From Ignatzschineria rhizosphaerae (lineage in GTDB: Bacteria; Pseudomonadota; Gammaproteobacteria; Cardiobacteriales; Wohlfahrtiimonadaceae): DNA of 64,000 bases. Shown in pieces: positions 1 through 64,000 of this stretch (the stretch's first letter is position 1; each line of letters begins with the position of its first letter). The notes beneath the pieces are model-generated. The model was given only the letters and a program-made list of their open reading frames with translations. It made no database searches and was not told the origin of the DNA. The translations under genes were made by a program, and so were the position numbers. Where the stretch lies: positions 2,802,010-2,866,009 of the forward strand of contig NZ_CP093379.1 of assembly GCF_022655595.1 (NCBI RefSeq), given 5' to 3'.

Positions 1-606
1 TTGGGGATCAAAGCCGGCCATTGCATAGAACCCTTGTGCATCCGCTGCTTGTGTTGCACTGGCCCACGTTGTTGCACCTAATTCTTTTGCTTGTTCACGG
101 AGTTTTGCAAGCATAGGATCATCTGCGTTCATACGAGTTAAGGCTTGCACTTTACTCATTTGTTCATCAAAGTTGAAGCCTGGCATCATGAAGCGTGCGC
201 CCACATATGTTGCTGCGGTAGCGGCTCCCGTCATTTTTACGCCACGACTCATTTGCTCTTTGCCACGATCCATTGCGGCTTGTCTGCGTCTAACTAATCC
301 CATCTCCTTATCCATTTTTGCATTACGCATATCAATGGCTTTGTTGGTTTCATTAATGCGACTTAGTAGCTCTTTTTCTGATTGAATCAATTCATTAGAA
401 ACCGGAGCTCCAATTTTAGCGAGTCGTTGTTGCTCGGCCTGAACATCTTTTAAAGCGCCTTTTGTGGATTTTAAGACACTATTATATTGTCCCATATCGG
501 CTCTATAACCTTGGCTTAAGCGCTGTGACTGCTTTGCAATGCCACGAAGCGGGGCAGTGATCTTATCAATGGCCGCTATTTGGACTTTTAATTGTAGATT
601 GCTCAT
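1..606 (-). CDS. Phage tail tape measure protein, N-terminal part (gpT-like)
   Basis: This gene runs off the left edge; 202 codons are visible. Tape measure proteins set tail length and are threaded inside the tube during assembly. The N-terminus (MSNLQLKVQIAAIDKITAPL) and the later part with FDEQMSKVQALT and LGATTWASATQAAD resemble the TP901-type tape measure start. It follows the E/E+E' chaperones, exactly where P2 places T. The start is ATG at 606-604. No Shine-Dalgarno lies directly in front of it; the nearest good one (AGGAGG, 660-655) lies beyond a stable hairpin (see the regulatory entry). Residues 60 to 110 are charged and helical, as expected for a coiled coil. Confidence 0.9.
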   Translation of the reverse strand, partial: MSNLQLKVQIAAIDKITAPLRGIAKQSQRLSQGYRADMGQYNSVLKSTKGALKDVQAEQQRLAKIGAPVSNELIQSEKELLSRINETNKAIDMRNAKMDKEMGLVRRRQAAMDRGKEQMSRGVKMTGAATAATYVGARFMMPGFNFDEQMSKVQALTRMNADDPMLAKLREQAKELGATTWASATQAADAQGFYAMAGFDPQ

Positions 607-660
607 ATAAAAAAAGAGTCTGCGATCTTAGTGCGGGAATCTGCAGACTCTTTACCTCCT
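607..660 (-). promoter_or_regulatory. Hairpin-separated ribosome binding site (and possible attenuator) of the tape measure gene
   Basis: On the minus strand a perfect AGGAGG (660-655) overlaps the E+E' stop codon. An 11-bp perfect stem follows (AAAGAGTCTGC at 653-643 pairing with GCAGACTCTTT at 623-613; 19-nt loop), then a run of Ts and the ATG at 606. Linear spacing from AGGAGG to ATG is 48 nt, but only 7 nt remain if the 41-nt hairpin is folded out. The stem followed by T7 also looks like a Rho-independent terminator, so it could limit transcription into T. Sequence and pairing are seen directly; the function is inferred, with T4 genes 25 and 38 as precedents for structure-shortened spacing. 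Confidence 0.6.
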
Positions 661-1191
661 ATTTCTTTTGCTTCGATTCATCCATTGCGGTTTGTTGTCT
701 ATCGTTTTCGAGTATTGCTTCACAGTTCCAGATCAGTAGGTCTGTGAGTGACATCTCGATCAAATCGCGATAAGTGAAGAATGGGAATGTTAATCCAATT
801 CCTCTGATTAAATCCTCAACGTAGATGCCTACATCGCTTGTGTCGTTAGAAGCTGAATTTCTGCCCCTGATTCCTGCAAGCCTTTTACTAAATCGTTCAA
901 GTTCTTTGGGAATAAAAACCCCAACACTAAGTTATTAATCATGTTGAAGTCACCAAGCCCTAAACGCTCAACTGATTGCAATGGCCAATCACTAACTGCA
1001 GAGACGAAGTTCATCACTTGCTGGGTATCACCGGATTGTAGCTGTGTGATTGAGATTCCTTTCATGTTGCCGGCGTATGGTTTTTTGAGTGTGATCTCGG
1101 TATATTCCTTCTCGCCGATCATTACTGGTTCATCAAGCTTGAGTGTTACGCCAGTGATAGTTTCTTTGATTTTTTCTTCTTTCTTACTCAT
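659..1191 (-). CDS. Tail assembly chaperone E+E' (-1 frameshift fusion)
   Basis: In P2-like phages a minority of ribosomes slip back one base near the end of E and make a longer E+E' chaperone that acts with E in tail assembly around the tape measure. Here the -1 frame is open from the slippery site at 904-910 to a TAG at 659-661. The extension ends with a segment containing FPFFTYRDLIEMSLTDLL, which has the aromatic and MSLTDLLIW pattern of the P2 GpE family. The E' frame has no good independent start, which supports the fusion. The product is about 177 residues. The coordinates cover the whole frameshifted product starting at the E start codon. Confidence 0.75.
829..1191 (-). CDS. Phage tail assembly chaperone gpE
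   Basis: This 120-residue protein (start MSKKEEKIKETI) matches the gpE-type tail assembly protein family of P2/Mu-like phages, with the typical core EYTEITLKKPYAGNMKG. It lies between the tube gene FII and the tape measure. I chose the ATG at 1191, not the upstream ATG at 1212, because AGGAAAA sits 4 to 10 bases in front of it. Near its 3' end the frame contains C|CCA|AAG, a -1 slippery heptamer, so this ORF is the in-frame product and E+E' is the shifted one. Confidence 0.85.
   Translation of the reverse strand: MSKKEEKIKETITGVTLKLDEPVMIGEKEYTEITLKKPYAGNMKGISITQLQSGDTQQVMNFVSAVSDWPLQSVERLGLGDFNMINNLVLGFLFPKNLNDLVKGLQESGAEIQLLTTQAM
904..910 (-). other. Slippery heptamer for -1 programmed frameshift (CCCAAAG)
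   Basis: Read on the minus strand, positions 910 to 904 are CCCAAAG, in phase C|CCA|AAG with the E frame (codon 909-907 then 906-904). This is the X XXY YYZ arrangement needed for simultaneous slippage. The -1 frame is open through and beyond the E stop at 829-831 to 659. A weak GCTTG/CAAGC pairing exists downstream, but I do not see a convincing stimulatory hairpin. Confidence 0.7.
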
Positions 1192-1253
1192 GACTGTTTT
1201 CCTATATTTCAATAAATTAATGGATTAAATTAATGCTTTAGGCAATGCCTGGC

Positions 1254-1760
1254 TTAATAGCCAAGCGCTGCGTTTTCTTCTGCTTTGAGGTCTACACCAT
1301 TAACGATGAGGACGTTATCGAGCACTCGCTCAACATAGATAACTTCGTTGTTCCAGATGTATTCTGCTGTGATTGCATTAAGTGTGACTTCACCACCTGA
1401 TAGATCACCTTTCTTCAATGATTCAGGATCATTTTCAAGGCTTCCCGTAAAGTTGGCCGTAAATGGAATTAAGTCACAAGTTGCTGGGTCTTCAATCGCC
1501 CCCTTAAACTGCAGACGAATATTCCCTAAACCGCAACCTTGTGGAATGAGTGTTTGAATATCAATGCCTTTCGTGGTGAACTTCACTTCCATTGAGCCTT
1601 CAAAACCTACTGGAATCTTGAGCGGTCTTGTCATGCCACCTGTTTTAATCTCTACATACTCTTTGGCCGTAGAGGGAAGGGTGACCTCTTCCACAGTGCG
1701 CCCGATCGGGTCTGCATTGAGAAAGAGTTCAAAGTTTTTTAATACGCCAGGTAATCTCAT
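1254..1760 (-). CDS. Phage major tail tube protein (gpFII-like)
   Basis: This 168-residue protein is the predicted tube subunit that stacks inside the contractile sheath. The sequence begins MRLPGVLKNFELFLNADPIG and contains VTLPSTAKEYVEIKTGGM, typical of the P2 FII family, and its length matches. It lies directly between sheath FI and chaperone E. The ATG is preceded by GGGAG within the last codons of FI, 8 bases upstream, which suggests translational coupling in the FI-FII unit. Confidence 0.93.
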   Translation of the reverse strand: MRLPGVLKNFELFLNADPIGRTVEEVTLPSTAKEYVEIKTGGMTRPLKIPVGFEGSMEVKFTTKGIDIQTLIPQGCGLGNIRLQFKGAIEDPATCDLIPFTANFTGSLENDPESLKKGDLSGGEVTLNAITAEYIWNNEVIYVERVLDNVLIVNGVDLKAEENAALGY

Positions 1761-1762
1761 GT

Positions 1763-2938
1763 TTATACTCCCGCAATTTCGTTGATGAAATCACTTGTAA
1801 GCGTGACTTCAAGAGATGGATTTTCTGCAGGTGGAACAGGGGTAAATTTCAGTTCCCATGCAGGTTTACCATTCATCAGATCGTCCTTACCGTTCTTCTT
1901 AGGGTGGAGAATAATCTCACCACCAAGGATACGGCCAGCTCGTTTGTGATCAGATAAACGGTTGTTATAATTCAAGCGGAAATCTTCCATAATCGCTTTA
2001 GTAAGCGGTTTATCTTGCATTGAACGTCGTAGATACTCTGCGGCTTCTTCAGCTAAAAAGTTATTGGTACGTGTGTAGACTTCAAAGAAGAGGGAAGAAT
2101 CAGGCTTAGATGCTGTTCTATTACCCCAAATTTTGATACCCCCATCATCGCGAACAAAAACCGAGACTCCCTTTTCGTTCAACGTATTTGCACCGGTACC
2201 ATAACCATTGACTGCTTTAAAAGTGACTTCTTTAGTCGTGCCCACAACTTCTTTAAGAAGATTGTTTGAGAGTGACCAGTGCCATCCTTTTTCTTGATCT
2301 AACCGAGCACGAAGCCCAGCAAGCTGTGCAACTGAATAGCGCTCAGTATCTGCTTTTAGCTCAGTGTTATACGCTAATCCATTGTTGAAAACAGGCATAG
2401 CATAAGCACTGGAGAATCCTTCACGGGCTTTTAAAGCCTCAGAGATCGTTGCGCTTTCATCAAAAGAGACATAAGCAAAGCCGAGTGCTTTCTCAGCGAT
2501 ATTCGCAAGCTTCAGGCGAACGCTTGGCGTTGTGTCATACTTCGGGCAAATGAAGATTTTAGGCTGAACACCGCATTGTTGCTGTGCAAGCTCAAAAACC
2601 TCTAAGCCTGTGCGTTTATCATCTTTGATGTCGCCCATCACGTTTGCAATCGTGCCCTTTTCGTCAACACCTTCCTCAACACGAATCACGATGATTGCGG
2701 TTGATGCTTCTTTATAGATGTCTTGAAGCGCTTCTTTGAGTGTTCCAGTTGCACCGGCTTTGCCGATCGCTTCTGGGATATTCGTCACTAAAACGGCTTG
2801 GTTAAGTGGGAAAGCTTCAATATCAGCATCATCTGCCGTTGCAAGAAGCCCAATTGTTGATGTGGCCACAAATGGCATTGGGGTATAGCCGTGCTCATTA
2901 ATCTGCAGACTGACACCGTGGTTGTATTCTGTACTCAT
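1763..2938 (-). CDS. Phage tail sheath protein (gpFI-like)
   Basis: This 391-residue protein is the contractile sheath subunit. It starts MSTEYNHGVSLQINEHG and has the P2/Mu sheath features ATADDADIEAFPLNQAVLVT near the N-terminus and GGIKIWGNRT in the middle. The C-terminal third (NFLAEEAAEYLRRSMQDK to the LKFTPVPPAENPS segment) matches the sheath C-terminal domain. Its length is as in P2 FI (about 396). It overlaps the preceding 52-residue gene by one base (ATGA-like junction at 2938) and is followed after 2 bases by the tube gene, so it belongs to the tail operon. Confidence 0.95.
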   Translation of the reverse strand: MSTEYNHGVSLQINEHGYTPMPFVATSTIGLLATADDADIEAFPLNQAVLVTNIPEAIGKAGATGTLKEALQDIYKEASTAIIVIRVEEGVDEKGTIANVMGDIKDDKRTGLEVFELAQQQCGVQPKIFICPKYDTTPSVRLKLANIAEKALGFAYVSFDESATISEALKAREGFSSAYAMPVFNNGLAYNTELKADTERYSVAQLAGLRARLDQEKGWHWSLSNNLLKEVVGTTKEVTFKAVNGYGTGANTLNEKGVSVFVRDDGGIKIWGNRTASKPDSSLFFEVYTRTNNFLAEEAAEYLRRSMQDKPLTKAIMEDFRLNYNNRLSDHKRAGRILGGEIILHPKKNGKDDLMNGKPAWELKFTPVPPAENPSLEVTLTSDFINEIAGV

Positions 2939-3096
2939 TATTTAGCATCCTTCTTCGCTGTTTTCGTTGCTATTTCCGTTTTAGCGGTATCTTCAACAAA
3001 GCCCGCATCAACCCATTTTTGAGCATCTTTCTCTGTGTAATGCTCCCCTTTTTCAAATCGGCGATTGCCTTTCCGAAATTCTCTAATTACGATCAT
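2938..3096 (-). CDS. Small conserved phage protein upstream of sheath
   Basis: This is a 52-residue protein starting MIVIREFRKGNRRFEKGEHY and ending in a Lys/Ala-rich tail. Short proteins with this arrangement (a beta-rich start, then an acidic and aromatic turn such as DAQKWVDAGFV) commonly sit just before the sheath gene of Mu/P2-like phages; their role is unknown. I chose the ATG at 3096 because GGGGAG lies 6 to 11 bases upstream and the start overlaps the fibre gene stop in ATGA. It occupies the place where P2 has the fibre assembly gene G, but has no similarity I can see to G. Confidence 0.7.
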   Translation of the reverse strand: MIVIREFRKGNRRFEKGEHYTEKDAQKWVDAGFVEDTAKTEIATKTAKKDAK

Positions 3097-5159
3097 TTGA
3101 GTTCTCCCCAATATTGAATGACTCCGCCATGGACATTTTTTAAGACACAAATACTTCCCGGCGGAATGGGTAAGTACAATCCGTATTGCGCATGAAAGCC
3201 GACTTTCACACCATCTATAAAAAATTCGTTTTGATTAGCCGTATCAATGATGATAAAAATCAATCTGCCTGTGTCGTTAACATACTCAGTGTCGTATTCC
3301 CGCTCTTTTGTAACGTCATACCACTTTTGATTATGTCCAAGTGTCTGCCCCTGCAGTAAACTCAAAGGCACAAGCGTATTACCATTTGACCCCATGCTTG
3401 CTGCAACATTTCGCGTAGAAGCATCACCATGCCCCATATTTTTACGGCCTAGCGCTGCAGTCGTAGCGCCATGACCACCTTCGGTAATTGGCTTGACTCG
3501 TGTGAATGCGGCATCGGCTCTTGCTTGTGCAGTTTTCGCATTTGCTACTCCAGTGTCGGCAGTTTTCTGTGCATCCTCCGCTTTACTGACTCCGAGTAAT
3601 GCGTTGATGTTTGCGTCATATGCTGATTTAGCACTAGCAACGAGATCTGATCTGTTAACTTTAAGATCCGAGTTAAGCTGATCGGTTGTGAGTGGGATTA
3701 AATTTCCACTAACTCTAAGAAAACCTTTTATATTAGTAGTGTTATAAGTAGTCCATTCTTCAGCCCACTCACCATATACACCGTTAGCACTCATAACTCT
3801 AAGCGCTCTGCGAGGTTCTGTATAAGCGATAGCTGTCTGTTTTCTTCTATCGCCCCCTCTATAAATCAAAGATGTTTCAACCCAGTTATAGCCAGAAAAA
3901 GGTAAGTTTGTTGTTAGATTTGTTGAAATATGGGCGCCGTATAGACCAATAGACCCTACTTCAAGATCATCCGCTGATCCTGTAAATAGATAGCTTCCTT
4001 TAGTTTTCAAATATTCTGAAGCAACATCTTCGGGAAGCACTTTTTTCTGTGCTACATTCATAGCCTCAACTGCATTGGCATTAGCTGTATTTGCAGTTTT
4101 CTGAGCGATGACAACATCACGATTAAGTTGATTAACGACATAAATAGATGCGGCTCTATCTCTATAATCGCCTAACGAACTTGTTAACTGATCTTCAGTT
4201 AAAGGAATGAGTTTCCCATTAGCTCTTAAAAAACCCTTAATAGATTTCGTATTAGATGTTGAGTAAAACTCAGCCCACTCAGAAATTACTCCATTCTTAG
4301 AACTGATCATTGCTAAACGATTATCGGTACTTAAATGAAGTGATGACCAATAAGTTCCGCCCCACCCCGCGGTCACTAAAGAATCACCAGATGACTTCCA
4401 GCTAGGGAATCCTGTCGCCCCTCCTGCAACTCTATAAAACCCGTTAGCAATTCTCTGACTTGCATCATATTCAACAGATAATGGTGGGGCATTAGTAATA
4501 GAGCCAAGCCCAAAAGAATAAAGATCCATTTTCTTCAATGCTTCATTCATCGCATCAACTGCATTAGCATTCGCAGTATTCGCTGTCTTCTGTGCATTTA
4601 CAGCCGCACGATTCACATTATTGACTGCAAAGATCGATGCAATCTTCGTCTTATCATCGCTGAGCGTTGATGTAATTGGCACATTCAAAATTTTGTTGTA
4701 ATCAAGGGAGCTATTACTTGTAAGGATATCAATCCAGCCGCTCCATGTTTTTGCATCAAGCGCATTACGATAACTGATCTCTTTGTCTGTATAATAGAAC
4801 TGCTTAATGGCATATTTACCGGAAGCATCACGCCATTGACCAAATACTGCGAGAATCCCATTGCCCTTAAGGCTTGAAATTCCTGACATAAAGCCTTTCC
4901 CAAAGTAATACTCGGGTAGTTCATTTTGTATTTTTCTTAAATCAGCATGAACCCCGATTCCCATCTCATGGATATTTGCAATCGTACAAGCAAGATCCAA
5001 GATCGGATTATTGGTATTAGGCTGATCCTTTTCATGAGTTGGCTGATCACCCACAACAGGATGTAATCGAGCCATAATGCGGATAGCATCAAGCTTATTT
5101 TCTGGAATGATCAGCTTTTTATCTAAGAAGAGATCTTCTTTTCTTGCTGTTTCAATCAT
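3093..5159 (-). CDS. Phage tail fibre protein (gpH-like) with duplicated modules
   Basis: This 688-residue protein is the receptor-binding fibre. The N-terminal 100 residues (LDLACTIANIHEMGIGVHADL) attach to the baseplate. The shaft contains recurring helical linkers built on the motif QKTANTANANAV (about residues 185 and 365, with a related copy near 525). Each precedes a knob-like module ending in the pattern SIKGFLRANGKLIPLT or NIKGFLRVSGNLIPLT, so the middle consists of two diverged copies of a roughly 170-residue unit. The pattern of W, Y and G residues resembles pyocin-knob fibre domains. The C-terminus (from TEGGHGATTAALGRKN) is a separate tip. It starts directly after gpI. Confidence 0.88.
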   Translation of the reverse strand: MIETARKEDLFLDKKLIIPENKLDAIRIMARLHPVVGDQPTHEKDQPNTNNPILDLACTIANIHEMGIGVHADLRKIQNELPEYYFGKGFMSGISSLKGNGILAVFGQWRDASGKYAIKQFYYTDKEISYRNALDAKTWSGWIDILTSNSSLDYNKILNVPITSTLSDDKTKIASIFAVNNVNRAAVNAQKTANTANANAVDAMNEALKKMDLYSFGLGSITNAPPLSVEYDASQRIANGFYRVAGGATGFPSWKSSGDSLVTAGWGGTYWSSLHLSTDNRLAMISSKNGVISEWAEFYSTSNTKSIKGFLRANGKLIPLTEDQLTSSLGDYRDRAASIYVVNQLNRDVVIAQKTANTANANAVEAMNVAQKKVLPEDVASEYLKTKGSYLFTGSADDLEVGSIGLYGAHISTNLTTNLPFSGYNWVETSLIYRGGDRRKQTAIAYTEPRRALRVMSANGVYGEWAEEWTTYNTTNIKGFLRVSGNLIPLTTDQLNSDLKVNRSDLVASAKSAYDANINALLGVSKAEDAQKTADTGVANAKTAQARADAAFTRVKPITEGGHGATTAALGRKNMGHGDASTRNVAASMGSNGNTLVPLSLLQGQTLGHNQKWYDVTKEREYDTEYVNDTGRLIFIIIDTANQNEFFIDGVKVGFHAQYGLYLPIPPGSICVLKNVHGGVIQYWGELK

Positions 5160-5681
5160 CTATAAACTCCCGTATAAGTACTCGCCGTTATACAGCGCTT
5201 TGTTGTTATAAAGTAAAGTCTGCTCATACTTCACTATTCTGAGCTTGTTACGTGCTGAACTTGTGTAATAGAGAAGATTGACGGCATTGTTGTATTGATC
5301 AATCGTGAAATGGTTCTCAAAAGTCACATCATATTCCGCCCAATGCCCTGAGTTTTCGACAAATGTCATCTCTCCAAGTCCTGCTGCTCTTATGACTCTT
5401 CGCATCGATTCAATCGTGCCTTTCTTTCGATTGATTAACGGTGCTGCAGCAATCACTTCTCGTTTTCTTTGTATTGGCCAGTCGTGATTAAATTCATCAA
5501 CGTCGAGTGACCAAGCTAGCCAAGGAAGCAGATCAACCGGACAAAACCATGGGTTCCAGATCCACTGAAACTTGAAATCTTCCGGCGGACGATTCGCAAA
5601 AAAGCCGGTCTGTTCAAGATCGATCTCAAACTGTGTTGATGTCCGCGGCAATAACGATTGTTGCTGAATGTTATTCGGCAT
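5160..5681 (-). CDS. Baseplate / tail protein I (gpI-like)
   Basis: This 173-residue protein matches the phage tail protein I family of the contractile baseplate: LPRTSTQFEIDLEQTGFF at the start, then WNPWFCPVDLLPWLAWSLDV, the hallmark LP.LAW.L.VD segment, and RRVIRAAGLGEM. It forms part of the wedge and links J to the fibre. Its start overlaps the J stop by one base and its stop directly abuts the H start. The N-terminal ATG is supported by GGAGG overlapping the end of J. Confidence 0.92.
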   Translation of the reverse strand: MPNNIQQQSLLPRTSTQFEIDLEQTGFFANRPPEDFKFQWIWNPWFCPVDLLPWLAWSLDVDEFNHDWPIQRKREVIAAAPLINRKKGTIESMRRVIRAAGLGEMTFVENSGHWAEYDVTFENHFTIDQYNNAVNLLYYTSSARNKLRIVKYEQTLLYNNKALYNGEYLYGSL

Positions 5682-6583
5682 TACGATTCCTCCGCTTTTC
5701 TTGTAACAACGACATCTTTAATGACGATGTAGGCAAAAGGTTCTGGCATCACATCACTTTTTGGCATTGTAATTTCAATATTCTGAATACCAGGGACTCG
5801 TGCAGTTGCATGAATTAAGTTGTAAGTAAGCGGATCGCCAAAGCTCAATCGATCATTCAGTTTTAGCAGCGCTTCTTTCACTGCTTTATTCACTGACTCT
5901 TCAAAATAGCCGTTGTAATAAGTCGCAATGAGTTCAATGGTTACTTCGTGAATCTTGCCACTTCTCACAATAAGCTTGTCATTAAGCGGCCTTTTATCAT
6001 CTGGTGTGATGAAGTCATTAACCTGTTTAATCAGTGTCTTATTCGCTTGGCCATTTCCTTTTCTAGAACGAATATAAAGATGCACTTCTCCCGGCACGGG
6101 TGTTGGTAACATCACAAACGACTCTTTGACTTCTTCACTTGCTTCAATCGCTAAACGCTCATATCCCGATTTGGGACCTGCTACTTGTGCTAGTCGGTCT
6201 GCAGTTTGTGCCCGAAAACGTAAGCTCTCATCATCTTCAAGCACCGCAGGCCTTGGCGGGTTCGTTGTGTCATCTGCCGGCACTAACACTCGGCGATAGA
6301 TCAGCAGGTTTGCGGCTAATACATCAAGATTATTGTGCGTTGCATATTTGAGCATCGATTGCTTTAAATCTTCGTTATATGCATTCTTCATATTGATGCG
6401 ATCATAAGCCCAGGACTCGAATGCTTTTTTAAGCGGATCACTCTCAAGCACGATCTCTTGATAGCTCGGATGTCTACTCACAAAATTAGCAGTGATCTCT
6501 TCGAGCTCTTTCTCAAAATCAATGACTTTAAAAACAGTAGGTTCAGGAAGATCAACAAGATATTGACTGGCTTTAAATTGCAT
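5681..6583 (-). CDS. Baseplate assembly protein J (gpJ-like)
   Basis: This 300-residue protein is the baseplate J family wedge protein. It contains YDRINMKNAYNEDLKQSML in the N-terminal part and DESLRFRAQTADRLAQVAGP, the family's central motif, followed by YERLAIEASEEVKE. It overlaps W at its start and I at its end by single bases (ATGA-type junctions), so W, J and I are translationally coupled. Length and position agree with P2 J (302 residues). Confidence 0.94.
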   Translation of the reverse strand: MQFKASQYLVDLPEPTVFKVIDFEKELEEITANFVSRHPSYQEIVLESDPLKKAFESWAYDRINMKNAYNEDLKQSMLKYATHNNLDVLAANLLIYRRVLVPADDTTNPPRPAVLEDDESLRFRAQTADRLAQVAGPKSGYERLAIEASEEVKESFVMLPTPVPGEVHLYIRSRKGNGQANKTLIKQVNDFITPDDKRPLNDKLIVRSGKIHEVTIELIATYYNGYFEESVNKAVKEALLKLNDRLSFGDPLTYNLIHATARVPGIQNIEITMPKSDVMPEPFAYIVIKDVVVTRKAEES

Positions 6584-6912
6584 TATTTAATCTCCCTCTC
6601 AAAAGTAAATGTGTCATTCGTCTCTTTTTTGACTGCTTCGATCTCAATTTTCGGATGCCCAGGCATATCAATTTTCAAGTTGATTCTGCGTATCTCAATG
6701 CGTGGTTCATATTGTGTAAATGCCATCATCAATGAGCTCATTAAAAGCATTCGATATTCGGCATTCATTGGGGCATCGATCTTGGGTACTAAGATCGTGC
6801 CGTAATCTCTTCTCATCACTCTTGTACCTATCGCTGTTGTCGCAATATCTAAGAGTGATTGAATGATGTGTTCATTCTCAGAAATGGGTAAACCTGTATT
6901 TCTATCGATCAT
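6583..6912 (-). CDS. Baseplate wedge protein W (gpW, gp25-like lysozyme fold)
   Basis: This 109-residue protein belongs to the gp25/gpW family of baseplate wedge proteins. Visible motifs are ENEHIIQSLLDIATTAIGT, RVMRRDYGT (the family signature) and YEPRIEIRRINL. In P2 it joins J and I into the wedge; it has no enzymatic role. It lies 2 bases after V and overlaps J by one base. Confidence 0.93.
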   Translation of the reverse strand: MIDRNTGLPISENEHIIQSLLDIATTAIGTRVMRRDYGTILVPKIDAPMNAEYRMLLMSSLMMAFTQYEPRIEIRRINLKIDMPGHPKIEIEAVKKETNDTFTFEREIK

Positions 6913-6914
6913 GT

Positions 6915-7610
6915 TTACTCCATTACATCTGACATGCCTTCTGGCGTGTCATGTTTGTGGGTTGTGAGTGGGATGCCGTTTACAATCATTTCAACGCTGT
7001 AAGCGGGTGCGTTAAACCTTGCCGTATTGTTGAAAACGACTGGGTAATTAAATACTGCTTGTAATGATGATCTGCCCATTCCACCGCCGGCAGATAATCC
7101 ACCACTGATAAAGACATTGCCATTCAAGTTAATAATCGGTGACTTAATGATTGCTTGTGAGCTTGCATTAAGCGTGATTCTGTCGCTGTTTGTAATGATC
7201 TCTTGTGAGTTCACTACTGTTTTAGCTTGTGAATTAATAACTGTTTCATTGCTCACATTTATTTGTAAGTTATTGCCGGCATGATGAATTGAGTCACCAT
7301 TATGAAAAAGGATTTTAAAATCTGTTTCACCAAGCCCCCCGAAGATATTCGCGATGTCATAGAGGCATAGAAAGCGATTAACTTCATTCTCACCAGACTC
7401 GCTAACAACAAGACCACCCATGCCAATCTTTGGATAAGCAAAGATCGCTGTATTCCCCATAAATGGAAGAGAATAGGGCATCCATGGTGATTTGTGATCA
7501 CCGCCCATCGAAGCTTGCACAAGAATCTGGCCGTTCTCACGTTTAATTCCAATGATTTCTTGAACTTGTATCAGCTCCGATAATCTTCTTTCCACATCTG
7601 TTGGTAACAT
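6915..7610 (-). CDS. Baseplate spike protein V (gpV-like)
   Basis: This 231-residue protein is predicted to trimerise into the membrane-piercing spike at the baseplate centre. The N-terminal 100 residues form the OB-type domain (LIQVQEIIGIKRENGQILVQ), followed by repeated beta segments (QINVSNETVINSQAKTVVNS and onwards) typical of the spike helix. The C-terminus contains HKHDTPEG, which resembles the HxH iron-binding apex of P2 V. It lies 2 bases downstream of S and just upstream of W, as in P2. Confidence 0.9.
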   Translation of the reverse strand: MLPTDVERRLSELIQVQEIIGIKRENGQILVQASMGGDHKSPWMPYSLPFMGNTAIFAYPKIGMGGLVVSESGENEVNRFLCLYDIANIFGGLGETDFKILFHNGDSIHHAGNNLQINVSNETVINSQAKTVVNSQEIITNSDRITLNASSQAIIKSPIINLNGNVFISGGLSAGGGMGRSSLQAVFNYPVVFNNTARFNAPAYSVEMIVNGIPLTTHKHDTPEGMSDVME

Positions 7611-7612
7611 GC

Positions 7613-8086
7613 TTATGACTCCAAACTAGTTTTATCTGCAAGAGCTTTGGTAATTTCGTCTCTTACGATGATTCTTTCAGTTTTACCGATTCCTAATAAC
7701 CTGCGCTCGGGGTATCTCACTTTTAAACCGAGTTTGTTAACTGTTGCTTCTCCCCCTTCCTGGTGGGTTTCTAATATGTGAATATTTTTACCCCGAAAAC
7801 CGACCATTGCTTCTTCTGCACTATTTTCAATAAACATTAAGCGCTTGGCTTTTCTACTAAGCTTTTTAAACATCAGCCCTTTTGGTGCATTTTTGTTCTT
7901 CTGCGGCCTTCTTGGGGCAAACTTGTTGAAGTCTGGATCAACATTCTTTTTAATCTGGCCAGCTCGGTTTCCACGAATTCTCATCGCAATAACCTTTGCC
8001 ATTTTTCTTCTGGCACTAGGTTTTACATTTCGCATAAGAGCAGAGAGTTCATCATTTAACTCTTGATCATGGACAGTGAATTGCAT
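7613..8086 (-). CDS. Tail completion protein S (phage virion morphogenesis)
   Basis: This 157-residue protein belongs to the virion morphogenesis (gpS) family needed for tail completion. It is very basic in the first 100 residues (SARRKMAKVIAMRIRGNRAG, and the segment APRRPQKNKNAPKGLMFK). The C-terminal MVGFRGKNIHILETHQEGGE followed by RYPERRLLGIG is the conserved end of the family. The start overlaps the gpR gene by 20 bases. Confidence 0.9.
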   Translation of the reverse strand: MQFTVHDQELNDELSALMRNVKPSARRKMAKVIAMRIRGNRAGQIKKNVDPDFNKFAPRRPQKNKNAPKGLMFKKLSRKAKRLMFIENSAEEAMVGFRGKNIHILETHQEGGEATVNKLGLKVRYPERRLLGIGKTERIIVRDEITKALADKTSLES

Positions 8087-8423
8087 CTATCATTCCTTCA
8101 TCATCTTTCATGATGTAGCGGTTTCTGACTTTGAGGCGTACTTGCATAAAAGCATCATTTTCTTTGATGACTTCAACATCAAAATTCATACCTTTTTTAA
8201 GTTCATCCTCTGTTAAGCCACCATTGTTCTCTTCGTACCAAACACGAATCGCACCTAATACAGAAGGGTAGGGCTTGATCATGTTTGTTAGATTAATGAC
8301 AACTAATTCTTTGAGATAAAGAGAAAAATATTCCTGTTCAACGCTACCTTCATCTATCCAGATCTCGACAGATGCTGGGTCTTTTACATATTTCTCAACT
8401 AGCTTTTTAAGTCCATTAATCAT
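8067..8423 (-). CDS. Tail completion protein R (gpR-like)
   Basis: This 118-residue protein is assigned to the P2 gpR tail completion family from its position before S, its length, and the pattern MINGLKKLVEKYVKDPASVE followed by WYEENNGGLTEDELKKGM. It overlaps the upstream membrane protein gene in ATGA and the S gene by 20 bases. In P2, R and S together finish the tail so that it can join the head. The similarity is moderate. Confidence 0.8.
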   Translation of the reverse strand: MINGLKKLVEKYVKDPASVEIWIDEGSVEQEYFSLYLKELVVINLTNMIKPYPSVLGAIRVWYEENNGGLTEDELKKGMNFDVEVIKENDAFMQVRLKVRNRYIMKDDEGMIDAIHCP

Positions 8424-8737
8424 TTTGTACTCACTTTTTCATCAATGCGCTCAACCTTGATTTCTAAGCTATTCATGCGCCGTTCCAGTGCTTGCGTTGA
8501 TTGATCTGATCGCATCAAATGTCGATCCACGTTTTCAATCTTTACGAAAATTTCACGTTGTTGAATCACTGACTCATTGACTGCTGCCGTTAATGAGCCG
8601 ATTTGTCCTGATTGACTAGTAAGATGTGCCGAGCCGATCGTAACAAGAACCCCAATCACGAATGTTAAAATGCCAATTACCACTTTTAGCATTCGTTTAT
8701 CAATTACTGCGTTTGTTGTTTGTGCTACTTGTGTCAT
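8420..8737 (-). CDS. Phage membrane protein with one TM segment and coiled coil (lysis cassette)
   Basis: I do not recognise a named family for this 105-residue protein. One transmembrane segment lies at about residues 18 to 38 (VVIGILTFVIGVLVTIGSAH). A long amphipathic, coiled-coil-like tail with heptad-spaced hydrophobics (ERRMNSLEIKVERIDEKV) follows. It sits between the outer spanin and gpR in the lysis region, overlapping both. A holin, antiholin or membrane-anchored accessory role is possible; nothing in the sequence decides between these. Confidence 0.7.
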   Translation of the reverse strand: MTQVAQTTNAVIDKRMLKVVIGILTFVIGVLVTIGSAHLTSQSGQIGSLTAAVNESVIQQREIFVKIENVDRHLMRSDQSTQALERRMNSLEIKVERIDEKVSTK

Positions 8738-8921
8738 TGCATACTCTTTTATATAAATCGTTATAGTTTTCTTCCTGCAGTTTCGTTTCTTCAGTATCCT
8801 TTTCAGATACGTAATGGATATCGAAAAGCAGGCATAGATCAGGGTTTGTCTCGTAGATAACCTTTGTCGTGCAAGCGCTCATCAGTATCGCGAGGGTCAC
8901 GCTTATTGCGATTTTCCACAT
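8700..8921 (-). CDS. Rz1-like outer-membrane spanin lipoprotein
   Basis: This 73-residue protein has a signal peptide and lipobox (LMSAC, Cys at residue 17), then a short periplasmic domain. It starts inside the Rz-like gene (8839-9096) in another frame, the nested arrangement typical of Rz/Rz1. It would be anchored in the outer membrane and fuse it with the inner membrane at lysis, together with Rz. It is less proline-rich than lambda Rz1. The assignment rests on lipobox plus nested position. Confidence 0.75.
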   Translation of the reverse strand: MWKIAISVTLAILMSACTTKVIYETNPDLCLLFDIHYVSEKDTEETKLQEENYNDLYKRVCNDTSSTNNKRSN

Positions 8922-9096
8922 CTTTTTTCACCTCAATTGCTTTTAGTGTTTCCTTAGCTGCACTGTTTTGCATTTTGCTTGCTTCCAGCTCTTTTTCGAC
9001 AGATTCACGTTTGGATTGCTCTCGTTGCAAAAGAAGATAGAAGACGAATGACAGGGCACTTAAAACAAAACCTAGAAGCTGCTTAATATTCTTCAC
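8839..9096 (-). CDS. Rz-like inner-membrane spanin
   Basis: This 85-residue protein has an N-terminal membrane anchor (LLGFVLSALSFVFYLLLQ) and a charged helical region (REQSKRESVEKELEASKMQ), then a short basic end. This is the architecture of an inner spanin. The Rz1-like lipoprotein gene begins within it in another frame. The start is GTG at 9096, overlapping the end of the holin candidate by 14 bases; no strong Shine-Dalgarno is visible, so translational coupling is likely. Confidence 0.75.
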   Translation of the reverse strand: MKNIKQLLGFVLSALSFVFYLLLQREQSKRESVEKELEASKMQNSAAKETLKAIEVKKDVENRNKRDPRDTDERLHDKGYLRDKP

Positions 9097-9442
9097 GGGG
9101 TTTACTCATATTGGTGGGTTTATTGGGATATGAATCATGGACATGCTTACGAATCTCTTCTTTTTGTTGATCCGTAATATTGCCTTCTAACCTAAAGGTT
9201 TGAGGGTTTGATCTTTCAACCTTCAATCTGCCTAATTCGTTCAATCCCTTACTAGGTAATTGCCCCAATGTAGCTAAAAGGAATGTTCCAAAGAGCCATT
9301 CAATGCCAGGATGTCCTTTGATTGCTAAGATAATGAGAACGATAGCCCCGATAATCGCACCAAAAAAGGCCAGAGTTTTATTGCTATCAATGCGCTCATT
9401 ACTATTCTTTAAGCACTCCAATACATTTACTTTCATGAACAA
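9083..9442 (-). CDS. Putative phage holin or lysis-associated membrane protein
   Basis: This 119-residue protein has two hydrophobic segments (FFGAIIGAIVLIILAI at about 28-43 and WLFGTFLLATLG at about 49-60) separated by a short turn, then a hydrophilic C-terminal half. Two close membrane helices next to endolysin and spanins suit a class II holin, but the family is not certain. The start could be the ATG at 9442 or the ATG two codons later at 9436. It overlaps the lipoprotein gene by 10 bases and the inner spanin by 14. Confidence 0.65.
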   Translation of the reverse strand: MFMKVNVLECLKNSNERIDSNKTLAFFGAIIGAIVLIILAIKGHPGIEWLFGTFLLATLGQLPSKGLNELGRLKVERSNPQTFRLEGNITDQQKEEIRKHVHDSYPNKPTNMSKPREEY

Positions 9443-9663
9443 ACTCCTTGAAAATAAGTGTTTTCACGAAGCTTTTTAAGTCGCTCATCATTGCTGTCAC
9501 TCGGTAAGATCTCTTTCATCTCGTAGCTTTCGCAATAGCCTGATTCTGCTTTTTCGCCGTAATTGATATCTGGACGAGGATTGCTACAAGCTGAGACGAC
9601 GATCGCAACGGTTGCCAATGCGAATGTCATTAAAATGGCTCTAAAGTAATCTTTCATATTCAT
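9433..9663 (-). CDS. Small phage lipoprotein in lysis cassette
   Basis: This 76-residue protein has a hydrophobic signal (ILMTFALATVAIVVSAC) ending in the lipobox VSAC at about residues 23-26, so it is predicted to be lipid-anchored after cleavage. The mature part is about 50 residues with three more cysteines (YCESYEMKE and FQGVCS). I do not recognise the family. It overlaps the endolysin gene by 23 bases. It may be a second outer-spanin-like or superinfection-related lipoprotein; both are guesses. Confidence 0.65.
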   Translation of the reverse strand: MNMKDYFRAILMTFALATVAIVVSACSNPRPDINYGEKAESGYCESYEMKEILPSDSNDERLKKLRENTYFQGVCS

Positions 9664-10192
9664 TGATACGCTCCTTCCAGTTGATACGGCGACTTGCTAA
9701 TAAGCGATTGCGCCACCCTTGGATATACTTGTATTGAGTTTTAGGGGAGATAATGACGTAAAAATCTAATGTTCTGTAACAGAGCGCTTCAATGAGTAAT
9801 GCTTCAGAAGCGTTTGAGATCGCATTTAACGTATTAGCACCAATCACCCCATCATCTGTTACACCAACCGCACGTTGTAGAATTAGCGTTGTTTGCTTAT
9901 GGCCAGAATGAATTGAGAGCAGATAGATATTAAAAGCAGCATCATTCATGATGTTTGAAGCAAGTGAATCATTCCAAAACGCCTTGCGGTAAATCTCTTT
10001 CGCCTCAGCTTTGGTAAGATCGATCATTCTTCCTTTATAGCCATGAGCTTCTGCTAAGCGTTTGGCAATGCCGTAGTTTGTTTCGCCCCCTGGATCATCA
10101 GGGTCATTAACATGGCCGCCTTCAATACGAATAACTTCATCTGTGAAAGCTTGGAATCGTGCTTCCTGGTATTTATCCAAATTTAATCCCAT
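9641..10192 (-). CDS. Endolysin, glycoside hydrolase 108 family N-acetylmuramidase
   Basis: This 183-residue protein matches GH108 endolysins: FTDEVIRIEGGHVNDPDDPG carries the EGG motif with the catalytic Glu, then GGETNYGIAKR, and an AFWNDSLAS segment. The C-terminal half (LQRAVGVTDDGVIGANTLNA) is the peptidoglycan-binding part of the family. It cuts the glycan backbone at lysis. There is no signal peptide, so it would need a holin to reach the wall. It overlaps gpX by 10 bases and the lipoprotein by 23. Confidence 0.92.
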   Translation of the reverse strand: MGLNLDKYQEARFQAFTDEVIRIEGGHVNDPDDPGGETNYGIAKRLAEAHGYKGRMIDLTKAEAKEIYRKAFWNDSLASNIMNDAAFNIYLLSIHSGHKQTTLILQRAVGVTDDGVIGANTLNAISNASEALLIEALCYRTLDFYVIISPKTQYKYIQGWRNRLLASRRINWKERINEYERLL

Positions 10193-10401
10193 AGCTGCTT
10201 TATCTCCTTTTTTTGTACTCTGTTATGAGGTACATAAATCTTAGTTCTCACTGGCAATGTTGTTGGCAGTGTTGCTAGATGCCGGTTTTTTTCATGCGTA
10301 AGTACTGCTTCTAATAACGCTGTGCTAATCTCATTGCGATATAAGCATCCATCAAGTGTTTCAAAGCCATTTGCTTCAATAGTGCGATTAACAATTGTCA
10401 T
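10183..10401 (-). CDS. Tail protein X (gpX-like)
   Basis: This 72-residue protein belongs to the P2 gpX family, a LysM-like small tail protein essential for tail assembly. Visible pattern: ETLDGCLYRNE near the start and HLATLPTTLPVRTKIYVP, with the hydrophobic spacing typical of gpX. It sits between head completion L and the lysis genes, as in P2. Its start overlaps the L stop by one base. Confidence 0.88.
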   Translation of the reverse strand: MTIVNRTIEANGFETLDGCLYRNEISTALLEAVLTHEKNRHLATLPTTLPVRTKIYVPHNRVQKKEIKQLWD

Positions 10402-10862
10402 TACACTAACGCCACAAGAGAGGCTGACTGGCCTAAGAATCTGCGGATTGCCATGTTGTAATTGGCATTTAGTGTGAGCGTTGAATCATTAGTTGCTGCT
10501 TTAACGTCTTGCCCTGGCTTTCTTGCAAGATCAACATCAATGTACTCTTCGTTAATCTTCTGCTTTGCAAGTGAATAGACCGCTTCTTTAAATAGTCTGA
10601 CTTGACGTGAACGCTCACGTTCACTCGGTAACTCTTCGAGTTTTGCAATACCTTCACGCTCTTTGGCTTCTGCATATTCATCTAAAGCATCAGTAACCGT
10701 GATGTACGCTATTTCTAAAGCTTTTAAGCTTTGCTCATCCGTAATTGCTGAGTAAAGGCGATAATCTTTGTGTAATTCAGCAACAGTAATAGACGGCCAG
10801 AAGCTGATGTAATTCACTTCTCCAACTTTTTTACTCTCTGTTATTGCTGTTAAACCACTCAT
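10401..10862 (-). CDS. Head completion protein L (gpL-like)
   Basis: This 153-residue protein is the P2 L family head completion/stabilisation protein that seals filled heads. It has FWPSITVAELHKDYRL in the N-terminal third and RQVRLFKEAVYSLAKQKINE in the middle, both typical. The C-terminus RRFLGQSASLVALV also matches. A gap of 108 bases separates it from M. In that gap GGGGG and CCCCC tracts (about 10889 and 10944) could pair over a long loop; no strong Shine-Dalgarno precedes the ATG. Confidence 0.9.
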   Translation of the reverse strand: MSGLTAITESKKVGEVNYISFWPSITVAELHKDYRLYSAITDEQSLKALEIAYITVTDALDEYAEAKEREGIAKLEELPSERERSRQVRLFKEAVYSLAKQKINEEYIDVDLARKPGQDVKAATNDSTLTLNANYNMAIRRFLGQSASLVALV

Positions 10863-10970
10863 ATCTCACTCACTTATAAAATTAGGTAAGGGGGTAGATG
10901 CGTATCTAAAGTGTATGAACCATCAACGCTTTATCACGCAAGCCCCCTTGGAGGCGCGGTGCCATAAAAA

Positions 10971-11660
10971 TTATTTAGGTACTTTTTCAGAATCATTTAA
11001 TTGCTTGTTAACACGCTCTAAGTCATTCTTAGCACCAACCTTTTGATCAAGTTCGAGCGCTTTTTCGTAGTATTCCTTCGCTCGCTGGAAGCTTGCCTTT
11101 GACTTCAGTGCTTCTACTTTTTTACCTAGTTCTCTTAAGAACTTTGCATAAGACTGATCATTCGGTTGTTGTTCTGGCGCTTCAATGCTTGCAATGATTT
11201 GGTAAATCTCTTCAGCTTGGGTTGCTGTAATTGCTTTAAATTGGTCATTACCATCATGTGCTGTCATTGTTTTTGCTGAATCAGTGATAAATGTCTGAAC
11301 CGACACCTTAAATCCTTCAGGCATTGGAATATCAAACTTCACCATGTATCTTGCAATCTGTATAAACTCATCAATGAGCATTGCATCAGCAGACCAGACG
11401 AGCATCATGCGAGTGATGGGATCATTAACTGCAACATCTTGAGCAACAATCCCTGAAACATAATGCATGTATTTTGGTACTTTATATTTCTTCGCAAAGT
11501 GTCTGTGTTGCATTGATTCCATGCTTTTCATTTCTAGAATGTCACCACGGAGATTCCCTTCAAGTTCTGCGAGAATCGGATTTGTGCTCTGCGTTTCAGC
11601 TACTGCAGCACTGGTTTGTGCTGCAATCGCTTCTCGCATTTTTTTAATGCGATGGGGCAT
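10971..11660 (-). CDS. Terminase small subunit / endonuclease M (gpM-like)
   Basis: This 229-residue protein is the small terminase subunit of the P2 family, which recognises and nicks cos with the large subunit P. Conserved pieces are AHDGNDQFKAITATQAEEIY and the central VWSADAMLIDEFIQIARYMV. The C-terminal lysine-rich part with RAKEYYEKALELDQ resembles a TPR-like helix pair. It overlaps the capsid gene stop by one base. Confidence 0.9.
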   Translation of the reverse strand: MPHRIKKMREAIAAQTSAAVAETQSTNPILAELEGNLRGDILEMKSMESMQHRHFAKKYKVPKYMHYVSGIVAQDVAVNDPITRMMLVWSADAMLIDEFIQIARYMVKFDIPMPEGFKVSVQTFITDSAKTMTAHDGNDQFKAITATQAEEIYQIIASIEAPEQQPNDQSYAKFLRELGKKVEALKSKASFQRAKEYYEKALELDQKVGAKNDLERVNKQLNDSEKVPK

Positions 11661-12701
11661 TATTCACCTCCGTTTGCTTCATCCAAAGGAACCGCAACAG
11701 TGACGTTTTCAGCGATAATGATTTGCTCATAATCACCGATGGCGTATGTTTCAAGCGCTTGGTTGAAAAGTTCTAACTGTGAGCGAGCGCTATTTACGTT
11801 TGGGTGAATATTAGTACTGCCTTTTTTTGTTAAGTGATGCAAGTTTGCGAGGTTTGTGACAATCACTGTTTTTTCAGGGAAGTAATCAGGGGTTAAGACT
11901 TCATCTCCATTGGATAGATAAGTTGCTGCTAAGCCTACTTTTTTTCCTGCTGTTTCACTGACATCAGCTGTTTCAGCTAAGCCCATGCTTCTCGCATCAA
12001 CTAAATCACTAGAAGCCAAAACAACGAGATCTTTACGTTTATACATCGGGATTTGAGCTTTAAGACCAATGACTAATGCATCAAGGTTTGCGTAGTCACC
12101 GCTTTTTCCGATCGTAATTGCATCTTTCAATACATTCGTAGGTTTATTTGTACGTACATGCTGAAGCCAGCCGATAGCTACATCCTCACCTAGAGGATTC
12201 TTTGTTGGATCAGTCTCATCAGCGGCTTTAATACCATGCCAACCGATCATGACGATATCGTTCATTTTTGACGTGCGTCGGCGCTCATTGATACGATCTA
12301 AAAATTTATTGCGATCTGTAGTAGACCAACGATTGAGATCGCTGAATTTAATATGCGTATCGTGATCGATCACGACACATTCATATTTCACCCCTTTGAC
12401 TGTGCCCATTTCTTTTGTTTTTCGATCATTTTTAGTTGTATCAGTACGACCTGAAACAATACCGCCAGCTTCATAATTGAGGTCATTCACGATCATTTCA
12501 TCACAAGTTGACATTGTGATACGCTTAAGAAACGGAGATGCATCTTGTAATCCGGTAATCCAGCGATGTTCAACGCTTGGAATAACTGAAAAGGCATTTC
12601 CTTCAGCAACAAACTCAAAAGAGACATTGTTATGCTCTGCTTGACTCTTAAAGAATGCTGAGATGCCAGATTCGGCGGTTGAATTTAATAAAAACTCTCA
12701 T
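11660..12701 (-). pseudogene. Major capsid protein N (gpN-like), frame broken near the start
   Basis: P2 gpN homologue with the family blocks GWHGIKAADETDPTKNPLG, VAIGWLQHVR, IGKSGDYANLDALVIGL and FPEKTVIVTNLANL. The longest intact frame begins only at 12514, about 60 residues too late. The missing N-terminus is present in the sequence (STAESGISAFFKSQ and SVIPSVEHRWITGLQDA) but in a different frame from the ATG at 12701-12699, which has AGGAG upstream. Removing one base from the run of five at 12690-12694 restores one frame of about 346 residues, close to P2 N (357). No in-frame start exists before 12514, so a full capsid protein is not predicted unless this is a sequence error. Confidence 0.85.
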
Positions 12702-12712
12702 GTGTTGTGCTC

Positions 12713-13529
12713 CTAATATTCTGTTTTGCCGAAGCCGTCACTGTTAGGATTCTCTAACTGCACGACAGGGGTAAATGTTTGGGTTTTTGCCGGCTCTTTT
12801 GAGAGCTTTTCCTTGAGTGTGTTGAACTCAGTGCGAAGTTCTTCAAATGCTGTTTGCTGAGTTTTAAACTTAGAATTTAAAGATTCTTCTCGCTCATCAA
12901 ATACTTTTGCAATCTCTGAAAATGCTCCTTCGAGATCCTCTTGATTGAAAGTTTCGGATGCCTTCTCTTTAAAGAGATCCGCCACAAATCTTTTAATAGA
13001 GAATTTTTTCTCTTCTGTGGTTTCTTCATCTTCACTAAATGAGAAATCAGCTTCGTGTGGATCGGTTTTAATGTTTCAACACGAATAGGGCAGAAAATTG
13101 TAGAACGTCAGTTCCTAAGCTTGCAGGATTATCAGTACAAGCAAGACCTACAAGGTAGGCTTTTCCTTTGCCAGCAAAATTTCGATTCATTTCAATTGAT
13201 GAGTAGATTTTTTGCCCTTTCTTATTGATAGCTACTAAATCCTGAGAAACACCAAGTTGGACATATAAAGCTTGGCGTTTTTCTCCGAAAAGAGTAATTT
13301 CTTCGGATTTAACACTAAAGACATCACCATACATTTTAAATTCTGAATCAATATACCAACCGCGAATATGATCTAAGTTGATGCGTGCGCCATATACTTC
13401 AGGGTCATATGTTTCTGCCATTTCAATGATTTCTTGTGCTGTGATGACTCTTCCATCAACAGTTTCACCTGACACGGCGACTCGAAACCATCCGGTTTTT
13501 TTAAGTCCATGTCGAATTGCTTCACTCAT
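12713..13529 (-). pseudogene. Capsid scaffolding protein / maturation protease O (gpO-like), frame broken
   Basis: The N-terminal half (13529 to 13068) carries the protease domain of P2 O: WFRVAVSGETVDGRVITAQE, YDPEVYGARINLDHIRGW with the catalytic His region, and IYSSIEMNRNF with the Ser region. The C-terminal scaffold half continues in another frame (DPHEADFSFSEDEETTEE, then the helical KTQQTAFEELRTEFNTLKEK) to TAG at 12713. One extra base between about 13065 and 13085 separates them; removing one A from the AAA just before the premature TAA gives a continuous 271-residue protein, close to P2 O (284). The start is ATG 13529, with GGAG 10 bases upstream, not GTG 13565. Confidence 0.85.
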
Positions 13530-13788
13530 GAGTTCTTTCTCCAAATAAATATTAATTTTGCGCACTAAGATCTGGTTGTTCGTTAAAGGACTTCATCATC
13601 GCTAAGACCACTTTTTTATGCGAGCTGTTACGCCTTACATTATTTGCTATGAAAATCTCTTGAATCTCTCATGGATAGCTTGATTTCAAAGAAAATTAGA
13701 CGAAATAATACAAGGGGCGATAACTCGCGCTATTTAATTAGAAGAACGACACTAAGAGCCTGATAAATAGCTGATTAACACAGGTGTC
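13530..13788. promoter_or_regulatory. Divergent promoter region between O and P
   Basis: About 260 bp separate the leftward capsid operon from the rightward terminase gene, so promoters for both must lie here. The stretch is AT-rich. I searched for the TGT-N12-ACA site used by the P2 late activator Ogr and found only a shorter TGT-N8-ACA at about 13627-13640, so late control may differ or have diverged. No ORF is visible here. Confidence 0.5.
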
Positions 13789-15501
13789 ATGGCTCAAATA
13801 ACTCTCCCCCCTTTAACTATTCCAGAAGAAGATCAGGCAAGGATTCTTTACTTTGCGGGCTGGACTTTAACCGATATTGCAACAAGGTTGGAAAGACCTG
13901 TGAGCACGGTTTCAGCGTGGAAAACTAATCGAAAATGGGATAGTGCAACGACATTTCAACGCTTACAAAATGGTGTTGAAACACGTTATTTGATGCTCAT
14001 TTATAAAGAGAATAAGAGCAATGCTGACTATAAAGAGTTAGATCAGCTTAAAAGGCATTTACAGGATCTCTTCTTTCCTAAAGATGAAGATGCCGGCGGT
14101 GGTAAGAAGAAAAAGAAAAGAACTGCTAAAAATATTTCGCCAGAAGAGTTTGCGGAAATTATTAATGAGGCTTGGGAAGGGGCAGGATTCAAGTATCAGA
14201 AAGATTTTTTAAAAGAATCTGCAAAGCACAAAATCTCAATGCTGTTGAAAGGCCGTCAAACAGGCCTTACTTGGTCATTGGCGATAGGGCGCTGTTTAGT
14301 ACGTGCAGTGAACTTAAAGCATGATCAGATTTATATCTCAGCGTCACAGAAGCAAGCTTTCCAAGCTCGTGATTATATTAAGCGATTCGTGAAAGAACAC
14401 ACTGGTATTGAATTATCGGGTGTTGAAGATATTGAATTGCCTAATGGTGCAAAGATTTATTTCTTAGCGACAAACTTTGCGACGGCACAGGGATATTCTG
14501 GGGATGTAACAGTTGATGAGTACGCATGGATGCTCAACTTTGATTTGCTCACTGAAGTAGTGAAAGCATGTGCAACGCTAAAGCAATACACCATTGTGAT
14601 GAGCTCCACACCAAGTATGGCATCGCATCCATCTCATAATGCCTGGAAAGGGATTACAGAAAGTAATAAAGCTGGTGTTAAATTTACGAAGAAACAGACA
14701 CAAAAAGGGATTCTCTGTGATGATCATACTTATCGTAAAACTATCACGGTTGAAGATGCCGTTGCCGGTGGTAATGAGCTTATTGATATTGATCAGCTTA
14801 AACAGTTATTCCCTGATAACTATCATTTCTTGTATATGGCTGAGTGGCTTAAAAAGAGTAATTCACTCTTTGATGCTGCAACAATCATGCGAAACATGGT
14901 GCCGGCATTTAGTGAGTGGTTCGATTATAACGAGCACTTAAAGAGGCCGTATGAAGATCGTCCTGTCATTCTTGGATATGATCCAGCACTTAAAAAAGAT
15001 GCGAGTGCCGTTGTGGTGATTGCGTTACCAACACCTGAATACCCATTCTATCGAGTACTCGAAAAGTACAATTTCTTTGGCAACAAATTTGAAGAGCAAG
15101 CAAAAGAGATAGAGAAGCTGACAGAGCGTTTTAATGTTGTACATATCGGTATCGATACAACTGCAATTGGTGCTGCAGTCTATCCATTAGTGAAAGCATT
15201 TTTCCATAACACGACAGGGAAGCAGGGAACATCTCAGCTTAAATATTTATTGGTAACTCAAATGCAAGGGCTATTTAGACAAAACAGAGTGAAATTCCCG
15301 ATTGATTGGACTGATCTTTTTGAGTGCTTTATGGCGATATCGCTCGCAACAACAAGAGCTGATTCAGTCGTTATTGAAACATCAAGGTCACAGGCAAATG
15401 CGCATGGCGACTATGGTTGGTCAACGATGTATGGAATTGGATTTTATGAAGATATTACAGGTGAAACTCACCAACAAGAAGGACGTGGAGGCGTTTTATA
15501 A
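13789..15501 (+). CDS. Terminase large subunit, ATPase/nuclease (gpP-like)
   Basis: This 570-residue motor protein packages DNA from cos. Residues 17-50 form a helix-turn-helix (FAGWTLTDIATRLERPVSTV) typical of P2 P. The ATPase has a deviant Walker A (LKGRQTGLTWSLA, no canonical lysine, as in P2 relatives) and Walker B (VTVDEYAWM). The nuclease domain starts at about residue 395 (ILGYDPALKKDASAVVVI) with the second acidic site at HIGIDTTAIGAAV. Length is close to P2 P (590). Its stop overlaps the portal start in TAATG, so the two are coupled. Confidence 0.95.
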   Translation: MAQITLPPLTIPEEDQARILYFAGWTLTDIATRLERPVSTVSAWKTNRKWDSATTFQRLQNGVETRYLMLIYKENKSNADYKELDQLKRHLQDLFFPKDEDAGGGKKKKKRTAKNISPEEFAEIINEAWEGAGFKYQKDFLKESAKHKISMLLKGRQTGLTWSLAIGRCLVRAVNLKHDQIYISASQKQAFQARDYIKRFVKEHTGIELSGVEDIELPNGAKIYFLATNFATAQGYSGDVTVDEYAWMLNFDLLTEVVKACATLKQYTIVMSSTPSMASHPSHNAWKGITESNKAGVKFTKKQTQKGILCDDHTYRKTITVEDAVAGGNELIDIDQLKQLFPDNYHFLYMAEWLKKSNSLFDAATIMRNMVPAFSEWFDYNEHLKRPYEDRPVILGYDPALKKDASAVVVIALPTPEYPFYRVLEKYNFFGNKFEEQAKEIEKLTERFNVVHIGIDTTAIGAAVYPLVKAFFHNTTGKQGTSQLKYLLVTQMQGLFRQNRVKFPIDWTDLFECFMAISLATTRADSVVIETSRSQANAHGDYGWSTMYGIGFYEDITGETHQQEGRGGVL

Positions 15502-16493
15502 TGACAAATAAACGTAAAGAAGATGAAGGCCAAATCATTACATTTGGTATTAATGAAGAAGTCACAGAGCAAAATATCTATGAGATGTTAGGTTTTCAAT
15601 GGGATGGTGGTCATGAGCTTTATTACAGACAACCATACAATTATTGGAAGCTTCATCTTGCAAGTATGGGTGCTGCGCTTCATGAAACGAGCTTAAACTT
15701 TAAGACTCGCTTTGCTACCTCTTATTTTGAATCTAATTCATATTTAAGAAAGTCTGAGTTTAAGAAGTTCTTCTATGATTATATGATCTTTGGCCATGCT
15801 TATTTAGCAATTAACAAAGCTCGATTAGGAAACGTCTTATCGCTTTCTCATCTACCTTCCTTTTATATGCGAGTAGGTAAGCAAGGTGGGGCATATTTGG
15901 TGAATCCTGCAGAGCTTAATGAACCGATGTATTTTCCTGATGTACTGATTCAAAAGAACTATGATCCATCGCAAACGATCTACGGTAAGCCTGATTACCT
16001 CTCAGCTTTGCCATCTGTAAGCTTGAATCAAAATGCAACGGCCTTTCGCATTCGCTATTATAAAAATGGCTCACATGCAGGGTTTATTTTGTCAGTTAAT
16101 GGCAAGATTAGTGATGATCTTTTTGATGATATTAAAACAACATTAAGCCAATCAAAAGGTGATGGAAACTTTAAAAATCTGCTGATTAATATGCCTGAAG
16201 GTAATAAAGAGAGTGTGCAGCTGATACCAATTGCAGATATTGGTGCAAAAGATGAATTTAATCTCATCAAAAGAGCGACAGATCGGGATATTAACGCAAT
16301 TCACCGTGTACCGCCTATATTCATGGGTATCGCACCAGAGAATGCTGGTGGGTTTGGGAAGCCAGAAGAGTATTTGGAGACGTTCTACAACAATGAAATG
16401 CTACCGATCTTTAGTGAATTAGAAGATTTGAACGATGATTTAGGCGTGAAAGCTTTCGTATTTAGAGAATATTCTAAAAAAGAAGATATATAG
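15501..16493 (+). CDS. Portal protein Q (gpQ-like)
   Basis: This 330-residue protein forms the dodecameric DNA entry vertex. Family motifs are seen throughout: HETSLNFKTRFATSYFESN, FKKFFYDYMIFGHAYLAINK, YGKPDYLSALPSVSLNQNAT, RIRYYKNGSHAGFIL and PPIFMGIAPENAGGFGKPEE. Length and order are as in P2 Q (344). It is translationally coupled to terminase P. It is the last gene before the gene-free region leading to the tRNA. Confidence 0.95.
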   Translation: MTNKRKEDEGQIITFGINEEVTEQNIYEMLGFQWDGGHELYYRQPYNYWKLHLASMGAALHETSLNFKTRFATSYFESNSYLRKSEFKKFFYDYMIFGHAYLAINKARLGNVLSLSHLPSFYMRVGKQGGAYLVNPAELNEPMYFPDVLIQKNYDPSQTIYGKPDYLSALPSVSLNQNATAFRIRYYKNGSHAGFILSVNGKISDDLFDDIKTTLSQSKGDGNFKNLLINMPEGNKESVQLIPIADIGAKDEFNLIKRATDRDINAIHRVPPIFMGIAPENAGGFGKPEEYLETFYNNEMLPIFSELEDLNDDLGVKAFVFREYSKKEDI

Positions 16494-16510
16494 GGTGGTC
16501 GTCGCAAGAG

Positions 16511-16773
16511 CGTGATTTATTAGTGAGTCTTTCAAAAGCATTGATACTATCGGCTTAAATCGGTAACACTATATGCGTGATTCGATGTGATTAAAGTTAC
16601 ACTTTAATGATAAGTTATTGATGTGTAAGTGTTTATTAGTATTCAATAATCATCATTTAGACACGTTACCTAATCACATCAAATCACAAATAAATCACAA
16701 ATATAGAATCTCTTAAACACGTTGCAATCAGTATCATTACACATGGTTTATTTTTTAGGTAACAGAAATCACG
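16511..16773. repeat. Array of inverted NGTGATT / AATCACN heptamers
   Basis: Rightward copies of (C/T)GTGATT lie at 16511, 16576 and 16586. Leftward copies AATCA C(A/G) lie at 16672, 16682, 16693 and 16767. The set is nearly symmetric around 16638-16642, and neighbouring sites are spaced 10 to 11 bp, one helical turn. It includes a perfect 10-bp inverted repeat (GATGTGATTA at 16584-16593 with TAATCACATC at 16671-16680) and a tandem 11-bp repeat AAATCACAAAT (16681-16702). GGTAAC also recurs at 16562 and 16758, and inverted at 16665. This looks like a protein-binding array; which protein is unknown. Confidence 0.6.
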
Positions 16774-17013
16774 CCTTTCCGACACTGCCCCACCGCTTTT
16801 AATATATAGAGATATATACCTATATCTGTTCATTAATTTATCAATCAATCTTACTTTTAATAAAATGAATCAACTTCTAAAAGTGCCTAAAAAGACCTAA
16901 AAAAGCAAAATGTAATACTTGTAATAGCTCGTAAAGGATAAAAGCAAGGAACAGCCAGTATCGGCGCTTCTAGCGATATGATTGGAGCTTGGAAAAACAG
17001 GGTACAAACCATC

Positions 17014-17029
17014 GGCGAGGGCGGCGAGG
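17014..17029. other. cos-like GC-rich repeat (GGCGAGG twice)
   Basis: GGCGAGG occurs at 17014-17020 and again at 17023-17029 in a short GC-rich island inside AT-rich DNA, about 520 bp past the end of the portal gene. The P2 cohesive end begins GGCGAGGCGGGG (recalled, not searched), so this is a candidate cohesive end site. The resemblance is short. Confidence 0.35.
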
Positions 17030-17064
17030 TGACGGCGCAAGTAGACTGCTATTGGATCTATTCT

Positions 17065-17147
17065 CAACTGTGGTGATAATGCCCATAGTTGAATCCAGTT
17101 GTGGGGGTAATGACCATAACTGCTTTTAGTTATTGCGATTATCGCAA
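17065..17147. repeat. Three consecutive inverted repeats
   Basis: Two 27-bp imperfect palindromes of the same design lie 31 bp apart: CAACTGTGG...CCATAGTTG (17065-17091) and CAGTTGTGG...CCATAACTG (17096-17122), sharing TAATG in the loop. A near-perfect 15-bp palindrome TTGCGATTATCGCAA follows at 17133-17147. They could be operators, terminase/integrase binding sites or RNA hairpins; the G-T mismatches in the first two would still pair as RNA. Confidence 0.55.
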
Positions 17148-17167
17148 CAACTGTTTTATCGAGGCAA

Positions 17168-17190
17168 TAAAAAAGCTCACCGTAGTGAGC
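17168..17190 (-). terminator. Rho-independent terminator (minus strand)
   Basis: On the minus strand GCTCAC-TACG-GTGAGC is followed by a run of six to seven Ts. It would stop transcription running leftward from the tRNA into the prophage end. Confidence 0.65.
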
Positions 17191-17310
17191 CGTGGAGATT
17201 CTTTTAAAAGTGCATAATAATTGTGCTATTTTTGGGTGAAGTACAGTTATCAGCGGTTATAAAAGGGGAAGCGTTTTCGCCATTTTTTTCGCCAAGAGCT
17301 TTTATAGATA

Positions 17311-17340
17311 GCAAAAAGCCCGCTAAATAGCGGGCTTTAA
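17311..17340 (-). terminator. Terminator of tRNA-Leu
   Basis: GCCCGC-TATTTA-GCGGGC followed by TTTTTG on the minus strand, 10 bases after the tRNA 3' end. It is a stable six-GC stem and also has a short T run on the plus strand. Confidence 0.8.
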
Positions 17341-17350
17341 GACTTTGTAA

Positions 17351-17440
17351 TGGTGCCTAGGGCCGGAATCGAACCGGCACGACCGTAAAAGGGTCGGCAG
17401 ATTTTAAGTCTGCTGCGTCTACCAATTTCGCCACCCAGGC
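17351..17440 (-). tRNA. tRNA-Leu (anticodon TAA)
   Basis: This is a 90-nt class II tRNA with encoded CCA. The acceptor GCCTGGG pairs with CCTAGGC (one G-T), then ACCA. The D-arm region contains TTGGTAGAC, the anticodon loop CTTAAAA gives TAA, a long variable arm (GACCC..GGGTC-type) follows, and the T-loop is GGTTCGATTCC. The 3' end faces the prophage, and tRNA 3' ends are common phage attachment sites, so it probably serves as attB, rebuilt by the phage. Confidence 0.95.
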
Positions 17441-17468
17441 ATTGAGTGTGTTGCTTAGTAGAAGTAGA

Positions 17469-17497
17469 ATATTACACAAGTCGATTTAAAAAAGCAA
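17469..17497 (-). promoter_or_regulatory. Sigma-70 promoter of tRNA-Leu
   Basis: On the minus strand TTGCTT (17497-17492), 17 bp, then TAATAT (17474-17469), about 28 bases before the tRNA 5' end. Spacing is ideal and both hexamers are fair matches. Confidence 0.55.
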
Positions 17498-17612
17498 CAG
17501 GTGAGCGAAAATGAGACAATGTTTTTTGAGACTTGTGGGCTTTTGATATGAAATATTCAAATCATGATACGATAGAATCTTGAATTGAATGTAGTTAGGG
17601 GATTTCTACAGG

Positions 17613-18374
17613 ATGAGTAAAACTATTTTTTTTGAAAAAATTGTCAACTTTCGAGATCTTGCCGGTCTAAAAACGCAAGATAATGCTGTGGTGAAAGAAG
17701 GGCATGTTTATCGTAGTGCGTTATTGGATTTTGCGACTTCTAAGGATTTAGATAATCTCGCAACGCTTGCACCAGATGTTGTTGTTGATTTTCGTACAGA
17801 TGGAGAAAAGCACGGAGAAGATATTCTACTAGCGCTAGATTCAATTACTTATCAACCTAAACCAATTGGCGTTGGGAATTTCTTTAGTGATGATCAAGTC
17901 CAAGCTCTAGGATCGTTAAAAACAGAGGATATTGATGCGCTTTTTATTAAGATGTATCAAGAGTTTCCAACCCATGGACAGATGCAGTTTAAAACAGTTT
18001 TTGATGCTCTATTGGATAACGAACGAGTCATTTATCATTGTAGTGCCGGAAAGGATCGAACGGGAGTGATGAGTTACCTTATCTTGTCGGCATTAGGGGT
18101 GCATTATGATGATATTATGGATAACTACCTTCAATCGAATCAATACGCCGAATCATTACATGAGTTGTTTGCTAATCATCGGGTAAAGCATAATAGTGAT
18201 CCTAAAATGACAGATGAGTTAGCAAAGGTTTTTCAAAAGGTCCGTTATGTTGATGCAAGTTATTTAGATACATTAGATCGTTTTTTAATAAAGGAATATG
18301 GCGGCGTTTTATCTTATGTGGAGAAAACACTACTTGTCGATACCAATGCTTTAAAGGCGCGTTTATTGTCTTAA
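17613..18374 (+). CDS. Tyrosine-protein phosphatase (Tyr_phosphatase3-type)
   Basis: This 253-residue cytoplasmic protein has the Cys-based phosphatase loop HCSAGKDRTG at about residues 140-149, preceded by the NFRDLAGL start typical of bacterial tyrosine/phosphoinositide phosphatases. LDTLDRFLIKEYGG near the C-terminus is also a family feature. The substrate cannot be told from sequence. It stands alone between the tRNA and a repeat element, with GGGGATT upstream of the ATG as a weak ribosome site. Confidence 0.88.
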   Translation: MSKTIFFEKIVNFRDLAGLKTQDNAVVKEGHVYRSALLDFATSKDLDNLATLAPDVVVDFRTDGEKHGEDILLALDSITYQPKPIGVGNFFSDDQVQALGSLKTEDIDALFIKMYQEFPTHGQMQFKTVFDALLDNERVIYHCSAGKDRTGVMSYLILSALGVHYDDIMDNYLQSNQYAESLHELFANHRVKHNSDPKMTDELAKVFQKVRYVDASYLDTLDRFLIKEYGGVLSYVEKTLLVDTNALKARLLS

Positions 18375-18379
18375 AGGTC

Positions 18380-18514
18380 ATGGAGTCAGATTGCCTGTAC
18401 TTTGGTTGTGAGAAGCGTAAGAATCGTTCTATCCGGCAGCGTGCAAGCTGATTTGATTCATACTCTGTCCTATTTTACTTTTAAGGTAGTTTTTCTTAAA
18501 CCGAATCGACTATA
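18380..18514 (+). repeat. TATAGT-ended intergenic repeat, copy A (left end missing)
   Basis: Starts 5 bases after the phosphatase stop. It shares the family core (AGAATCGTTCTATCCGGCAG, then CGTGCAAGCT) and the right terminal segment ending CGACTATA, but lacks the left TATAGT terminus found in other copies. Other copies are at 42755-42873, 42874-43033 and 50057-50214. Confidence 0.75.
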
Positions 18515-18570
18515 AAGCAAAAACCCCCAGCGATTAATGAAGTGACCCCATAAAGTTGGACAGTTTAAAA

Positions 18571-19470
18571 TTATAAAGACAAGGACTGAGTTCGATATTC
18601 TATTGGACTTAGTCCTTTTAATTTAAGCTTAATTCGTTTGTGATTGTAATAATCAATATATTTGTGTAGCTCTGTTTGAAGATGATCTACTGATTTAAAC
18701 CGTTGTGTGTAAAAAAATTCTGATTTTAGTATCCCAAAAAAGTTCTCTATGACAGCATTATCATAGCAATTACCTTTACGGGACATACTCTGTTTAATAT
18801 TGTTTTTCTTTAGGTTTTGTTGATACTGAGCCATTTGATATTGCCAACCTTGATCTGAATGAAGGATCAGCTTTTCTCGACCTCTCTTACTACTTTGTAA
18901 GTATGTTAAGGCTTTCTCCAACATCCGTTCGACTAATTCATATTTTGGTCTTTTTGTAATTTTATAACTAATAACTTCTTGATTATAGAGATCTAGAATC
19001 GGAGATAAATAGAGTTTCTCCCCATTGACTTTGAACTCTGTAACATCTGTTACTCATTTTTGGTTAGGCTTGCTTGCTGTAAATTGACGTTGTAAAAGAT
19101 TCTTAGCAACTCTTCCAATCTGGCCTTTATAAGAACGATATTTCTTTGGACGAATCAAAGATTTTAGGTTCAACTGTTTCATTAGCCTCTGGACTTTCTT
19201 ATGGTTAATGATGAACTCTCGCCTTAGTATTGCTGTAATTCTGCGATAGCCATAACGCCCCTTGTTCTCATGATAAATTGACAATATTTTCGCTTTAAGA
19301 TCACTTTCCGGATCAGCAGAGAAGAGTGACTTTCGATGATAATAACTACTTCTCGCAAGATGGGTCACTTTAAGTAGGAGTGTTAAAGGATGCTTCTCTT
19401 TTAACTCCTCGATTGTTTCAGTTTGAGCCTTCGCTGTTCCTCCCTCTCTTCCAACTCTTGATACTTTTTT
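18571..19470 (-). pseudogene. IS3-family transposase orfB (nonsense mutation)
   Basis: OrfB holds the DDE integrase core (LHSDQGWQYQ and ENFFGILKSEF remain). Compared with copy 2, the TGG of the KWVTDVTEF block is TGA at 19054-19056, exactly beside the first catalytic Asp, so the protein stops early. Copy 1 also lacks one of three tandem Tyr codons near the start and has Lys for Glu in SYEITKRP. The reading frame normally fuses to OrfA by -1 slippage at 19464-19470. Confidence 0.9.
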
Positions 19471-19917
19471 AAGACATCATTCTCCGCGCGGAGATAGAGA
19501 AGCTCAGCGGTTAATTCATCAATCAGCTTTTCCTGCTCTGTTCTATTATCTGGCTTTTTGGGTATTAGGTCGACCTTTCTGGCGTGGTTTAAGCGCATCT
19601 AAACCACCCATTTTAAAGAGAGATTTCCATTCTAATACAGAAGTAAATGCAGGAATATTAAAATATGCAGCAGTCTCTCGGATAGAAAGGTTATTTAATG
19701 TCATGTAAGTTACAACATGTAGCTTAAATTCAGCCGTATAGTTAAGTTTAGAAGTTCTGGGTTTTATACCTTCAGCCCCATGATACTGATAAGCTTTCAC
19801 CCACTTACGGACAGTTGTGCATTCTACATTAAAGTAGCGAGCAGTCGCTTGATAACCATGATTATCAAGATAAAACTGAATTACTTGTAATTTAAAATCA
19901 AAAGAATATTTAGCCAT
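19401..19917 (-). pseudogene. IS3-family orfA, split in two frames
   Basis: The first part (19917 to 19546) has two helix-turn-helix segments (YQATARYFNVECTTVRKWVK and NLSIRETAAYFNI) that bind the IS ends. The second part (to 19401) is the leucine-zipper region (LIDELTAELLYLRAENDVLK). They are in different frames: CAAAAAGCC holds one A too many for continuous reading, and copy 2 has the same five As. OrfA therefore requires +1 slippage or is broken in both copies. At the end of the second part AAAAAAG (minus strand, 19470-19464) is in phase A|AAA|AAG, the classic IS3-family -1 signal to make OrfAB. Confidence 0.8.
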
Positions 19918-20010
19918 ATAAAAACACCCCAAAGTTGTGTCCAACTTTTGGGGTGCAGTTCATTACAAACGGGTTTTTTGTGAGTTTTTAAAATCGCTAT
20001 GCGATTTACT

Positions 20011-20118
20011 TTACTGAAGCGCCCAATATAGGGCTCCTGTTAATGGGATTAACAAAAATATTGCATAACAGAGTCTTTGGCTAATAGAGCTTAAGAAAAG
20101 GCTTTTTGGCGCTTTCAT
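20011..20118 (-). CDS. Small membrane protein (35 residues) after the cytochrome b561 gene
   Basis: The ORF starts ATG 20118 with AGAGGA about 10 bases upstream and ends TAA at 20011-20013. It begins MKAPKSLFLSSISQ and has one hydrophobic helix (LCYAIFLLIPLTGALYWAL). It begins 18 bases after the stop of the cytochrome gene on the same strand, so the two form a unit. Small single-helix proteins often accompany cytochrome complexes. No family is recognised; coding is supported by the ribosome site, spacing and clean membrane segment only. Confidence 0.5.
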   Translation of the reverse strand: MKAPKSLFLSSISQRLCYAIFLLIPLTGALYWALQ

Positions 20119-20136
20119 CAAAATAGATTTCCTCTA

Positions 20137-20823
20137 TTAAAAAAGATAGTAAAAAGTAGCGGCAATAATAGCAGCCATGATGAGCATTCCTAATAACGGA
20201 TGGTCATTTTGAATAGATTTTGCTTCTTTAGTATGGGCATTTTGCTGGCTTCTTTTGCCGGTAATCATCGCTTTAATAAGATTTTGGCGTTTTACCATGA
20301 TGTAGATAAAGACTGCGGCAATATGAATACCAATTAGCCATAATAAAACCGCTCTTCCATTGGTGTGTAGAGAGGCCATAATACCCCGAGTAGTGCCTGA
20401 TATTTTATCTGCTAGCGGAGCATTCCCCCAAGCCCAAGAGTTATCTTCTAAAAATAAGCCTGTAATAACTTGAACGAGTAGGATTAAGATGAGTGCGATA
20501 ACCATCAATGCCCCTAAAGGGTTATGACCTTCGGTTGAGGTTTTGGATGCTTTAAGATAATCAATAATCTGGGAAGGGCCTTTAATAAAATTGGTAAAGC
20601 GAGCGGTTGTCGCGCCGACAATTCCCCAGATAATCCGAAATATTAAGAGCGATAAAATTAATGTTCCGGCATATTGATGAAGCTGTAATGCTGACATATC
20701 TGATGTTGAGAAGGGGATATTAAATCTTTCAGATAAATTGTAGGATGTATAAACACAAATCGCCATTGCAATTACTAAAATCCAGTGGAAAGCACGAGTT
20801 GGGAAATCCCATACTTTAATCAT
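20137..20823 (-). CDS. Cytochrome b561-type diheme membrane protein
   Basis: This 228-residue inner-membrane protein has four helices and His residues in the expected places for two b hemes: RAFHWIL (residue 13), LHQYAGTL (about 49), SLHTNGRAV (about 155) and GIHIAAV (about 170). The start KVWDFPTRAFHW is the signature of the Ni/Fe-hydrogenase b-type cytochrome/b561 group that passes electrons to or from quinone. I chose ATG 20823, with AAGGA 7 bases upstream, over the ATG at 20847. It lies downstream of tolA in the same direction, 160 bp away, where tolB would normally be. Its electron partner is unknown. Confidence 0.85.
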   Translation of the reverse strand: MIKVWDFPTRAFHWILVIAMAICVYTSYNLSERFNIPFSTSDMSALQLHQYAGTLILSLLIFRIIWGIVGATTARFTNFIKGPSQIIDYLKASKTSTEGHNPLGALMVIALILILLVQVITGLFLEDNSWAWGNAPLADKISGTTRGIMASLHTNGRAVLLWLIGIHIAAVFIYIMVKRQNLIKAMITGKRSQQNAHTKEAKSIQNDHPLLGMLIMAAIIAATFYYLF

Positions 20824-20985
20824 CTTATTTCCTTTTAAAGTTTTCAAACGGTGTACTGGTAATTATCTAATACTGACCTTAAGAATTTCTTAAAGAGTAC
20901 AAGAGGTTATTAAATTTATGACAATTATAGTGGAGTCTTTTTAAAAATCGATTATTACTATAATAATTACTGATTAATAGGGATA

Positions 20986-22008
20986 TTAATTAGTAGGTCT
21001 ATAGGTAATTTCAAAACCTTCTTTGGCGAGATATTTTCTAACAACAGGATCGCTTGGCATCGGCACTTTTTCTGCACTCATAATTGCTACAAAGACACTA
21101 TTATCAAATTCTTCATTGCCACTCTCCTTGATGATGATAGGCATACCAATGATTGTGCCATCTTCTTTGACTTTAAATTGAATCGTGGTGCTTAAGCCAT
21201 AACTTCCTGGTGGGGTAATCCATAAAGCATAAAGATAAGCGTGTACTTGGGAGAAATATTCACTATTTAGAGCGGCTGCAATTCGCGATTCTTCCTCGGT
21301 TTTTTTTGCTTCAGCCGCTTTACGATCAGCTTCCTTTTTTTCAGCAGCAAGACGTTCTTTTTCAATCCTCTCTTTTTCTAAACGCTCTTTCTCAGACTTT
21401 TCTTGTGCTAGCTTCTCTTCTGCTGCTTTTTGTTCAGCGGCTTTTTTCTCAGCAGCTTTGCGTTCAGCCTCTGCTTTTTCTTGTGTGGCTTTCTCTTCTG
21501 CTTGTTTTTTCTCGGTAGCAATACGTTCTTGTTCAATTTTTTCTTGTGCAAGTTTCTCTTGAGCTCTTTTTTCTGCCGCCGCTTTTTCTGCTGCAACTTT
21601 CTCAGCTTCCTGTTTCTCTGCAGCTTTTTGCTCTGCTATAATTCGCTCTTGCTCAGCCTTTTCTCGTACAAGCTTCTCTTGCGCTGCTTTTTCAGCAGCT
21701 TTACGCTCAGCTTCTGCTTTTTCTCTCGCAGCTTTTTCTCGGGCCGCTTTCTCCGCGGCGATACGTGCTTCTTCTAGACGTTTTTCTTCAGCAAGACGGT
21801 TGAGTTCATTTTCAACTTCTTTGGTATCAATGCGTTCAGATTTCGCGATTTTATTTTCATCGCTAATTTTTGCCGCATTCTCATTGAGTGCGGCTTGTTG
21901 AATTTTTTGATAAGAAGTAAAGGAGAAGTAGCCAATACCGATAATAACAAGTGCGGTTAAAAGGCCGCTACTGATATTAATCCATCTATCTTGTGTCTCA
22001 CGTTTCAT
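20986..22008 (-). CDS. tolA: TolA, Tol-Pal envelope protein
   Basis: This 340-residue protein is anchored by one N-terminal helix (about residues 13-32, GLLTALVIIGIGYFSF) and spans the periplasm with a long Ala/Lys/Glu-rich helical domain (about 65-240, many AEKKAAEKAA-like repeats). The C-terminal domain (from SEYFSQVHAYLYALW) ends with VRKYLAKEGFEITY, as in TonB/TolA C-terminal domains. It links the TolQ-TolR motor to the outer membrane during cell division and is the usual entry point for colicins and filamentous phage. It follows tolR after 50 bp. The expected tolB and pal are not downstream. Confidence 0.92.
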   Translation of the reverse strand: MKRETQDRWINISSGLLTALVIIGIGYFSFTSYQKIQQAALNENAAKISDENKIAKSERIDTKEVENELNRLAEEKRLEEARIAAEKAAREKAAREKAEAERKAAEKAAQEKLVREKAEQERIIAEQKAAEKQEAEKVAAEKAAAEKRAQEKLAQEKIEQERIATEKKQAEEKATQEKAEAERKAAEKKAAEQKAAEEKLAQEKSEKERLEKERIEKERLAAEKKEADRKAAEAKKTEEESRIAAALNSEYFSQVHAYLYALWITPPGSYGLSTTIQFKVKEDGTIIGMPIIIKESGNEEFDNSVFVAIMSAEKVPMPSDPVVRKYLAKEGFEITYRPTN

Positions 22009-22058
22009 GATTTATGCATTCCTCTGTTTCAAGAGAAAGTAAGATGACCCCACGAAGA

Positions 22059-22487
22059 TTACTCTTCAAACGGGATTGTCATAAGTTGTACATTTTTCTG
22101 GGTAACACGTTGCAATAAGCTCATCGCATCAATGATCTTGCCATAAGGTGCTTTTTGATCCCCTTTAACGAGTGCTTGCATCTGTTCATTCTCGGAAAAA
22201 AGTGTGCTTGCTTGTCGTAAAATCTCATCTTCAGGGAGTGCGATATTAGGATTATCTGCAAGGTTAAAGAAGAAGCTTCCTGAGGCATCTACTGAAATAA
22301 CCATCATCTCATCACCTTCGATAGCAACCGCTTGGCTGCTATCCATTTGAGGAGGTTCAACATCAATTCCGACAGAGATGGTAGTTGCTGTCACCATAAA
22401 GATCGTTAAAAGAACGAACATGACATCAACATAAGGAACTATGTTCATGTCCGAGTTGAGTTTATTGGCGCGTTTACGTCGTCTCAT
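22059..22487 (-). CDS. tolR: TolR, Tol-Pal motor subunit
   Basis: This 142-residue ExbD/TolR family protein has a short basic N-terminus (MRRRKRANKLNSDM), then a single membrane helix containing the essential proton-path Asp in PYVDVMFVLLTIFMV (about residue 21), and a periplasmic domain with KGDQKAPYGKIIDAMSLLQ. It partners TolQ. It lies 30 bases after tolQ and 50 before tolA. Confidence 0.95.
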   Translation of the reverse strand: MRRRKRANKLNSDMNIVPYVDVMFVLLTIFMVTATTISVGIDVEPPQMDSSQAVAIEGDEMMVISVDASGSFFFNLADNPNIALPEDEILRQASTLFSENEQMQALVKGDQKAPYGKIIDAMSLLQRVTQKNVQLMTIPFEE

Positions 22488-22517
22488 ATTATTGATTCCA
22501 TCTATAATCGCTGATAT

Positions 22518-23222
22518 TTATGCGGTAGCTTGTATGTTTTTTTGAGTCAGTTGCACATATTGGCGTGCTAGGATATTGGCAAACTCATCAATAAAGCTAT
22601 CGTAACGGGTCATCATTGTATTGATATCATTGCTAAATTTGTTATAAGCCATAACTGCCGGAATCGCAGCAAGAAGACCGATTGCCGTTGCAATAAGTGC
22701 CTCAGAGATTCCTGGTGCTACTTGAGAAAGCGTCACTTGTTTGACAGTCCCTAGTGCGCTAAATGAGTTCATAACGCCGATCACGGTTCCTAAAAGACCA
22801 ATATAAGGTGCAACAGAACCAATCGTTGCCAGCCATGAGAGGAATTTTTGAATACTCGTTTCTTCACGCTGAGTTTCTGCAAACATGGCACTTTTTACAC
22901 TTGAAACAATAAATTCAGGGTCATAATTAGCATAACTTCTCAAACGGCTAAATTCTTGAAATCCTGAGAGAAAGACTTTCTCTAAATCTGAGCAGTTTTT
23001 CCCTTTTTTGGTAGCTTCAGTGGCGAGTTGATTAATATCAGCACCCGACCAAAAGAGTCTTTCAAACTGGTTAATACGATATTTTGCGAGCTTAATGGAG
23101 ATATATTTTTTCCAGATTAAGAAAATTGCCACAATTAGCATGATCGCTAAGATGAGCATAATGATTTTAACGGGAAAACTAGCACTTAAAATAAGGTGCC
23201 AAAATTGTAAGTCAGAGGACAT
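22518..23222 (-). CDS. tolQ: TolQ, Tol-Pal motor subunit
   Basis: This 234-residue MotA/TolQ/ExbB family inner-membrane proton channel has three helices: about 17-37, 137-157 and 172-193. The GLLGTVIGVMNSFSALG and EALIATAIGLLAAIPAVMAY signatures are clear. With TolR it powers TolA. It follows ybgC by 15 bp, giving the standard ybgC-tolQ-tolR-tolA order. Confidence 0.97.
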   Translation of the reverse strand: MSSDLQFWHLILSASFPVKIIMLILAIMLIVAIFLIWKKYISIKLAKYRINQFERLFWSGADINQLATEATKKGKNCSDLEKVFLSGFQEFSRLRSYANYDPEFIVSSVKSAMFAETQREETSIQKFLSWLATIGSVAPYIGLLGTVIGVMNSFSALGTVKQVTLSQVAPGISEALIATAIGLLAAIPAVMAYNKFSNDINTMMTRYDSFIDEFANILARQYVQLTQKNIQATA

Positions 23223-23237
23223 CTCAGAGCTCCTGAT

Positions 23238-23642
23238 TTAAAAGAAATTGGGAAGAGGTTTAGGACGTCTAGTATTGACGTCTAGAGTGACGATTTCTAC
23301 GTTTCCACGTGTTAATACTTCATCACCTCGTAAGATATTTTGTTCAAAAATAGCCCGCGTTCTACTGCGTTCAATAATTCTTGATTGTATAACCAAATCA
23401 TCACAAAGATGAGCTGGCTGGCGGTATTCAATATCAAGCTTGCGAACCACAAACATTTCAAGATGGGTCTGTGCATGAGTATTGAGATTGATGCCTTTTG
23501 CTAGCAACCACTCTGTTCGAGCTCGCTCCATAAAATTGAGATAGGTTGAATGATACACAATGCCACCAGCATCGGTATCCTCGTAATAGACGCGGATTGG
23601 TAATTCAAAGATTTCAGCTTTTGGTACCATAACGACTAACAA
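23238..23642 (-). CDS. ybgC: Acyl-CoA thioesterase YbgC
   Basis: This 134-residue hotdog-fold thioesterase carries the 4-hydroxybenzoyl-CoA thioesterase signature YYEDTDAGGIVYHSTYLNF, with the catalytic Asp in EDTDAGG. It is the usual first gene of the tol-pal operon and is thought to act on phospholipid-linked acyl-CoA. Several start codons are possible; PIRVYYEDTD is near the expected N-terminus, so the true start may be a few codons inside (the Met in VVMVPKAE). Confidence 0.93.
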   Translation of the reverse strand: MLVVMVPKAEIFELPIRVYYEDTDAGGIVYHSTYLNFMERARTEWLLAKGINLNTHAQTHLEMFVVRKLDIEYRQPAHLCDDLVIQSRIIERSRTRAIFEQNILRGDEVLTRGNVEIVTLDVNTRRPKPLPNFF

Positions 23643-23738
23643 TGACCTTTTGAGAGTAAATTAAATAGGGACATTTTACATGATATTGTGATAAATTTCG
23701 CCGTTAATATTATGTTTTGTGAAGCTTGGGTGATTTCC

Positions 23739-24665
23739 TTAAGCATTTAACTGTTTGAAAAACTGAAGGAGTGGTTGAGGTAGAGGGTTATTAAATAAGA
23801 ATGATTCTCCAAAAAGAGTGAAGCTTAATTGTGTTGCGTGAAGACAAAGTCGGTTAACGCCGGAAGAATCTTCAGTATGATAGATTCTATCACCAAGTAA
23901 GGGGTAGCCATTTGCAGCGCTATGCACACGAATTTGATGAGTTCTTCCCGTTTTTAAAATGGCTTGTAATAGGGACGCCTTTGCGCCATTTTCTAGCAGC
24001 GTAAAATGTGTTTCAGCGCTTTTCCCTGTGGGGGAAATGATCACATATCTCTCCCCATTAACACGATTTTCTGTATCAAGAGGATCTAATATAATGGTTG
24101 TTTTCTCAGGGAAGCTTTGCACCCAATTACCAGAGACAATTAATGTATATTGACGCTCTAGCTCACTATTTTGTAGTTCTCTAAGTACTTTTCCACTTTT
24201 AGCAATTAAGAGTAAGCCGCTAGTATCTCGATCAAGACGCTGCGCTAACTCATAAAAATCGTGATTTCCAAAAGCTTTGAGAGTCTCAATAATACCAAAA
24301 GGGATCTCAGAGCCCGCATGTACCGCAAGGCCAGAAGGCTTATCAATGATGATAAATTGTTCATTTTCAAAGATGATAGATTCTCTCAGTCTATTCCATG
24401 CCGCTTCTGGGATATGAATCTCTTCTTTAATCTCTACTTTAACCGGCGGTAATCTTACGATATCCCCTTCTGTTAAACGGGAGGTGGGTTTTGATCTTCC
24501 TTTATTAATGCGCACTTCCCCTTTTCTAATCATCTGGTAAATTCGTCCCTTAGGGAGCTCTCTAAATTGTGCCATTAAAAAATTATCAAGGCGCTGACCA
24601 TCTTGATGAGCATTTACTTCAATAGTCGTTGCGGGGTAAAACTGTGTGCTCGGCGATTGCGTCAT
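23739..24665 (-). CDS. rluC: 23S rRNA pseudouridine synthase RluC
   Basis: This 308-residue protein has an N-terminal S4 RNA-binding domain (about residues 20-80: RLDNFLMAQF, KGRIYQMIRKGEVRINKGR) and a RluA-type catalytic domain with RLDRDTSGLLLIAKS, whose Asp is the catalytic residue. GRTHQIRVH and GDRIYH are further signatures. It modifies uridines of 23S rRNA; the RluC rather than RluD assignment rests on overall pattern. A hairpin terminator of the upstream recA lies between the two genes. Confidence 0.9.
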   Translation of the reverse strand: MTQSPSTQFYPATTIEVNAHQDGQRLDNFLMAQFRELPKGRIYQMIRKGEVRINKGRSKPTSRLTEGDIVRLPPVKVEIKEEIHIPEAAWNRLRESIIFENEQFIIIDKPSGLAVHAGSEIPFGIIETLKAFGNHDFYELAQRLDRDTSGLLLIAKSGKVLRELQNSELERQYTLIVSGNWVQSFPEKTTIILDPLDTENRVNGERYVIISPTGKSAETHFTLLENGAKASLLQAILKTGRTHQIRVHSAANGYPLLGDRIYHTEDSSGVNRLCLHATQLSFTLFGESFLFNNPLPQPLLQFFKQLNA

Positions 24666-24740
24666 GAATAAACCTTATTAATAAATAGGGGGAGTGATTG
24701 GAATCCTTCTTAGTTTAAAGTAGAAGTCCTAAAAGTAAAA

Positions 24741-24762
24741 TAGCCCCTAATATTAGGAGCTA
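24741..24762 (-). terminator. Hairpin terminator downstream of recA
   Basis: Minus strand TAGCTCCTAA-TA-TTAGGGGCTA (one mismatch), followed by TTTTACTTTT. It lies 47 bp after the recA stop. Confidence 0.6.
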
Positions 24763-24808
24763 TTAAATGAAGTGAAACTATCTGTTTATATCGATCAATG
24801 AAATGCTT

Positions 24809-25858
24809 TTATGATAAAAGATCACCATCATCGCTGTCACCCTCTTCAGCACCGGCTAAAGGTGCTGGCGTTGTGATGAAGTGCTCACGAACGCGCTGTT
24901 CGATCTCTTGAGCTGTTGCGACATTTTCACGAAGATACTGTTTAGAGTTCTCTTTACCTTGACCTAAGCGAGTATCTCCATAGCTATACCATGCACCCGC
25001 TTTATCAACGATTCCGGCATCTACTCCAAGGTCTAAAACTTCCCCTAAAGTATCAATGCCTGCGCCATACATGATCTCAAATTTAGCTTCTCTAAAAGGA
25101 GGAGATACTTTATTTTTTACCACGCGAACACGGGTATCTGCACCAATGACTTCATCCCCTTTCTTCACAGCGCCTGTTCTACGAATATCTAAACGTACAG
25201 ATGAGTAGAATTTAAGGGCGTTACCACCTGTTGTTGTTTCAGGGTTCCCAAACATGACGCCAATTTTCATACGAATTTGGTTAATGAAAATAACCAATGT
25301 GTTAGATTTTTGAATATTAGCAGTAAGTTTACGAAGCGCCTGGCTCATAAGGCGGGCTTGTAAGCCCATGTGCGAATCCCCCATTTCCCCTTCAATTTCA
25401 GCTTTTGGGGTTAATGCGGCAACGGAGTCAACGACGATAATATCAACGGCCCCAGAGCGAACGAGAGTATCTGTAATTTCAAGAGCTTGCTCACCATTAT
25501 CGGGTTGTGCAATATAGAGATTTTCAACATCCACTCCTAATTTTGCAGCATAACCTGGGTCTAATGCGTGCTCAGCATCAATAAAAGCAGCTGTTCCGCC
25601 TGCTTTTTGCGCTTCAGCAATCACATGTAGTGTGAGAGTTGTTTTGCCTGATGATTCAGGGCCAAAGATCTCGACAATACGGCCACGAGGAAGACCGCCA
25701 ATACCCAGCGCGATATCTAAGCCAATTGAGCCTGTAGAAACAGGAATAATATTGTTTGGCGTTTGTTGGTCGCCAAGACGCATCACTGAGCCTTTACCAA
25801 ATTGGCGATCGATCTGCCCAAGTGCAGCTTGGAGGGCTTTGCGTTTATTTTCATCCAT
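24809..25858 (-). CDS. recA: Recombinase RecA
   Basis: This 349-residue strand-exchange ATPase has the Walker A GPESSGKT at residues 66-73, Walker [11 protein letters not shown], the ATP-dependent loop region [20 protein letters not shown] and the acidic C-terminal tail ([14 protein letters not shown]). It drives homologous recombination and, with ssDNA, LexA cleavage. The upstream 200 bp do not show a canonical LexA box (CTG-N10-CAG); two TTACATTTA repeats (25899 and 25931) are present instead. AAGGAC lies 8 to 10 bases before the ATG. No recX follows. Confidence 0.98.
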
Positions 25859-25986
25859 CTTTTAAAAGTCCTTATCTACGAGAGGCTACAATTGTTAATT
25901 ACATTTAGGTGTTGATTATGACATGAAAATTACATTTATGTATTTATTTTGTAGCGGTATATGAAAATGTTACTTTTTAATTTTTT

Positions 25987-26015
25987 AAAGTAGGTACTAA
26001 GATCATACCTACTTT
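25987..26015. terminator. Hairpin between recA and hldE
   Basis: A perfect 10-bp stem AAAGTAGGTA / TACCTACTTT with a 9-base loop lies after hldE on the minus strand and before recA. The T run after it is poor on either strand, so termination strength is doubtful. Confidence 0.5.
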
Positions 26016-26064
26016 TATGCTTCATAAGAGATCCTTTAAAAAGATATCTTATATTTTCGCGAAT

Positions 26065-27489
26065 TTACTTGCTAGAGGAGATAATTTTTTCGATCGCTTT
26101 ACTCGTTGAGTAGCCATCTACAAAATCGATTAATTCAACTTTCCCACCATTATTGATAACCGCATCAGCACCTGCAATCTGTTCAACGCTATAATCACTT
26201 CCTTTAACTAATACATCAGGTAGTACCGCGCGAATTAATGATTCTGGGGTCTCTTCGTCAAAGAGTGTGACCCATGCTACAGATGAAAGCGAAGCTAAGA
26301 CGGTTGCCCGGCTTGTTTCATCCATAATAGGGCGAGTTTCGCCTTTGATGCGTTTAACAGAAGCATCAGAATTTAGCGCAACAATTAAGTGATGCCCAAG
26401 CTTACTTGCTTCTTCTAAATATTTTACATGACCTCTATGGAGAATATCAAAGCAGCCATTTGTCATGACAACGGTCTCATTATTCATTTTTGCGCGTTTC
26501 ACTTCATGAAGTAGCGCTTCTTTAGAGAGTACGAGGTTATGTGGGCGATCTGATTGTCCAAGCGCATAATCTAGCTCTTCTTGCGTGACATAAGATGCGC
26601 CCATTTTGCCAACGACAATGGAAGCTGCCACATTGGCAATTTTACAAGCTTGTGGCAAGGGAGTTCCTTTAGCAATTTGAGTCGCAAGCATGGCAATAAC
26701 CGTATCTCCTGCCCCAGTAACGTCAAAGACATCTTGCGCTTTTGCCGAGAAAGTCACAGGCTCTTTATCTTTCTCAAAAAGCGTCATTCCTTTCTCACTA
26801 CGTGTAATCAGTAATGCATCTAAATCAAGCTCTTTACGGAGTTTTTCCGCTTTAGCAAAGAGGGTTGCTTCATCTTGGCATTTACCAACGACACCTTCAA
26901 ACTCACTCGTATTAGGCGTAATTAAAGAAGCGCCGCGGTATTTGCTAAAATCATCGCCTTTCGGATCAATAATCACAAATTTCCCTTGAGACCTAGCATA
27001 TTGAATGAGTGCTTGAGGATCTGAGAGGAAGCCTTTGTTGTAATCAGAAAGAACGATAAGATCATTTTGATCAATAATTTTTTTGAGCGAATCGGTAATT
27101 TTGGAAAGAAGCGCCGGCTTTAAGTTTGGGGCTTCCTCAAAATCGCAGCGGACAATATGTTGCTGGCGGCTAATGACTCGTAGCTTCATAATGGTTGCAA
27201 AACCATTTTCAGTGACAAAATCGGTCTGGATATGATTACTTTGGCAAAGGGATGCTAATTCATTGGCGTGTTGATCTACCCCTACTAAGCCAGAAAGTGT
27301 GACAGGACACTCCATTTTACTAATGTTGAGTGCAACGTTTGCCGCGCCGCCAAGCCTATTTTCAGTGTGATTGATATTCACAACAGGAACAGGAGATTCA
27401 GGAGAGATGCGATTAGTCGATCCGATCCAATAGCTGTCGATCATAATGTCGCCAAATACGGCGATTTTAGCAATAGATGGTTGTGTCAT
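26065..27489 (-). CDS. hldE: Bifunctional heptose kinase/adenylyltransferase HldE
   Basis: This 474-residue enzyme of ADP-heptose synthesis for the lipopolysaccharide core has two domains. Residues 1 to about 320 are a PfkB sugar kinase (FGDIMIDSYWIGSTNRISPE, DVTGAGDTVIAML) that phosphorylates heptose 7-phosphate at C1. From about 340 a nucleotidyltransferase follows (TNGCFDILHRGHVKYLEEA, the HxGH motif; VKGSDYS). Both catalytic halves are intact. It follows tatD in the same direction, 15 bp apart. Confidence 0.97.
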   Translation of the reverse strand: MTQPSIAKIAVFGDIMIDSYWIGSTNRISPESPVPVVNINHTENRLGGAANVALNISKMECPVTLSGLVGVDQHANELASLCQSNHIQTDFVTENGFATIMKLRVISRQQHIVRCDFEEAPNLKPALLSKITDSLKKIIDQNDLIVLSDYNKGFLSDPQALIQYARSQGKFVIIDPKGDDFSKYRGASLITPNTSEFEGVVGKCQDEATLFAKAEKLRKELDLDALLITRSEKGMTLFEKDKEPVTFSAKAQDVFDVTGAGDTVIAMLATQIAKGTPLPQACKIANVAASIVVGKMGASYVTQEELDYALGQSDRPHNLVLSKEALLHEVKRAKMNNETVVMTNGCFDILHRGHVKYLEEASKLGHHLIVALNSDASVKRIKGETRPIMDETSRATVLASLSSVAWVTLFDEETPESLIRAVLPDVLVKGSDYSVEQIAGADAVINNGGKVELIDFVDGYSTSKAIEKIISSSK

Positions 27490-27504
27490 ATGAACCTCAA
27501 GAGT

Positions 27505-28308
27505 TTATGCGGAAATAGTGAGATTATCTTTAAATAATTCGCGGAAATTTTGGGAAGTGATACGGGCCACTTCTTCTATAGGAATATTTTTCACTTCGCT
27601 AATAGTTTTTGCCACAAAGGGAACAAGCCCTGGGTGATTTGCTTTCCCTCGATATGGTACAGGTGTTAAATAGGGAGCATCTGTTTCAATTAACATCCGA
27701 TCGATCGGCATTTTTGCTACTACTTCTCGTAATTCAGCGGCATTTTTAAAAGTAATAATGCCACTAAAGGAGATATAGAAACCTAGATCTAATCCCTTTT
27801 TAGCCATTTCCCAATCTTCTGTAAAACAGTGCAAAATACCGCCAATATCTCTAGCATTTTCATGAGTGAGGATATTGATTGTATCTTGGCGCGCATCCCT
27901 TGTATGGATAATTAATGGTTTTTGGTGTTTTTTGGCAATATCAATTTGGGTGATAAAAGAGGATTGTTGTGCGATTTTATGCTCTATTGAGTAGTGATAA
28001 TCTAATCCTGTTTCCCCAATGGCAATTACTTTAGGGTTTTGCAACATTTCGGCAAAGTTATCATGGCTTGCTGGAATATTTGCTGGAACTGCACCCGGAT
28101 GAACGCCAACAGAGAGGGAGATATGGTTATAATCTTTGACAAGCTCTGCCATATCATGCCAACGATCGAGATCCACGCTAACACAAAGCATGTGTTCGAT
28201 ATTATTTTGTTTAATAACTTCTAAAAGGTTTTCAATTCGATTGTCATAGTTGCCAAGATCTAACATATCAAGATGGCAATGGGAATCGATAAAGGTTGGT
28301 GTAGTCAT
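27505..28308 (-). CDS. TatD-family metal-dependent hydrolase (YcfH-like)
   Basis: This 267-residue TIM-barrel hydrolase carries the metal ligands of the family: DSHCHLD (residues 8-14), GETGLDYHYS with the bridging Glu (about 100), IIHTRDAR, LHCFTEDWEMA and ETDAPYLTPVPYRG. TatD proteins act as 3'-5' exonucleases or deoxyribonucleases. Its neighbour pilZ (28366) recalls the holB-pilZ-tatD order of Pseudomonas, but holB is not present here. Confidence 0.93.
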   Translation of the reverse strand: MTTPTFIDSHCHLDMLDLGNYDNRIENLLEVIKQNNIEHMLCVSVDLDRWHDMAELVKDYNHISLSVGVHPGAVPANIPASHDNFAEMLQNPKVIAIGETGLDYHYSIEHKIAQQSSFITQIDIAKKHQKPLIIHTRDARQDTINILTHENARDIGGILHCFTEDWEMAKKGLDLGFYISFSGIITFKNAAELREVVAKMPIDRMLIETDAPYLTPVPYRGKANHPGLVPFVAKTISEVKNIPIEEVARITSQNFRELFKDNLTISA

Positions 28309-28365
28309 AAAATTTTCTATTATATTGTCTAAGTTAAAACCTATAGAGGTGCGGTAAGAGTGGTT

Positions 28366-28710
28366 TTATGAAGCCGTTGTTTGTGTCGCATTATGCATTC
28401 TTAAAAGTGCATTAATACGTGTCATAAGGTAGCTTGGAGGCGTTGTGAGTGCTACGCCTGAACCTTGAATATCACAGATCTGTAAAATCTCTTCTTTGGC
28501 TCTAGGGTTAATAAATGCGATAGTACCGTTGACTTCAATTGGGGTTTGATCACCATCTGGTAGGGTGAGTTTTAAAACAATCTCATCATGAAGTTTAAAA
28601 GCATAATCCGTGGTAAAGAAAAAACCTCCATCTTTAAAAAAGGGGAGATAATATTCCGCTAGTTGGGCGGCACTTTTGAAATTTACCGTGATTTTTTTAG
28701 GATTGCTCAT
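28366..28710 (-). CDS. pilZ: PilZ-domain type IV pilus protein
   Basis: This 114-residue protein aligns by eye with the true PilZ of Pseudomonas: YYLPFFKDGGFFFTT corresponds to YMPFIKNGGLFIPT, then the LHDEIVLKLTLPDG and GTIAFINPRA blocks. It lacks the RxxxR and D/NxSxxG motifs that bind cyclic di-GMP, as does PilZ itself, so it is probably a protein partner in pilus assembly (PilB/FimX contact in other species) rather than a c-di-GMP receptor. It probably shares a transcript with tatD. Confidence 0.85.
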   Translation of the reverse strand: MSNPKKITVNFKSAAQLAEYYLPFFKDGGFFFTTDYAFKLHDEIVLKLTLPDGDQTPIEVNGTIAFINPRAKEEILQICDIQGSGVALTTPPSYLMTRINALLRMHNATQTTAS

Positions 28711-28894
28711 AAACTCTTTAATTCCCCGACGATAATATGTGTCAATAAGTGACAGAAAATGGCTATCATTTGCCTGATTCTAAGATCGTTATCGATATTT
28801 ATTGGTAGCTTATTATCGCATGAAGTTCTCTTTGTTTCGAGCGTGATTGGAGAAAGTCTCTAGCTATTTGTCTGAATATATAACGATTACCACG

Positions 28895-28939
28895 CTTTGC
28901 CTCTCATTTTGCGTTATTATAATCCGTTAGAATAACGCA
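28895..28939 (+). promoter_or_regulatory. Promoter with 30-bp palindromic operator before the metal ABC transporter
   Basis: Positions 28910-28939 form a near-perfect palindrome: TGCGTTATTATAA then, after 4 bases, TTAGAATAACGCA, with only one mismatched pair outside the centre. It contains a TATAAT (28918-28923) that serves as the -10, with TTTGCC/TTGCCT at 28896-28902 as a weak -35. A dimeric repressor bound here would block the promoter. The GTTAT...ATAAC half sites resemble Zur-type boxes; Mn/Fe repressors are also possible. The transporter starts 130 bp downstream. Nothing else is visible in the 360-bp gap. Confidence 0.65.
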
Positions 28940-29071
28940 TTATTGATACTTTATTGGCTTCATTGTTGAAAAACGATTATCGGTTATTGATCACTGGTTT
29001 TAAGTATTTAATTGATAGATGATCAGATGAAGCGATGGTGTCTTGAAGTTCTTAAGCGTAAGGAAGCTTTG

Positions 29072-29794
29072 ATGAATGCATTAGAAATTTCAAATTTAAC
29101 AGTCAGTTATAAGGCGCATCCGGTGGTTCATCATCTATCGGTAGGGTTTCCTGTGGGCAAAAGCACAGCTATTGTTGGTCCTAATGGGGCTGGGAAAAGT
29201 ACGCTTTTAAAAGCGATTATGGGGCTAGTACCTTATTCTGAAGGGGTAATTGAGAAGGCGGAAACCTTAAAGGTTAGCTATCTTTCGCAGATTTCAGAGA
29301 TTCGCAGGGACCTTCCTTTAACGCTCTTTGAGTTGGTTAGTGCAGGAGCTTACCACAAGATGGGACTCTTTGGTCGCTTGACTCAAGAGATTGCAGATGA
29401 GGTTGAGGAGGCGCTTCATTTTGTGGGCTTGGAAGGATTTGGTGATCGTAGTATTGATTCACTTTCAGGTGGGCAGTTTCAAAAAGCGCTCTTTGCTAGA
29501 ATTGTGGTCGAAGGTGCTGATTTAATTCTACTCGATGAGCCTTTTAATGCGATGGATGTAAGAACAACAAAAGAGCTCTGTGAATTGATTAAACGCTGGG
29601 AATCAGAAGGAAAAACTGTCATTGTAGTGCTTCATGATTTAGGACTAGCCTGTCAATATTTCTCAAACACGCTTATTTTAGCAAGAGATAAGATCGCTTT
29701 TGGTAAGAGCCAAGAGGTGGTCACCGGAGATAATTTGCTGCGAGCAGAGTCTGTGTCGTTAGGGTGGGAAAGTGATGCGTGGTGTGAGGATTGA
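29072..29794 (+). CDS. Metal ABC transporter ATP-binding protein (ZnuC/MntB-like)
   Basis: This 240-residue ATPase has Walker A GPNGAGKST, Q-loop LSQISEI, signature LSGGQFQKA and Walker B LILLDEPF. It pairs with the permease immediately downstream to import Zn, Mn or Fe. I chose the ATG at 29072, with AAGGAAG 6 to 12 bases upstream, over the ATG at 29012. No solute-binding protein gene is adjacent, so it must be encoded elsewhere. The upstream palindrome suggests metal-dependent repression. Confidence 0.9.
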   Translation: MNALEISNLTVSYKAHPVVHHLSVGFPVGKSTAIVGPNGAGKSTLLKAIMGLVPYSEGVIEKAETLKVSYLSQISEIRRDLPLTLFELVSAGAYHKMGLFGRLTQEIADEVEEALHFVGLEGFGDRSIDSLSGGQFQKALFARIVVEGADLILLDEPFNAMDVRTTKELCELIKRWESEGKTVIVVLHDLGLACQYFSNTLILARDKIAFGKSQEVVTGDNLLRAESVSLGWESDAWCED

Positions 29795-29797
29795 TTG

Positions 29798-30676
29798 ATG
29801 TTAGAACTACTTTATTCTCTTTTTATTGATCCATTTATCATGTTGCCCTTTTTAAAAAGAGCATTAGTCGCTTCGATGATGATCGCTGTATCATCAGGAT
29901 TAGTCGGTGTTTTTCTTTTGCTTAATCGAATGAGCCTTGTGGGAGATGCACTAAGTCACGGCGTATTGCCAGGGATTGCAATTGCTTTTCTCTTTTTCGG
30001 ATTTAATATCTATGCCATGAGTTTTGGTGGCGTAATTGCCGGGGTATCGATCGCGATAGTGGCATCTTTAATCTCGCATTATACAAATTTAAAAGAAGAT
30101 GCCAGTTTTGCCGCTCTTTACCTATTTTCACTGGCCATTGGGGTTGTATTGATCATGGAGATGGGCTCGCAGGCGGATCTATTGCACATTCTCTTTGGCT
30201 CAGTATTAGCCGTTGATGAATCGTCGCTCTATTTAGTCTGGAGTGTATTGGTGATGACGTTAATGATTTTATCGCTAATTTATCGCCCATTATTATTATA
30301 TATCGTCGATCCCCTCTATTTAGCATTAAAGACAAAGGCAGGATTATTCTTTTACGGATTGTTTCTGTTTTTAGTAGTACTGAACTTAGTGGCATCATTT
30401 CAAGTTCTTGGAACCCTGATGACCGTTGGAATGATGATGATCCCGGCAATTTGTGCAAGGCTTTGGAGTAATCGCATGGAAAGGGTGCTCTTAATTGCGA
30501 TTATTCTAGGCGTTTTAGGGGCATATTTGGGATTAGTTGCCTCTGTCCATTATGATATAGCTTCAGGGCCGATGATTATTTTAGTCTTAGCTAGCTTTTA
30601 TGTTGTTTCGCTGTTCTTTGGGTTTGAGGGCGGTATTTTTAGACGTAAAAGCGGCAAAATACATCGTAAAGCATGA
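29798..30676 (+). CDS. Metal ABC transporter permease (ZnuB/MntC-like, ABC-3 family)
   Basis: This 292-residue membrane protein with about eight helices belongs to the ABC-3 family: FLLLNRMSLVGDALSHGVLP carries the conserved GDALSHxVLPG motif near residue 50, and VGMMMIPAICARLW the late P-rich signature. The metal (Zn or Mn) is not decided by sequence. The start is taken as the ATG at 29798, directly after the ATPase stop. It ends with a basic tail. Confidence 0.9.
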   Translation: MLELLYSLFIDPFIMLPFLKRALVASMMIAVSSGLVGVFLLLNRMSLVGDALSHGVLPGIAIAFLFFGFNIYAMSFGGVIAGVSIAIVASLISHYTNLKEDASFAALYLFSLAIGVVLIMEMGSQADLLHILFGSVLAVDESSLYLVWSVLVMTLMILSLIYRPLLLYIVDPLYLALKTKAGLFFYGLFLFLVVLNLVASFQVLGTLMTVGMMMIPAICARLWSNRMERVLLIAIILGVLGAYLGLVASVHYDIASGPMIILVLASFYVVSLFFGFEGGIFRRKSGKIHRKA

Positions 30677-30705
30677 TTTGACTATGTCTAGATAAGGAGT
30701 ATCAA

Positions 30706-30954
30706 GTGATTACTATTACCTATTTTGGGAACTTAAAAGATCAGCTTCAATGTAGTGAAGAGACGATAGCGTGGGAATCTGGAGATACTGAAAGCTTACT
30801 GACGATGCTACGTGAAAGAGGCGCTTTATGGGCTCAGGCTTTGGCGCCAGAGAATATCTTTCGAGTCGTGGTGAATGAAGAGATCACTTTTTCGGTAACA
30901 GAGATTGTATCAGGGGATCGTGTTGCACTCTTACCACCTGTAACAGGAGGTTAA
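30706..30954 (+). CDS. moaD: Molybdopterin synthase small subunit MoaD
   Basis: This 82-residue ubiquitin-fold sulfur carrier ends in the essential Gly-Gly (PPVTGG), which is thiocarboxylated and donates sulfur to precursor Z. It pairs with MoaE, whose gene starts 1 base later. AAGGAG lies 9 bases before the GTG start. MoaA, MoaB and MoaC are not in the window. Confidence 0.95.
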   Translation: MITITYFGNLKDQLQCSEETIAWESGDTESLLTMLRERGALWAQALAPENIFRVVVNEEITFSVTEIVSGDRVALLPPVTGG

Positions 30955-30955
30955 T

Positions 30956-31429
30956 GTGCATGTCCATATAGTGATTCAAGAAGAATTGTTTGATCTAAAA
31001 AAAGAGAGTGATGCGCTGATAAAAGCTTCAGGCGATGCTGGGGCATTAGTGTTATTTCAAGGAATGGTGCGAGAGTTTGATCAAGCAGTGCAGCTTGAGA
31101 AGATGATGCTTGAGCATTTCCCAGGGGTTACAGAGAAAGAGATCACTCGTATTATTTTGAAAGCAAAGCAGAAGTGGGATATTGCTGGTTGTAGAGTGAT
31201 TCATCGGGTTGGAGCGTTCTATGCGGATGATCCTATTGTCCTTTTAATGGTGACGGCGAAGCATCGTCTACATGCTTTTTTAGCGGCAGAATATATTATG
31301 GATTATCTCAAAACAGAGGCGCCTTTTTGGAAAAAAGAGTTCTTACAAGATGGGGAAAACTATTGGGTTGCGGCAAAAAAATCAGATCAAGAGATCTTAG
31401 CAAGATGGCAGGAACCTGATAGTGAGTAA
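30956..31429 (+). CDS. moaE: Molybdopterin synthase catalytic subunit MoaE
   Basis: This 157-residue large subunit converts cyclic pyranopterin to molybdopterin with MoaD. It shows GALVLFQGMVREFD near residue 40, IHRVGAFYADDPIVLLMVTAK in the middle and the catalytic lysine region PFWKKEF. The start is GTG 30956 with AGGAGG just upstream inside moaD. It overlaps mobA by 8 bases. Confidence 0.95.
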   Translation: MHVHIVIQEELFDLKKESDALIKASGDAGALVLFQGMVREFDQAVQLEKMMLEHFPGVTEKEITRIILKAKQKWDIAGCRVIHRVGAFYADDPIVLLMVTAKHRLHAFLAAEYIMDYLKTEAPFWKKEFLQDGENYWVAAKKSDQEILARWQEPDSE

Positions 31430-32012
31430 GGTTGTGGGGATTATTCTTGCCGGCGGCGAAGGTCGGCGTATGGGATATCACAATAAAGGATTACTGCCTT
31501 TAGCCGGTAAACCGATGATTGCACATGTGATTGAAAAAATTGCGCCTCAAGTAGATAAACTCTATATCTCGGCAAATGATGATCTTGAACAATATGGTAT
31601 CTTTAACTTACCCATTATTCCTGATGAAATAGCATGGCAAGGTAATGGTCCGCTTGCCGGGATTGCCTCTGTCTTAAAACATCTATCAGATGATGATATC
31701 GTTCAGGTTGTCAGTTGTGATGGACCGATGATTCCTGATAATTTAGTGGCATTATTAGGTGTTGAGAGGATGGCGGAGAAAGTTGTCTATCCAGAGACAC
31801 AAGATAGAGGGCATTATCTCTATTTACAAGGCAAAGTGGCAGATTTAAGGGCAATTGAATCACTACTTGAAGCAAAAGATTTAAGAATTCGAGCATTATT
31901 AGCGAAGTTGCAAGCAAAAGCGGTATTATTTGCAGATGAAGATGCATTTTTAAATTGTAATTATCCGGAAGATATTCAGCGGTTAGAGGAGATCATTGAT
32001 GAAGAATTATGA
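31422..32012 (+). CDS. mobA: Molybdenum cofactor guanylyltransferase MobA
   Basis: This 196-residue GTP:Mo-cofactor nucleotidyltransferase attaches GMP to give the bis-MGD form used by DMSO reductase-type enzymes. The N-terminal ILAGGEGRRMGYHNKGLLPL is the nucleotide-binding signature; VSCDGPMIP holds the Mg-binding Asp. It starts at GTG inside moaE and overlaps moeA by 14 bases. Confidence 0.95.
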   Translation: MSKVVGIILAGGEGRRMGYHNKGLLPLAGKPMIAHVIEKIAPQVDKLYISANDDLEQYGIFNLPIIPDEIAWQGNGPLAGIASVLKHLSDDDIVQVVSCDGPMIPDNLVALLGVERMAEKVVYPETQDRGHYLYLQGKVADLRAIESLLEAKDLRIRALLAKLQAKAVLFADEDAFLNCNYPEDIQRLEEIIDEEL

Positions 32013-33204
32013 TGTGGCTTTGAAAGAGCTCTTAGCAGGAATGACGTTAGAGAGAGCCGTTACGACTGTGACACTTCCGGAAGCCTATGATCGTCAATTG
32101 GCGATGGATTGCATGGCAAATTATGACACGCCACTATTTGATAATAGTGCAATGGATGGTTATGCCCTTAATGATCCATCTGGTCAGTTGCTGGAGTTTA
32201 CCATTGTTGAGAGAATTATGGCAGGGGATGCTGTTGATTTTTCTTTAAAGGTTGGTGAAGCTGCGCGTATTTTTACAGGGGCAAAGACGCCAAAGAATAC
32301 TACATCTGTAGTAATGCAAGAAAATACCCAAGTTAATGGAGAGAAATTAACATTAACAGAGGTTAATGCAGTGGGTTTAAATGTCCGTTATAAAGCAGAA
32401 GAGATTAAAAAAGGCGCTATGCTTTTTTCTAAAGGGCATGTGTTAGATCCTGCGGCAATTGCGCTCTTAGCTTCACAAGGGATCTGGAAGATTCAGGTTT
32501 ATACAGATTTGAAAATTACGGTTTTCTCTACCGGCAATGAATTAAAGGAGCCTTGGGATAGTATTGGGGAGAGTCAGATTTATGATGCCAATCGTTATCA
32601 ATTACTGGCTTGGGTATCTAAGTTAGCAAAGGCGTGCGATGGAGGGATTTTAAAAGATGATTATAAAACCGTCTTATCGGCGCTAAAAAGTGAAGCACAA
32701 GAGAAGGATTTAATCATTTTAAGTGGCGGCGCATCTGTTGGTGAGGCAGATTATATTGCAAGGGCCGTCATAGAGCTAGGTGAGCTTCACATGTGGAAGC
32801 TTGCGATTAAGCCAGGAAAGCCTTTTGGCTGGGGGAAAATCGGAAATTGTCATATTATTATGTTGCCAGGGAATCCTGTATCTGCTTATGCGACATTTTA
32901 TCTATTGGCTTATCCGGCGATTAAACAGCTGATGGGCTTATCACCAAAACTGCCACAATTAAATGCCATTATCAATTTTGGAGGTGATCGTATTCAACCT
33001 CGCCGAGAGTTTTTACGTGGCAACTATTATCAAGATGAAGATGGTGTTTATCATGTAGATAGCACAGGTTTACAAGGGTCAGCAATGTTAAGTGGATTAA
33101 GCTATGCTAATTGCTTGATTGAAATGAAAGAGAATCAAATGACGGAAAAAGGGAGCGTGGTACGAATCTATCCGCTTCCTAAAGAGGTCGCGAAAGCGAG
33201 ATAA
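31999..33204 (+). CDS. moeA: Molybdopterin molybdenumtransferase MoeA
   Basis: This 401-residue enzyme inserts molybdate into adenylated molybdopterin. Motifs seen are FDNSAMDGYAL, RIFTGAKTPKN, the GGASVGEADY segment of the MPT-binding domain and MLPGNPVSAYATF. I took ATG 31999, with AGGAG 7 bases upstream, over TTG 31996. It follows the late cofactor steps MoaD, MoaE and MobA in one operon and is followed 5 bp later by rsmG. Confidence 0.95.
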   Translation: MKNYDVALKELLAGMTLERAVTTVTLPEAYDRQLAMDCMANYDTPLFDNSAMDGYALNDPSGQLLEFTIVERIMAGDAVDFSLKVGEAARIFTGAKTPKNTTSVVMQENTQVNGEKLTLTEVNAVGLNVRYKAEEIKKGAMLFSKGHVLDPAAIALLASQGIWKIQVYTDLKITVFSTGNELKEPWDSIGESQIYDANRYQLLAWVSKLAKACDGGILKDDYKTVLSALKSEAQEKDLIILSGGASVGEADYIARAVIELGELHMWKLAIKPGKPFGWGKIGNCHIIMLPGNPVSAYATFYLLAYPAIKQLMGLSPKLPQLNAIINFGGDRIQPRREFLRGNYYQDEDGVYHVDSTGLQGSAMLSGLSYANCLIEMKENQMTEKGSVVRIYPLPKEVAKAR

Positions 33205-33209
33205 TATTA

Positions 33210-33842
33210 ATGAGTATTCAAAAAGAAGATGTAAGAGTGGCGATTGATCAGCTCTTTTTTGAGGTGGATGATATTGCTTGTGACAAGCTCACTAAATACC
33301 TACAGGGGATGCTGCTTTGGAATAAGGCTTATAATTTAACGGCTATTACTGAGCCTAAAGAGATGCTAGTAAAGCATCTTCTTGATTCCTTGGTGTTAGC
33401 GCCAGAGCTTGAAAAGAGAATTCCAAATGGTCATTTTATTGATGTGGGCACTGGCGCTGGTTTACCAGGTGCTTTATTATCAATAGTGATGCCAAGCGCA
33501 CGTTTTACGCTGCTAGATAGTGCGATCAAGCGAACGCGCTTTATTACGCAGATGAAGCTAGAAATCGGTTTGCCCAATGTTGAGATTGTCACTTCTAGAG
33601 TGCAAGATCATCAGCCAGAAAAGGGCTATGATGCGGTGTTATCTAGAGCTTTTGCGAGCGGTGAAGATATGGTGAATTGGTCAGAGCATTTAGTACATGA
33701 TCAAGGTGTCATGGCGGCGATGAAAGGAAAATTCATTGAAGAAGAGTGGGAGAGTGTCTCACAATTTCCTAATCGAGAAGTTATTGAGTTAGAAGTGCCG
33801 GGGCTTTTTGAAGAGCGGCATTTGATCTTCTTATCGAAGTAA
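33210..33842 (+). CDS. rsmG: 16S rRNA m7G527 methyltransferase RsmG
   Basis: This 210-residue SAM-dependent methyltransferase (GidB) contains WNKAYNLTAI, HLLDSLVLAP and the SAM loop IDVGTGAGLPGALLSI. The parA-parB-atp order downstream is the usual chromosomal context; its common upstream partner mnmG is instead about 20 kb away at 53433-55346. Confidence 0.96.
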   Translation: MSIQKEDVRVAIDQLFFEVDDIACDKLTKYLQGMLLWNKAYNLTAITEPKEMLVKHLLDSLVLAPELEKRIPNGHFIDVGTGAGLPGALLSIVMPSARFTLLDSAIKRTRFITQMKLEIGLPNVEIVTSRVQDHQPEKGYDAVLSRAFASGEDMVNWSEHLVHDQGVMAAMKGKFIEEEWESVSQFPNREVIELEVPGLFEERHLIFLSK

Positions 33843-33890
33843 TATTTTTGATATAATTTTATTCTCAATTTAGAAAGGTAGGAACCATCA

Positions 33891-34667
33891 TTGGCAACGA
33901 TCATTGCAATTGCAAATCAGAAAGGCGGCGTGGGAAAGACGACGACCGCAGTAAATCTGGCCTCTAGTTTAACTGAGAGCAAAATGCGCCCTAATGTCTT
34001 ATTAATCGATCTCGATCCGCAAGGAAATGCGACAACGGGAATCGGTGTCGATAAGCATACGCTTGAATATGGCGTTGTAGATCTTCTGCTAGGAGAAGCC
34101 TCTATTGCCGAGGTGATTTTAGATCTCGATAAAGCAGGTTTAAGACTTATTGGTGCAAATGGTGAGCTAACAGGGGCTGAGGTTCTTTTAGCGCAAGAGC
34201 CAAGAGGGATTTTTACTTTGAAAGAAGCATTAGCGCCTATTAGAGGGAATTTTGATTACATTATTTTAGACTGTGCGCCTTCTTTAAATATGTTAACGCT
34301 CAATTCACTTGCTGCTGCCACAGATATTATTATCCCAGTGCAGTGTGAATATTATGCGCTTGAGGGAATATCAGCCTTGATGGATACAATCTCATCGGTT
34401 AAAGAGACGGCAAATCCAGATTTAAATATTATGGGAGTATTGCGAACAATGTATGATGGGCGAAATACATTAGCAGTACAGGTTTCTGAAAACTTGGAAG
34501 CACATTTTGGTGAAAAGATGTTTGAGGCGATGGTACCTAGAAATGTTCGCCTTGCAGAAGCACCGAGTTATGGTGTTCCAATTACAGTATATGATGGTAA
34601 ATCTAAAGGTGCGATCGCCTATATAGAACTAGCGCGTGAAGTGATTGCTCGAAGCAAAAAGAGGTAG
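33891..34667 (+). CDS. parA: Chromosome partitioning ATPase ParA (Soj)
   Basis: This 258-residue P-loop ATPase has the deviant Walker A KGGVGKTTTAVNLA at residues 11-24, the LLIDLDPQGNATTGIG motif and IILDCAPSL. It works with ParB on parS sites in origin segregation. The start is TTG at 33891 with AGGTAGGAA upstream. It is separated from parB by 2 bases. Confidence 0.95.
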   Translation: MATIIAIANQKGGVGKTTTAVNLASSLTESKMRPNVLLIDLDPQGNATTGIGVDKHTLEYGVVDLLLGEASIAEVILDLDKAGLRLIGANGELTGAEVLLAQEPRGIFTLKEALAPIRGNFDYIILDCAPSLNMLTLNSLAAATDIIIPVQCEYYALEGISALMDTISSVKETANPDLNIMGVLRTMYDGRNTLAVQVSENLEAHFGEKMFEAMVPRNVRLAEAPSYGVPITVYDGKSKGAIAYIELAREVIARSKKR

Positions 34668-34669
34668 TT

Positions 34670-35545
34670 GTGAAAAAAAGAGGATTAGGACGTGGCTTAG
34701 AGATGCTACTCAGCCAAACAGGGGCAGAAATTGCGACAGATTCAGTGAAAGCAGATCGTGATGGCGTCAAAGAGGTCTCTATTGAAAAATTAGTGCCGGG
34801 GAAATATCAGCCGCGCCGTTTTTTTGATCAAGATGCTCTAGAGGCTTTAGCGACCTCAATTAAGTCTCAAGGCATTATTCAGCCGATTGTTGTGCGTGAA
34901 GTTGCAGGTGGCAACTTTGAGATTTTAGCAGGTGAGCGCCGCTGGAGAGCTTCGCAATTAGCAGCGCTGAAAACGGTTCCTGTTATTTTTAAAGAGATGA
35001 GCGACCAAGAGGCCTTAGCTGTTGCGTTGATTGAGAATATTCAGCGTGAAAATTTAAATCCTGTTGAAACCGCAATCGCCCTAAAACGTCTGATTGAAGA
35101 ATTTACGCTAACCCATCAAGAGGCAGGCGAAGTGATTGGTAAATCTCGCTCGTCTATTACCAATACTTTAAGATTATTAGAGCTTGATGATGCTGTTCAG
35201 CAGTTACTTGCAGAGCAGAGCCTAGATATGGGACATGCAAGAGCATTGTTAGCGCTTCCTAAAAAGCAGCAGGTGGCTGTTTCCAAGAAAGTGCTCGATG
35301 GTAATTTAACGGTTCGTGAAACAGAGCATTTAGTGAAGACGCTATTAAAAGATAGCGGTAAAGGTAAGCCTGTTCAGAAAGTTGCCAAAAAAGATCCGGA
35401 TGTTTTAAATTTAGAGCGTGATCTTAGTGAATTTTTAGGGGCGAGCACAGAAATAAAAGCAAAAAAAGCAGGAAAGGGTGAAGTCATCATTCGTTATGGC
35501 TCGCTTGAAGAATTAGATGGTATTTTATTGAAAATTAAGCGATAG
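34670..35545 (+). CDS. parB: Chromosome partitioning protein ParB (Spo0J)
   Basis: This 291-residue CTPase/DNA clamp has KRGLGRGLEMLL at the start, the ParB/Srx domain with GERRWRASQLA and ALIENIQRENLNPVE, then the helix-turn-helix (THQEAGEVIGKSRSSITNTL) that reads parS, and a C-terminal dimerisation domain. No parS consensus (TGTTTCACGTGAAACA) is seen in the window. Confidence 0.95.
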   Translation: MKKRGLGRGLEMLLSQTGAEIATDSVKADRDGVKEVSIEKLVPGKYQPRRFFDQDALEALATSIKSQGIIQPIVVREVAGGNFEILAGERRWRASQLAALKTVPVIFKEMSDQEALAVALIENIQRENLNPVETAIALKRLIEEFTLTHQEAGEVIGKSRSSITNTLRLLELDDAVQQLLAEQSLDMGHARALLALPKKQQVAVSKKVLDGNLTVRETEHLVKTLLKDSGKGKPVQKVAKKDPDVLNLERDLSEFLGASTEIKAKKAGKGEVIIRYGSLEELDGILLKIKR

Positions 35546-35578
35546 GCAATAAACACTACAAGGGCACTACGAATAGAA

Positions 35579-35607
35579 TTGACCTTGGTCGTGCGATAGA
35601 CTATAAT
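35579..35607 (+). promoter_or_regulatory. Sigma-70 promoter of the atp operon
   Basis: TTGACC (35579-35584), 17-bp spacer, TATAAT (35602-35607): a near-consensus promoter in the gap between parB and atpI. Transcription would start at about 35614, 24 bases before the atpI ATG. Confidence 0.8.
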
Positions 35608-35637
35608 CCTCGGCATGAATTTAAAGGCGAAGATCGA

Positions 35638-35976
35638 ATGATTCTAAGGATAGTAATTGCGCAACTCATTGTTTTAACGCTGTTGACGTTAGTAACGTGG
35701 GCTCTGTTTGATGGTGTTGCGGCGGTCTCTCTGTTTGCTTCGGGTATCTCAATGTTGATACCGTCTGTTTTTTTAGCAACAAATATGGCTCTTATCCGCT
35801 TTAGTAAGGTTTTTTTTTGGATCGGCGTTTTTTTCAATAAATTTATTATTTTAGCGCTCTTTTTTGTGAGTATTAAAATAATTGGAGAACCGAATTATTT
35901 CGCGTTCTTAGTGGGGATTGTAGTGGTGTCACAAGTCCCTTGGTTATATGTTAATTTCTTCCCTAAGAAAGATTAA
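35638..35976 (+). CDS. atpI: ATP synthase subunit I (AtpI)
   Basis: This 112-residue membrane protein has four predicted helices, the usual first gene of the atp operon and thought to help c-ring assembly. Sequence conservation in this family is low; the assignment rests on position before atpB, size and hydrophobicity. The strong promoter lies just upstream. Confidence 0.85.
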   Translation: MILRIVIAQLIVLTLLTLVTWALFDGVAAVSLFASGISMLIPSVFLATNMALIRFSKVFFWIGVFFNKFIILALFFVSIKIIGEPNYFAFLVGIVVVSQVPWLYVNFFPKKD

Positions 35977-36006
35977 CTGAAGGATGAGATTAGAGTGAAT
36001 TTTTAG

Positions 36007-36849
<843 letters not shown>

Positions 36850-36895
36850 AGAATCAATCGAAAGATTGTGTTTTATAATTATTTGTTAACGTTAG

Positions 36896-37159
<264 letters not shown>

Positions 37160-37219
37160 TCTTGCTTTAAGCGAAGTGCAAGAGATTTATATACAGGCAG
37201 ATAAAGGATAGGTAATAAC

Positions 37220-37690
37220 ATGAATATTAACGCAACCTTGATTAGCCAGTTTGTCGTCTTTTTTATTTTGGTTTTGGTGGTTATGAAGTTTATCTGGCCA
37301 CCTTTAATCAAAGCGATTGAAGAAAGACGTACGAAAATTGCTGAAGGCTTAGCGGCTGCTGAAGAGAGCGTTGCTGCACAGGCGTCGGCTGTAGCTGAGG
37401 TAGATGAGTTAATTAAAACAGCACATCTTGAAGCGGCTAACTTAGTTGGCAAAGCTCAGCAGCAAGCAGATAGCTTAATTGCGAAGTCTAAAGAAGACAG
37501 CAAAGAAGTTGGGCAAAGAGAGATTGATGCGGCGCATGCGAAGATTGAGGCAGAACTTAATCAAGTGAAAGAGAGCTTGAGAAAACAAGTTATTGCTTTA
37601 AGCATTCAAGGCGCAAGCAAAATCATTGAGAAAGAAGTTGATGAGACAACTCATGCTAAAATGTTAGATGAGTTAGCAAAACAACTATAG
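37220..37690 (+). CDS. atpF: ATP synthase Fo subunit b (AtpF)
   Basis: This 156-residue peripheral-stalk subunit has one N-terminal helix ([18 protein letters not shown]) and a long charged helix that dimerises and binds delta. AAAGGATAGG is about 8 bases before the start. Size is as in E. coli (156). Confidence 0.96.
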
Positions 37691-37747
37691 TCGCCTGCTC
37701 TTCTATTGAAGAGCATTTTGATAACTAATAAACGATGTAAAAGTAAT

Positions 37748-38296
37748 ATGTCAGAATTATCAACAGTAGCAAGACCTTACGCGGAAGCCGTGTTCATGAT
37801 TGCCAAAGAAGATTCTCAAAGCGCAGACCGCTGGACAGAATTTCTCTACTCATTAAAAGAATTAATGAGTAATAAGGCAACTTGTGAAGTAATGCGCTTA
37901 CCTGAGTTAGGTGTCGAAAAGAAAAATGCATTCTTAGGTGAGTTATCAGCTAAGGTTTTAAATCGTGATCTCACTGAAGACGAGAATGGTTTCTTAAGAA
38001 CTATTAGTGAAAACAGACGCTATGAAATTTTGCCATCTGTTTATGACGAATTCAGAATGCGTTTATTAGCTGAACGAAACATTCTTGAGGTCGAAATGCA
38101 AAGTGCATATGCCTTAACGGATGGGCAACAAGAGATGTTTGTTAAAGCTCTTCAGAAGCGTTTTAATAAAGAGATCGAATTAACAGTAACCATTTCGCCT
38201 TCCTTATTAGGTGGTGCTATTTTAAAAATAGATGATTTAGTCATTGATGGTTCGATTTTAGGTCGTTTAGACGGCATGATCCGATCAATGAATTAA
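37748..38296 (+). CDS. atpH: ATP synthase F1 subunit delta (AtpH)
   Basis: This 182-residue subunit caps the catalytic hexamer and holds the b stalk. It starts MSELSTVARPYAEAVF, the usual N-terminus; GGAILKIDDLVIDGSILGRL near the end is the family signature. I used ATG 37748 and not the upstream TTG at 37706, which would add an unrelated 14-residue tail. Confidence 0.95.
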   Translation: MSELSTVARPYAEAVFMIAKEDSQSADRWTEFLYSLKELMSNKATCEVMRLPELGVEKKNAFLGELSAKVLNRDLTEDENGFLRTISENRRYEILPSVYDEFRMRLLAERNILEVEMQSAYALTDGQQEMFVKALQKRFNKEIELTVTISPSLLGGAILKIDDLVIDGSILGRLDGMIRSMN

Positions 38297-38327
38297 GTTT
38301 AATGAATATAAAAGGAAGATTTAAAAG

Positions 38328-39878
38328 ATGCAATTAAATCCATCTGAGATCAGTGATCTCATTAAATCCAAGATTGAAGAATTTGAACTCAAACCTGAAG
38401 AAAGAACTGAAGGTACAGTTGTTAGTTTAACTGATGGTATTGCTCGCGTTCACGGAATTGATTCTGTGATGCAAGGTGAAATGGTTGAACTTCCACACGG
38501 TGTACGCGGTCTTGCATTGAACCTTGAAAGAGATTCAGTAGGGGTAGTTCTTCTTGGTGATTACGAAAAAATCACAGAAGGCGACAAAGTAAGATGTACT
38601 GGTCGTATTCTTGAAGCACCAATCGGTCCTGAGTTACTTGGTCGTGTAGTTGACGGTCTTGGTAACCCAATCGATGGTAAAGGTGAGTTAGGAACTAAAC
38701 TTTCAGCACCTATCGAGCAAATCGCACCTGGCGTTATTGATCGTCAATCAGTTGATCAACCGATGCAAACAGGTTATATCGCAATTGACTCAATGGTTCC
38801 AGTAGGACGTGGTCAGCGTGAGCTTATCATCGGTGACCGTCAGACAGGTAAAACTGCAATCGCAATCGATACAATCATTAACCAAAAAGGTAGTGGTATT
38901 AAATGTATCTATGTTGCAATTGGTCAAAAGAACTCAACGATTGCAAATATCGTAGCGAAGCTTGAAGAGCATGGCGCAATGGATCATACGATCGTTGTTG
39001 CAGCAGGTGCATCTGATTCAGCTGCAATGCAGTATTTATCAGCATACACTGGTTGTACAATGGGTGAGTATTTCCGTGACCGTGGTGAAGATGCGCTTAT
39101 CATTTATGATGACTTATCTAAACAAGCTGTTGCATATCGTCAGATTTCACTCCTTCTTCGTCGTCCACCAGGTCGTGAAGCTTATCCTGGAGATGTTTTC
39201 TATCTTCACTCACGTCTTCTTGAGCGTGCTGCACGTGTTAACGCAGATTACGTTGAGAAATTCACAAATGGTGAAGTAAAAGGTAAAACTGGATCATTAA
39301 CAGCACTTCCAATTATTGAAACACAAGGTGGGGACGTTTCTGCGTTCGTACCAACTAACGTTATTTCAATTACTGATGGTCAAATCTTCCTTGAATCAGA
39401 TCTCTTTAACTCTGGTGTACGCCCAGCGATGAACGCAGGTATCTCTGTATCACGTGTTGGTGGTGCGGCACAAACGAAGCTTATTAGTAAGCTTGGTGGT
39501 GGTGTTCGTCTTGCACTTGCACAATATCGTGAACTTGCGGCGTTCTCTCAATTTGCTTCAGACCTTGATGAAGTAACTCGTAGACAGCTTGCTCGCGGTC
39601 AACGTGTTATGGAGTTAATGAAACAAGCACAATATCGTCCATATAACATTGCTGAGATGGCATTAATTCTCTATGCAATCGAGTATGAATATGTTGACGA
39701 TCTACCAATTGAAGAAATTCGTCCATTCGCGCAAGGTTTAATTGTTTCAGCAAATGCGACAGACCAAGAGCTCTTAAAAGACATCAACAGCAAAGGTGCT
39801 TATAACGACGACGTTTTAGCAGCCCTTGATAAAGTTGTAAGTCAATTTAAGAAAGGTGGAAGCTGGAAAGTAGCGTAA
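38328..39878 (+). CDS. atpA: ATP synthase F1 subunit alpha (AtpA)
   Basis: This 516-residue regulatory nucleotide-binding subunit has the P-loop GDRQTGKT and the [17 protein letters not shown] segment of the alpha-subunit. Length and motifs are full. Its codon choice is visibly more biased than in neighbouring genes, which suits high expression. GGAAG lies before the ATG. Confidence 0.98.
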
Positions 39879-39920
39879 GCTACTTTTTAGTTCGTAACAT
39901 AGCAATTAGGTAGGAATTTC

Positions 39921-40817
39921 ATGGCTGTTGGAAAAGAAATACGTAGTAAGATTAAAAGTATTAGTAATACTCAGAAGATTACTAGTGCGATGGAGATGGT
40001 TGCAGCGAGTAAGATGCGTGCTACGCAGCTTCGCCGCAATAAATCTTTACCGTATGCGAAGCAGATTATTAAACTTGCCTCGCATTTAGGTGAAGCAACA
40101 CCTGAAGAATTCAAACATCAATATTTAACTCCACGTGATGTAAAACGTGTAGGAATTATCGTAGTCAGCTCGGATCGTGGTTTAGCAGGTGGTTTAAATA
40201 ACAACTTATTTAAGCTTGTTGCCAACCAAATGAAAGAGTGGAAAAAAAGCGGTATTGATGTTGAGATCGCTACGGTTGGAAATAAAGCAAATGCTTTCTT
40301 CTCCCGTTTTGGTGGAAATCTCGTAGCTACTGTGAATAACTTAGGTGATGCGCCTTCGTCAAAAGATCTGATCGGTATTACAACTGCAATGCTAGATCTT
40401 TTCCAAGAAGGTAAAATTGATGAGCTCCATGTTTTTGCTAACGAGTTTGTGAACACAATGACGCAAAAGCCACGTTCAGTCCAAGTACTCCCAGTCATTC
40501 CAGGAGTACTACAGGATCAGTTAGACTTTGAAAGCCTAACCGATGAATCAAGCTTAGCATGGGATTATGTCTATGATTCTGCGCCTGTAGATTTGATGAA
40601 CATTGTTTTAGATCGTTATATTGAATATGCAATTTATCAAGCAGTTGTTGAAAACGTTGCCTGTGAAATGGCAGCACGTATGATTGCGATGAAGGCTGCA
40701 AGTGATAATGCTGGTGACCTTATTGATGAATTACAACTGGTCTATAACAAAGCTCGTCAGGCAGCAATTACTCAGGAAATTACTGAGATTGTTAGTGGTG
40801 CGGCAGCAATCAATTAA
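39921..40817 (+). CDS. atpG: ATP synthase F1 subunit gamma (AtpG)
   Basis: This 298-residue central rotor shaft has the N-terminal [20 protein letters not shown] and C-terminal [20 protein letters not shown] coiled-coil helices, both diagnostic. It has GGTAGGAATT before the ATG and lies between atpA and atpD. Confidence 0.97.
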
Positions 40818-40859
40818 GACGACGTTAACAAAAATTTGGGTTAATAGAGGTTTAGATAG

Positions 40860-42251
<1,392 letters not shown>

Positions 42252-42263
42252 TAAGGGGATCAT

Positions 42264-42677
42264 ATGAAAACTATCAATGTCACTATTGTAAGTGCTGAAA
42301 AAGAGCTCTACTCAGGAGTTGCTTCATTTTTTGCAGCTACAGCAGTTACGGGTGAGATAGGCGTATACCCTGGTCACGTTCCGACTTTAGCGCAGCTTAA
42401 GCCAGGACAAGTACGTTTAACTTTAGAAAACGGTACTGAGGAAGTGTTTTGGATTTCAGGCGGTATACTTGAAATCCAACCAAAATCAGTAATTGTTCTT
42501 GCTGATTGCGCAGAGCGTGCAAAAGATCTTGATGCGGCAGCCGTTGCAAAGGCAAAAGCTGAAGCAAAAGCTACGATTGAGTCAGGTAAGCCTGAGCTTG
42601 ATGTTGAGAAAGCGTTAATTGAGTTAACGTTAGCGAAATCTCAATTAGATGCAGTAAATAGATTAAAAAATCTTTAA
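42264..42677 (+). CDS. atpC: ATP synthase F1 subunit epsilon (AtpC)
   Basis: This 137-residue subunit has the N-terminal beta sandwich (GEIGVYPGHVPTLAQLKPGQ) and C-terminal two-helix part that can inhibit hydrolysis. It is the last gene of the operon, followed by a strong terminator. AAGGGG is about 6 bases before the ATG. Confidence 0.96.
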   Translation: MKTINVTIVSAEKELYSGVASFFAATAVTGEIGVYPGHVPTLAQLKPGQVRLTLENGTEEVFWISGGILEIQPKSVIVLADCAERAKDLDAAAVAKAKAEAKATIESGKPELDVEKALIELTLAKSQLDAVNRLKNL

Positions 42678-42683
42678 GTAGTT

Positions 42684-42714
42684 AAAAGCCCGTCTTCTAG
42701 ACGGGCTTTTTTTT
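42684..42714 (+). terminator. Rho-independent terminator of the atp operon
   Basis: AAAGCCCGTCT-TCT-AGACGGGCTTT followed by more Ts (eight or more in all), 7 bp after atpC. Confidence 0.92.
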
Positions 42715-42754
42715 GCCTTAAAATTGCGATAGTACAATGGGTTTAATAAATGAT

Positions 42755-42873
42755 TATAGTGAAATCGGTTTAAAAGTGACTGAATCAGACTGCTGGCGCA
42801 TCGGTTATGAAAAGTGCAAGAATAGTTCTATCAGGCAGCGTGCAAGCTAATTTGATACACTCTGCACCTTTAA
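42755..42873 (+). repeat. TATAGT-ended intergenic repeat, copy B1 (right end missing)
   Basis: Begins TATAGTGAAATCGGTTTAAA and continues through the family core to GATACACTCTGCACC, where copy B2 begins directly with the same TATAGT terminus. The right-hand part with the inverted terminus is absent. B1 and B2 form a 119-bp tandem. Confidence 0.8.
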
Positions 42874-43033
42874 TATAGTGAAATCGGTTTAAAAGTGACT
42901 GAACCAGCTTGCCGGCACATCGGTGATGAGAAGCGCAATAATAGTTCTATCCGGCAGCGTGCAAGCTAATTTGATACACATTCTGCTTCTTAATATTATT
43001 TAAAATAGTGCTTCTTAAATCGAGTCGGCTATA
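42874..43033 (+). repeat. TATAGT-ended intergenic repeat, copy B2 (full)
   Basis: A 160-bp copy with both ends: TATAGTGAAATCGGTTTAAA at the left and TCTTAAATCGAGTCGGCTATA-like at the right, inverted relative to each other. An internal TGCCGG...CCGGCA pair could form a hairpin. Ends resemble the TATAGTGGATT termini of small Neisseria repeats (from memory). Confidence 0.8.
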
Positions 43034-43574
43034 TATAGCTATTACGCACTAAATTCCGATACGAACCGAAAAAGGCTTAAAACTGCTGGTACGTAATTTC
43101 AAAAAACAGGCAAGCATTCGACCCAGCTGCTCATCAATCTATTTTAGGAGGATGACTTACTAATAAATTTCGACTTCTGATTTTATTTGAAAATCACTAT
43201 ATGTGAGCTTATATAAAAACCTTCTCTAGTGATCACTTGTTTAATACAATTTAAGCTTCTGTTTTTACGGGAACTAAAGGCACAATGATTCTTTTAAGGC
43301 GTAGGACTTTAAAATTTTATTCAGCATGTCATATAAAAGTGCAGATTAATATCTATTATCATATAAAGAGGATTATTTATCTTGAATTAGGTTAAGCTAT
43401 ATATTAGCTATCGAGATATTATTCATATGGTTTTAAGTCGTTTTCAAAAGGAAAAAAGTGGGTATTTCAGCGATTTAGTAGACTGTAATCTAAAGTGTTA
43501 AAGTCCGTCATCCGCTCTTACGCACACTGACTTATTTCAGTTCATTCCTTCTTCACCCAGAGAGATCATCAAAC

Positions 43575-45638
43575 ATGGATACGCCATTACTTAATCGGGA
43601 AAAATCAATCTTAGCTTTTCAAGAGCGTGTTTTAAAACAAGCTGAGAATGCGAGTACGCCTGTTTTAGAGCGATTAAATTTTATTACGATTGTCTCCTCA
43701 AACTTAGATGAGTTTTTTGAGGTTCGATTTGCCAATATCAAAGAGCGGATCTTTGCAGGAGAAGATTCAATTGATGGTGAGACTGTTGAAGAGTGGCAGG
43801 CATCTATTTTTGAGCGAGTCAGTAAATTAGTGGCGGAGCAATATTCCGTTTTAGATAATGAGATATTACCGCTTCTAAAACAGGAAGGAAATGTTGAATA
43901 TGTAAAGCGAGGGCAATGGACAAGGACGGATATTAATCAGCTAACCTCTTATTTTCATGAGTCTATCAATCCCTTATTAACGCCGATAGCGCTTGATGTT
44001 GCGCATCCTTTTCCGCATATTTATAATAAATCACTCAATTATATTATTGAGTTAAAAGGAAAGGATATCTACGGGCGAGAGGTTGATACGGCAATGTTAT
44101 CGATTCCTAAAAACCTCCCCTCCTTAATTAAGCTCCCGAATGAGGGAGAGACGATACGTTTTACCTCAACCTGTGAAGTGATTCGGGAACAGCTTAAAAC
44201 GATCTTTGATGGCTTTACTGTAAAAGCGGCTTATCAATTTCGAGTGACTCGTAATAGCCACCTTTTTATAGATAAAGAGGAACTCACAAACTTGCATCAA
44301 GCGCTTAAAGGGGAGCTTCATCAGCGAAATTTTGGCCACGCGGTTCGCCTTGAAATTAGTGCGCACATGCCAGAAAAGCTCATTGATTTTTTAGCAAAAG
44401 AGTTTGAGTTACCCGATACAGAAATTTATCCTATTGACCATTTTATTGATTTAACACGCTTTAGAGAATTACGAGATTTTTTAAAAGGGCGGTCAGAGCT
44501 CTTTTATCCGGAATTTTTACCTAAATATGCAGAAAAATGGGTAGATACGGATGATATTTTCTCTATTATTAAAAATAAAGATCAACTATTTCATCATCCC
44601 TTTGATAGTTTTTCACCGACCGTAAGATTATTAGAAGTTGCGGCAAAAGATCCTAAAGTACAGATGATTCGGATGACCATCTATCGCACCGGCAATGATT
44701 CACAACTGATGAAGCATTTAGTGACGGCTGCGAAAAATGGAAAAGAGGTGAATGTTGTTTGTGAGCTTATGGCCCGATTTGATGAGGAAACTAACTTAAC
44801 GTGGGCTTCTATTTTAGAAGAAGCCGGCGTAAAAGTGGTTTATGGAATTTTTGGTTATAAAACCCATGCGAAGATGTTGCTCATTGTTCGTAATGAGCCT
44901 ACGCGTAAAAATCCAGATCATTTAGAATATTATACCCATGTTAGTACGGGAAATTATCATAATGGGACAGCGAGGGTCTATACAGATTTTGCCCTAATGA
45001 CAAGTGATCGTGAGATTGCGCAAGATATCACAGATATTTTTGTAACCTTGGGGAGTCTAGGTCGACCACCTGAATTAAAGAAATTGTGGCAAGCACCTTT
45101 TACGCTCTATGATAATTTAATTGCTCATATTGAATTTGAGATAGAAGAGGCCAAAGCAGGGCGAGAAGCTTTTATTATGGCTCGCATGAATGCTTTACTT
45201 GAAACAAGTATTATTGAGAAGCTTTGTGAGGCTTCAAATGCCGGCGTTAAGATTGATCTATTAGTTCGGGGCGCTTGCTCTTTACGCCCTGGGTTAAAAG
45301 GGTTTTCGGAAAATATTCGCGTATTTTCAGTTGTGGGGCGATTTTTAGAACATTCTCGAGTCTTTTGTTTCTATCGTGCTGGGGAAAAAGCGCTCTATAT
45401 TTCAAGTGCAGATTGGATGCATCGTAATTTCTTTCGTAGAATTGAGATCGCCGTGCCTATTTATTATGAAGCGATTAAAGATCATATTATCAATGAAGGG
45501 CTTCTTTCCTACATTGATGATCATACGGCATGGATTTTAGATGGAGAAACAGGGGAATACCATCAAGATAGATTTACAATAGAAGAGAGAGGCGCTATGC
45601 TTTCAGCACAAGAAAAGTTATTGATTTCACGAAAGTAG
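43575..45638 (+). CDS. ppk1: Polyphosphate kinase 1
   Basis: This 687-residue enzyme makes polyphosphate from ATP. N-terminal LNREKSILAFQERVLKQAEN, the PLTPIALDVAHPFPHI-like segment (LLTPIALDVAHPFP), PYDSF-type HHPFDSFSP, and the two phosphohistidine regions: YGIFGYKTHAKMLLIV with the phosphorylated His (about residue 437) and THVSTGNYHNGTA. The C-terminal WMHRNFFRRIE motif is intact. The full-length enzyme stands upstream of the SLC13 transporter by 11 bp. Confidence 0.97.
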   Translation: MDTPLLNREKSILAFQERVLKQAENASTPVLERLNFITIVSSNLDEFFEVRFANIKERIFAGEDSIDGETVEEWQASIFERVSKLVAEQYSVLDNEILPLLKQEGNVEYVKRGQWTRTDINQLTSYFHESINPLLTPIALDVAHPFPHIYNKSLNYIIELKGKDIYGREVDTAMLSIPKNLPSLIKLPNEGETIRFTSTCEVIREQLKTIFDGFTVKAAYQFRVTRNSHLFIDKEELTNLHQALKGELHQRNFGHAVRLEISAHMPEKLIDFLAKEFELPDTEIYPIDHFIDLTRFRELRDFLKGRSELFYPEFLPKYAEKWVDTDDIFSIIKNKDQLFHHPFDSFSPTVRLLEVAAKDPKVQMIRMTIYRTGNDSQLMKHLVTAAKNGKEVNVVCELMARFDEETNLTWASILEEAGVKVVYGIFGYKTHAKMLLIVRNEPTRKNPDHLEYYTHVSTGNYHNGTARVYTDFALMTSDREIAQDITDIFVTLGSLGRPPELKKLWQAPFTLYDNLIAHIEFEIEEAKAGREAFIMARMNALLETSIIEKLCEASNAGVKIDLLVRGACSLRPGLKGFSENIRVFSVVGRFLEHSRVFCFYRAGEKALYISSADWMHRNFFRRIEIAVPIYYEAIKDHIINEGLLSYIDDHTAWILDGETGEYHQDRFTIEERGAMLSAQEKLLISRK

Positions 45639-45648
45639 ACGGAGTCAC

Positions 45649-47460
45649 ATGCTGACATTATTTACTGAACCATTGATAAATGGCATCACCAACGTACAAC
45701 TCTATGCGTTGGTGATTTTATTATGTAGTTTTATTGCCTTTATGATTGGCAAATGGCGCTTTGATGTTGTGGCATTAGGGGCGCTAATGGCAATGGTTTT
45801 AGTTGGCGTTGTCCCTATTGCTGATGCATTTTCTGGGTTTAGCCATCGCGCGGTGATTACTGTTGCGGCAATTTTAGTATTGAGTAATGCTTTAGGGAAT
45901 ACTGGTGTGACATACCATTTGTCGCAACATCTGAGCCGTTTTTCGGATAGACCGATTTTACTCGTCTTAACACTAACAGGGCTTGTTGCTTTTTTCTCAG
46001 CATTTATGAATGATGTGGGTGCGTTAGCACTTATTATGCCGGTAGCGCTTCAAGTGTCTCAGCGTTATAATGTTCCGATCTCCCGATTATTGATGCCAAT
46101 GGCATTTGCTTCTTTGTTAGGGGGAACCGCAACCTTGATTGGAACGCCGCCAAACATGATCATTGCTCAGTACCGAGAAACAGCCGATCCTTCCCTTGGC
46201 GCTTTTGCGATGTTTGATTTCTTACCAACGGGAATCGTAGTAGTTGTTGTGGGGCTTTTATATATCTCTTTTATTGGTTGGCGCTTAATTCCCGTTCGAG
46301 ATACCGAAGGGAATAATCGTTTGTTTGAAACAGATGACTATCTGCTTGAAGCAAAAATCTTAGCAAATAATAAATTTATTGGTAAAACCATTGGAGAGCT
46401 AGAAAAGGTGACGGAAGATCATGTGAATATCGTCACTTTACTGCGAGGCGCTCGGCGTTTACTCTCTCCTAGTAAGGAAGAGACACTGCGAGAAAATGAT
46501 ATTTTATTAATAGAAGGGCAGCCCGAGGATTTAAAACAATTAGAGTTACTTTCTGGGGTGAGTATTCGTTTTACCAAAGCAGGTAAAGAGAAAGATACCA
46601 TTGATTCTTTAGAAACTTTAGAAGTGATCGTCAATCCAGGAGCGAGAATAGCCGGACATATGCTCTCAGAGCTTCATCTACGAGAACGCTATAATATCAA
46701 TATTTTAGGCGTATCAAGACAAGGGGAGAGTATTCGCCAACGCTTTTCTCGTTTAACGCTAAAATCGGGCGATATTTTGCTGATTCAAGGGGATAAGAAA
46801 GAACTACCAGAGACGATGAACTATTTAGGGTGTCTACCTTTGGCGGAGCGAAATATTCGTTTAAAACCCTCTTCTAAAATGTGGCCTACTGTGGGAATTT
46901 TTATTCTCTCTATTTTGGCAGTTGCCTTACAAATTTTACCGCCCCATATTGCTTTCCCGCTGGCAATTTTATTGATGATACTTTTTAAGTTAATTTCACT
47001 GCGTGAGGTATATCAGAGTATTGATGGGCCTTTAGTGGTTTTATTGGGATGCTTTATTACCGTTGGTGCTGCGCTTGAGCAATCGGGAGCCACAAATATT
47101 ATCGTGACATCTATCGTGCCTCTTTTAGAAGGCTTGCCAGCTATGTTAGTATTGTCTATAGTCATGCTAATAACGATGCTAATCACAGATGTTATTAACA
47201 GTTCAGCAACAGCAGTAATTATGGCGCCAATCGCGGTGGGCGTGGCGAATATGATGGGTCATAATATTGATCCTTATTTAATGATTATTGCGATTGCTTG
47301 TTCATGTGCTTTTAATACCCCGATAGGGCATCATTCTAATACATTAGTGATGGGGCCAGGAGGCTATCAATTTGGAGATTATTGGCGGATGGGCTTTTTG
47401 TTAGATTTGCTGCTGATTGTGACAGTGGTCCCTGTAGTAATCTATGTTTGGCCATTATAA
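45649..47460 (+). CDS. SLC13-family transporter with TrkA-C domains
   Basis: This 603-residue inner-membrane permease has helices in the N-terminal 190 residues, then a cytoplasmic middle part with two TrkA-C (RCK-C) regulatory domains (about 205-380; ENDILLIEGQPEDL and SGDILLIQGDKKEL), then further helices. AFMNDVGALALIMPVA and INSSATAVIMAPIAVGVANM are the two re-entrant signature regions. It is related to E. coli YfbS and sulfate/dicarboxylate carriers; the substrate is not known. It may share a transcript with ppk1. Confidence 0.88.
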   Translation: MLTLFTEPLINGITNVQLYALVILLCSFIAFMIGKWRFDVVALGALMAMVLVGVVPIADAFSGFSHRAVITVAAILVLSNALGNTGVTYHLSQHLSRFSDRPILLVLTLTGLVAFFSAFMNDVGALALIMPVALQVSQRYNVPISRLLMPMAFASLLGGTATLIGTPPNMIIAQYRETADPSLGAFAMFDFLPTGIVVVVVGLLYISFIGWRLIPVRDTEGNNRLFETDDYLLEAKILANNKFIGKTIGELEKVTEDHVNIVTLLRGARRLLSPSKEETLRENDILLIEGQPEDLKQLELLSGVSIRFTKAGKEKDTIDSLETLEVIVNPGARIAGHMLSELHLRERYNINILGVSRQGESIRQRFSRLTLKSGDILLIQGDKKELPETMNYLGCLPLAERNIRLKPSSKMWPTVGIFILSILAVALQILPPHIAFPLAILLMILFKLISLREVYQSIDGPLVVLLGCFITVGAALEQSGATNIIVTSIVPLLEGLPAMLVLSIVMLITMLITDVINSSATAVIMAPIAVGVANMMGHNIDPYLMIIAIACSCAFNTPIGHHSNTLVMGPGGYQFGDYWRMGFLLDLLLIVTVVPVVIYVWPL

Positions 47461-47482
47461 AAATTGAAGAGAAGGAATCAAA

Positions 47483-48679
47483 ATGAAACTATTTAACGGC
47501 GTTCCATTAGCGCCAGATGATGCGATCTTAGGCGTAGTTGAGTCCTTTAAGCAGGATCCAAGAGAAGAAAAAGTCAATTTAAGTATTGGAATCTATTCGG
47601 ATCATGCCGGAAGAGTACCCATCTTAAAAGCGGTCAAAGCTGCCGAATCTTATCTTTTTGAACATCCAACGCCACGCGTTTATCTTCCAATGAATGGATT
47701 AGGTAGTTATATTGATTGTGTGCAAAAATTACTTTTTACAAAAGATCATGCACTCTATCAACAAAAACGTTTAGCAACAGTGCAATCCTTAGGCGGTACT
47801 GGGGCATTAAAAGTGGGCGGTGATTTTCTGCATACAGTCGTGCCAAATAGTACCGTGTATGTCTCTAATCCCACTTGGAGTAATCATATTGCGATTTTTG
47901 AAGGCGCAGGCTTTGAGGTGAAAGATTACCCTTACTTTGATGAGAAGAGTAAAGGCGTTGCTTTTGATGAGTTCTACGCATTTATGGAAAAGCTTCCAGC
48001 GCAATCTATTGTCGTGCTTCATGCTTGTTGCCATAACCCAACAGGGGCAGATCTATCGACAGCACAGTGGCAAAAGGTTGCAAAACTTTTCAAAGAACGG
48101 AATTTAATTCCCTTTTTAGATATGGCATATCAAGGATTTTCTAAAGGAATCCGTGAAGATGCCGAAGCAATTCATATCTTTGCTGAGCAAGATATCCCGG
48201 TATTTATTGCCACATCATTTTCTAAATCATTCTCTCTTTATAGTGAGAGAATTGGGGCGCTCACGGTGATTACCTCAAATGAGGAAGAGCAAGAGCGCAT
48301 CACATCACAGCTTAAAACTATGGTGCGTGCAATTTATTCATCACCGCCCTCTTACGGTGCGCAGCTCGTTCATTATGTATTAGCTGATGATAAGCTAAGA
48401 GCTGAGTGGGAAGCAGAACTTGCAGAGATGCGTGATCGTATTAAAGATATGCGCTCAAAATTTGTAAAGCTACTAAATACAAAGCAAGATAAAGTGGACT
48501 TTAGTTTCATTAATGATCAAGCAGGAATGTTTTCTTACTCAGGACTTAGCGCAGATCAAGTTGAAAAAATGAAAAAGGACTATGCTATCTATACAGTAGA
48601 TACTGGCAGAATTTGTATTGCAGCGCTCAATGACGACAATATTGAACTTGCGGCAAATGCTGTGGTTAATGTATTATAA
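47483..48679 (+). CDS. Aromatic/aspartate aminotransferase (TyrB/AspC-type)
   Basis: This 398-residue PLP enzyme of the class I aspartate aminotransferase family has VNLSIGIYSDHAGRVPIL, LGGTGALKVGGDFL, HACCHNPTGADLS and the PLP lysine in SFSKSFSLYSERIGAL. It transfers amino groups between aspartate or aromatic amino acids and 2-oxoglutarate; the exact preference is not decided. AAGGAATC precedes the ATG. Confidence 0.93.
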   Translation: MKLFNGVPLAPDDAILGVVESFKQDPREEKVNLSIGIYSDHAGRVPILKAVKAAESYLFEHPTPRVYLPMNGLGSYIDCVQKLLFTKDHALYQQKRLATVQSLGGTGALKVGGDFLHTVVPNSTVYVSNPTWSNHIAIFEGAGFEVKDYPYFDEKSKGVAFDEFYAFMEKLPAQSIVVLHACCHNPTGADLSTAQWQKVAKLFKERNLIPFLDMAYQGFSKGIREDAEAIHIFAEQDIPVFIATSFSKSFSLYSERIGALTVITSNEEEQERITSQLKTMVRAIYSSPPSYGAQLVHYVLADDKLRAEWEAELAEMRDRIKDMRSKFVKLLNTKQDKVDFSFINDQAGMFSYSGLSADQVEKMKKDYAIYTVDTGRICIAALNDDNIELAANAVVNVL

Positions 48680-48719
48680 AGCTATTTAGTTCAAAATGTT
48701 GGATATAAGGGGAAGGTTT

Positions 48720-48821
48720 ATGTCTGAAAGTGTATTTATATATAAGCTTCCGCTCTATATTATTGCTCTTCTATGTATTGTTGGTTGGGCATTATTATTT
48801 GGAGTGGTATTCTTTAGTTAA
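48720..48821 (+). CDS. Small membrane protein (33 residues)
   Basis: ATG at 48720 with AAGGGGAAGG 5 to 14 bases upstream, stop TAA at 48819-48821. The protein is MSESVFIYKLPLYI followed by a single hydrophobic helix (IALLCIVGWALLFGVVFFS). It follows the aminotransferase by 40 bp and is followed by a terminator, so it is probably the last gene of that unit. No family is recognised. The strong ribosome site and terminal position support real translation. Confidence 0.6.
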   Translation: MSESVFIYKLPLYIIALLCIVGWALLFGVVFFS

Positions 48822-48833
48822 TTTAAAGAATGA

Positions 48834-48867
48834 AAAAAGGGTGTTTTTATAGCACTCTTTTTTTATG
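48834..48867 (+). terminator. Rho-independent terminator after the 33-residue ORF
   Basis: AAGGGTG-(loop TTTTTATAG)-CACTCTT, one G-T pair, followed by TTTTT. It closes the aminotransferase/small ORF unit. Confidence 0.7.
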
Positions 48868-48963
48868 CGCTGGGAAAAATAATTTTGTAAACTTCTATAG
48901 TATTTAAGCTCTGCTAAACTCTGATATGTGGGGAATCATTTATGGGAAGAGAAGGAATCAATT

Positions 48964-49974
48964 TTGAATAATAAAGCGCAGCTTATGGAAGCATTATTTC
49001 AGCAAGTATCTGTAAAAGGGGAATACCCGCTATCGGTATTACAAAAATCTTTAGCAGTTGAGCCTAATGCCTTAATTTCAGCGATTGAAGCATTGTGTGA
49101 GATAAGCGATCTTTTTAATTATGACGCTGCTTTTCAAGTCTTAGCAACTCGCACGACATATATCCCCTTAGAAATGGGCAAAATTTTGAAAGGCTTGCCT
49201 ATAGATTTACAAGATAAGGTCACTATTTGCCGTTCATTTATTACAGAGTCGACTAATAGTGATTTAGAGAAGGTCTCTTTAGTCAATGATGACTGCGATA
49301 CTTCCAATTTGATGGCAATAGCCGTAACGGAGATGCAAAGAGGGGGAAGAGGGCGCCGAGCTAAGCAATGGGTTTCACCCCTTGCCAAGAATCTCTATTT
49401 TTCTTTTAAGTTTCATTTTCCCCAATCCGCCTTACCATATTTAAGTACTTTAAGTTTGCGTTCAGGTATTGCTCTATTGGAATCACTTCAGTTATTAGGA
49501 ATTCATCAGGCAAAAATCAAGTGGCCTAATGATATTTGGGTAGAAGGACAAAAGCTGGCAGGGATTTTAGTGGAAAGTAGCGTCAACTCTCGCGGAATTG
49601 AGGTGATTATTGGGATGGGCGTTAATAATCATCAGGATCAATCGACACAAATCGTAGGAAATCGCCCCACTAATTGCGAATCTATCTTAGGAAAAGCCTT
49701 AGATCGTCATCAATTGATTGCCCTTTTAACGCAAAAGCTCTATCAAATCTGCCTGCAAATTGTGATGGATCCTCAAGCGCTACCCAACCTTTCTGCATTA
49801 TGGGAAGCGCATAGCTGCTTTATAGGAAAAGTGATTCGCTTAATTTCAGATCAAGGAGAAGAGATAGGGCAAGAGATCGGAATTGATGAGCGAGGAGCTT
49901 TGTTGATTCAATATGCCGATGGTAGTACTAAAGCACATCTTTCAGGAGATCTCTCTTTACGAGCTTATAATTAA
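48964..49974 (+). CDS. birA: Biotin-protein ligase / biotin operon repressor BirA
   Basis: This 336-residue protein has an N-terminal winged-helix (about residues 5-60: LMEALFQQVSVKGEYPLSVL) and the catalytic domain with the ATP/biotin loop RGGRGRRAKQWVSP and KWPNDIWVEGQKLAGILVE, then a C-terminal SH3-like domain. It biotinylates carboxylase carrier proteins and can repress bio genes. I chose TTG 48964 because AAGGA is 9 to 13 bases upstream; a GTG at 48928 is possible. The DNA-binding half is kept, so it may still regulate. Confidence 0.9.
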   Translation: MNNKAQLMEALFQQVSVKGEYPLSVLQKSLAVEPNALISAIEALCEISDLFNYDAAFQVLATRTTYIPLEMGKILKGLPIDLQDKVTICRSFITESTNSDLEKVSLVNDDCDTSNLMAIAVTEMQRGGRGRRAKQWVSPLAKNLYFSFKFHFPQSALPYLSTLSLRSGIALLESLQLLGIHQAKIKWPNDIWVEGQKLAGILVESSVNSRGIEVIIGMGVNNHQDQSTQIVGNRPTNCESILGKALDRHQLIALLTQKLYQICLQIVMDPQALPNLSALWEAHSCFIGKVIRLISDQGEEIGQEIGIDERGALLIQYADGSTKAHLSGDLSLRAYN

Positions 49975-50056
49975 AGGTGTAGATAGGATCTCCGCTTTTA
50001 AAAGGATACTCTTGCCGGCGAAGGGGATGCTTAAAGCTACTGATAAAGCAGTACCT

Positions 50057-50214
50057 TATAGTAAAATTGGTTTAAAATTATTGAGTCAGAATTGCCGGCG
50101 CATCGGTTATGAGAAGTACTAGAATCGTTATACCCGGCATCCTGCAAGCTAGTTTGGTTCACATATTGCACAGTTTTACTTTTAAGCAGTTTTTCTTAAA
50201 TTGAATCGACTATA
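50057..50214 (+). repeat. TATAGT-ended intergenic repeat, copy C (full)
   Basis: A 158-bp copy, 83 bp after the birA stop, with TATAGTAAAATTGGTTTAAA at the left and the inverted terminus ending ATTGAATCGACTATA. The core TGCCGG...CCGGCA hairpin pair is kept. It has the same orientation relative to the upstream gene as the other copies. Confidence 0.82.
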
Positions 50215-50228
50215 TAATTCATTAAACT

Positions 50229-50268
50229 AAAAAAAGCGCTAACAACAATCATTTGTTAGCGCTTTTTT
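50229..50268. terminator. Bidirectional terminator between birA and the PG-binding gene
   Basis: AAAAGCGCTAACAA...TTGTTAGCGCTTTT, a 14-bp or longer perfect stem with A run on one side and T run on the other, between convergent genes. Confidence 0.88.
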
Positions 50269-50288
50269 GATGAGGCTATAAGTTGGTA

Positions 50289-53200
50289 TTATCGGCAGTT
50301 CATAGAAAGAACGCGTCCATTTTTATAAAGTACACGACAACTCGAGCCATTTTTCTTGCCACTACACCAGTCTGCCGCCATAGTGATATTTCTTACCTTA
50401 CAACCCACAACGGCACCTGAATTGTTTTTAATAACTTGTAGTGAGCCATTTACGGTGCTGCTAGGTGCATTAGAGAGTATAACGCTCTCTTCTTGTAGCC
50501 CTTTTTGTAATTGAGGCGCGGTTCCTGTTTTTCTCGGTGTTGCGACGTTACTGTTGGCGCTGCTTCTACTAGCTAATCTAGCATCTAGCGCTATTTTTAG
50601 ATCCATCAAGATTGTTGCCGTAACAATATCTGAAGCAGGTTTATTTTGGCTTTTTAAGAATACATTGAGCTGTTTTTTCGAGTTATTACCAAAAATACCA
50701 TCGGGTTTAACAGGGTAACCTAATTGTTGTAGATAAGATTGTGCTTGCTTAGGAGTCCCTTTTTTAAAGGATTCTAATAGTGCATCATCAATTTGATTTC
50801 CCTTGCTAAGACCTTGTTGTGAACGATAGGCACTAATCGCTCTTTCTGTAGCAGGGCCAATTTTACCATCGACTTTATCATTTAAAATTCCAAAACCAAT
50901 AAGATAGCTTTGTGTATCTTTAATCGCTTCTTCCTCTTCGCGAGCTTTGATCACTTTATCGTAATACTCTTTAGCGATAGTAGTGCCTTGCTCTTCATCA
51001 ATTAAGATGAGATATGCCGGAATATCAAGAGCTTCATTAACATTATAACCATAACGGTTTTTCAAAATGCCTACCGCGCGGCGGGATTTAGGTCCCATTG
51101 TGCCTGTTGCCGCATCTTTCATATACCCTGTACGTTGTAAGTAGCGTTGGAATTTATTGATATTTTCAATCTCTAATTTCTCTTGAGTGCGTTTATCAAG
51201 TTTGCCTGAAGTTGGGAGTTCAAATGCTTTTTGGAAAGCTGTAATTGCTCTGGTTGAAACAGGACCTGTTAAACCATCAATAGTGCCTGTATAAAAACCA
51301 AGATAAGCGAGCTGCAGCTGAATAAGTGCAATCTCCTCTGTGCTTTTAGCGTGGGATAGGTCAAGGTCTTTCACCGATGAGCGATATTGTTCATCATTTT
51401 TATTACTATCGGCTTGAAGCTCACGATCTTCCTCAGCGCTGACAGGTGCGGTTCCATCATTAGTCACATCTTCCGGAGAATCGGTAGGGATCTCTTCCGG
51501 ATCAATAGAAGAGTCAATACTACGATTAAGGTCTGTATTAAAGAGCGTTAAAAGCAATGCCGGTGTTAAACGACCCACTTCTTCAGTATGGTTAGCTTTT
51601 TCATAGGCAATGATTGCATTACGAGTGCCAGGACCTGTGATCCCATCAATATCTCCCTCATAAAAACCATCTTGCGTTAATCGATATTGCACCATGCGGT
51701 ACATCATCTGTCTAAGGGGAGTTTGCCATCTTGGGAGAATCTCTCCGGTTTCTCGTTGTCCTAAGGCTTTTTCAAAGCGTCGGATCGCATCTCTAGTCGC
51801 AGGGCCATTAGCGCCATCAATATCGCCATCATAAAGGTTTAAAAGATGTAGAGCGACTTGCGTGAAGAAGATATCCGATCGTCTTGCATTAATAATTAAT
51901 TGATCCACTTCTGCTCGAGAGAGCGAGAAAAGTTGTATTGGTTCTTCTAATTCAGCAAGCGCTTTCAGTTTTGCGGTAAATTCTGCTTTTTTTGCTTCTT
52001 CTTCTGCTTTTTTTGCCGCAATTTCTGCTTCAATTTTTGCTTGTTCTTGGGCTTCTTTTTGCTGTTTGATCACAAGCGTTAGCGTCTCTTGTACGATGGG
52101 AGTCAATACAAAATGGTGCTGCGCTTTGGAATTTTCTTCAATTAGAGTTTCATCTTCAAGATTGCCAGTAACATCCTTATTTTGAGAGGTGTTTTCTTCA
52201 GTAATTGCTACTTCTTGTGTTGGAGCCGCTGCATTTGAAATTGAATCTATAGGCGTGATAGTGACGTCGGGCGTAATGATTGCCTCTTTAGGGAGAAAAT
52301 TAGCATTAAAGAGATGAAAGAGAACGCTAGGAGCTAAGGTTCCTGTTTCTGGTAGCCCAACCGACTTTTCAAAGCGGCGAATAGCATTTCGTGTTGCGGC
52401 ATCATTTCGCCCATGAATTGCTCTGGTATAGAACTCTAATTGATGTAATTGTTGTTGGGCTTTTGTTCGAATTAATGTTTCTAAAGGCTCTTCCCAGCGC
52501 ACATGAGGAATTCCATCGGCAGGTTGTCCTATGTCTGTTTGATAGCGCTTGATGGCATTTCTTGAGTTTGCCCCATTGATACCATCAATGACTAATGGTG
52601 GCGGAAAATAGCCAGCAATACGAAGCCATGTTTGTAAGGTTAAAGTCTTTTGAGAGCGGGGATTTTTTGTAATGTTTTGAATCTCATCTGCGGTAAAATC
52701 AAAATAGGTCATGAGAGATTCAGGTAGTGCTTTAAGCTCCGTATTTTGAGGTGTTTTATCCAAAAAATCGAGCTCAAGGAGCATTTCGTAAGGCGTCTGT
52801 TTTTGATCTTGTGGGATGATCTCAAAGAGTACCTTGTGATTGGTTGCATTAAGAATATTATTTGTGGTCAGCAACTGATTGAGCTCAACACTACTTGGTA
52901 GGCGCTCTTGCAATGTATTAATCAGCTCTAATTGTAGTGCTGCTTCTGAAAGCGTAGGATTCGCTTTTTCAATATCCGTTAGTAAAGAGGTAATGGCATC
53001 ATGCTCAAGATCGATAAACCATTCTGGGGTAATCTGGGCAATTTCAGTTAGATTATTTTTTCGCTGATAATTGAGGATATCTTCTTGAAATGCGCGTGTG
53101 AAGTTACCCTCAAGGTTATCCACAGGATAATTAAGTAAAAAGAGCCAAATTTGTGCGCGCTGAATTAATGCAGGTGTTACTCCACTTTGAATGTTTTGTG

Positions 53201-53426
53201 ATTCAAGCCACTTTACGAGCTCAGGATTATTTTTAGCATATACATAATCAATCAGCGTAAAGCCGTAAGCATCCTTAAAGTAGAGGTTCTTATCATTTTG
53301 ATATTGCACTAATGATTGTACTTCTGGATTTTGACTATCTTTTATAATATCAATAAGAGAATTAGCAGAGCCCAGTGATAGAGCGAGTATCGATGATAAG
53401 GCTACTTTAAGAATTGCTTTACGCAT
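50289..53426 (-). CDS. Large secreted protein with about nine peptidoglycan-binding repeats
   Basis: This 1045-residue protein has a signal peptide (MRKAILKVALSSILALSLGS). After an N-terminal stretch with an ankyrin-like segment (FTLIDYVYAKNNPELVKWL), the body carries repeated PG_binding_1-type units, recognised by D/GxxGxxTRxAIxxFQ-like cores: NGANSRNAIKRYQ, GRNDAATRNAIRRFE, GANGPATRDAIRRFE, GITGPGTRNAIIAYE, GLTGPVSTRAITAFQ, TMGPKSRRAVGILK, KIGPATERAISAYR and FGNNSKKQLNVFL. A helical Ala/Glu/Lys linker (about 455-495) and an acidic, low-complexity spacer (about 625-680) interrupt them. The last 50 residues hold four Cys. No catalytic domain is visible, so it may scaffold or sense cell wall. 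Family function is unknown. Confidence 0.8.
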   Translation of the reverse strand: MRKAILKVALSSILALSLGSANSLIDIIKDSQNPEVQSLVQYQNDKNLYFKDAYGFTLIDYVYAKNNPELVKWLESQNIQSGVTPALIQRAQIWLFLLNYPVDNLEGNFTRAFQEDILNYQRKNNLTEIAQITPEWFIDLEHDAITSLLTDIEKANPTLSEAALQLELINTLQERLPSSVELNQLLTTNNILNATNHKVLFEIIPQDQKQTPYEMLLELDFLDKTPQNTELKALPESLMTYFDFTADEIQNITKNPRSQKTLTLQTWLRIAGYFPPPLVIDGINGANSRNAIKRYQTDIGQPADGIPHVRWEEPLETLIRTKAQQQLHQLEFYTRAIHGRNDAATRNAIRRFEKSVGLPETGTLAPSVLFHLFNANFLPKEAIITPDVTITPIDSISNAAAPTQEVAITEENTSQNKDVTGNLEDETLIEENSKAQHHFVLTPIVQETLTLVIKQQKEAQEQAKIEAEIAAKKAEEEAKKAEFTAKLKALAELEEPIQLFSLSRAEVDQLIINARRSDIFFTQVALHLLNLYDGDIDGANGPATRDAIRRFEKALGQRETGEILPRWQTPLRQMMYRMVQYRLTQDGFYEGDIDGITGPGTRNAIIAYEKANHTEEVGRLTPALLLTLFNTDLNRSIDSSIDPEEIPTDSPEDVTNDGTAPVSAEEDRELQADSNKNDEQYRSSVKDLDLSHAKSTEEIALIQLQLAYLGFYTGTIDGLTGPVSTRAITAFQKAFELPTSGKLDKRTQEKLEIENINKFQRYLQRTGYMKDAATGTMGPKSRRAVGILKNRYGYNVNEALDIPAYLILIDEEQGTTIAKEYYDKVIKAREEEEAIKDTQSYLIGFGILNDKVDGKIGPATERAISAYRSQQGLSKGNQIDDALLESFKKGTPKQAQSYLQQLGYPVKPDGIFGNNSKKQLNVFLKSQNKPASDIVTATILMDLKIALDARLASRSSANSNVATPRKTGTAPQLQKGLQEESVILSNAPSSTVNGSLQVIKNNSGAVVGCKVRNITMAADWCSGKKNGSSCRVLYKNGRVLSMNCR

Positions 53427-53432
53427 AATTAT

Positions 53433-55346
53433 TTAATCCTTTTGGCTGTTTTTAACAGGTAATCTACCTTTTCTTAAATGAACTAAGATGAGAGATGTTG
53501 CTGCCGGGGTCACGCCCTGAATTCTTGAAGCTTGGCCTAAAGTTTCAGGTTGTGCTTGGTTTAAGCGTTCTTGAATCTCAATTGAAAGACCTTCTACGAG
53601 GCTATAGTCGATATTGGCAGGAAGCGGTGCATTTTCAAATTTTTGATTACGCTTAATATCTTCCACACTACGATTAATATACCCTTCATATTTGGTATGA
53701 ATTTCAATTTTTTGTAGTACTTCAGGTGAGAATTCATCTAAATTAGGGCCATTCTCATCATGAAGCGCTAATAAGGTTTCAAGAGAGATTTCTGGGCGTT
53801 TAAGAAGATGAAGAGCGCGAATATTTTGTTTTAATTCAACCTTATTCTCTTCTTGAACTTTTTTACCTGCAGGTGATTCCACACGGATCATCCAATCTTT
53901 AAATTGCTGCTCAGCTTTGATGATGGCTTCTTGCTTTTCAAGGAATTTTTCCCAGCGATAATCATCAATAAGTCCAAGCTCACGGCCAATAGGAGTTAAT
54001 CTCTCATCAGCGTTATCTTCTCGTAAAATAAGACGATGTTCTGCGCGCGAGGTAAACATACGATAAGGTTCACGGACGCCAAGATTGATTAAATCATCAA
54101 TCATAACGCCGGTATATGCTTCATGACGTTTAGGGTACCATGCATCTTTTTCAAGATAACGGCGAGCTGCGTTAAGACCCGCTAATAGTCCTTGTGCACC
54201 AGCTTCTTCATAGCCTGTAGTACCATTGATTTGTCCTGCAAAGTAGAGGTTCTCAATCGCTTTAGTCTCTAAAGTGAATTTGAGATTACGAGGATCGAAG
54301 AAGTCATACTCAATGGCATAACCTGGGCGTGTAATATGGGCATTTTCCATACCCGGAATACTACGAACTAGTTTAATTTGGATATCAAATGGTAAGCTCG
54401 TTGAGATGCCATTAGGATAATATTCATGCGTATCTAAACCTTCAGGCTCTAAAAATACGTGATGCTGATCTTTATCTGCAAACTTCATGATCTTATCTTC
54501 AACAGAAGGACAATATCGAGGACCTAAACCCTCAATAGTCTTATTGTCAGCATACATCGGGGAGCGATCTAAACCACTACGAATAATATCGTGAGTTGCC
54601 TCATTGGTGTAAGTTGTCCAGCAAGAGATTTGGTGTGGATGTTCATTACGATCTCCTAAATATGAGAAAACCGGCGTTGGCGAATCTCCAGGTTGCTCTG
54701 ACATATTGCTAAAGTCGATGCTTTTTCCATCAATTCTAGGCGGTGTTCCTGTTTTTAGGCGTCCTTTTCCAAGATTAAGCTCAGCAAGTTTATGAGAAAG
54801 CGGAATAGAAGCTGTATCTCCCATTCTGCCACCGCTATAGTTTTGCATGCCAATATGGATTAATCCCGATAAGAAAGTACCTGCGGTAAGGATCACTGTT
54901 TCTCCATGGAAACGGATTCCTGTTTGGGTAATCACGCCTGTGACTTTGTCTCCTTGGAGAATGAGATCATCAGCGGCTTGTTGGAAGAGATAAAGATTAG
55001 GCTGATTCTCTAAAATTTTGCGCATCGCGGTTTTATAGAGTGTTCTGTCTGTTTGCGCTCTTGTTGAGCGTACCGCGGGGCCTTTAGATGCATTTAATAT
55101 TCTAAATTGAATGCCTGCAAGGTCGGTAACGTGTGCCATAGCGCCGCCCATCGCATCAATCTCTTTGACGATCTGCCCCTTACCGATTCCGCCAATTGCA
55201 GGATTACAGCTTAGTTGCCCAAGTGTTTCGATATTGTGTGTTAAAAGAAGCGTAGGAACGCCAAGACGAGCAGACGCTAATGCGGCTTCAGTGCCAGCGT
55301 GTCCGCCACCAATTACAATAACGCCAAAATGTTGTGGATAATCCAT
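53433..55346 (-). CDS. mnmG: tRNA uridine 5-carboxymethylaminomethyl modification enzyme MnmG
   Basis: This 637-residue FAD enzyme (GidA) makes cmnm5U34 of tRNA with MnmE. The FAD loop [19 protein letters not shown] is at residues 11-29, [17 protein letters not shown] and CPSVEDKI are further signatures, and the C-terminal [16 protein letters not shown] ends the family. It usually sits next to rsmG and oriC; here it is 20 kb away, flanked by the PG-binding protein. Confidence 0.97.
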
Positions 55347-55471
55347 AGAAGTAAAGCTACTTAGTAATAATGAAAAGGAAATGAGATGTTCTTATAAGAA
55401 CATTTTATGAACAATTCGTGAAGATGAAATCTATTTTTCTAACGAATATAATTCGACAATTATAAACTAAA

Positions 55472-55500
55472 AAAGGGATCTAACCAATGGAGATCCCTTT
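55472..55500 (-). terminator. Rho-independent terminator downstream of the IalB-like gene
   Basis: Minus strand AAAGGGATCT-(9 nt)-AGATCCCTTT with further Ts (TTTTTTAG), 30 bp after the IalB-like stop. The 10-bp stem is perfect. Confidence 0.82.
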
Positions 55501-55529
55501 GAAAGAATGTCTCTTTTTGTAAAGAAAAC

Positions 55530-56117
55530 TTATTTTGCCTCTGATTGTTTTGCGAGGTCTTCTAGTGATGTTGTAAAGCCTTTCATTGAGATGTCGACTT
55601 TAACGTTATTTGCATCAGGACCAAGGAAGTCATGTGTATAGCTTACATTTAACTTTCCAGAACCTTTTAAAGTACTAAGTACTTTAGGGTCACTGATTGG
55701 AAGACCTGTGATACAGCCATCAGGTAAGCAGCGCTCAAAACTTAAACCGGTGACTTTAGAGCCTTCAATCTCTAATTGTTTACCATCAATTTTAAGCTCA
55801 AGACCAGGAATTAAAAGTGCACCAGGAAGGGCGCTAAAAATAAGCGTTGGGTTCCCATCAATATAAACAACAGATGCTCTTAATGCTTTGACTTTTTGCT
55901 TTTGTTTTTCATCATTTGGGTTCGTAAGTTCGATATCCCCAGTTGTTGACATTAAGCAGTTTTCAAAGGTTCCCTCAGGAGATTCATCTTGTAAACATTC
56001 AACTTTCCAGTCGCCGTGTTGTTTAAGGTAAATCACTTCCGTTTGATTTTGTTGAGCTGTCGCAACGCTTCCTAAAAGAAGTGCAACACTTGTACTTAAT
56101 AATAACTTTTTTAACAT
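55530..56117 (-). CDS. Invasion-associated locus B (IalB) family secreted protein
   Basis: This 195-residue protein has a signal peptide (MLKKLLLSTSVALLLGSVATA) and the IalB family pattern: HGDWKVECLQD near the start, a Cys pair in CLPDGC, and a beta-rich periplasmic body. The family is common in Alphaproteobacteria (Bartonella IalB) and of uncertain function; it is an envelope protein. It is transcribed alone from an own promoter and ended by a terminator. Confidence 0.82.
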   Translation of the reverse strand: MLKKLLLSTSVALLLGSVATAQQNQTEVIYLKQHGDWKVECLQDESPEGTFENCLMSTTGDIELTNPNDEKQKQKVKALRASVVYIDGNPTLIFSALPGALLIPGLELKIDGKQLEIEGSKVTGLSFERCLPDGCITGLPISDPKVLSTLKGSGKLNVSYTHDFLGPDANNVKVDISMKGFTTSLEDLAKQSEAK

Positions 56118-56271
56118 AACCGGGTTTTACTCCATATAATTAGGAACGCTAAGGATTTCGATGTTTTCTATAAATAGAATAACATTACAAGTGGTTTATT
56201 ATATACTAGTTCAATAATCGTTCAAGAAAAGGTCGATTTCAAGAGATCGATAGGAAAGAGAAGACAAAAAG

Positions 56272-56919
56272 ATGCAGTTATCTAATGAGAAATCGCAAGC
56301 CAATGGGCATGTGTATGTTATTTCAGCACCTTCAGGGGGTGGAAAAACAACATTGGTAGAGGCGCTAATGGCGCAAGATAGCAATGTTACAAGAGCGGTC
56401 ACTCATACAACAAGAGGGGCAAGAGAGGGTGAAGAAAATGGAGTGGATTACCATTTTGTCACGAAAGATCAGTTTAGAGAGATGATTCAAAATGAGGATT
56501 TTCTCGAGCATGCCGAAGTCTTTGATAACTTATATGGAACCTCTTTAGCAGAGGTGAGAAAACACACCGCAACAGGAAAAGATGTGGTTCTTGTGATTGA
56601 TTGGCAAGGCGCAGCTTCCGTGAAAGCGATGATGCCAGAGGCGCAGTTGATCTTTGTAATTCCCCCATCTATTGCAGAGCTTGAGGCAAGATTATCAGCG
56701 CGTAAGCAAGATGATCCTGAGATTGTAAAAAAACGGATGGCTGATGCGATGAATCAAATTCGCCATTATGAGAAGTTTGATTATGTGATTATTAACGATG
56801 ATTTTAAAAGTGCTTTACAAGATTTAAGTCAAATATTTAAGGTCAATCGTCTTCGTACTCACTATCAAAAATCAAAAAATCAGCCGTTATTAGATGATTT
56901 GTTGGGTGAAAAAATCTAA
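56272..56919 (+). CDS. gmk: Guanylate kinase
   Basis: This 215-residue nucleotide kinase makes GDP from GMP and ATP. It has the P-loop SAPSGGGKTTLVEAL at about residues 18-32, then VTHTTRGAREGEENGVDYHF with the GMP-binding Tyr and Arg, and VLVIDWQGAASVK. It is followed by rpoZ and spoT, the classical stringent-response cluster. Confidence 0.97.
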   Translation: MQLSNEKSQANGHVYVISAPSGGGKTTLVEALMAQDSNVTRAVTHTTRGAREGEENGVDYHFVTKDQFREMIQNEDFLEHAEVFDNLYGTSLAEVRKHTATGKDVVLVIDWQGAASVKAMMPEAQLIFVIPPSIAELEARLSARKQDDPEIVKKRMADAMNQIRHYEKFDYVIINDDFKSALQDLSQIFKVNRLRTHYQKSKNQPLLDDLLGEKI

Positions 56920-57155
56920 ATAAATAACCTATTTAACGGTATACTGATTCGCTTTTTAGTCGTCATTATATAGTGATGATATATCGCATTGCTGATCATT
57001 GAGTTTTATTCATGGGGAATATGATCATGAAGATTGCCCGATATTCTCATTTTGACTAAATTATGCGATATTAAGAGAAATGCATATGTTTTAGATAAAG
57101 AGAGTGCTTACCTTTTTTATCGATATTAATGAAAGTTAGTTTTAGGAGTAAAATT

Positions 57156-57386
57156 ATGGCTCGTGTAACGGTACAAGATTGTTTAGAAAAAGTAGATAAC
57201 CGTTTTCAGTTAGTGTCAGTCGCAGCAAAAAGAGCAAGACAGCTTGAGCGTGGCGCTGAACCTACAGTTGTACGTACAAATCGTGCATCAAAACCAACAG
57301 TAATTGCCCTGCGTGAGATCGCTAAAGGGGATATTACGCCGGATGAGATTAAAGCAAAAGAGCTTGAGTACAACGCAGAATTTTAA
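57156..57386 (+). CDS. rpoZ: RNA polymerase omega subunit
   Basis: This 76-residue subunit supports beta-prime folding and holds part of the ppGpp site of RNA polymerase. [20 protein letters not shown] and VALREIAKG-like [13 protein letters not shown] are the conserved blocks. The start is ATG 57156, with AGGAG 7 to 11 bases upstream; an upstream ATG at 57129 would give a non-conserved tail. Confidence 0.96.
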
Positions 57387-57412
57387 TCATTCGTGATGGG
57401 TTTAATAAAGAT

Positions 57413-57441
57413 AGCCACCAAAATTTTGGTTGGCTGTTTTT
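57413..57441 (+). terminator. Hairpin terminator after rpoZ
   Basis: AGCC-ACCAAAATTTTGGTTGGCT, a nearly perfect stem with one bulge, followed by GTTTTTG. It separates rpoZ from spoT, which has its own promoter region. Confidence 0.7.
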
Positions 57442-57593
57442 GTTGTCTTTAGAATTTTAAAGCAATTTAAAATAAAAATAATAAAGAAGCCATTATTAAT
57501 TGATTTGATAAAACGATAATTTATGTTATCTCTGAATATAGAGAATTTATAGATTGATCAGAGGATCGATAATATCGGTTCAAAGGAGTCCTG

Positions 57594-59774
57594 ATGGAGA
57601 GTCATAATCTACCTCCAAATCTCCTTCCTTGGCGTAAAGAGTTTGAGATTAAAGTCGATCGCTTATTGCGAATCGTGGGTCGATATCTTTCGGAAGAAGA
57701 GGTTAGTGAAGTTAAGCGTGCCTGTATCTATGGTGCTTTTGCGCATCAGGAACAATTTCGCTCGTCTGGAGAACCTTATATCTTTCACCCGATTGCGGTA
57801 GCGCTCATTTTAAGTGAGGTGCAAATAGATAAAGCCTCCCTTGTTGGAGCTATTTTGCATGACGTGATTGAAGATACTGAGATCAGTTTTGATGAAATTA
57901 AGCATGAATTTGGGGAAGAAGTTGCTCAAATCGTTGATGGTGTTACCAAGCTTACAAAAATTAAATTTCGCTCGAAAGAAGAAGCTAAGGCTGAGAACTT
58001 TCGCAAAATGATTTTAGCGATGACCAAAGATCTGCGGATTATTATGGTTAAACTCGCTGATAGGCTTCATAATATGCGAACTTTAGGTTCCTTGCCGGCA
58101 TATAAAAAGCGCCGCATTGCTAATGAAACATTAGAAGTTTATGCGCCTATTGCTGCAAGACTTGGCATGTATGTTTTACAAGTCTATTTAGAAAATCTCT
58201 GTTTTGAGAATATCTACCCAATGCGTTATGCCGTACTGGCAAAGGCAATTGATGAAAAATATGCCAATGAGAGTGAAAATCTCACGCGCATTAAAGATAC
58301 TATTTACGATCGTTTAGTCCGCAGTAATATTCTATCGCGCATCTCCACTCGGCAAAAGCATCTATGGAGTATCTACAATAAACTCAAGATGAAGGGACGG
58401 ATTGAGCTTGTTTACGATATCTTTGCGATTCGAGTTATCGTCTCCACTGTAGATGAGTGCTATCGCGTTTTAGGGATGGTTCATCAACTTTATAAACCGA
58501 TTATTGGTGGCTTTAAAGATTATATTGCAATTCCTAAAGGTAATGGTTATCAAAGTCTGCATACCATTGTGTTTGGGCGTAATGGCTTGCCGGTAGAGGT
58601 GCAAATACGGACCCGCGATATGCATGTGATTGCAGAAGCTGGGGCAGCGGCTCACTGGCGTTATAAAGATGCTTATGAAGGGCAAGAGCATAACCAAATT
58701 CGAACCAATAAGTGGCTTGATTCTGTGACAGAATTACAAGATAGTGGCATCTCTTCTGAGGAGTTTATGGAGGCGATGAAAGCCAACCTATTCCCAAAAG
58801 AGATCTATCTCTTTACGCCTAAAGGACGCATTATTGAATTGCCGAAAGGCTCTACGGGGATCGACTTTGCTTATGCGGTTCATACGGAAGTGGGAAATCG
58901 TTGTAAGATAATCATTGTCGATGGGCAAGAAGTACCTTTCTCTCAATCACTGCATAATGGGCAAACCGTTGAAATTATTACAGAGCAGGGTTTAAGACCT
59001 TCGCCAAAATGGCTTGATTATGTGGTGAGTGCTCGAGCACGAACTAGCATTTTAACTTATCTCTCGAAACTCCCAAATGATGCTTCTCTCTGTATTGGGG
59101 AGGCGCTTTTAATAAGTGCATTAGAAGAGAAAGGGATTTTGCTTGATGAGTTTACAAGCACGGATCGCGATATCTTATTAGAAGAGCTAGATCTTGGAAC
59201 AAAAGAAGAGTTGTTAATTGGTATTGGGCGTGGGAAATACCCAATGCATTATGTCATTAATCGTTTTTTAGTGAAGCAAGGTTTAGAAGTTGAGATGCAT
59301 GAAGCGCCAGAAGAAGATGAAGATGGCTTAGAGGTATCTAGCGATATCATTATTGGGGCTGAGAAGATGAAAACAACACTAGGTAGGTGTTGTTACCCAT
59401 TACCTGGTGAATCGATTATTGGCTATTTAAGTCAGCGTCATGGAATGGTGATTCATCAAGTAGATTGCGCGAATGTTGAAAACTATAAAAAACAAGCCGA
59501 TCGCTGGATTCCACTTGCTTGGAGTAAGAAAGCGCAGGGTGATTTCCCGGTACAGTTAACCTTGATTGCTAAGAATCGCCGAGGGGCGATTGCTTCGGTG
59601 AGCGCAAAAGTCACAGAGATGAATCTTGATTTTGGGGAGTTTATGTCTGAGCCGATGAGTGATGATCTTGTGAGAATCCGCTTTGTCGTGGATGTAGAAG
59701 ACCGAAAACATTTGGCAGATATCATGCGTGAAATTCGATTGTTGCCTTTAGTAGAACGTGTTTCTCGCCGCTAA
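57594..59774 (+). CDS. spoT: Bifunctional (p)ppGpp synthetase/hydrolase SpoT
   Basis: This 726-residue protein regulates ppGpp. The HD hydrolase has HPIAVALIL and LHDVIEDT intact; the synthetase has YDIFAIRVIV and IPKGNGYQSLHTIV; then TGS (TPKGRIIELPKGSTGIDFAY), helical and C-terminal ACT domains. The HD motif is intact, so it is hydrolase-competent (SpoT-type, not RelA). AAAGGAG lies 5 to 9 bases before the ATG. It follows gmk-rpoZ, as in E. coli. Confidence 0.96.
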   Translation: MESHNLPPNLLPWRKEFEIKVDRLLRIVGRYLSEEEVSEVKRACIYGAFAHQEQFRSSGEPYIFHPIAVALILSEVQIDKASLVGAILHDVIEDTEISFDEIKHEFGEEVAQIVDGVTKLTKIKFRSKEEAKAENFRKMILAMTKDLRIIMVKLADRLHNMRTLGSLPAYKKRRIANETLEVYAPIAARLGMYVLQVYLENLCFENIYPMRYAVLAKAIDEKYANESENLTRIKDTIYDRLVRSNILSRISTRQKHLWSIYNKLKMKGRIELVYDIFAIRVIVSTVDECYRVLGMVHQLYKPIIGGFKDYIAIPKGNGYQSLHTIVFGRNGLPVEVQIRTRDMHVIAEAGAAAHWRYKDAYEGQEHNQIRTNKWLDSVTELQDSGISSEEFMEAMKANLFPKEIYLFTPKGRIIELPKGSTGIDFAYAVHTEVGNRCKIIIVDGQEVPFSQSLHNGQTVEIITEQGLRPSPKWLDYVVSARARTSILTYLSKLPNDASLCIGEALLISALEEKGILLDEFTSTDRDILLEELDLGTKEELLIGIGRGKYPMHYVINRFLVKQGLEVEMHEAPEEDEDGLEVSSDIIIGAEKMKTTLGRCCYPLPGESIIGYLSQRHGMVIHQVDCANVENYKKQADRWIPLAWSKKAQGDFPVQLTLIAKNRRGAIASVSAKVTEMNLDFGEFMSEPMSDDLVRIRFVVDVEDRKHLADIMREIRLLPLVERVSRR

Positions 59775-59857
59775 AGCACAATGCTATGAATGAGTCATTA
59801 ATTTTAAAAAGCCTTTAAGGATCATGAAGTGACCCCATAAAGTTGGACAGTTTAAAA

Positions 59858-60658
59858 TTATAAAGACAAGGACTGAGTTCGATATTCTATTGGACTTAGT
59901 CCTTTTAATTTAAGCTTAATTCGTTTGTGATTGTAATAATCAATATATTTGTGTAGCTCTGTTTGAAGATGATCTACTGATTTAAACCGTTGTGTGTAAA
60001 AAAATTCTGATTTTAGTATCCCAAAAAAGTTCTCTATGACAGCATTATCATAGCAATTACCTTTACGGGACATACTCTGTTTAATATTGTTTTTCTTTAG
60101 GTTTTGTTGATACTGAGCCATTTGATATTGCCAACCTTGATCTGAATGAAGGATCAGCTTTTCTCGACCTCTCTTACTACTTTGTAAGTATGTTAAGGCT
60201 TTCTCCAACATCCGTTCGACTAATTCATATTTTGGTCTTTTTGTAATTTCATAACTAATAACTTCTTGATTATAGAGATCTAGAATCGGAGATAAATAGA
60301 GTTTCTCCCCATTGACTTTGAACTCTGTAACATCTGTTACCCATTTTTGGTTAGGCTTGCTTGCTGTAAATTGACGTTGTAAAAGATTCTTAGCAACTCT
60401 TCCAATCTGGCCTTTATAAGAACGATATTTCTTTGGACGAATCAAAGATTTTAGGTTCAACTGTTTCATTAGCCTCTGGACTTTCTTATGGTTAATGATG
60501 AACTCTCGCCTTAGTATTGCTGTAATTCTGCGATAGCCATAACGCCCCTTGTTCTCATGATAAATTGACAATATTTTCGCTTTAAGATCACTTTCCGGAT
60601 CAGCAGAGAAGAGTGACTTTCGATGATAATAATAACTACTTCTCGCAAGATGGGTCAC
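59858..60658 (-). CDS. IS3-family transposase OrfB, intact
   Basis: This 266-residue DDE integrase (rve) shows WVTDVTEF, LHSDQGWQYQ and ENFFGILKSEF holding the D, D and E. It is preceded by an HTH_21-type region (ENKGRYGYRRITAILRREF). Normal expression is as OrfAB via the A6G slip at 60754-60760, where the -1 frame is open into this ORF; the start shown here is a GTG at 60658. It has Trp where copy 1 has a stop. Confidence 0.88.
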   Translation of the reverse strand: MTHLARSSYYYHRKSLFSADPESDLKAKILSIYHENKGRYGYRRITAILRREFIINHKKVQRLMKQLNLKSLIRPKKYRSYKGQIGRVAKNLLQRQFTASKPNQKWVTDVTEFKVNGEKLYLSPILDLYNQEVISYEITKRPKYELVERMLEKALTYLQSSKRGREKLILHSDQGWQYQMAQYQQNLKKNNIKQSMSRKGNCYDNAVIENFFGILKSEFFYTQRFKSVDHLQTELHKYIDYYNHKRIKLKLKGLSPIEYRTQSLSL

Positions 60659-60690
60659 TTTAAGTAGGAGTGTTAAAGGATGCTTCTCTT

Positions 60691-60888
60691 TTAACTCCTC
60701 GATTGTTTCAGTTTGAGCCTTCGCTGTTCCTCCCTCTCTTCCAACTCTTGATACTTTTTTAAGACATCATTCTCCGCGCGGAGATAGAGAAGCTCAGCGG
60801 TTAATTCATCAATCAGCTTTTCCTGCTCTGTTCTATTATCTGGCTTTTTGGGTATTAGGTCGACCTTTCTGGCGTGGTTTAAGCGCAT
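60691..60888 (-). pseudogene. IS3-family orfA, C-terminal remnant in copy 2
   Basis: The leucine-zipper half of OrfA (LIDELTAELLYLRAENDVLK) remains, but the preceding helix-turn-helix half is cut by the IS481 element and MITE (N-terminal piece at 62044-62223). The same extra A in CAAAAAGCC as in copy 1 separates the halves. The AAAAAAG slippery site at 60754-60760 is intact. Confidence 0.8.
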
Positions 60889-60985
60889 CTAAACCACCCA
60901 TTTTAAAGAGAGATTTCCATTCTAATACAGAAGTAAATGCAGGAATATTAAAATATGCAGCAGTCTCTCGGATAGAAAGGTTATT

Positions 60986-61857
60986 TGTTAGAAATCGGCG
61001 GGTTGTTTACACTTCAGTGTTAAAATAATTTTCTAAAACTTCATAAGGCGTTAAACCATTAATACCCTTATGAGGTTTTACTGTGTTGTAATAGTTCAAA
61101 AATCGTTTTAGCTTCTTTTTCCGATCATCTGAACTGATAAACTCTTCCTGATTATGCCACATTTCCATGAGTGTTCGAATGACTCTTTCTGCTTTTCCAT
61201 TCGTTTGAGGGCAAGCTGGCTTTGTAAACTTTTGATTAATCTTATGTGTTAGACACATTTCGACAAAGGCATGTTCTGATGTACCTTTATACTCACGACC
61301 ATTATCCGAATAGGTGCATTCTACAGTATAGGGACACTGTTCTAACAGATCCCATCGAAGAAATTCAGCAGCACTAAACTGTGATTTATCAGGATAAATA
61401 CCGGCATAAAGTTCTCTTGAAAAATCATCAATTCCTACAAATAAATACTCTCTAGTGCGATTTTTAAGATCTCCTTTTAAAAGAGGGAGCCGTTTAGTAT
61501 CCACATGGACCATCTCGCCAGGATAGTTTTTGTTATAACGTTTAGCCCTCTTTTTAAGTTTCTCTTCAATAGATTTTTCAATCTTTGCAAGACGTTTAAT
61601 GCCATACTTAATTGTTCTATAACGTTCATTTTTACTAGCTAATGGCACAAACAAGTTCAATCTACCTTGTTTTAGTACTTTATAGATCGTAGGTCTGCTT
61701 ACCATAAAACGCTCAGCTAGATAGGTTACGGTAAATTTTTCTTGATGATGTAATCGCCAAATCTCTTCTCGATGAAACGGCGTTAATTTTGTTTTTCGAT
61801 GGATATTCATAACAGTATTTTCTCCTAATACTGTAAACAACGCGATAAAATCCTACA
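60986..61857 (-). mobile_element. IS481-family insertion sequence nested in IS3 copy 2
   Basis: This 872-bp element begins TGTTAGAAATCGGCGGGTTG and ends (inverted) TGTAGGATTTTATCGCGTTG; both termini continue with TTTAC, so the shared inner part is GTTGTTTAC. A 7-bp target repeat GGTTATT lies at 60979-60985 and 61858-61864, and the uninterrupted sequence is seen in IS3 copy 1. It carries one transposase gene. Confidence 0.9.
61007..61810 (-). CDS. IS481-family transposase
   Basis: This 267-residue transposase has an N-terminal helix-turn-helix (EKFTVTYLAERFMVSRPTIY) and a DDE core: MVHVDTKRLPLLKG (first D), TYSDNGREYKGT (second D) and GKAERVIRTLMEMW (E). The end PHKGINGLTPYEVLENYF is typical of IS481 transposases. 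Intact and full length. I chose ATG 61810, with AGGAG 11 bases upstream; an upstream start at 61840 is possible. Confidence 0.9.
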   Translation of the reverse strand: MNIHRKTKLTPFHREEIWRLHHQEKFTVTYLAERFMVSRPTIYKVLKQGRLNLFVPLASKNERYRTIKYGIKRLAKIEKSIEEKLKKRAKRYNKNYPGEMVHVDTKRLPLLKGDLKNRTREYLFVGIDDFSRELYAGIYPDKSQFSAAEFLRWDLLEQCPYTVECTYSDNGREYKGTSEHAFVEMCLTHKINQKFTKPACPQTNGKAERVIRTLMEMWHNQEEFISSDDRKKKLKRFLNYYNTVKPHKGINGLTPYEVLENYFNTEV

Positions 61858-61909
61858 GGTTATTTAATGTCATGTAAGTTACAACATGTAGCTTAAATTC
61901 AGCCGTATA

Positions 61910-62044
61910 GGGTCTGTTGAACATTCAAAGTTGAAGGGATGCAATATATTGAATAACCAATACTTTTGAGTCATTTTTTAAAATTAATGAAAATGAATAT
62001 TTTCAGCAAAAACAATAGGTTATGTGTCAATGTTCAACAACCCC
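61910..62044. mobile_element. 135-bp MITE with TA target repeat, nested in IS3 copy 2
   Basis: GGGTCTGTTGAACATT at the left and AATGTTCAACAACCCC at the right match 14 of 16 as inverted repeats. TA flanks it on both sides (61908-61909 and 62045-62046), and IS3 copy 1 has the empty site with one TA. It has no coding capacity. TA duplication suggests mobilisation by an IS630- or IS5-type transposase (inference). Confidence 0.85.
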
Positions 62045-62270
62045 TAGTTAAGTTTAGAAGTTCTGGGTTTTATACCTTCAGCCCCATGATACTGATAAGC
62101 TTTCACCCACTTACGGACAGTTGTGCATTCCACATTAAAGTAGCGAGCAGTCGCTTGATAACCATGATTATCAAGATAAAACTGAATTACTTGTAATTTA
62201 AAATCAAAAGAATATTTAGCCATATAAAAACACCCCAAAGTTGTGTCCAACTTTTGGGGGGCAGTTTATC

Positions 62271-62454
62271 AGTGCTTAAAGGCTTTTTTTATTGATTCAA
62301 AAAAGGATGAAGGGCTTAATAGGCGATATGAGTCATCTCTTTATCTTGGAAAATCGTTATAATGCCAAGTTATTATACTTAACTGTTGTTGATCATTGAT
62401 GCCATGCAGATTATCGTACGGCATTGAATATCTATTTTTAAAGAGAGAATCTCT
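62271..62454. other. Gap between IS3 copy 2 and the cupin gene
   Basis: About 180 AT-rich bases; it must contain the promoter of roxA, but I could not choose one with confidence. No ORF or RNA gene is visible. Confidence 0.4.
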
Positions 62455-63636
62455 ATGGCAAAAGCACAACCTTTATCTTTTTTAGGTGGATTAACCGCGG
62501 AAACATTTTTGAGAGAATACTGGCAGAAAAAACCATTATTTGTAAAAAATGCTTTTCCGAATTTTGAAGATCCGCTCTCGGCAGATGAGATTGCAGGTTT
62601 AGCATTTGAATCTTTTATTCCCTCTCGTTTTATCTTTGAAAAAGGGGGCGAGCGTCCTTGGCAATTAAAGATGGGGCCGGCAACTGAAGATGATTTTGCA
62701 ACGTTAAAAGATAAAAAGTGGATGCTCGTTGTCAATGACGTTGAGAAAAATCTTCCAGAGTTAAAATCGATGACAGCGCCTTTTACATTTATTCCTAACT
62801 GGCGTCTTGATGATTTACAGGTGAGCCTTGGAGAAGATGGCGGAAATGTTGGCGCTCATTGGGATGATTATGATGTTTTTTTAATTCAAGGAATGGGGCA
62901 GAAAAAGTGGCAAATTAGCTACTTGCCAGTCTCTGAAGATGATTTTCTTAAAGGGGTCGATATCCGTTTAATTGAAAACTTCAAAGTGGATGAAGAGTGG
63001 ATTGTAGAACCAGGAGATATGCTCTATCTACCTCCAAGAATAGGGCATTATGGGGTTAATATTGGTCGTAGTGTCACTTGGTCGGTAGGATTTAGGGCGC
63101 CCAAGCATCAAGAGATGTTTCGTGATTTTATCGAGATGAAATTTGATAATATAGCTGAAGATGCACGTTTTAGTGATCTTGAATTAGAAGTTTCTACTCA
63201 GTATGGGGAGTTGACAGATGATGCTATTGATCGAGTGGTGAAGGTGATTAAAGAGGGGTTACTCACTAATCGTGATGAGATTGCAAAGTGGTTTGGGGTA
63301 TTTATGACAGAGCCGAAGATGTATCAAACGCCAGAACTTTTAGAAGAGAAATTAACGCTTGAAGCGGTAATGACTTTTCTTGATGAGGGAGGGGCATTAG
63401 AAGTGCATCCCGGGTTAACATTCATTCATCGCCAAATTGGTGAGCAGTATTACCTTTTTGTAGGTGGGCACTCCTATCCTTTGCCAAAGGAGTATCGTGA
63501 TCTAATTACATTGATTGTTAATGCAGAGTATTTAGATTTTGATGATCTAGAGGATTATTTAAGCAATAATATTGCCGGTGAATTTATTACAAAACTTCTT
63601 AATGAGGGAGTTTTAACGATGGAAGAGGACGAGTAA
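62455..63636 (+). CDS. roxA: Cupin-like ribosomal oxygenase, RoxA/YcfD-type
   Basis: This 393-residue Fe(II)/2-oxoglutarate oxygenase is of the JmjC family that hydroxylates arginine of ribosomal protein L16. FLREYWQKKPLFVKNAFPNF at the start and NVGAHWDDYDVFLIQG with the metal HxD pair are conserved; the distal His is in LPPRIGHYGVNIGRSVTWS. The C-terminal winged-helix part is present. The gene is full length; AGAGAGAA precedes the ATG. Confidence 0.9.
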   Translation: MAKAQPLSFLGGLTAETFLREYWQKKPLFVKNAFPNFEDPLSADEIAGLAFESFIPSRFIFEKGGERPWQLKMGPATEDDFATLKDKKWMLVVNDVEKNLPELKSMTAPFTFIPNWRLDDLQVSLGEDGGNVGAHWDDYDVFLIQGMGQKKWQISYLPVSEDDFLKGVDIRLIENFKVDEEWIVEPGDMLYLPPRIGHYGVNIGRSVTWSVGFRAPKHQEMFRDFIEMKFDNIAEDARFSDLELEVSTQYGELTDDAIDRVVKVIKEGLLTNRDEIAKWFGVFMTEPKMYQTPELLEEKLTLEAVMTFLDEGGALEVHPGLTFIHRQIGEQYYLFVGGHSYPLPKEYRDLITLIVNAEYLDFDDLEDYLSNNIAGEFITKLLNEGVLTMEEDE

Positions 63637-63640
63637 AATC

Positions 63641-64000
63641 ATGAGTTTTTATCAAAAATTAAGCGCGAGTTTGATGATGGGGGTTATGGCTATTGTTGGA
63701 ATGGCTTTTGCAAACCCTATAACGACAATGAGTGCGGATTTAGAAAGTATTCAAAAAGCGAAGGGAGGGGTTGTAAAGCCTTCATTTGGTCTGTCACCAA
63801 ATTCAGGATTGCGTGAAGGGGAGATGAGAATTGGTGAACAAACGATTATTGTGGAGCTTGCCTTAGATGGTTACTCGCAGGCAAAAGGCTTGATGTTTCG
63901 AGAATCAATGCCGGAAAACTCAGGCATGCTCTTTATGTTTTCTGAAACCCAGCCACTCTCATTTTGGATGAAAAACACGTTAATACCTTTAGATATTATC
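63641..64000 (+). CDS. DUF192 family secreted protein (5' part, cut by window end)
   Basis: 120 codons are visible. A signal peptide (ASLMMGVMAIVGMAFA) is followed by the DUF192 pattern KGLMFRESMPENSGMLFMF, then FWMKNTLIPLDII, where the window ends. The family is secreted or periplasmic and of unknown function. It starts 4 bp after roxA and is probably co-transcribed with it. Confidence 0.85.
   Translation, partial: MSFYQKLSASLMMGVMAIVGMAFANPITTMSADLESIQKAKGGVVKPSFGLSPNSGLREGEMRIGEQTIIVELALDGYSQAKGLMFRESMPENSGMLFMFSETQPLSFWMKNTLIPLDII

Follow-up and report, generated by a model that had tools for sequence, protein, structure and literature searches.

The source genome is a single contig of 3.07 Mb, of which the window (the whole stretch of 64,000 nucleotides that was analyzed) covers bases 2,802,010-2,866,009. 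The repeat array described here is situated at the right end of prophage A, a P2-like element in which Pfam identifies the capsid, portal and both terminase genes (small and large); terminase and portal are recovered by PHROGs as well (Table 1). At its left end the prophage carries a copy of the tRNA-Leu 3′ end (L016, about 14620) followed by the integrase gene, and just to the right of the prophage end, at 18571-19368 of the window, there are rve (integrase-core) and HTH_21 fragments of an IS-type transposase. Two further prophages are present in the genome: prophage B, a near copy of A that ends beside the tmRNA gene, and prophage C, whose portal is 50% identical. The homology between A and B stops exactly at a stretch that we take to be cosN-like, judged by eye against the cos of P2. 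Past it, at 17019-17350, each prophage has its own attachment-site segment, which places att no more than a few hundred bases away from the cos-like site.

The array is only about 0.6 kb from the attachment site, a proximity that would suit integrase or excisionase arm sites, one of the functions proposed in the first-pass annotation, or an early operator. However, A and B are inserted at different genes and their integrases are 67% identical, whereas the array region is shared at 96% identity, and the sites are thus not specific to the integrase of the phage; moreover, no plus-strand ORF of at least 70 aa starts between the array and 17613. We consider both functions extremely unlikely.

Table 1. 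Features at the right end of prophage A and the parts of the repeat array (window positions).
Feature	Position	Strand	Basis
Small terminase gene, encoding the alternative candidate for binding the array	10971..11660	-	PF05944, phrog_74
Portal gene, neighbor lying outside the candidate origin	15501..16493	+	Pfam, PHROGs
Whole element: near-dyad array of iterons ending in inverted repeat arms (16501-16518, 16766-16783)	16501..16783	.	
Outer left iteron GTGATT	16512..16517	+	
Inner left iterons GTGATT (starts 16577 and 16587, 10-bp step)	16577..16592	+	
A+T-rich core (75%), candidate melting region	16592..16671	.	composition
Inner right iterons (16672, 16682 and 16693; 10- and 11-bp steps), including the tandem AAATCACAAAT	16672..16698	-	
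Outer right iteron	16767..16772	-	
Presumed cosN-like sequence	17019..17040	.	by eye, against P2 cos
tRNA-Leu gene, right attachment site of prophage A	17351..17440	-	

Architecture of the Array

Seven copies of GTGATT, three on the plus strand and four on the minus strand, bear out the three rightward and four leftward heptamers of the first-pass annotation, and from their positions the heptamers span exactly 16511-16773. The steps inside the clusters are 10, 10 and 11 bp, as had been claimed; the steps from cluster to cluster (65, 85 and 74 bp) correspond only approximately to a whole number of helical turns. The inverted repeat of 10 bp, GATGTGATTA (16584-16593 and 16671-16680), is perfect, with its arms 77 bp apart, not 78 as first given, and the 11-bp tandem repeat AAATCACAAAT is exact (16681-16702). 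The outer ends of the array form a further inverted repeat, 83% complementary.

Seven copies of any single 6-mer in the 525-bp gap arose in 9 of 1000 dinucleotide shuffles, and the equivalent test with 7-mers and 8-mers in this gap was not significant (86/1000 and 127/1000, respectively). Across 232 kb of the genome, no other 263-bp stretch exceeds four GTGATT, apart from the copy in prophage B, and so the equal density elsewhere that would have argued against a specific site is not seen. When the entire prophage A was scanned for dyads without a motif, the array ranked best with a score of 7, the maximum in ten shuffles being 5. IHF sites as an essential part of the element were rejected, as the exact consensus occurs in only 4 of 21 gaps and is absent from that of prophage A.

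The Primase-Helicase Rep

Rep, as we call it here, is a protein of prophage A that joins a DnaG-type primase to an initiator-type helicase; its gene (genome bases 2,790,702-2,793,320) is located about 9 kb to the left of the window. Prophages B (2,232,671-2,235,337) and C (559,428-562,073) each have one too; the three proteins measure 872-888 aa and are all recovered by the family search, and those of A and C match phrog_1139, annotated as “DNA primase”. P2 is the textbook rolling-circle phage. Despite this, matches to phrog_1139 were found in 17 of 43 portal-sampled viral records, a count for this family alone, as well as in 17 of 22 genomes or records in another search. For gpA (PF05840), 4 of 22 genomes or records matched, namely P2, PHL101, M16-3 and G254, and the source genome (G000) gave no match. 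The portal-sampled loci total 80, of which 43 were searched for phrog_1139 and five more joined the other search on repeat hints. A single-protein portal query against viral contigs and genome contigs gave no matches.

The structure of Rep was approached through an AlphaFold2 model (mean pLDDT 86.4) of a relative, L281 Rep, which is 37% identical to that of prophage A and comes from an element that also carries an array near its portal. Among known structures, the model matches two best: 5dgk, the Cch helicase of SCCmec, with Z 23.6 over 459 residues (rmsd 5.3), and 8tch, the replication initiator of SaPIBov1, with Z 21.2 over 443 residues (rmsd 5.7). Both alignments run to residue 896, the last of the model, and the predicted fold is shared over residues 317-896; for residues 90-324 the match is to primases of the DnaG type (Z 15.2 over 196 residues, rmsd 3.5). 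Residues 831-892 form a strand-helix-helix-strand-strand unit in the model, which we read as winged-helix-like. By analogy, we favor the C-terminal domain as the part of Rep that would read the iterons; another candidate for the DNA-reading part is a block in which G417 diverges to an unusual degree (about 461-520 in G418 numbering). The structure alignment covered 44 of the 46 translated Rep loci, out of 80.

The C-terminal part of Rep (phrog_1139 about 786-892) also occurs alone in separate proteins, at G422:C1:36025-36288, G010:C1:1715190-1715474 and G022:C13:52217-52453, in open frames of 340, 304 and 270 aa, respectively. These are encoded directly after the portal or, in the case of G422, some 430 bp away from the array; by eye they are antirepressor-like, and they could compete with Rep for the iterons.

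Arrays in Related Phages and Prophages

In close relatives, arrays are also found between the portal gene and a cosN-like sequence, with a hexamer that differs each time and usually contains a GTRAY core. The layout is kept while the hexamer changes, and the lack of conservation in relatives that the first-pass annotation named as a possible refutation is thus not what is observed. Most of 25 arrays, measuring 241-332 bp, follow a common plan, in which the core is flanked on each side by an inner cluster and, further out, by an outer pair, with the sites pointing inward; G401, ESSI2 and the phi3 pair show a poorer fit. Inward orientation is seen in 219 of 258 sites, the maximum in 2000 shuffles of orientation among sites being 191. 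For the layout plan and for the array similarities used below, boundaries were drawn by hand once the sequences had been viewed, and motifs other than GTRAY (G407, G410) were assigned their strand afterwards. Judged by eye, the array ends are inverted repeats in several phages, most clearly in Smp131. Arrays built on ACCATAA (G407, 8120-8410), CCTAACA (G410, 37700-38000) and CTGACAG (L264, PfPro, about 813) exist as well, so the iteron core itself varies among related Reps.

The position of the array is variable. It lies beside the portal gene in A and 2F_1, directly 3′ of rep in phi3, and 5 kb from rep, near the record end, in ESSI2; in prophage A it is about 4.6 kb from the rep 3′ end in the inferred circle, and hence does not adjoin rep. 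Judged by eye, arrays occur on either side of the cosN-like sequence, cos itself being inferred from sequence.

Distribution of Arrays With Respect to Rep

A motif-free search for inward-pointing repeats was applied to 35 Rep-bearing records (20 viral records, 12 named phages and prophages A, B and C) and 13 Rep-lacking ones, where a dyad qualified with a score of at least 7 that was also above ten shuffles. Qualifying dyads were found in 15/35 Rep-bearing and 0/13 Rep-lacking records; the Rep-lacking G415 scores 7 but merely equals its own shuffle maximum. Three of the 20 Rep-bearing viral records (G397, G398 and G401) had been preselected on hinted repeats, and the counts were therefore repeated without them. 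With both discovery and preselected records removed the contrast is 12/29 against 0/13 (P 0.008), or 12/29 against 1/13 if G415 is counted (P 0.036), and dropping near-identical Reps as well leaves 10/27 against 0/13 (P 0.016). Any score above the record’s own shuffles was reached by 20/35 Rep-bearing and 2/13 Rep-lacking records (P 0.020), the latter two beating all their shuffles at scores of 5-6. Twenty of the 35 Rep-bearing records miss the dyad threshold; among them, motif counts reveal clusters in Hal4908, 2F_1, G397, G401, G408 and G412, a weaker one in prophage C, and none in the remainder.

For GTRAY, a core motif defined after inspection of the discovery set, at least 12 copies per 300 bp were present in 8/20 Rep-bearing and 0/10 Rep-lacking viral records (P 0.029), the ten being a selection from 26, and in 5/17 against 0/10 without the preselected records (P 0.12). 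Among 80 Rep-centered loci, a strong cluster was seen in only four, mostly within 10 kb and in one case inside an ORF, and an array beside rep as a rule was consequently rejected. Likewise, GTRAY arrays are not a general feature of the P2 family, since enrichment within 600 bp after the portal gene was found in 2 of 65 held-out viral loci and in 2 of 185 control windows (65 of 80 loci were used in this test, one having no stop and 14 having less than 400 bp after it).

Several individual records deserve mention. In L328, a GTRAY cluster at 7629-7930 (13 per 300 bp, CGTTACA seven times) falls within an ORF of 344 aa that is located 2 kb upstream of rep, reminiscent of the lambda origin, which sits inside gene O. 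A Rep relative with no clear array is encoded on plasmid p2 of Azospirillum and in 42.7 kb of a Sphingomonas plasmid, Microcystis phage Mae-JY29 has a weak cluster only, and in ZY1, whose first and last annotated genes run to the record ends, Rep is encoded and no array was found. The Azospirillum plasmid (L265), which is phage-like, has GGATCAC five times at about 36592, at the end of its own repA, possibly representing iterons of the plasmid’s RepA. A circular 47.5-kb P. aeruginosa “plasmid” (L266, NZ_CP077991.1) is a P2-like phage with Rep and array; a second block in it, at 31110-41717, has a P2-family capsid gene of its own together with Ogr, DUF927/Toprim genes and an integrase, and gives it the appearance of a phage containing a satellite.

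Co-variation of the Array With Rep and With the Small Terminase

A terminase site was suggested first, because close relatives hold their arrays, as does prophage A, between the portal gene and the cosN-like sequence. The model for such a cosB-type packaging site is phage lambda, in which gpNu1 binds the R sites; here, the small terminase would bind the phased repeats beside cosN and start packaging. Such a function would be in keeping with the small terminase gene being present in all array phages of the Mantel comparison below, and with phased repeats and bending like those of lambda cosB (excerpts of PMC9611059).

Three named phages of the P. aeruginosa group, phi3, phita81A/2 and PaBSM-2607-JFK (PaBSM), allow the two candidate binders to be separated. 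The small terminases of phita81A/2 and PaBSM are identical over the aligned residues (201 aa in the PaBSM annotation, against 245) and their portals are 95% identical, whereas their Reps are 57% identical and their iterons are unrelated, with CGGAACA nine times in phita81A/2 and CCTTCCA eleven times in PaBSM. Conversely, phita81A/2 and phi3 have Reps that are identical to the nearest percent, terminases 90% identical, and the same iteron. Between phi3 and PaBSM, the late region is 98.9% identical over 19.5 kb, compared with 72.7% over the aligned rep stretch. In all three phages the array starts no more than 100 bp 3′ of rep, and in PaBSM it overlaps small annotated ORFs. In these three phages, the iteron sequence thus goes with Rep and not with the small terminase, and we regard this comparison as the strongest indication from sequence that the array follows Rep. 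The three phages furthermore constitute a ready-made set for specificity swaps.

A similar case is provided by the viral records G417 and G418, with terminases 89% and Reps 68% identical and an array similarity of 0.03. In a partial Mantel test on 21 arrays, to which the 25 had been collapsed, array similarity was associated with Rep (r 0.25, P 0.033) and not with the terminase (r 0.04, P 0.36); given that Rep and terminase similarities are themselves correlated (r 0.78), this test is modest if taken alone. The Mantel test and the three-phage comparison led us to reject the small terminase as the first hypothesis, and the held-out portal set gave it no support. The ten Rep-lacking viral records all encode a small terminase and none has a qualifying dyad; arrays are placed on both sides of the cosN-like sequence or adjoin rep, as described above. 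Binding by the small terminase at cos, which the first-pass annotation had also put forward, is therefore very unlikely.

The three-phage comparison ties the array to the rep module and not to origin activity as such, and iteron arrays often double as control elements. The array could accordingly serve in the control of copy number, incompatibility or repression, its binder being either Rep itself or a small protein that is passed on together with Rep, and the proteins with Rep’s C-terminal domain that three elements encode near the portal or array would be compatible with this. However, the dyad layout about an A+T-rich core, the SaPI-like site 3′ of rep in three phages, and the predicted similarity of the Rep fold to origin-binding initiators speak against a role confined to control. 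The small gene directly upstream of rep, moreover, is 77-85% identical across phi3, phita81A/2 and PaBSM although their iterons differ. We hold this explanation to be improbable.

A Candidate Origin of Replication

We suggest that the array is very probably the replication origin of a P2-like prophage in which a Rep of the phrog_1139 family stands in place of the rolling-circle gpA of P2, a reading derived from sequence comparison and a predicted fold. Rep would contact the short iterons, probably with the winged-helix-like domain at its C-terminus, and as the iterons on either side of the A+T-rich core point inward, two rings of Rep would be loaded in a head-to-head arrangement. The rings may then melt the core and depart in opposite directions, resulting in a bidirectional start, with primers presumably made by Rep’s own DnaG-type domain. 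By analogy, this would be the mechanism proposed for SaPI Rep with the addition of a fused primase. Weighing against the origin reading are the 20 Rep-bearing records below the dyad threshold, the rarity of strong clusters in the Rep-centered loci, the GTRAY counts after the portal gene and without preselected records, the two Rep-lacking records that beat their shuffles, the correlation of Rep with terminase similarity, and the distance between array and rep in prophage A. Another proposal of the first-pass annotation, a replication site at which the DNA is looped or wrapped in a nucleoprotein complex, gains support from an array that appears to track Rep and has the symmetric layout of an initiator site, so that the earlier interpretation as a whole is partly supported.

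Should the array be the origin, these phages would start replication by loading helicase rings at a symmetric site, using an initiator fold that is characterized from islands of staphylococci. Sequence would in that case suffice to predict their origins and perhaps their compatibility groups, phage-plasmids included. We also lean towards the broader view that rep and ori form a mobile cassette, its protein being a DnaG-type primase joined to a SaPI-Rep-like helicase that would recognize a double-dyad iteron array (outer pairs, inner clusters, A+T-rich core and terminal inverted repeats). In some members of the P2 family, the cassette would take the place of rolling-circle replication by gpA; its iteron specificity would change fast, its position would be free, either next to cos or next to rep, and it would represent a class of origin without description in the open-access literature searched.

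Comparison With Known Systems

The alpha protein of satellite P4, with its ori and crr, is likewise a primase-helicase initiator acting with short repeated sites, and differs from Rep in domain content; it is not among the structural matches listed for the L281 Rep model, an absence that excludes nothing. With lambda cosB, prophage A has in common the phased repeats beside a cosN-like sequence, but the repeats described here do not follow the small terminase and, judged by eye, do not seem to keep a fixed place beside cos. Phage P2 belongs to the same family as prophage A and has the same late genes, and its ori is in gene A according to the title of Liu et al. (1993), as cited in PMC5694545. 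Unlike P2, the source genome has no detected gpA, and prophage A is thus not grouped with the gpA rolling-circle systems.

For this phage group, no description of an origin was found in the portions seen of the open-access literature, to which the search was confined. The passages available of the papers on Smp131 (PMC3931495) and RSY1 (PMC5694545) mention a primase-like gene and no phage origin, and the iterons in the accessible part of PMC2647930 belong to a plasmid-like island and not to a P2-like prophage.

The closest parallels are the Rep-ori system of SaPI and the Cch2 helicase of SCCmec with its putative origin; the L281 Rep model predicts for Rep an initiator helicase of the same fold, with a C-terminal domain that would bind DNA. 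In SaPI, iterons are recognized by the helicase, proposed to act as two hexamers (from the part consulted of PMC7581432), and an array just downstream of rep, like the SaPI origin, is seen in phi3, phita81A/2 and PaBSM, though not in prophage A. In contrast to SaPI and Cch, the Rep helicase described here is fused to a zinc ribbon and a DnaG-type Toprim primase, the array is a double dyad of 240-330 bp, and in prophage A and several others it is located at the portal/cos end rather than beside rep. The hosts are Gram-negative and the elements are whole P2-like phages.
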